The notes beneath the pieces are model-generated. The model was not told the origin of the DNA. It worked only from the letters and a program-made list of their open reading frames with translations, and did not search any database. The translations under genes and the position numbers were made by a program. A DNA stretch of 23,550 nt from a virus. The DNA lies in IMG/VR virus record IMGVR_UViG_3300005589_000108, positions 1 through 23,550 of that record; one strand, given 5' to 3'. Shown here piece by piece: positions 1-23,550 of the stretch (position 1 is the first letter of the stretch; each line of letters opens with the position of its first letter).

Positions 1-125
1 TCTTGCCGCATACACTGAATAAATCTTTTTGCTTCCTCTTTATCGCCTTGTAACATAAAAGTGTGCGTGTCACTTTTTTTCGTAGTTTTAAGAAAAGCGA
101 TGATTTCATCTTTCGCTGCGGACAT
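1..125 (-). CDS. Hypothetical protein, partial (C-terminus outside window)
   Basis: The reading frame is open on the minus strand from an ATG at 125-123 to the window edge, giving 41 codons that begin MSAAKDEIIAFLKTTKK. A good Shine-Dalgarno (TAGGAGA, reverse complement of 134-140) lies 8-9 nt upstream, and a consensus-perfect sigma-70 promoter is at 174-202. Charged, probably helical N-terminus; no recognisable domain in the visible part. It is the first gene of its own transcription unit, separate from the 93-aa gene upstream, and two palindromic operators suggest tight control. Function unknown. Confidence 0.7.
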   Translation of the reverse strand, partial: MSAAKDEIIAFLKTTKKSDTHTFMLQGDKEEAKRFIQCMRQ

Positions 126-173
126 TTTTGTTTTCTCCTAAAACAATCTTAATTTATTTGATAATGAGCATAC

Positions 174-202
174 ATTATAACAGAATTCAACCCATTTGTC
201 AA
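174..202 (-). promoter_or_regulatory. Consensus-perfect sigma-70 promoter
   Basis: Read on the minus strand, TTGACA (202-197) is separated by exactly 17 nt from TATAAT (179-174). Both hexamers match the bacterial consensus. The predicted start is about 50 nt before the ATG of the gene leaving the left edge. This is the strongest host-type promoter in the window and fits an immediate-early or repressible gene. Confidence 0.9.
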
Positions 203-218
203 GTGGTAATTCACTTGA
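199..218. promoter_or_regulatory. Inverted repeat overlapping the -35 box (operator candidate)
   Basis: TCAAGTG and CACTTGA form a perfect 7-bp inverted repeat with a 6-nt spacer. The first arm overlaps the -35 hexamer of the 174-202 promoter, so a bound dimeric regulator would block RNA polymerase. Position and symmetry suggest an operator; the protein that binds is unknown. Confidence 0.5.
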
Positions 219-234
219 TTTTGTTTCTCCAGTT

Positions 235-254
235 GTTATTAACATGTTAATAAC
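235..254. promoter_or_regulatory. Perfect 20-bp palindrome (operator candidate, copy 1)
   Basis: GTTATTAACATGTTAATAAC is a perfect palindrome located 33 bp upstream of the -35 box of the leftward promoter. The same two half-sites recur at 7369-7389 with a spacer one base longer, upstream of the promoter of the packaging genes. Two copies beside two promoters suggest one shared dimeric DNA-binding regulator. Confidence 0.55.
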
Positions 255-257
255 ATA

Positions 258-539
258 CTATTTAACAAGCAAGTGTTTAAATTTCTGATACAAAAGTTCT
301 GTTCTTTTATCATCCCATTTATTAAATTCATCTAATGAATGAACATATTTATCTTGATTACTTGCATAAATACCACAACGATCACGTTCATGTTTATAAT
401 ATTTAAGATAAAGAAGCATTTGTTCTTGATCAAATTTTTCTTTTTCTAATTCTGTTAATCGTAAAGATGGAATACCCGTTCCAAAAATATGATGTTTTCT
501 TCTTTTTTCTTTATAAGTAAAAAATGTGCCGGTGTTCAT
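258..539 (-). CDS. Hypothetical 93-aa charged protein
   Basis: Small basic protein, rich in Lys, Glu, Tyr and His, with no membrane segment and no domain I recognise. The start ATG (539-537) overlaps the stop codon of the upstream 121-aa gene in an ATGA arrangement, which suggests translational coupling. It also has its own Shine-Dalgarno: GGGAG followed by ACACAAC before the ATG. The N-terminus (GTFFTYKEKRRKHHIF) weakly resembles ETFSAYQKRRQQ in the 79-aa gene of the same operon. That likeness is short and may be coincidental. Probably an accessory early phage protein; function unknown. Confidence 0.7.
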   Translation of the reverse strand: MNTGTFFTYKEKRRKHHIFGTGIPSLRLTELEKEKFDQEQMLLYLKYYKHERDRCGIYASNQDKYVHSLDEFNKWDDKRTELLYQKFKHLLVK

Positions 540-901
540 GTTGTGTCTCCCGTGTCGAGTAAATTAATAAAATATTTCAAATTTTTTATAAAATTATATC
601 GCGGTGTTCCACTTTCATAGTACCAAACAAATGAACTTAAATTAAAATCATTTTTTAAATCACTTTTCAAATAAATGTTTTTAATCTTTTTATTATTTTC
701 ATTTGAAAAACCATTTTCAATCACTTTTGTTAATTCAAAAATAGAAAGTGCGCAGCCAGGACAATATTGTTCATTGAGTTGTTCATTAAGTTGATCTGTT
801 TTTTCTTTTGAAAAAGAATCCCCAATTGCAATAGAAGGAGAATCAAAAACAACTGCAATCGGGGCGGCGCAAACTACGCAATGGAGGAGTTCGGGGTTCA
901 T
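536..901 (-). CDS. Hypothetical 121-aa protein with zinc-ribbon-like Cys pairs
   Basis: Near the N-terminus (CVVC, residues 8-11) and again at about 47-50 (CPGC) there are two CxxC pairs about 35 residues apart. This is the usual spacing of a treble-clef or zinc-ribbon fold, so the N-terminal half probably binds zinc. The C-terminal half is Asn/Lys/Phe-rich and unrecognised. The gene is coupled by a 4-nt overlap to the 93-aa gene downstream. Its start has no convincing Shine-Dalgarno; the upstream gap is occupied by the structured RNA at 929-1097, which may influence its expression. Zinc binding is inferred from cysteine spacing only, and the biological role is unknown. Confidence 0.7.
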   Translation of the reverse strand: MNPELLHCVVCAAPIAVVFDSPSIAIGDSFSKEKTDQLNEQLNEQYCPGCALSIFELTKVIENGFSNENNKKIKNIYLKSDLKNDFNLSSFVWYYESGTPRYNFIKNLKYFINLLDTGDTT

Positions 902-928
902 GTTTATGTTTTGGGTTTAAATTTCCAT

Positions 929-1097
929 AAATTCTTTAAACAATTGCTTGACAGAAAAACGAATTTTTCCCTTGTTATGTAACACTCACCACCCTAGGGT
1001 TGAGGCCCCCGCAAGCGGGGAACCCTAGAGTGTTGCCTGCCAGCATAACGGCGGCGCTTAGGCGAAATTCCCTGTAAAGCAATTCTTTCATGAATTT
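929..1097 (-). ncRNA. Structured intergenic RNA element, copy 1 (homologue of 12217-12374)
   Basis: On the minus strand this stretch folds into one long rod. Helices from outside to inside are: AAATTC/GAATTT (1097-1092 with 934-929), AATTGCTT/AAGCAATT (1084-1077 with 949-942), ACAG/CTGT, GAATTT/AAATTC, GTTATG/CATAAC (1049-1044 with 979-974), AACACTC/GAGTGTT (1034-1028 with 987-981), CTAGGGTT/AACCCTAG (1028-1021 with 1001-994), and an apical CCCCG-CTTG-CGGGG hairpin. It begins 9 nt after the stop of the 79-aa gene and ends 28 nt before the ATG of the 121-aa gene. It shares TAAGCG, CTTG loop and GGTGGTGAGTG motifs and the helix order with the + strand copy. An RNase III site, a translation element or a small RNA are all possible. 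Confidence 0.7.
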
Positions 1098-1105
1098 ACT
1101 TGTTA

Positions 1106-1345
1106 TTATGTCCGGCTATTTGTCAGTTCCATGCCGCGACGATATGGAATTCTAGCCGGTTGCATGAGTTCCGTTTTTCCTGGAGATACCTGTACAGGAA
1201 TTGGAAGCGCATGTTTATAAACTAAAACGCCATGCTTTAATTTATAATTGGTCAACTTGTTCATTTGTTGGCGGCGCTTTTGATAAGCAGAAAACGTTTC
1301 TTTTTCCGCATGGTTTCTGGCCGGATTTAGGTGTTTGTTTTTCAT
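1106..1345 (-). CDS. Hypothetical 79-aa basic protein
   Basis: I place the start at the ATG 1345-1343 (MKNKHLNPARNHAEKETF). It has an AAAGGA Shine-Dalgarno upstream and sits next to the stop of the 74-aa gene at 1347. A longer frame upstream would overlap that gene by about 100 nt and is unlikely. The protein is strongly basic, with ETFSAYQKRR near the N-terminus and a C-terminus rich in Pro and Arg. No membrane segment, no known domain. It belongs to the leftward operon containing the helicase, and its basic character would suit nucleic-acid binding, but that is inference. Confidence 0.65.
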   Translation of the reverse strand: MKNKHLNPARNHAEKETFSAYQKRRQQMNKLTNYKLKHGVLVYKHALPIPVQVSPGKTELMQPARIPYRRGMELTNSRT

Positions 1346-1346
1346 T

Positions 1347-1571
1347 TCACGTGTTTCCTTTAATTGCAATTCCACAAAGACAGGCATCACTTTCTGGCAT
1401 GTTAGGATGTACCAACAGAAAATTCCCGTCCGGGCATCGGTGCCAGCCATCGGCGATTTCTTCCTGTGTTAATGGAAGTTCGGGGTTTTCTTCCAGTTCC
1501 ATTACCCGGCGGAAAGAAATTTTAACTTTCTTTTCCGCATAACGGTTCACTTTGTATTGATTAAATGTCAT
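1347..1571 (-). CDS. Hypothetical 74-aa protein
   Basis: Starts at ATG 1571-1569 with a clear Shine-Dalgarno (TTCAGGAGAA, 6 nt spacer), almost identical to the one in front of the helicase gene. It follows the helicase stop by 18 nt. The sequence is acidic in the middle (ELEENPELPLTQEEIADGW), followed by a short segment with CPDG and CLCG cysteines. These three cysteines and two histidines could bind a metal, but the spacing does not match a motif I know. Cotranscribed with the replication genes; function unknown. Confidence 0.7.
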   Translation of the reverse strand: MTFNQYKVNRYAEKKVKISFRRVMELEENPELPLTQEEIADGWHRCPDGNFLLVHPNMPESDACLCGIAIKGNT

Positions 1572-1589
1572 GGTGTTTCTCCTGAATGA

Positions 1590-3488
1590 TTAGTGTAATA
1601 TCTCCTGTAGTTTCTCTTCGTTTACAATCTTTTCTGGTGCTGGCAAATTCGGGACTTCAGTAGTCTCGTTCGCTTCCAGTTCAATAAAGTACTTCATCTT
1701 TTCTTCTATTGTTTTCCCTTTGATTCTTTGTGATCTTAATGCTTGCGCTAGTCCTCTTTTATTACATAAAAGAATAACTCTTTTTTGTGCTCTTGTTACA
1801 GCAGTGTACAACCATTCTCTTGTTAACATATTCATATTGGCGGAATGCAATAGGATAACCACTGTCGGATATTCGCCGCCTTGCGACTTGTGACACGTTA
1901 TTGCATAGGAATGGGCCAGCTTTTTGAAAGCGCCCGCCGTTTGGAAAGTCACCGGCTCATCCACGTTTTGGAATTTCACTTTCATAATGTGACTAGCTTG
2001 GCGCTCGTTTTCATCTAATTCTTCTTCCGCAGTTTTTGCTTGTTCCTCTGCTTCGACTATTGCTAATTGATCTGAAAAATCCAGATTAGTATCATCAAAC
2101 ATATCATCGAAATTCTTTTCCGATAACATAGTTTGCGCTTCACCTTTAAAAGCGGGGTTCGGGCCGAGACTTTCAACAATTCCAACCATGCCGTTTGTCA
2201 ATCCAACACGTCTATCATTGTTTAAGATCATTACCTTGTCACCGATTGCAAACATAACTTGATGATACCCGGCTTTAATGATAATCCTAGGGTTTATCGG
2301 AATTCCGTTTACTTTCTTTACTGGATTGAAATACTTTACCAGTTTTTCATTGATGTGAGTTTGACCAATTACACTTTTGTTTTGTGGAACGATTAAAGAA
2401 TCTTCCATGGGATTAAATTTCCCTTTTTGGTGAAGTTTCTTTATCACGTTGCAAGTGTATTCTAGAGTATCTAGTGACCCTCCCGGTAAATCCAGAATCA
2501 AAAAACTCTGATCATCCTGTTCTGGTTCTTTTCCATGCAAAATGTCATAGGCGTTTGGAATGATTGCGCTATCGCCTTTTTGTCTGTGAATTTTCTCAAG
2601 CCCAAACGTTGGCCACCTATTCATGGCAAAACCTAAAACGCTTCTTCCTTGTACTGGCGGTATCTGGTTTATATCGCCCATCATTATCACGCGACAATCG
2701 TAAGGCAATGCAGCAATTAGATTATTCCAAAGTGTAATTGGAACGGTTCCGGTTTCATCAATGATAACGAATTTAAACGGGAGTTTATTTACGGCAGTGA
2801 AAGTTGGTGTAAAGATTCTTTTTTCTTTCCATTCACCAGTTTCTTTGTCTAGGTATTCTGTAACTTCAGGACAGTAGCCTAGCGCGCCGTGGATTGTATC
2901 GCACAATGCATGGTATTCTTTAGGTAAAGCACGCTTGATATTCTGTACGGCTTTTCCTGTGAATGAACAGATTAAAAGTCCAATGTGAAAATCGGGGACT
3001 GGTTTCCTATCTTTCTCAAGTCTGGCCTGATTTAAGTCAATTGTTGGAATTGTTTTCTCAATCTGTGCAATCAATTGTTTTGATACTGTTGTTTTACCTG
3101 TACCCGCGCCGCCAACAATACAGCCAAACTTTTCAAACTCCAATCCAATAAGTGCTTTGTGCTGATCTTTATCAAGATGGATATTGCTATCCATCATTGT
3201 TGAGGGTAGTGTGTCAGCAGTGAATTCTGGAGTTAAAACAATACCATCGGGCGCAATCGAATCGCCAGTTATATCTTTAAAGTTATCAGCGTCGAATGTT
3301 CTTTCAGCTTGTTTTTCTAGTTTCTTTTCCTGGCGTTCCCCAGCACGTTTTGTTAATCCTGTACCGAATAGGATATTGTGAGTTTTTTCTTCTGTTTGTT
3401 TGCGTTTTGTTTTTGCTGAGTTTAAAAGATCAGCAAACGACGGCGCGTTTGGATTTGATTTTGGTTTTGGATTTGGTTTCGGGGACAT
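1590..3488 (-). CDS. RecD/Dda-like superfamily 1 DNA helicase
   Basis: ATP-driven DNA helicase expected to act in phage replication or recombination. A complete SF1B motif set is visible: Walker A GGAGTGKT at about residues 126-133; motif Ia around 171-185; TIHGALGY near 198; Walker B VIIDE at 241-245; motif III GDINQIPPV at 271-279; the UvrD/RecD C-terminal motif CHKSQG at 532-537; and YTAVTRAQK with the arginine finger near 561-569. The N-terminal ~105 residues are Lys/Pro-rich and probably disordered. An acidic insertion lies at about 455-510 between the motor motifs. At 632 aa it is longer than T4 Dda (439 aa) and close to RecD (about 608 aa). Good Shine-Dalgarno AGGAGA before ATG 3488; 5 nt after the 94-aa gene. 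Family assignment is firm, exact role inferred. Confidence 0.93.
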   Translation of the reverse strand: MSPKPNPKPKSNPNAPSFADLLNSAKTKRKQTEEKTHNILFGTGLTKRAGERQEKKLEKQAERTFDADNFKDITGDSIAPDGIVLTPEFTADTLPSTMMDSNIHLDKDQHKALIGLEFEKFGCIVGGAGTGKTTVSKQLIAQIEKTIPTIDLNQARLEKDRKPVPDFHIGLLICSFTGKAVQNIKRALPKEYHALCDTIHGALGYCPEVTEYLDKETGEWKEKRIFTPTFTAVNKLPFKFVIIDETGTVPITLWNNLIAALPYDCRVIMMGDINQIPPVQGRSVLGFAMNRWPTFGLEKIHRQKGDSAIIPNAYDILHGKEPEQDDQSFLILDLPGGSLDTLEYTCNVIKKLHQKGKFNPMEDSLIVPQNKSVIGQTHINEKLVKYFNPVKKVNGIPINPRIIIKAGYHQVMFAIGDKVMILNNDRRVGLTNGMVGIVESLGPNPAFKGEAQTMLSEKNFDDMFDDTNLDFSDQLAIVEAEEQAKTAEEELDENERQASHIMKVKFQNVDEPVTFQTAGAFKKLAHSYAITCHKSQGGEYPTVVILLHSANMNMLTREWLYTAVTRAQKRVILLCNKRGLAQALRSQRIKGKTIEEKMKYFIELEANETTEVPNLPAPEKIVNEEKLQEILH

Positions 3489-3493
3489 GAATT

Positions 3494-3778
3494 TTATTCT
3501 CCTGAATTTTCCATTAAATTTAAAACCAGCTTTGCATCTTTCAGATTTTCTACGCTTTCAAAATGCAAGGCAATCGGATTAAAGAATCCAAATTCCTTTA
3601 CTGCAATCCACTCTGCATGGTCTTGATCAATTCCAAAGATAATCTGATAATGGTTATCATTATTTACAACGATAAAAGGGAATTTTCTGGTATTAACCAT
3701 GACATTTGTTTTATAGTATTTTTCTGCATCTTTTTTAGAAAATTGCTGCTGATCATACCATTGATTAATACTACTCAT
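3494..3778 (-). CDS. Hypothetical 94-aa protein, coupled to the 443-aa gene
   Basis: The ATG at 3778-3776 shares one base with the TAA of the upstream 443-aa gene (TAATG), so it is probably translated by re-initiation; no separate Shine-Dalgarno is evident. The protein is mixed alpha/beta with a probable strand-rich centre (FPFIVVNNDNHYQIIFG) and no cysteines, membrane segment or known motif. Its conserved-looking place between the 443-aa protein and the helicase suggests a replication accessory role. Function unknown. Confidence 0.7.
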   Translation of the reverse strand: MSSINQWYDQQQFSKKDAEKYYKTNVMVNTRKFPFIVVNNDNHYQIIFGIDQDHAEWIAVKEFGFFNPIALHFESVENLKDAKLVLNLMENSGE

Positions 3779-5109
3779 TAGAAAATACCCGCGAAAGGAT
3801 TAGAAGATTTTACTTTGGATGTCGGTTTTGGCGGCGCACCATCTGAATCGAATTCTTTTTCTTCTGCAAAATTATCTTTTGTTATGACTTTGGTTGCCGC
3901 TGCGCAGATTGTTTCAAATGCATCAATATCAAAGTTATCGCTTTGTTCTTGCATATCCTTGATTTTCTGTCGTTCTTTTCTGATATGTAAAGGTACTGGT
4001 GGATCATTATCGAGATGATCTCTCCGGCTATCCATTTTTTTCATGCTTGAAATCATTTCATCATCGAAAATCTCAAGCATATCGAATTTAATGCTTTCTT
4101 CCTGTGTTGCGTTTCTGATTTTCTTTTGGCGAAAATAGCTAGTATCACCACAAAGCGCATTCTTTATCATTGCCAGGTCAATTAAATATAATTGCTGTTC
4201 TTGCAATATCTCGCCGCGTTTTACTTTGCAGTGTGATTTAATGAGGTTGTAAATCTCAGCTTTTAATTGACTGGTAAATTCATTGAATTGTTCTTGATTT
4301 TTTACTACATCGAACAAACTTAGGAAAACTACTTTATTGGTTGTTATTCCTTTGTTATCGACGTACAGGGTTTTCTTGTGCAATTGACTGATAGCTGAAT
4401 TTCCGGCAGCCGACAATCCCAGATAGCGCCTCAATAGTTCATTACAGTAAACAATACTCGTGAGATTGATTGTTTTATTTTGTAATGCTTCATTAATTTC
4501 AATTAAAGTTTCCGGACTAGAATTAAAGAATTTATTGGCTGCTATTATCCAATAAAGAACCGGGTTTTTATCATTCAATTCCCGTAAATTCTCAGGATTA
4601 TTGTAAATTGTTATCGGATGGTAATGCTTTTCGGTTTTTCTTTTTAACTTTAAAAATTCCTTTGTTTTTTCGACGCCTAATAACTTAATGCTTTCCTGGA
4701 CCATCTGATTGCTGTATTCAAATAGAAAAGCGCCCGACTTCGAGCAGTACACTTTTGTTAACTCTATCAGTTCCCCATCAAACAAATTAACTAATTCGCT
4801 AATGTTGTCTTGATCGTTTTCAATATCATTTGTTCTTTTAGTAATTGTATTTTGAATATTGTTCTCAAATCCTGCTCTTTCGGCTTCCTTTGTTCTTATC
4901 TTTAATGTCTCACTACTAACAGTAGTTAATTTTTCGTACTTTCCCTGTATCTCACTATCCTGTAACTTCCTTTGTTGCTCTTTTAACCACGCTTCCTTCC
5001 GCAGTCGTTTACCGCTTGGTGTAATGTGGTTTCTTGTTTGGTTATTCCTTACTAACACATTACTATTCCGTTTTTTTCTGCCTTTCAATTTTGCTGTATT
5101 TTTTGCCAT
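3778..5109 (-). CDS. Unrecognised 443-aa protein, first gene of the replication operon
   Basis: I choose ATG 5109-5107 (MAKNTAKLKGRKKRN) because it has AAAGGAG seven nt upstream. The longer frame starting at 5184 would begin inside the promoter at 5156-5184. Residues 1-60 are very basic (KGRKKRN, GKRLRKEAWLKEQQRK), then a charged linker and a long, mostly helical middle. The tail is acidic and ends in SSNPFAGIF, a short hydrophobic C-terminal peptide of the kind used for protein docking. No nuclease, polymerase or nucleotide-binding motif is visible. It is the first gene leftward of the origin-like region and coupled to the helicase genes, so an initiator, helicase loader or other DNA-binding replication protein is plausible but unproven. 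Confidence 0.75.
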   Translation of the reverse strand: MAKNTAKLKGRKKRNSNVLVRNNQTRNHITPSGKRLRKEAWLKEQQRKLQDSEIQGKYEKLTTVSSETLKIRTKEAERAGFENNIQNTITKRTNDIENDQDNISELVNLFDGELIELTKVYCSKSGAFLFEYSNQMVQESIKLLGVEKTKEFLKLKRKTEKHYHPITIYNNPENLRELNDKNPVLYWIIAANKFFNSSPETLIEINEALQNKTINLTSIVYCNELLRRYLGLSAAGNSAISQLHKKTLYVDNKGITTNKVVFLSLFDVVKNQEQFNEFTSQLKAEIYNLIKSHCKVKRGEILQEQQLYLIDLAMIKNALCGDTSYFRQKKIRNATQEESIKFDMLEIFDDEMISSMKKMDSRRDHLDNDPPVPLHIRKERQKIKDMQEQSDNFDIDAFETICAAATKVITKDNFAEEKEFDSDGAPPKPTSKVKSSNPFAGIF

Positions 5110-5155
5110 GCTGTATTCTCCTTTCACTCTGTCTTTCTGTTTTGTTTGAACCCCC

Positions 5156-5184
5156 ACTATACCACACTTTCCCTTTGTAATCAA
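5156..5184 (-). promoter_or_regulatory. Sigma-70 promoter of the leftward operon
   Basis: On the minus strand TTGATT (5184-5179) and TATAGT (5161-5156) are separated by 17 nt. Transcription would begin about 40 nt before the ATG at 5109, upstream of the AAAGGAG ribosome site. This placement argues for the shorter 443-aa start. Confidence 0.7.
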
Positions 5185-5271
5185 TAGGCTTTCCCGTTTA
5201 TTTTCGTGTTTTCCTTATTATTTTCATTCCCTCTTTTCATAATAACCCAATTCCTTTCCTAACAAATAACA

Positions 5272-5351
5272 TAACCTTTCCTAACATCCATTTTGGCCCC
5301 TCCTGGCTACAATCCTAATCCTAATCGACCCCTTAAAACACTCAAACTACG
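5272..5351 (-). repeat. Left arm of imperfect inverted repeat
   Basis: The + strand of this arm shares ordered blocks with the reverse complement of 5575-5656: TAACCTTTCCT, CCAT, CCCCTCC, AATCCTAATCG, CCCCTTA, CACTC, AAAC and CG. The blocks keep the same order over about 80 bp with small indels. Outside it (5229-5285) two ~22-bp units carry GTTAGGAAAGG on the minus strand, continuing the similarity to the right side. It appears to be a diverged duplication facing the opposite way. Confidence 0.7.
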
Positions 5352-5417
5352 TTTTGAGGCCAATCAAGGCATGATTTTACTCTTTTTCACTCTATTTAAT
5401 CTTACTCTATAGGAATA

Positions 5418-5480
5418 TAGACCCCACCCAAAATTTTAAATACAAATTATATTCTTCTAATTTCTTTATAGGGGGGTCTA
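5418..5480. repeat. AT-rich core bounded by TAGACCCC / GGGGTCTA
   Basis: TAGACCCC (5418-5425) and GGGGTCTA (5473-5480) are perfect inverted repeats. They enclose about 47 bp that are almost entirely A/T. To the left, TTACTCT-type boxes occur at 5377, 5387 and 5402; they are inverted copies of the AGAGTAA part of the right-hand repeats. An easily melted segment between symmetric boxes is what a DNA unwinding element looks like. Confidence 0.5.
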
Positions 5481-5484
5481 ATCT

Positions 5485-5570
5485 ATTGGTGTATATAGAG
5501 TAATATTGATCGGTGTATATAGGGTAATATTAATTGGTGTATACGGCGGTATTGTATTGGTGTATAAACC
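5485..5570 (+). repeat. Four ~24-bp direct repeats (iteron-like)
   Basis: The core ATTGGTGTATA recurs at 5485, 5509, 5533 and 5556 (spacing 24, 24, 23). Units 1 and 2 agree at 21 of 24 positions, units 3 and 4 are more diverged, and the last is cut short. Spacing of about two helical turns would place bound proteins on one face of the DNA. Candidate binding sites for a phage initiator or regulator. Confidence 0.7.
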
Positions 5571-5574
5571 AGAC

Positions 5575-5656
5575 CGCGTTTAGAGTGCTCTAAGGGGGCA
5601 AGTACGATTAGGATTATGGTAGGGAGGGGTGAAATCCCATGGAAGGAAAGGTTAGG
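5575..5656 (+). repeat. Right arm of imperfect inverted repeat
   Basis: Counterpart of 5272-5351, in the opposite orientation. It includes TTAGAG-TG-CTCTAA, a small perfect hairpin next to the G-run at 5593-5597. The left arm has a comparable CTCAAA/TTTGAG hairpin in the same place, so hairpin position is kept although the bases differ. Confidence 0.7.
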
Positions 5657-5698
5657 TTAGTTGTTATGTTAGTTGTTAGGTTATATGTTAGGTTATTA
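5651..5698 (+). repeat. Four 12-bp direct repeats, GTTAGGTTA-type
   Basis: GTTAGGTTA, GTTATGTTA, GTTAGGTTA and GTTAGGTTA start at 5651, 5663, 5675 and 5687, exactly 12 bp apart. They lie immediately outside the right arm of the inverted repeat. Related GTTAGG and GTTATGTTA words occur in mirror orientation left of the left arm. Confidence 0.8.
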
Positions 5699-5867
5699 TC
5701 TTCCATGTTTTCTATTCCCTGTTGTTATTAAACATTGGTATGTTGTGCTAGTACCGCGTAATTTGCCAAAGAAATGACGGTTTTGTTGCGAAATCCCTGA
5801 TTTATCCAGGAAAACCATTTATTTTTCGTTTATTTCGGTTTATTTCCTTGAATCGCTAGCAATCGGC

Positions 5868-5892
5868 TTGACACCTGCTATACTTATATATT
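5868..5892 (+). promoter_or_regulatory. Probable rightward promoter, extended -10 type
   Basis: TGCTATACT (5876-5884) matches an extended -10 element. TTGACA at 5868-5873 is present but too close to it (5 nt) and 13 nt from an alternative TATATT (5887-5892), so the usual -35/-10 spacing is not met. The strong ribosome site and structured leader that follow support transcription starting here; exact start uncertain. Confidence 0.45.
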
Positions 5893-5934
5893 GGTGGAGC
5901 AATTCAGCCCCACCAGCCAACCGGCCCCAGGGCC
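5892..5934 (+). promoter_or_regulatory. Structured GC-rich 5' leader of the 269-aa gene
   Basis: TGGTGG (5892-5897) pairs with CCACCA (5910-5915). A second small hairpin, GGCC-CCAG-GGCC, follows at 5923-5934, just before the AGGAG ribosome site (5937-5941). Stable 5' hairpins are known to protect abundant phage mRNAs; that role is inferred here. Confidence 0.45.
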
Positions 5935-5946
5935 ACAGGAGACAAC

Positions 5947-6756
5947 ATGAACGAACAAGCGACAATGCACAATCCCAACAACGCGCCAGTAGAATCCGTA
6001 CCAGTTCAGCCGGAAGTTGTTGAAGCCGCGGAAGAAGCAAAAGACCTTTTTAAGGTTCGCCCGGAATTCTTCGCTCCCGAAGACATGGCAAAAGCCGTGG
6101 AAAAGATTACCGCGATTAATGCTGGCTGTAGCGAGCGGTCTATTCCGGTTTTGATGGGCGTCCCAGCGGAAGGTCCGCAATCTGGTTTCGGTATCGGTAT
6201 CGTGCCGGTTACCAAACTGGTAAAACAGCGCGGTCGCAAATTGCTGTCTGTTGTTATTGGACAGGTTCCGGCTGCGGCTTCAATTGCCAGTTATGCTGAT
6301 GAGAACCATACGAAGGGCCCGGATTTTATTTCTGGACTTATCGTAAAAGCGGTTCTCGGCAAGTTGAAAGCGGCTTTTAAGCCTGACAGCAATGATAAAG
6401 TGCTGGGCGTTTTCCCGGACAAGCTGGAACAATTCCTAGCTGTTGACCGTGGTGAAGGACTGGTGACTTATCGGGAAATTGGTCCCGGTTTTGTCAAGGT
6501 TTTGAACAAAATGGGAATGACGAGTATCACGGTTCCGCTGTTGCGGCAACTGCTGGAGTCCGCGCCTTTCGCTGGACAGGTTTATCCGAACACGGATCAG
6601 AGTCATTGGGAAAAGGTTCTTACTCGTATGATCGGTTATGCGAATAAGATTAGCCTTGATCCTGCAATTCTGATCCACTGGAAAGAAACCCGTGCAGAAA
6701 CTGAAGCGGATCTCGGCAAGTTTGACGATGAACTCTTTGATAAACTGATGGATTAA
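5947..6756 (+). CDS. Unrecognised 269-aa phage protein, likely highly expressed
   Basis: Starts at ATG 5947 with CAGGAGACAAC directly upstream, an excellent ribosome site. The N-terminal ~30 residues are polar with several Pro and Glu and probably disordered; the rest is a compact alpha/beta protein without membrane segment or zinc motif. A glycine/valine-rich stretch (GVPAEGPQSGFGIGIVPVTKLV, about residues 71-92) does not match a Walker motif. The C-terminus is acidic (GKFDDELFDKLMD), as in many single-stranded-DNA-binding or docking tails. Codon choice is more GC-rich than in the late genes. It is the first rightward gene beside the origin-like region, so a DNA-binding or replication role is conceivable, but I do not recognise the family. 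Confidence 0.85.
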   Translation: MNEQATMHNPNNAPVESVPVQPEVVEAAEEAKDLFKVRPEFFAPEDMAKAVEKITAINAGCSERSIPVLMGVPAEGPQSGFGIGIVPVTKLVKQRGRKLLSVVIGQVPAAASIASYADENHTKGPDFISGLIVKAVLGKLKAAFKPDSNDKVLGVFPDKLEQFLAVDRGEGLVTYREIGPGFVKVLNKMGMTSITVPLLRQLLESAPFAGQVYPNTDQSHWEKVLTRMIGYANKISLDPAILIHWKETRAETEADLGKFDDELFDKLMD

Positions 6757-6766
6757 CATCCAGGAT

Positions 6767-6832
6767 ATGAAGGAGGTTTTAAAAATCGCGGCTGTTATCA
6801 TTGTTCTGGCAATCATAATGCTGGACTGGTAG
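6767..6832 (+). CDS. Possible 21-aa single-pass membrane peptide
   Basis: ATG 6767 opens a 21-codon frame, MKEVLKIAAVIIVLAIIMLD plus W: two lysines followed by an almost pure hydrophobic helix. It begins 10 nt after the 269-aa gene. The odd point is that codons 2-4 themselves form AAGGAGGT, a perfect Shine-Dalgarno, with no usual start codon 5-10 nt downstream, while its own upstream site is weak. It may be a real micro-protein or a decayed ribosome site. Moderate confidence only. Confidence 0.45.
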   Translation: MKEVLKIAAVIIVLAIIMLDW

Positions 6833-6858
6833 CAGCCGCTACTTTGAAGGAGAATATC

Positions 6859-7014
6859 ATGGTCCATTACATCATACCCGAATATCTGGACCCGACTAAA
6901 CAAGGTGGCTATATGGGTTACTGCTCAAAGCACGATAAGATTGCGCAATGCGTTTTAATTGCAATTATTACCATCGGCGCATTGACTGCAATTTACACAC
7001 TGATTACGTTGTAA
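6859..7014 (+). CDS. 51-aa small membrane protein
   Basis: ATG 6859 follows GAAGGAG by 6 nt, a strong ribosome site. The N-terminal 30 residues are soluble and contain two cysteines and two histidines (HYIIPEYL, YCSKHDK, QC). The C-terminal 20 (VLIAIITIGALTAIYTLITL) form one transmembrane helix, giving a C-tail-anchored layout. The stop is followed within 30 nt by the terminator at 7043-7074, so it is the last gene of the short rightward unit. Small membrane proteins near early genes are often involved in exclusion or host takeover; nothing here proves that. Confidence 0.7.
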   Translation: MVHYIIPEYLDPTKQGGYMGYCSKHDKIAQCVLIAIITIGALTAIYTLITL

Positions 7015-7042
7015 CAATCAATAACAGTTTCATTTCACACAG

Positions 7043-7074
7043 CCCTGGTATTTAATTATACCGGGGTTTTTTTT
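7043..7074 (+). terminator. Strong intrinsic terminator
   Basis: CCCTGGTAT pairs with ATACCGGGG (one G-U pair) around a short A/T loop and is followed by eight T residues (7067-7074). It closes the transcription unit 5947-7014. Confidence 0.92.
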
Positions 7075-7426
7075 GCTTGGTAGTTCTAAGTACTTGTTTT
7101 GCAAGGGGAAATTGCTCGCTTCGCTCGGTCAATGAGTGCTTCGCACAACTAATTTGATAAGAGCGTCAAGGAATCCTTCGGATGCTATTGAAGTCAGTCA
7201 TTGCATTCCTTCTGGTGGTTCGCTTTGTATAGTTGAAGGGGGGACTTACCCCCCATTTGTGAGCACGCGCCCCCCTCAATAAATCCTCTACCACGCATTT
7301 TCCCTAAACTTTAAACAATAAAAAAAATTACAACAAAAAATTACAATAACAACAAAAAACAAAACTAGGTTATTAACCATGTTAATAACTTCCTCAAACA
7401 ATAAAGTGCGTGGAATGATAAATAGC
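7075..7426. other. Non-coding gap with hairpins and an A/C-rich tract
   Basis: No gene is supported. The first part has several small inverted repeats: CTCGCTTCGCTCG (7115-7127), whose reverse complement recurs at 8302-8314; GTGC-TTC-GCAC at about 7136-7146; ATCC-TTC-GGAT around 7170-7182; and a perfect GGGGGG-ACTTA-CCCCCC hairpin at 7238-7254. Then about 65 bp (7310-7366) consist almost only of A, C and T, mostly short A-runs, before the operator palindrome at 7369-7389. Confidence 0.6.
7369..7389. promoter_or_regulatory. Operator-like palindrome, copy 2
   Basis: GTTATTAAC-CAT-GTTAATAAC repeats both half-sites of the palindrome at 235-254, with a 3-bp instead of a 2-bp centre. It lies 37 bp upstream of the -35 box of the promoter for the packaging genes, a distance like that of copy 1 from its promoter (33 bp). 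Confidence 0.6.
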
Positions 7427-7454
7427 TTGCAATGGCTGGAAATGTGTGTATAAT
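7427..7454 (+). promoter_or_regulatory. Sigma-70 promoter of the packaging genes
   Basis: TTGCAA (7427-7432), a 16-nt spacer and a perfect TATAAT (7449-7454). The start would fall near 7461, about 23 nt before the ATG at 7484. Confidence 0.75.
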
Positions 7455-7483
7455 GATAGGAGAGGCGAGAAAAAAGAACAAAA

Positions 7484-8224
7484 ATGGTTAGGAACATTGT
7501 TAGGATGAAACGAAAGAAGAAAAGAGGAAGAGAAAATGGATACTGGGAGCCATTGAAAATGGATACTGTAACTAAAAGTTTGTTTGAACGGATTGCCAAA
7601 ATGGAAGCGATGGGCGTGAGTAATGTCGATATTGCAAAGGCAACGAATTTGACGGATGGAAGAATTAGTCAGATCCAGAACCGGGAAACGGAGGAAGGGA
7701 AAGAGTACGGGAAAATCCTGGGGAAAACGAACAACGAAGAAATTGAACGGTTCATGCGAATGAACGAAGGGTGGGATGCGATTGAGAGTCAAAGTCTGGC
7801 GAATTTGGTTCAGCAAATGGAATACAATTGTGATGCGGAATTCAACCTCAAAGTAGCGCAGGTTGCGAACCGGGCAACGAGGCGGGGGATTCACGGGCAG
7901 AGAACAATTGCTGTAGGGCAGGGAAATGTGCGGACTACGTTGACATTGAATGCGACGTTTGTTGATAAACTTCAGCAGAATTTTGAAGTGAAAAACGAAC
8001 GAGGGGAATTGCAAGATGCGGGAAATGATGTTATGTTGGAGCAAAAAGATAATGACTTTCTGGCGCCCAACATAATCGAAAAGATGTTCAAACCAAAAGG
8101 GCAGGAAGTCCAGACTTTTGATGGGCTGGGAAAAGGGATTGAAAGGAAAGGGTTGAACATTGAAGAAGAAGTTAATATACTGCAAGGGATTGGAGTGTCG
8201 GGGATGATTCCGGCGCTGGAATGA
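7484..8224 (+). CDS. HTH DNA-binding protein, putative terminase small subunit
   Basis: A 246-aa protein that starts with a basic run (MKRKKKRGR). A helix-turn-helix follows at about residues 35-65: FERIAKMEAMGVSNVDIAKA, then TNLTDGRISQIQNR. The middle is helical and rich in Asn and Gln; the C-terminus has no cysteine or membrane segment. An HTH protein three genes before the large terminase is the usual place and architecture of a small terminase, which binds the packaging site. A transcription regulator is the main alternative. ATG 7484 has only a weak ribosome site; 7505 and 7559 are possible later starts, the last preceded by GGGAG. The gene is strikingly purine-rich on the coding strand. 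Confidence 0.65.
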   Translation: MVRNIVRMKRKKKRGRENGYWEPLKMDTVTKSLFERIAKMEAMGVSNVDIAKATNLTDGRISQIQNRETEEGKEYGKILGKTNNEEIERFMRMNEGWDAIESQSLANLVQQMEYNCDAEFNLKVAQVANRATRRGIHGQRTIAVGQGNVRTTLTLNATFVDKLQQNFEVKNERGELQDAGNDVMLEQKDNDFLAPNIIEKMFKPKGQEVQTFDGLGKGIERKGLNIEEEVNILQGIGVSGMIPALE

Positions 8225-8264
8225 AAACGACAGAAAACGATAGGAAAACGACAGAAAACGATAG
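8223..8264 (+). repeat. Perfect 21-bp tandem duplication
   Basis: Two identical 21-bp units (8223-8243 and 8244-8264) follow the stop of the HTH gene. Each unit itself contains GAAAACGA twice, so this octamer occurs four times at 10-11 bp intervals. The segment lies in the leader of the 108-aa gene. Confidence 0.9.
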
Positions 8265-8328
8265 AATAGAGACAAGACAAAAGAGGGCGGTAGCCCGATC
8301 ACGAGCGAAGCGAGACAGGAGACACGAC

Positions 8329-8655
8329 ATGGAAATTGTTAAAGTTCATTATGCTAATACTTTAATATTAATCGCACCAGCAAAACATGAAGCACAATAT
8401 TGGGCACAACAATGGGGATTACCACCAAAACAATGGAAATGGGTTTCTAATCCGCAGCAGATGCGGGGGTTACGAAATACTTCTTATCGTTGGGTTGGAA
8501 CTCCATTTGAAAAATATGAAACAGAAGAGGAAATTTTTCATCTATTAAAATTACAGAACTGGAAAGAAATTCCAATTTCAGATATATTTTCATTTAAAAA
8601 ATACAGGAGACACGACAATGAATACAAACACAAACACAAAGCAAAATCTGACTAA
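8329..8655 (+). CDS. Hypothetical 108-aa protein
   Basis: I place the start at ATG 8329 (MEIVKVHYANTLILIAP), preceded by ACAGGAGACACGAC. The frame is open back to 8221, but that extension translates the 21-bp tandem repeat and a GAGCGAAGCGAG hairpin word and is probably untranslated. The protein looks alpha/beta with many Trp and Gln (AQYWAQQWGLPPKQWKWVS). It ends in a His/Lys-rich tail (KKYRRHDNEYKHKHKAKSD) that overlaps the next gene by 38 nt. Its AT-rich codon use differs from the purine-rich gene before it. The RRHDNEYKHK tail may be an effect of reading the ribosome site of the next gene. Function unknown. Confidence 0.65.
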   Translation: MEIVKVHYANTLILIAPAKHEAQYWAQQWGLPPKQWKWVSNPQQMRGLRNTSYRWVGTPFEKYETEEEIFHLLKLQNWKEIPISDIFSFKKYRRHDNEYKHKHKAKSD

Positions 8656-8791
8656 AAATGCTGCTATTGACAGCAATGCCGTTTTGACGGGTGAAAATGC
8701 GGCCCGGCTTTACAGGATCATTTCTGAAGAGCGACTACGTCGGGCACAAAACGAAAAGAACAAAAACAACGAAAAGAATAACCACGCATAG
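8618..8791 (+). CDS. Hypothetical 57-aa Asn/Lys-rich protein
   Basis: Starts with MNTNTNTKQN at ATG 8618, preceded by ACAGGAGACACGACA, nearly the same 15 bases found in front of the 108-aa gene. The protein has a low-complexity N-terminus, a helical centre (GENAARLYRIISEERLRRAQ) and an Asn/Lys tail. It overlaps the 108-aa gene by 38 nt and ends 5 nt before the large terminase start. The terminase has no Shine-Dalgarno of its own, so this gene may feed ribosomes to it. A small packaging accessory is possible; no family recognised. Confidence 0.6.
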   Translation: MNTNTNTKQNLTKNAAIDSNAVLTGENAARLYRIISEERLRRAQNEKNKNNEKNNHA

Positions 8792-8796
8792 TTTAA

Positions 8797-10251
8797 ATGT
8801 CCGAACAAGTCCAAATAAACAAGGCGCATATCCTTGCAGCGCTGGAACACGATGCTGAGTTTTTCATCCAATTCTTTTTAGAGGATGAACTCACGTTTCC
8901 AGTGCCAGAATTTCACAAAGACATTTTCTATTTAATGACTTTGCGCGAGGTGACGCGTTTTGTTTGTGCGATCCCACGTGACCATGCAAAAACTACACTG
9001 GCGAAATTGGCCGCGGTTTGGTATTTTCTGTTCACAGATTACCGCTTCATTGTTTACATGTCTAACACGGCAACAATTGCTGTGCCGGCTACCAATGATA
9101 TTGTTAATTTTCTCGAAAGCGATAACTTCAAACTAACTTTTGGCCCAGTTGAATGGATTAAAAAACAAGATGGCGTCGGATTCTACATATTCAAAATCGG
9201 GGACAAAACTTGCATCTTACGGGCAATGGGAGCAGGTCAGCAAGTGCGAGGAATCAATGTTGACAATAAAAGGCCGCAACTTGCAATTCTCGACGATATC
9301 GAAGATAATGATAACATCGCTACGGAACCATTGTTTAGGAAGCTTAAACAGTGGTTCTATGGCCCATTCCGAAAAGCGCTTGACAAATTTCATAATAAGA
9401 TTATCCACCTTGGAAACATGATCAATGTCAAGAGTCTTTTAAACGAACATTGCAATTCGGAGTTTTGGCACAGTAGAAGATATGGCTGTATTCTTGCAAA
9501 TGGAAAACCGCTTTGGCCGGATGCGTGGACGCTTGATAAACTGAAACGGGATTTCGTTGAGTATTCGCTGGCCGGAATGAGTGATATTTGGTTTGCGGAA
9601 ATGATGAATCTTCCGTTGGCTCGCGGTAAAGGATTAATAAAAGCGGAGGATATTTTCTATGCACCGGCCTGTCTTCCTGGTGATATTGAATACGGGTTTT
9701 TAACGCTGGATTTGGCAATCAGTGAAAAGGCGTGGGCACATCAAACTGTACTTGTTGTTCATGGTTGGACAGGCGCATTTTGGCAAATCGTGGAATATGA
9801 GATGTACACAGGAATTGATCCTGTAACACTTTTTACACATGTTAAAGCAATGATGACAAAGTGGCACGTGCGAGTTTGCGGAATTGAAGATGAAGCATAT
9901 CAGGCGAGTTTGAAATTCGTGTTCCGGCATTTAACATTGATGGATGGAATGGATGAAACGCAAATGATGTTTGTGCCACTTTCGACGGGGAAGAAACAAA
10001 AGGTTTTACGATTGGCACCGTGGGCCGGACTTATCAAAGCCGGACAGTATGCATTAACGGAGGGGGAGTTTATGATGACCCAGCAATTGTTAATGTATGA
10101 CCCATTGAAAAAGAACAACGATGATGATGCAATTGATGCGGCGGCTTATGGACCGCAAATGACAGCGGCATATCTTGATGAAATTATTAAAGAAATAATG
10201 CCGATTGAATCATCACCGGCACAAACACTGTATGAAATATCTGCAATTTAA
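8797..10251 (+). CDS. terL: Terminase large subunit (DNA-packaging ATPase/nuclease)
   Basis: Motor that pumps DNA into the prohead through the portal and cuts concatemers. The N-terminal ATPase carries a Walker A of the terminase type, PRDHAKTT at residues 60-67, and a Walker B LAILDD at 162-167 followed by IED with the catalytic acid. The C-terminal RNase H-like nuclease domain shows TLDLA (Asp305), GIEDE (Glu364/Asp365) and a final DDDAIDAAA (Asp442-447) as expected metal ligands. 484 aa is a normal length. The gene stands directly upstream of the portal gene. There is no Shine-Dalgarno before ATG 8797, so translation is probably coupled to the gene ending 5 nt before. Identification is firm. 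Confidence 0.93.
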   Translation: MSEQVQINKAHILAALEHDAEFFIQFFLEDELTFPVPEFHKDIFYLMTLREVTRFVCAIPRDHAKTTLAKLAAVWYFLFTDYRFIVYMSNTATIAVPATNDIVNFLESDNFKLTFGPVEWIKKQDGVGFYIFKIGDKTCILRAMGAGQQVRGINVDNKRPQLAILDDIEDNDNIATEPLFRKLKQWFYGPFRKALDKFHNKIIHLGNMINVKSLLNEHCNSEFWHSRRYGCILANGKPLWPDAWTLDKLKRDFVEYSLAGMSDIWFAEMMNLPLARGKGLIKAEDIFYAPACLPGDIEYGFLTLDLAISEKAWAHQTVLVVHGWTGAFWQIVEYEMYTGIDPVTLFTHVKAMMTKWHVRVCGIEDEAYQASLKFVFRHLTLMDGMDETQMMFVPLSTGKKQKVLRLAPWAGLIKAGQYALTEGEFMMTQQLLMYDPLKKNNDDDAIDAAAYGPQMTAAYLDEIIKEIMPIESSPAQTLYEISAI

Positions 10252-10319
10252 TAGAATTTAATAAATACATAAACGGGAGCGTCAGTATCCCGACCAGCCA
10301 ATCTAAGAGGAATTAATTC

Positions 10320-12212
10320 ATGGCAACAGGAAAACCTAAACAGAAAGTTCAACTCAACCCCGAACTTTCAATTTCACTTGAGAACCACAACAAATTACTT
10401 TCTCATTGTACTCAACGCCTGGATATCGGAAAAGAGTACATGAATCCACAAATTGACAAGTTTGAATGGATTGACCGGGAAATTGCCGGGTATTTGATTC
10501 CGGACGCGGATGATGCGAAACGGGAAAGTGACAACAAGAAGGGCTTTGGCCCGAAACCTACAGATACAACGGTGGGTTTTATTGTCTCCCAAATCGACGA
10601 AGCGATTACGTTTTTGCTTTCCGTCCTGGCCCCGGATGAAGGAATCTATTCTGCGATTGCACCGAAAGAGAAACAGAAAGTTGCGGCCGGATTTGCAGCT
10701 GTGATGAATCGGCATGACAAACTGTTCGGGCATTATCCGAATTATGCGATTGGCCTTTTCAACGCAATGAAGTATAATTTCACTGGCTGGATTCCGGAAT
10801 GGCAAACAGTTACAGGAAATAAAGTAACAAATGATGATGCCGGACTTCCACGTGTTATTCCAAATGAGGAAATCTTTTCCGGTAACGCGCATGATGTAAT
10901 TGATCCATATAATTTCTTGTTTGACAATTCATGCCACCCAACTGAACTGTACAGAAAAGGCGAGTGGTTTGCCTGTGTTGAACGCAAGACACGTTTTCAA
11001 CTAGAACGCATGGCAGAACAGAATGAGATTTTTGATATTGAAAGATTCATTGATCTTGACATTCCTGTGAAAACGTATCACAGAATCCGGCCGGAAATTC
11101 GGGCCGATCAATTTGAAGCAACAAAAACAGATTGGTTTGCTACACTTTCTGCAAACACAATTACACATGCAGCACCAAACAAAGGCTTTGAGATTGTCCA
11201 TAAATACATTTGGATAAAAGAAGCCGATTTTGGAATCTCTACAAAGAAAGAGTTTTCCATCTGGCGCATTGAAATTGTAAACGGTAATTTCATTACGGCA
11301 GCTTTTCCGCAGAAGAATGCACATGGATATTTGCCGATTGGAATAGCAATGCCACTGGATGACCAGTTTTTCCCGCAGACAAAATCCTATGGGGAATGGC
11401 TCATTCCTTATCAGCGGTTTGCAAGTTTCCAATTGAATACACATCAGCGTGCAAACCGCAAAGCTCTGGGTGGGTTAACGCTTTTCAATGAGCATTTCTT
11501 GCCCGGGTTGAAAGAGCCGGATGTGGATTTGGCAGGCGGGAAAATTGGATTTAAAACAACGGATACACAGTTTGATGTACGAAAAGCCTTTGTCCAGGTT
11601 TTTGACGGTCCAGACACGCAGTATGCTCTCCGGGATATTGAAGCCGTGTATCAATTCATGCAACAAGTTCTTCCAACGGATACATTGCGACAAGTTGCAA
11701 ACCTGGATCGCGCAACGCAATACCAGGCAGCCGCCACTGTGCAGGGGTCAAATCGCCGCAATCTCAAGATCGCTAAAATCATAGACTCGCAAGCTTTGTC
11801 AAAAACGCGGCCTATGATGATGTACAATATCTTTGAGTTTCAGGAATCAATGGAAATTCTGGATGAACAAGGAAATATTATTGAAGTTAATGTGAAGGAA
11901 TTCCGGGAAACAATGTTGGAATTCCAGATTCATGCTGGGTTGCGTGGATTAGATCAGTTAGCTTTGATAATGCATGTGAAAGAAATCCTGAATATGATTC
12001 TTCAGAATCAAGATGCTGCGGCAACTTTTGATGTGCCAGCAATCATCAATTGGTTTACATCAATGCTTGGTGATAATTCAGATTTCACACAATTCGAGAA
12101 TAAGAATGCCTGGGATTCGATGAGTGAAGAACAGAAGCAGGCCGCATTTGGTTTGTTTCAGCAGGCTTTGCAGGAACAACAAGCTGGGCAACTTCCTGGT
12201 GCACCAGCTTAA
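10320..12212 (+). CDS. Portal (head-to-tail connector) protein
   Basis: Dodecameric ring at the capsid vertex through which DNA enters and leaves. The call rests on length (630 aa, typical of podovirus portals), its place between the large terminase and the scaffold/capsid genes, and its general make-up. The N-terminal domain is helical; the mixed wing region carries many aromatic residues (YPNYAIGLFNAMKYNFTGW, PYNFLFDNS). The long helical stretch near 430-500 (VYQFMQQVLPTDTLRQ) could be the stem and crown. The C-terminus is Gln/Ala-rich (EEQKQAAFGLFQQALQEQQAG). Ribosome site AAGAGGAATTAATTC. A small CGGGA/TCCCG hairpin lies in the 68-nt gap before it. Right after its stop begins the structured RNA at 12217. 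Confidence 0.88.
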   Translation: MATGKPKQKVQLNPELSISLENHNKLLSHCTQRLDIGKEYMNPQIDKFEWIDREIAGYLIPDADDAKRESDNKKGFGPKPTDTTVGFIVSQIDEAITFLLSVLAPDEGIYSAIAPKEKQKVAAGFAAVMNRHDKLFGHYPNYAIGLFNAMKYNFTGWIPEWQTVTGNKVTNDDAGLPRVIPNEEIFSGNAHDVIDPYNFLFDNSCHPTELYRKGEWFACVERKTRFQLERMAEQNEIFDIERFIDLDIPVKTYHRIRPEIRADQFEATKTDWFATLSANTITHAAPNKGFEIVHKYIWIKEADFGISTKKEFSIWRIEIVNGNFITAAFPQKNAHGYLPIGIAMPLDDQFFPQTKSYGEWLIPYQRFASFQLNTHQRANRKALGGLTLFNEHFLPGLKEPDVDLAGGKIGFKTTDTQFDVRKAFVQVFDGPDTQYALRDIEAVYQFMQQVLPTDTLRQVANLDRATQYQAAATVQGSNRRNLKIAKIIDSQALSKTRPMMMYNIFEFQESMEILDEQGNIIEVNVKEFRETMLEFQIHAGLRGLDQLALIMHVKEILNMILQNQDAAATFDVPAIINWFTSMLGDNSDFTQFENKNAWDSMSEEQKQAAFGLFQQALQEQQAGQLPGAPA

Positions 12213-12216
12213 TGAG

Positions 12217-12374
12217 AAATTTTCACGGGTTGACAGGTTGATCGCGCGTAAGCGGGGCAAATATACTGCCTTGGCGCTCCAAGGTTTCCCGGCTTGCCGG
12301 GGGATCAGCCTTGGGGCGGTGAGTGCCTTATATCTGCCCTTCGATCAAATTTTCCTGTCATACCCTTAAAATTT
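12217..12374 (+). ncRNA. Structured intergenic RNA element, copy 2 (after the portal gene)
   Basis: About 158 nt fold into one rod: AAATTTT/AAAATTT (12217-12223 with 12368-12374), GGGT/ACCC (12227-12230 with 12362-12365), TGACAGG/CCTGTCA (12231-12237 with 12354-12360), TTGATCG/CGATCAA (12238-12244 with 12342-12348), GGGCAAATATA/TATATCTGCCC (12255-12265 with 12329-12339, one mismatch), GGCGCTC/GAGTGCC (12273-12279 with 12321-12327), CAAGG/CCTTG (12280-12284 with 12309-12313), and apical CCCGG-CTTG-CCGGG (12288-12301). It starts 5 nt after the portal stop and ends 13 nt before the next ATG. Helix order, the U-rich 3'-side bulge (ATTTT), TAAGCG and GGCGGTGAGTG match the minus-strand copy at 929-1097. 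There is no U-tract, so it is not an ordinary terminator. Family not recognised. Confidence 0.75.
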
Positions 12375-12386
12375 TGGAAATCGACA

Positions 12387-12650
12387 ATGAATCAATATGA
12401 ATTTAGTTCTCTTAATCCAGAAGAACGAACAATTCTTTTGGATGTTCCACACAATACAATTTTACGTCAATGTCTTAATAGGGCAAAGGAGGCAGTTAAA
12501 CAGCAACGTCTAGATTTAAATCCTGAATCTTTTAATGATAGTGATTTTAAATTAAAATTTGCTGTGTTAAAAGAACGTGAATCAGTGTTAAATGAATTTC
12601 AAGATTTTCTTGAACTTGTACTTACAGACTTTCAAAAACGTCATCTTTGA
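12387..12650 (+). CDS. Hypothetical 87-aa helical protein between portal and scaffold
   Basis: I start at ATG 12387 (MNQYEFSSLNPEERTILLD). The frame is open back to 12294, but that part would translate the structured RNA. Only a weak GGA precedes the ATG. The sequence is predominantly helical, with heptad-like spacing in CLNRAKEAVKQQRLDLNPES and in LKERESVLNEFQDFLELVL, so a small coiled-coil or helical bundle is likely. Codon use is AT-rich like the genes that follow and unlike the portal. A gene here in other podoviruses may encode a small head-assembly or connector accessory. Family not recognised. Confidence 0.75.
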   Translation: MNQYEFSSLNPEERTILLDVPHNTILRQCLNRAKEAVKQQRLDLNPESFNDSDFKLKFAVLKERESVLNEFQDFLELVLTDFQKRHL

Positions 12651-12664
12651 TTTGGAGAAATATT

Positions 12665-13426
12665 ATGTCATTTTTTAATCGTGGTCCTGCACCTGCTGCA
12701 AATCCTAGTCCGGCGCCTAATCCTGCACCGGCTGCTGATCCTGTAAATCCTAATCCAGATCCTGGTGGTGAAAATAACCAGGAGAGTAACCTTCCTCTTA
12801 ACACAAATATGTGGGATAATATTAAAAGTGGAAATGAAAATTCACCTGGAAATCCACCTGCACAACCTGCACAACCTGTTGCACTTCCACAACAAACGGT
12901 TTCACCTGATGAGGCGATGCAGCAGCATATTGCATCTTTGGATTTAAATGCAAATGTAGATTTACAAGCAATTTCAACTGAATTACAGGAAGGCAAAACA
13001 GAAGCGCTTCAGGCGGCTTTTGATAATATGTCAGCAAATACATATAAAGCTGCTGTATTAAATACAAACCGTTTAATGGAAACAAAAATAGCTGAAGCAG
13101 TTGAGACAGCTGTTAAGCAGGCAAATGGAACGGTTAATGCAAATCTTGCTGAACAGGAAATGCATAAAATGATTCCAATGACGTCACAGCCTGATGTTTC
13201 ACCGATTGCGAAAGCTGTATTAACGAAGATGATTGAAAAGTCTGGTTCCGTTAGTGAAGCGATTCAAGGTGTAGAAAAGTTTTTTAAAGCTGTTTCAAAT
13301 GCTGGTGCAGAACAGTTTACGGATTTACCTGTTAATCAACCGCGGCCTGGTCAAGATCCATTTGGCAATAACCCGCAACCAAAAGTTGATGACGATTATT
13401 ATTTAGATCTTTTATCGGGGTCGTAA
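12665..13426 (+). CDS. Putative scaffolding protein
   Basis: Expected to guide assembly of the major capsid protein and to leave the mature head. The call is based on position (between portal and major capsid), length (253 aa) and composition. Residues 1-45 are a Pro/Ala/Asn low-complexity tract (NRGPAPAANPSPAPNPAPAA and more), and a second Pro/Gln stretch follows (PPAQPAQPVALPQQ). Then comes a long helical, Ala/Glu/Gln-rich segment without aromatic residues. The C-terminus is acidic (DDDYYLDLLSGS) and could be the capsid-binding end. ATG 12665 is preceded by TTTGGAGAAATATT, a good ribosome site, better than the upstream ATG at 12647. No serine protease motif was seen, so a separate or absent maturation protease is likely. 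Confidence 0.72.
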   Translation: MSFFNRGPAPAANPSPAPNPAPAADPVNPNPDPGGENNQESNLPLNTNMWDNIKSGNENSPGNPPAQPAQPVALPQQTVSPDEAMQQHIASLDLNANVDLQAISTELQEGKTEALQAAFDNMSANTYKAAVLNTNRLMETKIAEAVETAVKQANGTVNANLAEQEMHKMIPMTSQPDVSPIAKAVLTKMIEKSGSVSEAIQGVEKFFKAVSNAGAEQFTDLPVNQPRPGQDPFGNNPQPKVDDDYYLDLLSGS

Positions 13427-13511
13427 GCGAATCGACAATTAATATCTAGATGTTTGTTGTTTAATGTTTGTTTTTTCTTTTATTTTTTATTTTATTTTGA
13501 GGTAATTAAAC

Positions 13512-14687
13512 ATGGCCGTAAAAGGTGTATTCGCTTCCGACCAGAACATTCAAGGTACGCGAAAAGGGGATTTTGCATCTGCACTTTTGCAGATTGATCC
13601 AACTGGATCAGCTCCGTTGCTTGCATTGTCGTCTGGTATGGAATCAATTGGTGCTGTTGATGTTGTTGTTCACTGGTTTGAAGAAAATCATATTTCAGGC
13701 CGTGATACGATAACGAACAACGCTACAACTGGAACCACACTTGTTTTTGGTGATGGGACTTCATATGTTGCTGGTACAATCTTATTGATTGAAACTACTG
13801 GTGAGTATGTTTACATTGAATCCATTACTGGTTCTTCTGCAACTGTTAAACGTGGTCTTGGTGGAACTACTAATACTTCCATTAATGGTTCTTCAACTGC
13901 TGTTCCTTGTCAGCGTATTGCCACAGCTTACGAAGAAGGTTCTGCGAAACCTACTTCTGTTGCGAATATTGGTTATCCGCGTTTCAATTACATGCAGAAC
14001 TTCCGTAATGCATGGGATGTAACTGGTACTGCAAAAGTTGTTGAATATCATACTGGTAATCTTGTAGCAAAGAACAAGCGTGATGCTGCGCTTTTCCACG
14101 CTGAAGACATGGAACGTGCTGTCATTTGGGGTAAAAAGGATATTGGTGTAATGAATGCCAAACCTTTCCGCTTGATGGATGGTATTCTTTCTCAGATTAC
14201 GACAAATGTGACTGCACAGTCTACAAATGTTGAATGGGATGACCTGGATGGTTTCTTGCAGACAATTTTTGAAAAGAATATCAAGGGCAAGCCAAATGAA
14301 CGCATTGCTTTTTGTGGTAATACTGTAATTAGTGTTATCAATAAGATTGCGCGGTTGGAAGGTACCATTGATATTGCTGTTGGTCAGACTGATTTTGGTT
14401 TGGAAGTGAATAAGTGGCGTACGCCTTATGGTTCTGTTACATTGATGACTCATCCTTTAATGAATGAATCTCCACTTTGGACAAAAGATCTTATGGTCTT
14501 GCATCCTGGTGCAATTCGTACGCGTTGGTTGCGGCGAACAATGGAAGATAATTATGATAAGGACGGTACACGTGCAGGAGCAGATGCTGATTTTGGTGTT
14601 TTGACTTCTGAGATGTGTGTTGAATATCGCGCTGAAGTTACTGGTGGTCTGTATACTGGTATTGATACTGCTGTGGTAACGTCTTAA
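13512..14687 (+). CDS. Major capsid protein, SU10/DUF5309-type HK97 fold
   Basis: Forms the icosahedral or elongated shell. The sequence resembles the DUF5309/SU10 major capsid family. An N-terminal arm is followed by a beta-rich insertion (about residues 60-135). The HK97-type core follows: RFNYMQNFRNAWDVTGTAKV, then a spine-helix-like stretch (NLVAKNKRDAALFHAEDMER) and the A-domain near the end (FGVLTSEMCVEYRAEVTGG). 391 aa is normal. Ribosome site TTTTGAGGTAATTAAAC in a T-rich 70-nt leader; the next gene has a closely similar leader. Codon use is strongly biased to T-ending codons, as expected of the most abundant late protein. Identity is well supported by position and family resemblance. 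Confidence 0.87.
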   Translation: MAVKGVFASDQNIQGTRKGDFASALLQIDPTGSAPLLALSSGMESIGAVDVVVHWFEENHISGRDTITNNATTGTTLVFGDGTSYVAGTILLIETTGEYVYIESITGSSATVKRGLGGTTNTSINGSSTAVPCQRIATAYEEGSAKPTSVANIGYPRFNYMQNFRNAWDVTGTAKVVEYHTGNLVAKNKRDAALFHAEDMERAVIWGKKDIGVMNAKPFRLMDGILSQITTNVTAQSTNVEWDDLDGFLQTIFEKNIKGKPNERIAFCGNTVISVINKIARLEGTIDIAVGQTDFGLEVNKWRTPYGSVTLMTHPLMNESPLWTKDLMVLHPGAIRTRWLRRTMEDNYDKDGTRAGADADFGVLTSEMCVEYRAEVTGGLYTGIDTAVVTS

Positions 14688-14741
14688 TCTTGATCTTTTG
14701 ATCTTGGTTTTTAATCTTTTATTGTTTTGAGGTAAAGAAAT

Positions 14742-14987
14742 ATGTCTACAATCACTTCTCTTGTTCCGGTTGGAACGTATGCGGATGTAACTGGTGTTGT
14801 TGATGCAACTGCGGCAGCCGAAGTTGTAGTTCTTGGTGCTGCTTTTCTTGCATTGTTTCCTAATTCATCGACTGGTGTTCAGGGCGCTCATCCTGATTAT
14901 GATGCCGTTCGTGCTGACTGGGAAACAAACATGCGTGCGGAAATGGCTGCGTTGCTTGCTGCTATTGCTGCTGCACCTACATCTTAA
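14742..14987 (+). CDS. Small 81-aa Ala-rich virion protein (possible head decoration)
   Basis: Starts with MSTITSLVPVGTYADVTGVV at ATG 14742, after TTTTGAGGTAAAGAAAT, a leader almost the same as that of the capsid gene. The N-terminal half is hydrophobic and beta-prone; the C-terminal half is helical and alanine-rich (MRAEMAALLAAIAAAPTS). No signal peptide or cysteine. A small protein directly after the major capsid gene, expressed from a similarly strong ribosome site, may be a decoration or cement protein. No family recognised, so this is inference from context. Confidence 0.7.
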   Translation: MSTITSLVPVGTYADVTGVVDATAAAEVVVLGAAFLALFPNSSTGVQGAHPDYDAVRADWETNMRAEMAALLAAIAAAPTS

Positions 14988-15044
14988 ATCCTTGGAAAAA
15001 TTTAAATAATTTAAAGTATTCGAAAAGAATTTAAGGAGTCAAAT

Positions 15045-15548
15045 ATGTCAGACATGAATGAAAATTCAAAGACGTATATTTCTGTGCAACATCCAAAATT
15101 GAAATTTTCAATGGTTGTTGCGGGAAGGAAAGAACGGTTTGCTTTTGAAAATGGGCAACTTGCGCTTTCAGACCCAGCAGAAATTGAAGCACTTGATGCA
15201 GAGTTGATTCGTCCAAAATCAACTCTGCATCGAATGATTCGTGTTGTGAGTTTTGAGGCTGCTGAAGCAATTGTAAAAGAATTGCAAGATAGTTTGCCGA
15301 AAAATATTGTTACTCGTGGTGGTGCGACAACTGCTGCGATGGATGCAATTCGTAAACAATCGCAAGAAAATGCAGAAGCGAAGCTTCGAGCACAAGGACT
15401 TTCTGAAGCAGAACTTAATGCTTCACGTGAAGCGCTTGAAAAAGAAGATCTTGTAGTTACGGAAACAGTAGAAGATCCTGGTGCGGGGAAAGTAACTGTT
15501 TCTCCAAAACAGAATTTTGATTTTTTGAAATCTGATACTTCAAAATGA
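15045..15548 (+). CDS. Hypothetical structural/head protein, 167 aa
   Basis: The N-terminal 55 residues (HPKLKFSMVVAGRKERFAFE, then NGQLALSDPAEIEALDAEL) follow a pattern common in small phage virion proteins: beta-strand, Phe-x-Phe, Gly, then an acidic EIEAL helix. The rest is helical and charged, with a long Ala/Glu coiled-coil-like stretch (ENAEAKLRAQGLSEAELNAS). Ribosome site TAAGGAGTCAAAT. Its last four bases overlap the adaptor gene (ATGA), so the two are coupled. The gene contains a perfect 15-bp hairpin at 15195-15231. A head-completion or decoration role is possible; precise function unknown. Confidence 0.75.
   Translation: MSDMNENSKTYISVQHPKLKFSMVVAGRKERFAFENGQLALSDPAEIEALDAELIRPKSTLHRMIRVVSFEAAEAIVKELQDSLPKNIVTRGGATTAAMDAIRKQSQENAEAKLRAQGLSEAELNASREALEKEDLVVTETVEDPGAGKVTVSPKQNFDFLKSDTSK
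15195..15231 (+). repeat. Perfect 15-bp intragenic hairpin
   Basis: GATGCAGAGTTGATT and AATCAACTCTGCATC are exact reverse complements around a 7-base loop (CGTCCAA). It lies inside codons for LDAELIRPKSTLHRM of the 167-aa gene. No T-run follows, so it is not a standard terminator. It is the longest perfect stem found in the window. Confidence 0.95.
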
Positions 15549-16240
15549 CAGAAATAAATACATTTTCTTCTGCTGTTGATGACGTCATGCGGCGATCTGG
15601 AAAACCAGATCGTCGTGCTGATGTTATTGCTTATGTTCGGCAATCACTTCGTGAATGTCAATGTCTTGATATTGCTGGACAGCCGATTTATTGGCAACGA
15701 GATTTACAAGAACAACAGCTAACATCTGATGCTACTCCTTTTGTGTATGAAACATTACAAGAATGGCGTACAATTGGAACTATTCGTTATGATATTGTAG
15801 ATCAGCGGAATCAGTGGATTTTTCCAAAAGAAATTCCACCAGGTAAAGCACAAAATGGTGAAGAGTATTATTATTATCAGGTGATGAATTCACTTGTTTT
15901 TAATGGTATTGCTGTCGGGTCTACGGTATCCATGTCTTTTTTTGAATTCTTTCAAAAACTTCCTTATTATGAACTTTCTGCTCGCCCAGCAGTTTTTTCG
16001 TTAGAAGATAATGCTTGGAGTTATGCAGCTGTTTATGATACGGTTGATAAACAAACAACTGCACGTGAACTTGTTACTAATTGGATGTTGTTTAATTGGT
16101 ATGATCTTATTGTAGAGGGTGCACTTGCAAAACTCTTTAAGACAGTACAAGATCCCAGGTCAAAACAGACATTTGCTCTTTATAAGTCTTTACAGAAAAC
16201 GTTAAATTCTGGTGAAGCTTTTGTTTCACTTGGTCGATAA
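15545..16240 (+). CDS. Head-to-tail adaptor protein
   Basis: Predicted to bind under the portal and connect it to the tail nozzle, as gp4 of P22 or gp11 of T7 do. The N-terminal helices (SAVDDVMRRSGKPDRRADVI, then AYVRQSLREC) resemble a family of podovirus adaptor proteins. A beta-rich middle (YETLQEWRTIGTIRYDIVDQ) and helical C-terminus (LVTNWMLFNWYDLIVEGALA) follow. 231 aa is a normal length. The start overlaps the previous gene by four bases and the stop overlaps the next ATG by one (TAATG), so three structural genes are coupled. A 10-bp hairpin at 15591-15614 lies about 45 nt into the gene. The call is made from position and pattern, without a search. Confidence 0.72.
   Translation: MTEINTFSSAVDDVMRRSGKPDRRADVIAYVRQSLRECQCLDIAGQPIYWQRDLQEQQLTSDATPFVYETLQEWRTIGTIRYDIVDQRNQWIFPKEIPPGKAQNGEEYYYYQVMNSLVFNGIAVGSTVSMSFFEFFQKLPYYELSARPAVFSLEDNAWSYAAVYDTVDKQTTARELVTNWMLFNWYDLIVEGALAKLFKTVQDPRSKQTFALYKSLQKTLNSGEAFVSLGR
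15591..15614 (+). repeat. Intragenic hairpin near start of adaptor gene
   Basis: CGATCTGG-AAAA-CCAGATCG is a perfect 8-bp stem with an AAAA tetraloop, extended by one G-U and one G-C pair to 10 bp. No T-run follows. It is about 45 nt after the ATG. Confidence 0.85.
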
Positions 16241-17112
16241 TGCCAATTATTGAAGTTGTTCCTGATTCACCTGATCTTTCACATCTCAGCATTGAGGATT
16301 CTCGGTGGCTTTATGAGAATTTTGAGTTAATAAAAGATAATATGAATAGTAATTTTTATCATGAAATTGCTGCTGGTCGTGTGCCTGGAAAAGCACCTGT
16401 AAATAAATTTGGTGAAACAACTAATGCGGATAGCGGTGTTGCTACTGATATTTGGAATGGAGCAAATCCAACAGATGATATTGCTATTTGGATCCCACCT
16501 ACAATAGCACGCATGCATTCGCTTTTTAGTAATTCTGTAAATGATATTATTCTTGGAACTGGTTTACGTACTGTTCGTGTTTATGGGTTACTTGATTGGG
16601 ATACAACAGAAGTTTCTGAAGTTGTAGATATGAACGGTATTGGTGCAGCCAATACCGCAAATGAATATGTTATTATTCATAGACTTAAACCTTTAACTTG
16701 GGGTTCAGCTGGGCCAAATGTTGGACAAATTGAAGCAGTTGCAGCAGTTGACGGAACAATTACAGCTATGATTCTTGCTGGTCGTGGTCAAACAGAAATG
16801 GCGATTTATGGTATTCCAACTGGAAAACAACTTTTAATGGATGCATTTTATGCAAGTGCTATTAAAAGTGCTGTTGGTATTTCTGGTGCAATTACACTTT
16901 TAGAAAATCCAATTCCAAAAGAACAATTACTTGGATTTGTCGTTAAACATTCAGAAGGTTTAATGACGTCTGGTACAAATTTTATTCCGCATGAATTCCA
17001 TCCGCCAAAAGTATTTGTTGGCCCTTCAATACTTAAACTTCAAGTTGATACATCTTCAAATAATACAGTAGTTTCTGGTGGGTTTGATGGTGTATTAGAG
17101 GATGTTGCATAA
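16240..17112 (+). CDS. Virion structural protein, 290 aa
   Basis: Beta-rich protein without membrane segment. The stretch from about residue 80 to 205 resembles a widespread family of marine and podovirus virion proteins. It runs IAIWIPPTIARMHSLFSNSV, RTVRVYGLLDWDTTEVSEVV, MNGIGAANTANEYVIIHRL and AMILAGRGQTEMAIYGIPTG; the repeating pattern (WIPP, GxGxRTVxVxGL, GRGQTxxAxYxIPxGK) is typical. The N-terminal helix may bind a partner. Start shares one base with the adaptor stop. Position between adaptor and nozzle suggests a neck, collar or tail-associated beta-sandwich. Contains a 9-bp hairpin at 16635-16657. Specific role not known. Confidence 0.72.
   Translation: MPIIEVVPDSPDLSHLSIEDSRWLYENFELIKDNMNSNFYHEIAAGRVPGKAPVNKFGETTNADSGVATDIWNGANPTDDIAIWIPPTIARMHSLFSNSVNDIILGTGLRTVRVYGLLDWDTTEVSEVVDMNGIGAANTANEYVIIHRLKPLTWGSAGPNVGQIEAVAAVDGTITAMILAGRGQTEMAIYGIPTGKQLLMDAFYASAIKSAVGISGAITLLENPIPKEQLLGFVVKHSEGLMTSGTNFIPHEFHPPKVFVGPSILKLQVDTSSNNTVVSGGFDGVLEDVA
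16635..16657 (+). repeat. Intragenic 9-bp hairpin
   Basis: CGGTATTGG and CCAATACCG are exact reverse complements around TGCAG. It sits in codons for GIGAANT of the 290-aa protein. A stem of this length could occur by chance once or so in the window. Confidence 0.7.
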
Positions 17113-17598
17113 ATGAAAATGCATGGACAATATCGGTTTTTTTCTCCTGCTTATCCTGGTGGTGAGATTGTAATATTAAATACAATCACAGATGAAGGTG
17201 AGGAAGCTTTTCTTAAGCAGCTTTTTCAAGATGTCACAATTGGTGCTAGTTTTTATGTGGGTTTGTGTAATCAAACACCTGTAGAAACAGACACATTAAG
17301 CTCTATTACTACAGAACCCACGGTAACTAACGGTTATGCGCGTGAACTTTTAACACGAAACGCGGTTGATTGGCCTGGAGTTGATGCTGTTAATGGCGTA
17401 AAGCGTATTTCTTCAAAACAACTTACATTTGCTGCTTCAGGCGGGGCTTTTTCTACTGATTTTACGCGGGCATTTCTTTGTGACGCGGCATCTGGCAGTA
17501 CTGGAACATTATTTTCGTATTCAGGTCCATTAGCTGCGGCAATAACGCTTGCTGATGGTGAAGATTTTGATATGCAGTATGAATTCTTTCTTGATTAA
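17113..17598 (+). CDS. Virion structural protein, 161 aa
   Basis: The ATG follows directly after the TAA of the previous gene (TAAATG). The sequence pattern fits a common small phage tail/collar beta-sandwich family: FYVGLCNQTPVETDTLSSI, then EPTVTNGYARELLTRNAVDW, then LTFAASGGAF, FLCDAASGSTGTLFSYSGPL and ADGEDFDMQYEFFL at the end. It probably forms a small ring or collar component near the nozzle. No cysteine pair or membrane segment. Family recognised by pattern only. Confidence 0.72.
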   Translation: MKMHGQYRFFSPAYPGGEIVILNTITDEGEEAFLKQLFQDVTIGASFYVGLCNQTPVETDTLSSITTEPTVTNGYARELLTRNAVDWPGVDAVNGVKRISSKQLTFAASGGAFSTDFTRAFLCDAASGSTGTLFSYSGPLAAAITLADGEDFDMQYEFFLD

Positions 17599-17616
17599 TA
17601 GCGAATAACGATTTTT

Positions 17617-19581
17617 ATGGTTGCTACTAACACAAAAATCTTTGGTGGGCTTCAGCCGTTAATTGATAGACGGCGTGTTGGTGATCCGTATTGTGTTGAC
17701 GGAAAGAATTTTCTTGTTGATCTTGAAGGGCCAAAATCAGGATTTGCACGAGAGCTTTTAATTCATGAAGGGTTAATTAACCCTGTTTTTGTACAGTCAT
17801 TTCGGATAAGTGAAGAACTTGGTTCATTTATTTTTACTGATGGTGCAGTTCTTTCTTATAATCAAATAAAAAATCAATTGATTCCGGTTTTAGTTTTTAC
17901 ACAGCCAGCAGAAGATGCTCCGTGGTTTTATGCAGAAGTTGGGGGTCTGCAATATTTTGTTCGTCGCGGGTTAAATCTTATTCAATATAATCCAAATACA
18001 GATATTTGGCAAGAAATTACAAATGCTACAATTCCTGCTGATCTTCGTTCTTGTACGCAATCTGCTGGTAGATTAATTCTTCTTGCTGTCGGTATTGTTG
18101 CTTGGTCAACAATAGATGATGGCACTGATTTTTCTCCTTCAACGATAACTGGTGCTGGATTTCAATCGCTTTCAATTATTGGCGCAACAGAGGATGAAGA
18201 TCCATTTTCTGTATTTGAATATTCAAATGGTTTTCTTACATATACTTCAAAAGGTGTTCTTCGTTCTGAATCAATACAAACGATTTCAGTTTTTCGGCAT
18301 CGTGTATTATCTAGAAACAAAGAACATCGGCCTCTAGATGCTTTTGTAACAATTCAATTTGGTGAGTATAAGCAGCTTTTTCTTTCTGAATCTGGATTTT
18401 ATACAACTGAAGGTGGGCTCCCACAATTGTGGGAGCCGCTTATGTCTGAATATTTTCATGATAAAGTTCTTCCGACGGTTGATCTGAATCAGCAAGCAAT
18501 TTTTCGTTTAACTTATGATTCAATACGGAAGTGGCTTTTTGTTTCCATTTCAGAAAATGAACAAGTAGGTACTTACAGTAAGGCTTTTGTTTATTATACT
18601 CCTAGTGAGCAGTGGGGGGTGTTTAATCGTACGCACGTTGGGTTTGTAGATATTCCATTAGCTAATGGTCCAGATGTTGGTTTTGATTTTGCGTATGTTG
18701 CGTCTGATGGAAGTATTTATGATTTTACAGGCGGCACGCATGATGAACTTTTTCCAGATGTTGATGAAAATATTTGGATTTATGACTATCATGCACCAAT
18801 AGAATATCCTGCAAGACAAGAATTTGGAAATAATCGTATGCCTACGGTTATGCGATTAACAACGCAAGATGAATCAGATTTTACTGCCGCTGGAATCTAT
18901 GACACGCGTAAAATTGTGCAGGAAGTTATATCTCCTGCCACAATTCAGGCGATTGAAACAAATTCTTTAAATGGTGTGTTTGGATTTTGGGTTCAAGTTT
19001 CTGGTGGATTTTGGATTAATACGATAGATAATCTTTATACACAAGAAGTGCCAACAGTTGCGAAAATGCGGACTGTTGGTGTTATGGCTGCGGGATTACT
19101 TCAAACTACAACTGCCCCTGCTGATATAAATTATCAGCCACTTGATTCATATATTCTTGTCGGGCCTTTTCGTTTTTCATCTGAACAAGATATTGATGAA
19201 CTTTCTTTTGTTTCTGGTTTATCTGTAGGAATGCTTGGTTCAGCTGTTGGTGATACATTTGAAGATTGGCTGTTAGATTATACAGAAGATATATTTGTTG
19301 ATTGGGCTTTACTTTTAGATCAAATTGAAGACTGGGGTGGAGAAGCGCCGGATACTACAGAGTTTGATCTTGAAGTTTGGGGTACATTAGACGCTTATTC
19401 TGTTTGGGAAGAAATGCAAGCAATTCCGGTTCTTGTAACTGAATTTAATCGGCATCGTCAATATTCTTGTTATATAACAGGATTGTATAATCTTGTTCGA
19501 ATTTCTGCTGAAGCTGCAAATAAAAATTATCATTTGAAAACACTAGAGCTGGAAGTTTATCCGGCGGGTAGATTATTCTAA
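17617..19581 (+). CDS. Tail nozzle protein (T7 gp12 / P22 gp10-like role)
   Basis: Large (654 aa) beta-rich protein expected to form the hexameric nozzle below the adaptor and to carry receptor-binding fibers. The N-terminus (ATNTKIFGGLQPLIDRRRVG) resembles the start of nozzle proteins, which begin with a beta-propeller-like ring. Typical propeller strands follow, such as FIFTDGAVLSYNQ, ADLRSCTQSAGRLILLAVG, YKQLFLSESGFYTTEGG, KWLFVSISENEQVGTYSKAF. The C-terminal half is a beta-sandwich platform rich in Trp and Asp. No Shine-Dalgarno is obvious before ATG 17617. The stop shares one base with the fiber gene. A perfect 22-bp palindrome lies at 18416-18437. No tape-measure gene precedes it. Confidence 0.75.
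   Translation: MVATNTKIFGGLQPLIDRRRVGDPYCVDGKNFLVDLEGPKSGFARELLIHEGLINPVFVQSFRISEELGSFIFTDGAVLSYNQIKNQLIPVLVFTQPAEDAPWFYAEVGGLQYFVRRGLNLIQYNPNTDIWQEITNATIPADLRSCTQSAGRLILLAVGIVAWSTIDDGTDFSPSTITGAGFQSLSIIGATEDEDPFSVFEYSNGFLTYTSKGVLRSESIQTISVFRHRVLSRNKEHRPLDAFVTIQFGEYKQLFLSESGFYTTEGGLPQLWEPLMSEYFHDKVLPTVDLNQQAIFRLTYDSIRKWLFVSISENEQVGTYSKAFVYYTPSEQWGVFNRTHVGFVDIPLANGPDVGFDFAYVASDGSIYDFTGGTHDELFPDVDENIWIYDYHAPIEYPARQEFGNNRMPTVMRLTTQDESDFTAAGIYDTRKIVQEVISPATIQAIETNSLNGVFGFWVQVSGGFWINTIDNLYTQEVPTVAKMRTVGVMAAGLLQTTTAPADINYQPLDSYILVGPFRFSSEQDIDELSFVSGLSVGMLGSAVGDTFEDWLLDYTEDIFVDWALLLDQIEDWGGEAPDTTEFDLEVWGTLDAYSVWEEMQAIPVLVTEFNRHRQYSCYITGLYNLVRISAEAANKNYHLKTLELEVYPAGRLF
18416..18437 (+). repeat. Perfect 22-bp intragenic palindrome
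   Basis: GGCTCCCACAA is followed at once by its exact reverse complement, so the RNA can form a 9-bp, GC-rich stem with an AATT loop. It lies in codons for GLPQLWEP of the nozzle gene. No T-run follows, so termination is unlikely. Confidence 0.9.
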
Positions 19582-20384
19582 TGGCAAAACGTGTTCAACA
19601 TATCGGTCATGCTACAGCTACTGCACTTGTTTTTACTGGGCTTGAACGTGAAATTACTGTCGATACGTCAAAGAAAACTATACGTGTTCATGATGGCTTG
19701 ACGAAAGGTGGTTTTGAATTAGCTCTTGCATCTGGTAGTAATATTCAGCAAGCGACTGCACTTGTAGATGGTATAATGACGGCTGTACAAGTTGTACAGC
19801 TTGATGCAGCAACAGCAGATATTCTTGTTAATGCAGGTTTGATTGCAACACAGAGTACATATATTAACTTGTTATTTACAATAACAAATAATACAACCGT
19901 TCAACAAGATATTAATACAGCAAAACTTGCTACAATTGAATCAGGTGCAACAGCTGATCAAACTAAAGCAGATATTGATGCATTAGGAATTAATGCAGCT
20001 TTAATTGACAGTAAAAATGCAGCTGATTTTGCATGGCGTGCAAATAATCTTTCTGATCTTGGAAGCGTTGTAACAGCAAGAAGTAATCTTGGGTTAGGAA
20101 CAGGTGCCGTTCGTAATACGTATTCTGGTTCAATTGATGGACCCACAGGCAATGCAATTTATGCGTTACCTGTGGGAATTAGTTGTGTACGTACAGGAAC
20201 GGGACAATATCAAATTACACATAATTTTGGAACGACGAATTATGTAGTTAATCTTACGGCGTTAGCATATACATCGCCTTATATTCTATCAAAAGCAACA
20301 AATTCTTTTATTGTTCGTATAATTAATCCTGTTAGTCATGCGCAGGTTGATTCTGATTTTGATTTTTTTATTGATAAGGCTTAA
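19581..20384 (+). CDS. Tail fiber protein, 267 aa
   Basis: N-terminal virion-binding domain: the segment FTGLEREITVDTSKKTIRVH followed by DGLTKGGFELA is the usual phage fiber pattern (GEIGVDTTxNTLRVHDG). The middle is a helical or coiled shaft with IESGATADQTKADIDALGI, then NNLSDLGSVVTARSNLGLGT, a motif repeated in many tail fibers. The C-terminal part is a beta-sandwich (QITHNFGTTNYVVNLTALAY). Starts on the last base of the nozzle stop (TAATG). The protein may join the nozzle to the large adhesin encoded next. Hairpins occur at 19782-19800 and 20142-20176. Confidence 0.83.
   Translation: MAKRVQHIGHATATALVFTGLEREITVDTSKKTIRVHDGLTKGGFELALASGSNIQQATALVDGIMTAVQVVQLDAATADILVNAGLIATQSTYINLLFTITNNTTVQQDINTAKLATIESGATADQTKADIDALGINAALIDSKNAADFAWRANNLSDLGSVVTARSNLGLGTGAVRNTYSGSIDGPTGNAIYALPVGISCVRTGTGQYQITHNFGTTNYVVNLTALAYTSPYILSKATNSFIVRIINPVSHAQVDSDFDFFIDKA
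19782..19800 (+). repeat. Intragenic palindrome, 9-bp arms
   Basis: GCTGTACAA-G-TTGTACAGC is an exact inverted repeat. As RNA it gives a 7-bp stem with AAGTT loop. It lies inside the tail fiber gene. Confidence 0.75.
20142..20176 (+). repeat. Intragenic hairpin with long stem
   Basis: CCCACAGG (20142-20149) pairs exactly with CCTGTGGG (20169-20176). The interior continues with AATGCA/TGCGTT (one G-U pair) after one C·A mismatch, closing an ATTTA loop. About 14 pairs in all, within the 3' third of the tail fiber gene. Confidence 0.8.
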
Positions 20385-20386
20385 TT

Positions 20387-23300
20387 ATGGCATTTACTGC
20401 TGAAGAAGAAGCTGCTCTTCGTGAACTTTTGGATCGAGTTGATGTTAGTCAAACGCTTCAGAATCTTTATCTTTCTGATCCTATTCTTGCAAATAATACA
20501 AAATTAAAATTATTGCTTGGCGGATATAGTGTTGCGGATGGAAAAGATTTTGGTTGTACAGAACAGCAATTAATAGCAATTATTGCTCCGTTGTTGGGTA
20601 CGTCTCCGCCTGTTGAAGAGGAAGTGTCTGCATTTATTGTAACAATCAATGATAATACATTAATTGCAAATATTAATCCTGTTACAGGGATTGATTATGA
20701 TTATTGGATTGATACTGTAAATGACGATGTGGAGCCAGTTTTTCCAACAGGATTTACACAAGGTACTGCACCAACAAATAAGACATTAAGCACTTGGGTT
20801 GCAGAAATTTGGCATCGATATGTGTATAATACAGTTACAAGTACATTAACTGAGATACTACGTCAGGATGGTGGTAGGGGGATTACGATAACACCTGTTG
20901 ATAGCATCGTAGACATAGCTGTCACCGATTTAACATTAATCGCGGGGGCTAATGCACCGACGCAAATAATCTATGAGTTCGATACAGGGGCTGATAACGG
21001 AACAGGCATTGACCATTACGATCTGTGCTTTGCCGGTACTCAAACTGAATTAGTTACGGCTGCGGTTAGAGGTACACCAACAACAGTATCATCGCTGGTC
21101 CCCTTGGATGCCAACGAAGACGCAAATGTTTATTCCCTATGGGTTAGGATTACTGATGTCGCTGGTAATGTATCATTAGAAACTAAAAGCCTAACTGTTG
21201 ATATCACAATGGGGGCGCCGCTTGAGATAACGGCCTTCAGTGTTGACGATGACACAGACGGGGCTCCGTTCACATCAACTGTAAATTTAACGCTGCCTGC
21301 TGGGATGGATGAGATAATCCTTCAGATAAGTGATTCCACAACTCCAAGCGATGGATCGTCATCGTGGGCTGCTGCACCAGCCGATATAACTTTTACTGGT
21401 TTGGGAGTTTATGACGTTTATGCTTGGGGGAGGGATGCAACATTTCCAACTGGCATCAGTCCGATGGAATCGGCTTTAAGCGTAGCCGTTACTGATGCTG
21501 GGGCCAGCGGTGTAATTCTTCAATTCGCTGAAACATCATCAACCATTAGTGAAGAAGGCGCTCCGGCCCATGCTGTAGAAATAACCCGATCAAATGTAAC
21601 TGCCGGGGCTGTTAGCTGCACAATAAACGCAACCGCAGCAACAGATGTTCCAACTGCTGTTGCTGGAGAGAACTATCAACCGATTAGTAATATTGAAATA
21701 GCTATTGCTGATTCGGTCATTACTGTCGATCAGATCGTAGATATTCTATATAACAGGATTCCGCCAGGGCAATCCTTAGCCTTTGATCTGACACTGTCAG
21801 CGCCAGTCGGGGCTACGTTGGGTTCAAATACTGTTCATAGGGTCACTATCCAGCCGACGAATGGCTACTGGTCAACAGGTGATGTGGATTGGAATTATCC
21901 TCCGGCACTCCCTATTTCAGGCGCGATAAGCCCTGCAAGCAGTTCAACTGTTTCCGGATTTAAGATTGATGGGGGAGCAATTTCAAATATATGCGTCAAC
22001 CTTACCGGGACCACTGGAGTAACGATTGAAAATTGTGAGATAACAAACGCACGAAATTATGGAGTATTCCTACAGAATACGCAGAATCTAACGCTGCGTA
22101 ATTGTTATATTCATGATAACTGGGCTGGCGATGTTTTTGATAGGTTGGGCTATAACATCATGTTCGACGGTCAGAGTACTACAGATATTCAGAATATAGA
22201 TATCCTGGGTAATCGGATGGAGTGGAGTTCTGGCGGCATTCGCTTGTACTTGTGTAAAACAATGTCTGATGTTGTGATTGAGAATAATCACATGGTTGAC
22301 GCAATCCGTCATTCAAATGAGGGCCAGCACTTATTTGCTACAAACTGTTCTTGGGGAACAACGCCTCCGGTATTTCGTAGAAACAAATCAATCTTCTCAG
22401 TCAACCCGTTAGCTAATGGTGAAGACCATATAAACTTTTTTAAGTCTGGGAAGGGCAGTGGTGGAACGCCAGCAATTATAGAACTGAATTATTTCAAAGG
22501 CCAATCGCTGAGTAATGGCTCAGGAGCAACGTTCCTCGTTGGAGATAATGCAAGAAATCTAGCCGAAGGGAATTCACTTATAAAATACAACACATCTATA
22601 GAAAGTGGTGTAACTGGCATGGCTCTTATGGGAGGGGCCGATCAGAAATGTCACTACAATGATGGGTGGATGCCACCAGATTCGATATTTGTTGTTAAGG
22701 GAGAGTTACCAGGAAATAGCGCGGTTGGTGGTGTTATGCAGCGATCTGTACAAACGCCAAGGGGTGAATTCGATGATGCTGAATTTGGTGGGAATCGGAT
22801 GTGTTGGTATACCGATTTTAACACAGGGGCAGGGGCGCAGCTGAATAATTATTGGCGTCCAAATATAGGGGCAGATGGGTTTACGCCCAATCATGGAACA
22901 TACGCTGACCCGGTATCAGCCGAAACTGACGTTATTGGTTTCGATGACTCGCAAACAAATATCTCTATGCACGATGGAACTAACCAATTTAGTGAAAACT
23001 GGACCACATCCGGGGATATGTGGGTACAGGGGCGACATGAAATACTAACTCAACCTGCTATTGATGAAGGGATTGAAGTTATGTATTCATCCCAATCGTG
23101 TCCTGTTGGAAATGGCATTCTTACATACATTGATTCAACGACCAGCGTTACGTTCCAGGCCTATGGGGAGAGTGCTGGGGCCGCTGTTGATATATCGACA
23201 CCGGAATGGGATGACGGGACTGAAGATAATGATACCTGGCATGTGTTTTCTAGTAGTGGGGCATATGTACGAATATTGGTAACTGCTGCTAGTCTTCCTG

Positions 23301-23550
23301 GAGCCGATACGAATTGGACGATTAAGGTTACTAGGTTTGAAAAGGATGAGGTTATCCTCTATCCAGGTGTAACAGGACTGTGGACTGGATCAACTGGAAC
23401 AACTCCACCGGCTGGCAATGATCCAACTGTGCCAGTTATCACAGATCCTATCCCTGCCGGGACGATCACTGAAGATACCATAGTAGTCGATTGTTCAGCT
23501 TCAACTGCATCTCCAGCGGTAGGTGGATATGAGTGGTTTAGGAATGACGT
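20387..23550 (+). CDS. Giant modular tail adhesin (receptor-binding protein), partial at right edge
   Basis: The frame is open from ATG 20387 to the window end (1054 codons, no stop). Residues 1-75 are helical (EEEAALRELLDRVDVSQTLQ) and likely attach to the virion. About 80-155 is a compact domain. About 179-275 and 279-371 look like Ig/fibronectin-type beta-sandwiches (YSLWVRITDVAGNVSLETKS). About 375-487 resembles a Calx-beta domain (FAETSSTISEEGAPAHAVEI). About 520-770 is a parallel beta-helix: repeated GVTIENCEITNARNYGVF, then NLTLRNCYIHDN, then IDILGNRMEW, as in pectate-lyase-like tailspikes. The region after it is beta-rich, and a PKD/Ig-like domain begins near 1015. Probably binds or degrades a host surface polysaccharide; catalytic residues cannot be assigned by eye. 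Codon use shifts sharply near codon 160. Confidence 0.85.
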   Translation, partial: MAFTAEEEAALRELLDRVDVSQTLQNLYLSDPILANNTKLKLLLGGYSVADGKDFGCTEQQLIAIIAPLLGTSPPVEEEVSAFIVTINDNTLIANINPVTGIDYDYWIDTVNDDVEPVFPTGFTQGTAPTNKTLSTWVAEIWHRYVYNTVTSTLTEILRQDGGRGITITPVDSIVDIAVTDLTLIAGANAPTQIIYEFDTGADNGTGIDHYDLCFAGTQTELVTAAVRGTPTTVSSLVPLDANEDANVYSLWVRITDVAGNVSLETKSLTVDITMGAPLEITAFSVDDDTDGAPFTSTVNLTLPAGMDEIILQISDSTTPSDGSSSWAAAPADITFTGLGVYDVYAWGRDATFPTGISPMESALSVAVTDAGASGVILQFAETSSTISEEGAPAHAVEITRSNVTAGAVSCTINATAATDVPTAVAGENYQPISNIEIAIADSVITVDQIVDILYNRIPPGQSLAFDLTLSAPVGATLGSNTVHRVTIQPTNGYWSTGDVDWNYPPALPISGAISPASSSTVSGFKIDGGAISNICVNLTGTTGVTIENCEITNARNYGVFLQNTQNLTLRNCYIHDNWAGDVFDRLGYNIMFDGQSTTDIQNIDILGNRMEWSSGGIRLYLCKTMSDVVIENNHMVDAIRHSNEGQHLFATNCSWGTTPPVFRRNKSIFSVNPLANGEDHINFFKSGKGSGGTPAIIELNYFKGQSLSNGSGATFLVGDNARNLAEGNSLIKYNTSIESGVTGMALMGGADQKCHYNDGWMPPDSIFVVKGELPGNSAVGGVMQRSVQTPRGEFDDAEFGGNRMCWYTDFNTGAGAQLNNYWRPNIGADGFTPNHGTYADPVSAETDVIGFDDSQTNISMHDGTNQFSENWTTSGDMWVQGRHEILTQPAIDEGIEVMYSSQSCPVGNGILTYIDSTTSVTFQAYGESAGAAVDISTPEWDDGTEDNDTWHVFSSSGAYVRILVTAASLPGADTNWTIKVTRFEKDEVILYPGVTGLWTGSTGTTPPAGNDPTVPVITDPIPAGTITEDTIVVDCSASTASPAVGGYEWFRND

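Follow-up and report, generated by a model that had tools for sequence, protein, structure and literature searches.

What is the strongly folded stretch of DNA that lies between the portal gene and the capsid genes of this phage, and why is it present a second time in the leftward operon? The window, by which we mean the whole stretch analysed (23,550 nt), is a virus record of 23.5 kb and comes from a tailed phage, whose genes are arranged in two divergent blocks. The leftward block includes a Dda/exonuclease V-like helicase, and the rightward block the large terminase, portal and major capsid genes. On the plus strand, the order is portal, element A, an 87-aa gene, a putative scaffold gene and the major capsid gene (Table 1); Pfam searches with the 87-aa gene and with the putative scaffold gene gave no match. 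The portal stop (12212) and the start of the 87-aa gene (12387) are 174 nt apart, a gap largely occupied by element A, and element B is found in a gap flanked by the minus-strand ORFs 1106-1450 and 536-901. Both are intergenic, lie in sense with their own operons, and cover most of the stop-to-start gap. The size of the element is about 130 nt (core) to 170 nt.

Elsewhere in the window, two inverted arms of 105 nt each, at 5242-5346 and 5580-5684, lie in the divergent intergenic region (5185-5946), with 72% complementarity between them, and a 24-nt unit is repeated in tandem near 5485-5532; this may be a promoter/origin region. From 20381 to 23550, a single reading frame stays open for over 1,050 codons and runs past the end of the record; it probably encodes a tail or fibre protein. 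A sequencing adapter suspected near 22,740 was checked for and is absent.

Table 1. Coordinates of the elements, of their parts and of the neighbouring genes (window positions unless another record is named).
Feature	Position	Strand	Remarks
Portal protein gene, 5′ of A	10320..12212	+	PHROG 15554 portal, E 7e-21
Element A, whole structured RNA	12216..12375	+	fold -78.7 kcal/mol; covariance-model match 12233-12360
A, foot helix P1a, 5′ strand UUGACAGG	12230..12237	+	partner CCUGUCA 12354-12360
A, helix P1b, 5′ strand UUGAUCG	12238..12244	+	partner 12342-12348; covarying
A, mini-hairpin P2, CGC-GUAA-GCG	12245..12254	+	in three-way junction; kept in A, B and C
A, helix P3, 5′ strand	12255..12265	+	partner 12329-12339
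A, helix P4, 5′ strand GGCGCUC	12273..12279	+	partner GAGUGCC 12321-12327
A, helix P5, 5′ strand CAAGG	12280..12284	+	partner CCUUG 12309-12313
A, terminal hairpin P6, CCCGG-CUUG-CCGGG	12288..12301	+	CUUG loop invariant
A, 3′-side bulge GGGCGGU	12314..12320	+	GGGUGGU in B, GGCGGAAUU in C
A, U-rich 3′-side bulge AUUUU	12349..12353	+	GUUUUU in B, AUUUU in C
87-aa small gene, directly 3′ of A	12387..12650	+	homologue in L020, 69%
Putative scaffold gene	12662..13426	+	basis: location 5′ of capsid gene
Major capsid protein gene	13512..14687	+	PHROG 1328 major head protein, E 6e-36
Element B, second copy	929..1097, core 949-1075	-	model built from B finds A and C
B, U-rich bulge GUUUUU	955..960	-	
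B, 3′-side bulge GGGUGGU	988..994	-	
B, terminal hairpin P6, CCCCG-CUUG-CGGGG	1007..1020	-	
B, mini-hairpin P2, CGC-CUAA-GCG	1055..1064	-	
Element C, third copy, related phage fragment L020	L020:5329-5459		orthologous site 3′ of portal gene
L134 structured element			in slot
Type 2 elements	L139:8705-8848, L121:3538-3672, L125:3319-3455, L303:1501-1615		5′ of same small gene, four phage lineages
Covarying structured pair	L128:4930-5053, L131:7920-8043		directly 3′ of portal gene
PaMx41 gap (L304)	record 7074-7248, 175 nt		before gp10; z -5.4

A fold shared by copies A, B and C

A preliminary description of this DNA had claimed that one fold occurs twice in the phage, with compensatory base changes in its helices. 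The helices that it named were all found where it had placed them. A (12209-12380, plus strand) and B (920-1104, minus strand) gave dinucleotide-shuffle z scores of -6.5 and -5.0 respectively, and 0 of 200 shuffles folded as well in either case. A covariance model was then built from B only, entered as two identical B rows, so that A could not influence it. This model recovered A at E 4e-19, and also detected, at E 8e-18, a third copy, C, in the fragment L020 of a related phage, whose portal is 88% identical to that of the window phage. With a simple ORF caller, all co-directional gaps of 100-420 nt were taken from 34 loci (the window and relatives); by folding energy per base, the gap with C came first and that with A second.

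In the A/B/C alignment, which was fitted to the structure of B and is therefore biased towards pairing, standard pairs made up 99.2% of the base-pair cells, compared to 82.9 +/- 2.9 in shuffles, and pairing fell to 37-47% when the partners were slid by 1-3 columns. Both sides had changed in 19 of the 40 pairs (7.3 in shuffles), and none of 500 shuffles matched the standard-pair fraction or the count of two-sided changes. Between any two of the copies there are 12-13 double compensatory changes against just 2-3 single ones, and the fitting bias does not account for so many double changes. Three sequences being few, no significance is claimed for individual helices. We conclude that A and B encode the same RNA fold, that its compensatory changes are real, and that C is a further homologue with covarying helices.

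From its base, the element consists of outer helices, P1a, the U-rich bulge, P1b, a three-way junction carrying P2, the P3-P4-P5 arm and P6. The outer helices are AT-rich and pair in A, B and C, with a sequence that differs in each copy. P1a is UUGACAGG/CCUGUCA in A and C and weaker in B, its ACAG/CUGU part being invariant across the three. Two-sided changes affect 4 of the 6 modelled pairs of P1b and 5 of the 7 pairs of P4. The arm has a 5′-side internal loop starting with CUG, and also the 3′-side bulge GGGCGGU, GGGUGGU or GGCGGAAUU. The three-way junction and its small hairpin CGC-NYAA-GCG had been overlooked initially: most of what was described as an unpaired TAAGCG is in fact the 3′ side of this 3-bp hairpin, CGC-(GUAA/CUAA/GCAA)-GCG, and reads CAAGCG in C.

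The same description held that unpaired bases are kept while stems vary. For the CTTG loop this is correct, since CUUG and its closing G-C pair are invariant in the three copies, and the U-rich bulge of 5-6 nt on the 3′ side was found in each of them. The GGYGGTGAGTG stretch is kept in part: it is not unpaired throughout, but made of the bulge plus one helix strand, and neither its GAGTG nor the bulge end is kept in C (GGCGGAATTGGGG). As a general rule, conservation of loops over stems did not hold, as A and B are identical at 28 of 45 unpaired columns and at 51 of 80 paired ones, which is no higher for the unpaired. Conservation goes by blocks, namely ACAG(G), CGC-NYAA-GCG, CTG, CCNG-CTTG-CNGG, the UUUU bulge and CTGTCA. 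Pairing of the GGYGG bulge with the 5′ junction strand, as a pseudoknot, is feasible in B, and was by inspection inconsistent in A and C.

Probable selection as RNA, and extent of the type

In all seven elements compared (A, B, C, L134, L128, L131 and L139), folding is better for the sense strand than for the antisense, and G-U pairs number 38 in sense versus 13 in antisense; the L303 and L121 elements lean the same way, by just 2-3 kcal/mol. Since G-U pairs can benefit only the RNA of the strand in question, selection most likely acts on the fold of the transcript, as RNA and not as a DNA cruciform. This strand bias in stability and G-U pairs also argues against a mobile hairpin element (MITE- or ERIC-like) or a DNA palindrome, in which the fold would be a by-product of terminal inverted repeats. 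Such an origin would agree with the two copies per genome, with their lack in most of the relatives searched, and with the repeated foot TTGACAGG/CCTGTCAA. But interior and outer helices both covary, which insertion alone does not explain, A and C occupy the same site, and searches of viral, plasmid and bacterial sequence gave no further copy, so that we regard it as quite unlikely. Integron attC sites have a foot of consensus GTTRRRY/RYYYAAC; the foot of the element misfits it, and this assignment was rejected.

In A and B, promoter matches did not exceed the chance level, and the sense strand showed no terminator. A sigma-70 promoter that would use the TTGACA of the foot was discarded for want of a matching second hexamer. 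An intrinsic terminator or attenuator acting between the portal and capsid genes would account for a strong hairpin in an intergenic gap, and a T run does follow the rod in C. However, the foot is AT-rich, neither A nor B is followed by a U-tract or gave a terminator-like site in sense, and essential capsid genes lie downstream with no promoter detected, which makes termination highly improbable.

The type was then followed in other genomes. Exact DNA patterns, which diverged copies would escape, found true matches among viral contigs only in this phage (L012 and L013; the phage is present as several near-identical records) and in L020. Those of the other viral matches that were examined failed the fold, position or covariance-model checks. 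Model R1 had no match in 38 loci of more distant relatives, and model R2 none in 18 full records besides this phage itself; R2 gave nothing significant either on 80 of at least 120 pattern stretches from bacterial and archaeal genomes. Nothing useful came from blastn with A and C against phage records, nor with B against plasmid records. As far as searched, this phage and a single close relative are therefore the only carriers of the RNA type of the window.

The element had also been described as a new-looking RNA family, and this stands: in Rfam 15, searched at E up to 10 with the three copies and with a representative of each of four further types, the scores were sub-threshold throughout, and those of A, B and C at chance level, with no family match. 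With the whole window, at E up to 1, only two sub-threshold matches were returned, both outside A and B. These weak scores coincide with a 24-nt inverted repeat (15186-15240, 88% complementary, 7-nt spacer) located in a gene shortly 3′ of the capsid gene. Among known RNAs, a self-cleaving ribozyme splitting the messages unaided would suit a junction with conserved loop blocks and two sense copies placed between genes. No Rfam ribozyme was matched, however, the HDV score of 14 bits in B being chance against a gathering score of 50, and strictly conserved unpaired positions are few and vary among A, B and C; we consider cleavage of this sort decidedly unlikely.

Occupants of the slot 5′ of the small gene

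In many relatives (e.g. L102, L103, L124, Tiera, EBPR podovirus 3 and VS-ABTNL-3), the portal stop overlaps or nearly touches the next gene, which means that the element is dispensable for such a gene order. In several relatives, among them L134, the slot 5′ of the small gene is occupied by different strongly folded elements. Those of type 2 come from four phage lineages (Table 1) and are also present in L118 (with L139) and in L126 (with L125). Their core GUUAGGCUAC...GAGCCGUAAAC is found in three of the four, and their foot is TTGACWAGGG...CCCCTTGTCA. Model R3, built from L139/L118, L121 and L125/L126, detected the independent L303 member at E 2.7e-6, and this member likewise lies directly 5′ of the small gene. 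The covarying pair of L128 and L131 precedes lysis-type genes and not the small gene, and has a conserved inner loop, GGTAGYGCARCGGACGG.

A further folded gap was found in PaMx41, a Pseudomonas phage of the Fredfastierviridae, where it precedes a small gene (gp10), followed by the structural gene in scaffold position and the major head gene. By position, and by position only, gp10 corresponds to the small gene of the window. This 175-nt gap, which bears no RNA annotation, is shared by a total of 16 Pseudomonas phage records at 98-100% identity, PaP2 and 119X included; PaMx41, PaP2 and 119X are cultured phages of Pseudomonas aeruginosa.

Do these elements descend from one ancestor? Model R2, of the window's type (type 1), gave 6 bits on L134 and 0.3 bits on L131, model R3 (type 2) had no match to A, B or C, the type 2 elements likewise escaped the type 1 model, and the PaMx41 element was missed by both. 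Types 1-3 have a common foot, TTGAC...GTCA, and type 2 resembles the PaMx41 element around a purine bulge that precedes CCCC, two likenesses noticed after the fact. The shared slot position and foot of types 1-3 are only suggestive of common descent. As no test of common descent was passed, the slot is treated here as one recurrently holding structured RNA in related phages, and no single family is assumed.

A candidate role at the capsid cassette, and known systems

Its location, its sense-strand bias and the lack of promoter and terminator signals suggest that the element is a part of the mRNA itself. We tentatively propose, as the most likely function, that it acts in cis between cistrons, to separate or stabilise the mRNA of the capsid cassette. 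The element would be transcribed within a polycistronic phage mRNA, and the rod with its basal three-way junction would be bound or cut, the simplest candidate being an RNase III-type enzyme acting at the double-stranded foot. A stable structured end would be left behind, and would uncouple the message of the portal, needed in few copies, from the abundant scaffold/capsid message. Copy B would play the same role between two genes of the leftward operon. Transcription, processing or protection, and the effect on expression are steps that we infer. In phage T7, RNase III processing hairpins placed between genes, in sense, divide the polycistronic mRNA. The present element has the same intercistronic position and orientation and, once presumably transcribed, the extended double-stranded structure of an RNase III site. 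The T7 sites are shorter, and differ from the present element, which keeps a mini-hairpin, a tetraloop and bulges under selection.

Four points run counter to this proposal. The element is dispensable for this gene order, as the many relatives with touching or overlapping genes indicate, copy B is not adjacent to structural genes, an RNase III site alone needs no conserved mini-hairpin, CUUG hairpin or bulges, and the other slot types have no demonstrated homology to that of the window. The simplest reading is that of a boundary for processing or stability, and our confidence in it is at most moderate, because the location of copy B (beyond a general segmentation of operons) and the conserved small motifs are left unexplained.

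The arrangement of the two copies recalls another phage system. The put RNA of phage HK022 suppresses termination by binding RNA polymerase. A and B are two related elements in sense, one per divergent operon as putL and putR are, and a nascent RNA of this kind could bind the polymerase and allow terminators to be read through. Yet put RNAs are ~70 nt long, comprise two stem-loops and lie close to early promoters (PMC9378689), whereas the present elements are single rods of 130-170 nt with a junction, located some 4 and 6 kb away from the divergent intergenic region and not next to a promoter. Processive antitermination of the put kind thus appears rather improbable.

A different role is suggested by the loops. 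Between the P2 loop, (G)YAAGC, and the P6 loop, GCUUGC, complementarity extends over 6 nt in A and C and 5 in B, one stem nucleotide counted, and the U-to-C change in the P2 loop of C converts a wobble into a Watson-Crick pair with the P6 loop. Under a simple null, runs of at least 5 occur in ~2.5% and runs of 6 in 0.5% of random loop pairs, figures that apply to loops picked after inspection and to a run that includes the closing stem nucleotides of both hairpins. The complementarity hints at loop-loop contacts, and could be due to chance.

The pRNA of phi29 is a part of the prohead packaging motor, and is needed for DNA packaging. By analogy, the rod could be excised from the mRNA and become a free structural RNA acting in trans, for instance of the packaging type, assembling near the portal through loop-loop contacts. 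Like phi29-type pRNA (Rfam Phage_pRNA), the element combines a three-way junction, U bulges (here the U-rich bulge of P1), loops that may be able to pair and a strong structure kept while the sequence diverges, and A and C adjoin the gene for a part of the motor. Against this, the complementary run of 5-6 nt borrows closing stem nucleotides and shrinks to only 3 nt in L134, the phage has an ordinary large terminase, no match to pRNA was found in Rfam, and the element lies inside operons, in two differing copies per genome, of which B belongs to a different operon. A trans-acting RNA is in our view unlikely. Less likely again is its wider version, namely a class of capsid/portal-module RNAs, excised and acting in trans by loop-loop contacts, with a packaging or assembly role analogous but unrelated to that of phi29 pRNA, and with fast-evolving slot variants across the phage group, cultured Pseudomonas phages included.

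Whether as the intercistronic boundary that we favour or as an RNA with a part in head assembly, the element matters as an uncatalogued covarying RNA at the limit between portal and scaffold/capsid genes, where several relatives also have structured elements, one of them in cultured P. aeruginosa phages. It bears on how one late transcript yields very different protein levels, or on a possible role of RNA in building the head, and would add a new family to Rfam. Searches of the open-licence papers of PMC, the part of the literature covered, turned up no account of such an element, albeit this is not proof of absence. GOLLD and ROOL are ornate structured RNAs associated with phages, several hundred nucleotides long. 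The present element is, like them, a structured RNA in phages, but they are much longer, and it has no Rfam match. Compared to these systems, it is new as an RNA family, while a structured RNA in a phage operon is not new as a kind.
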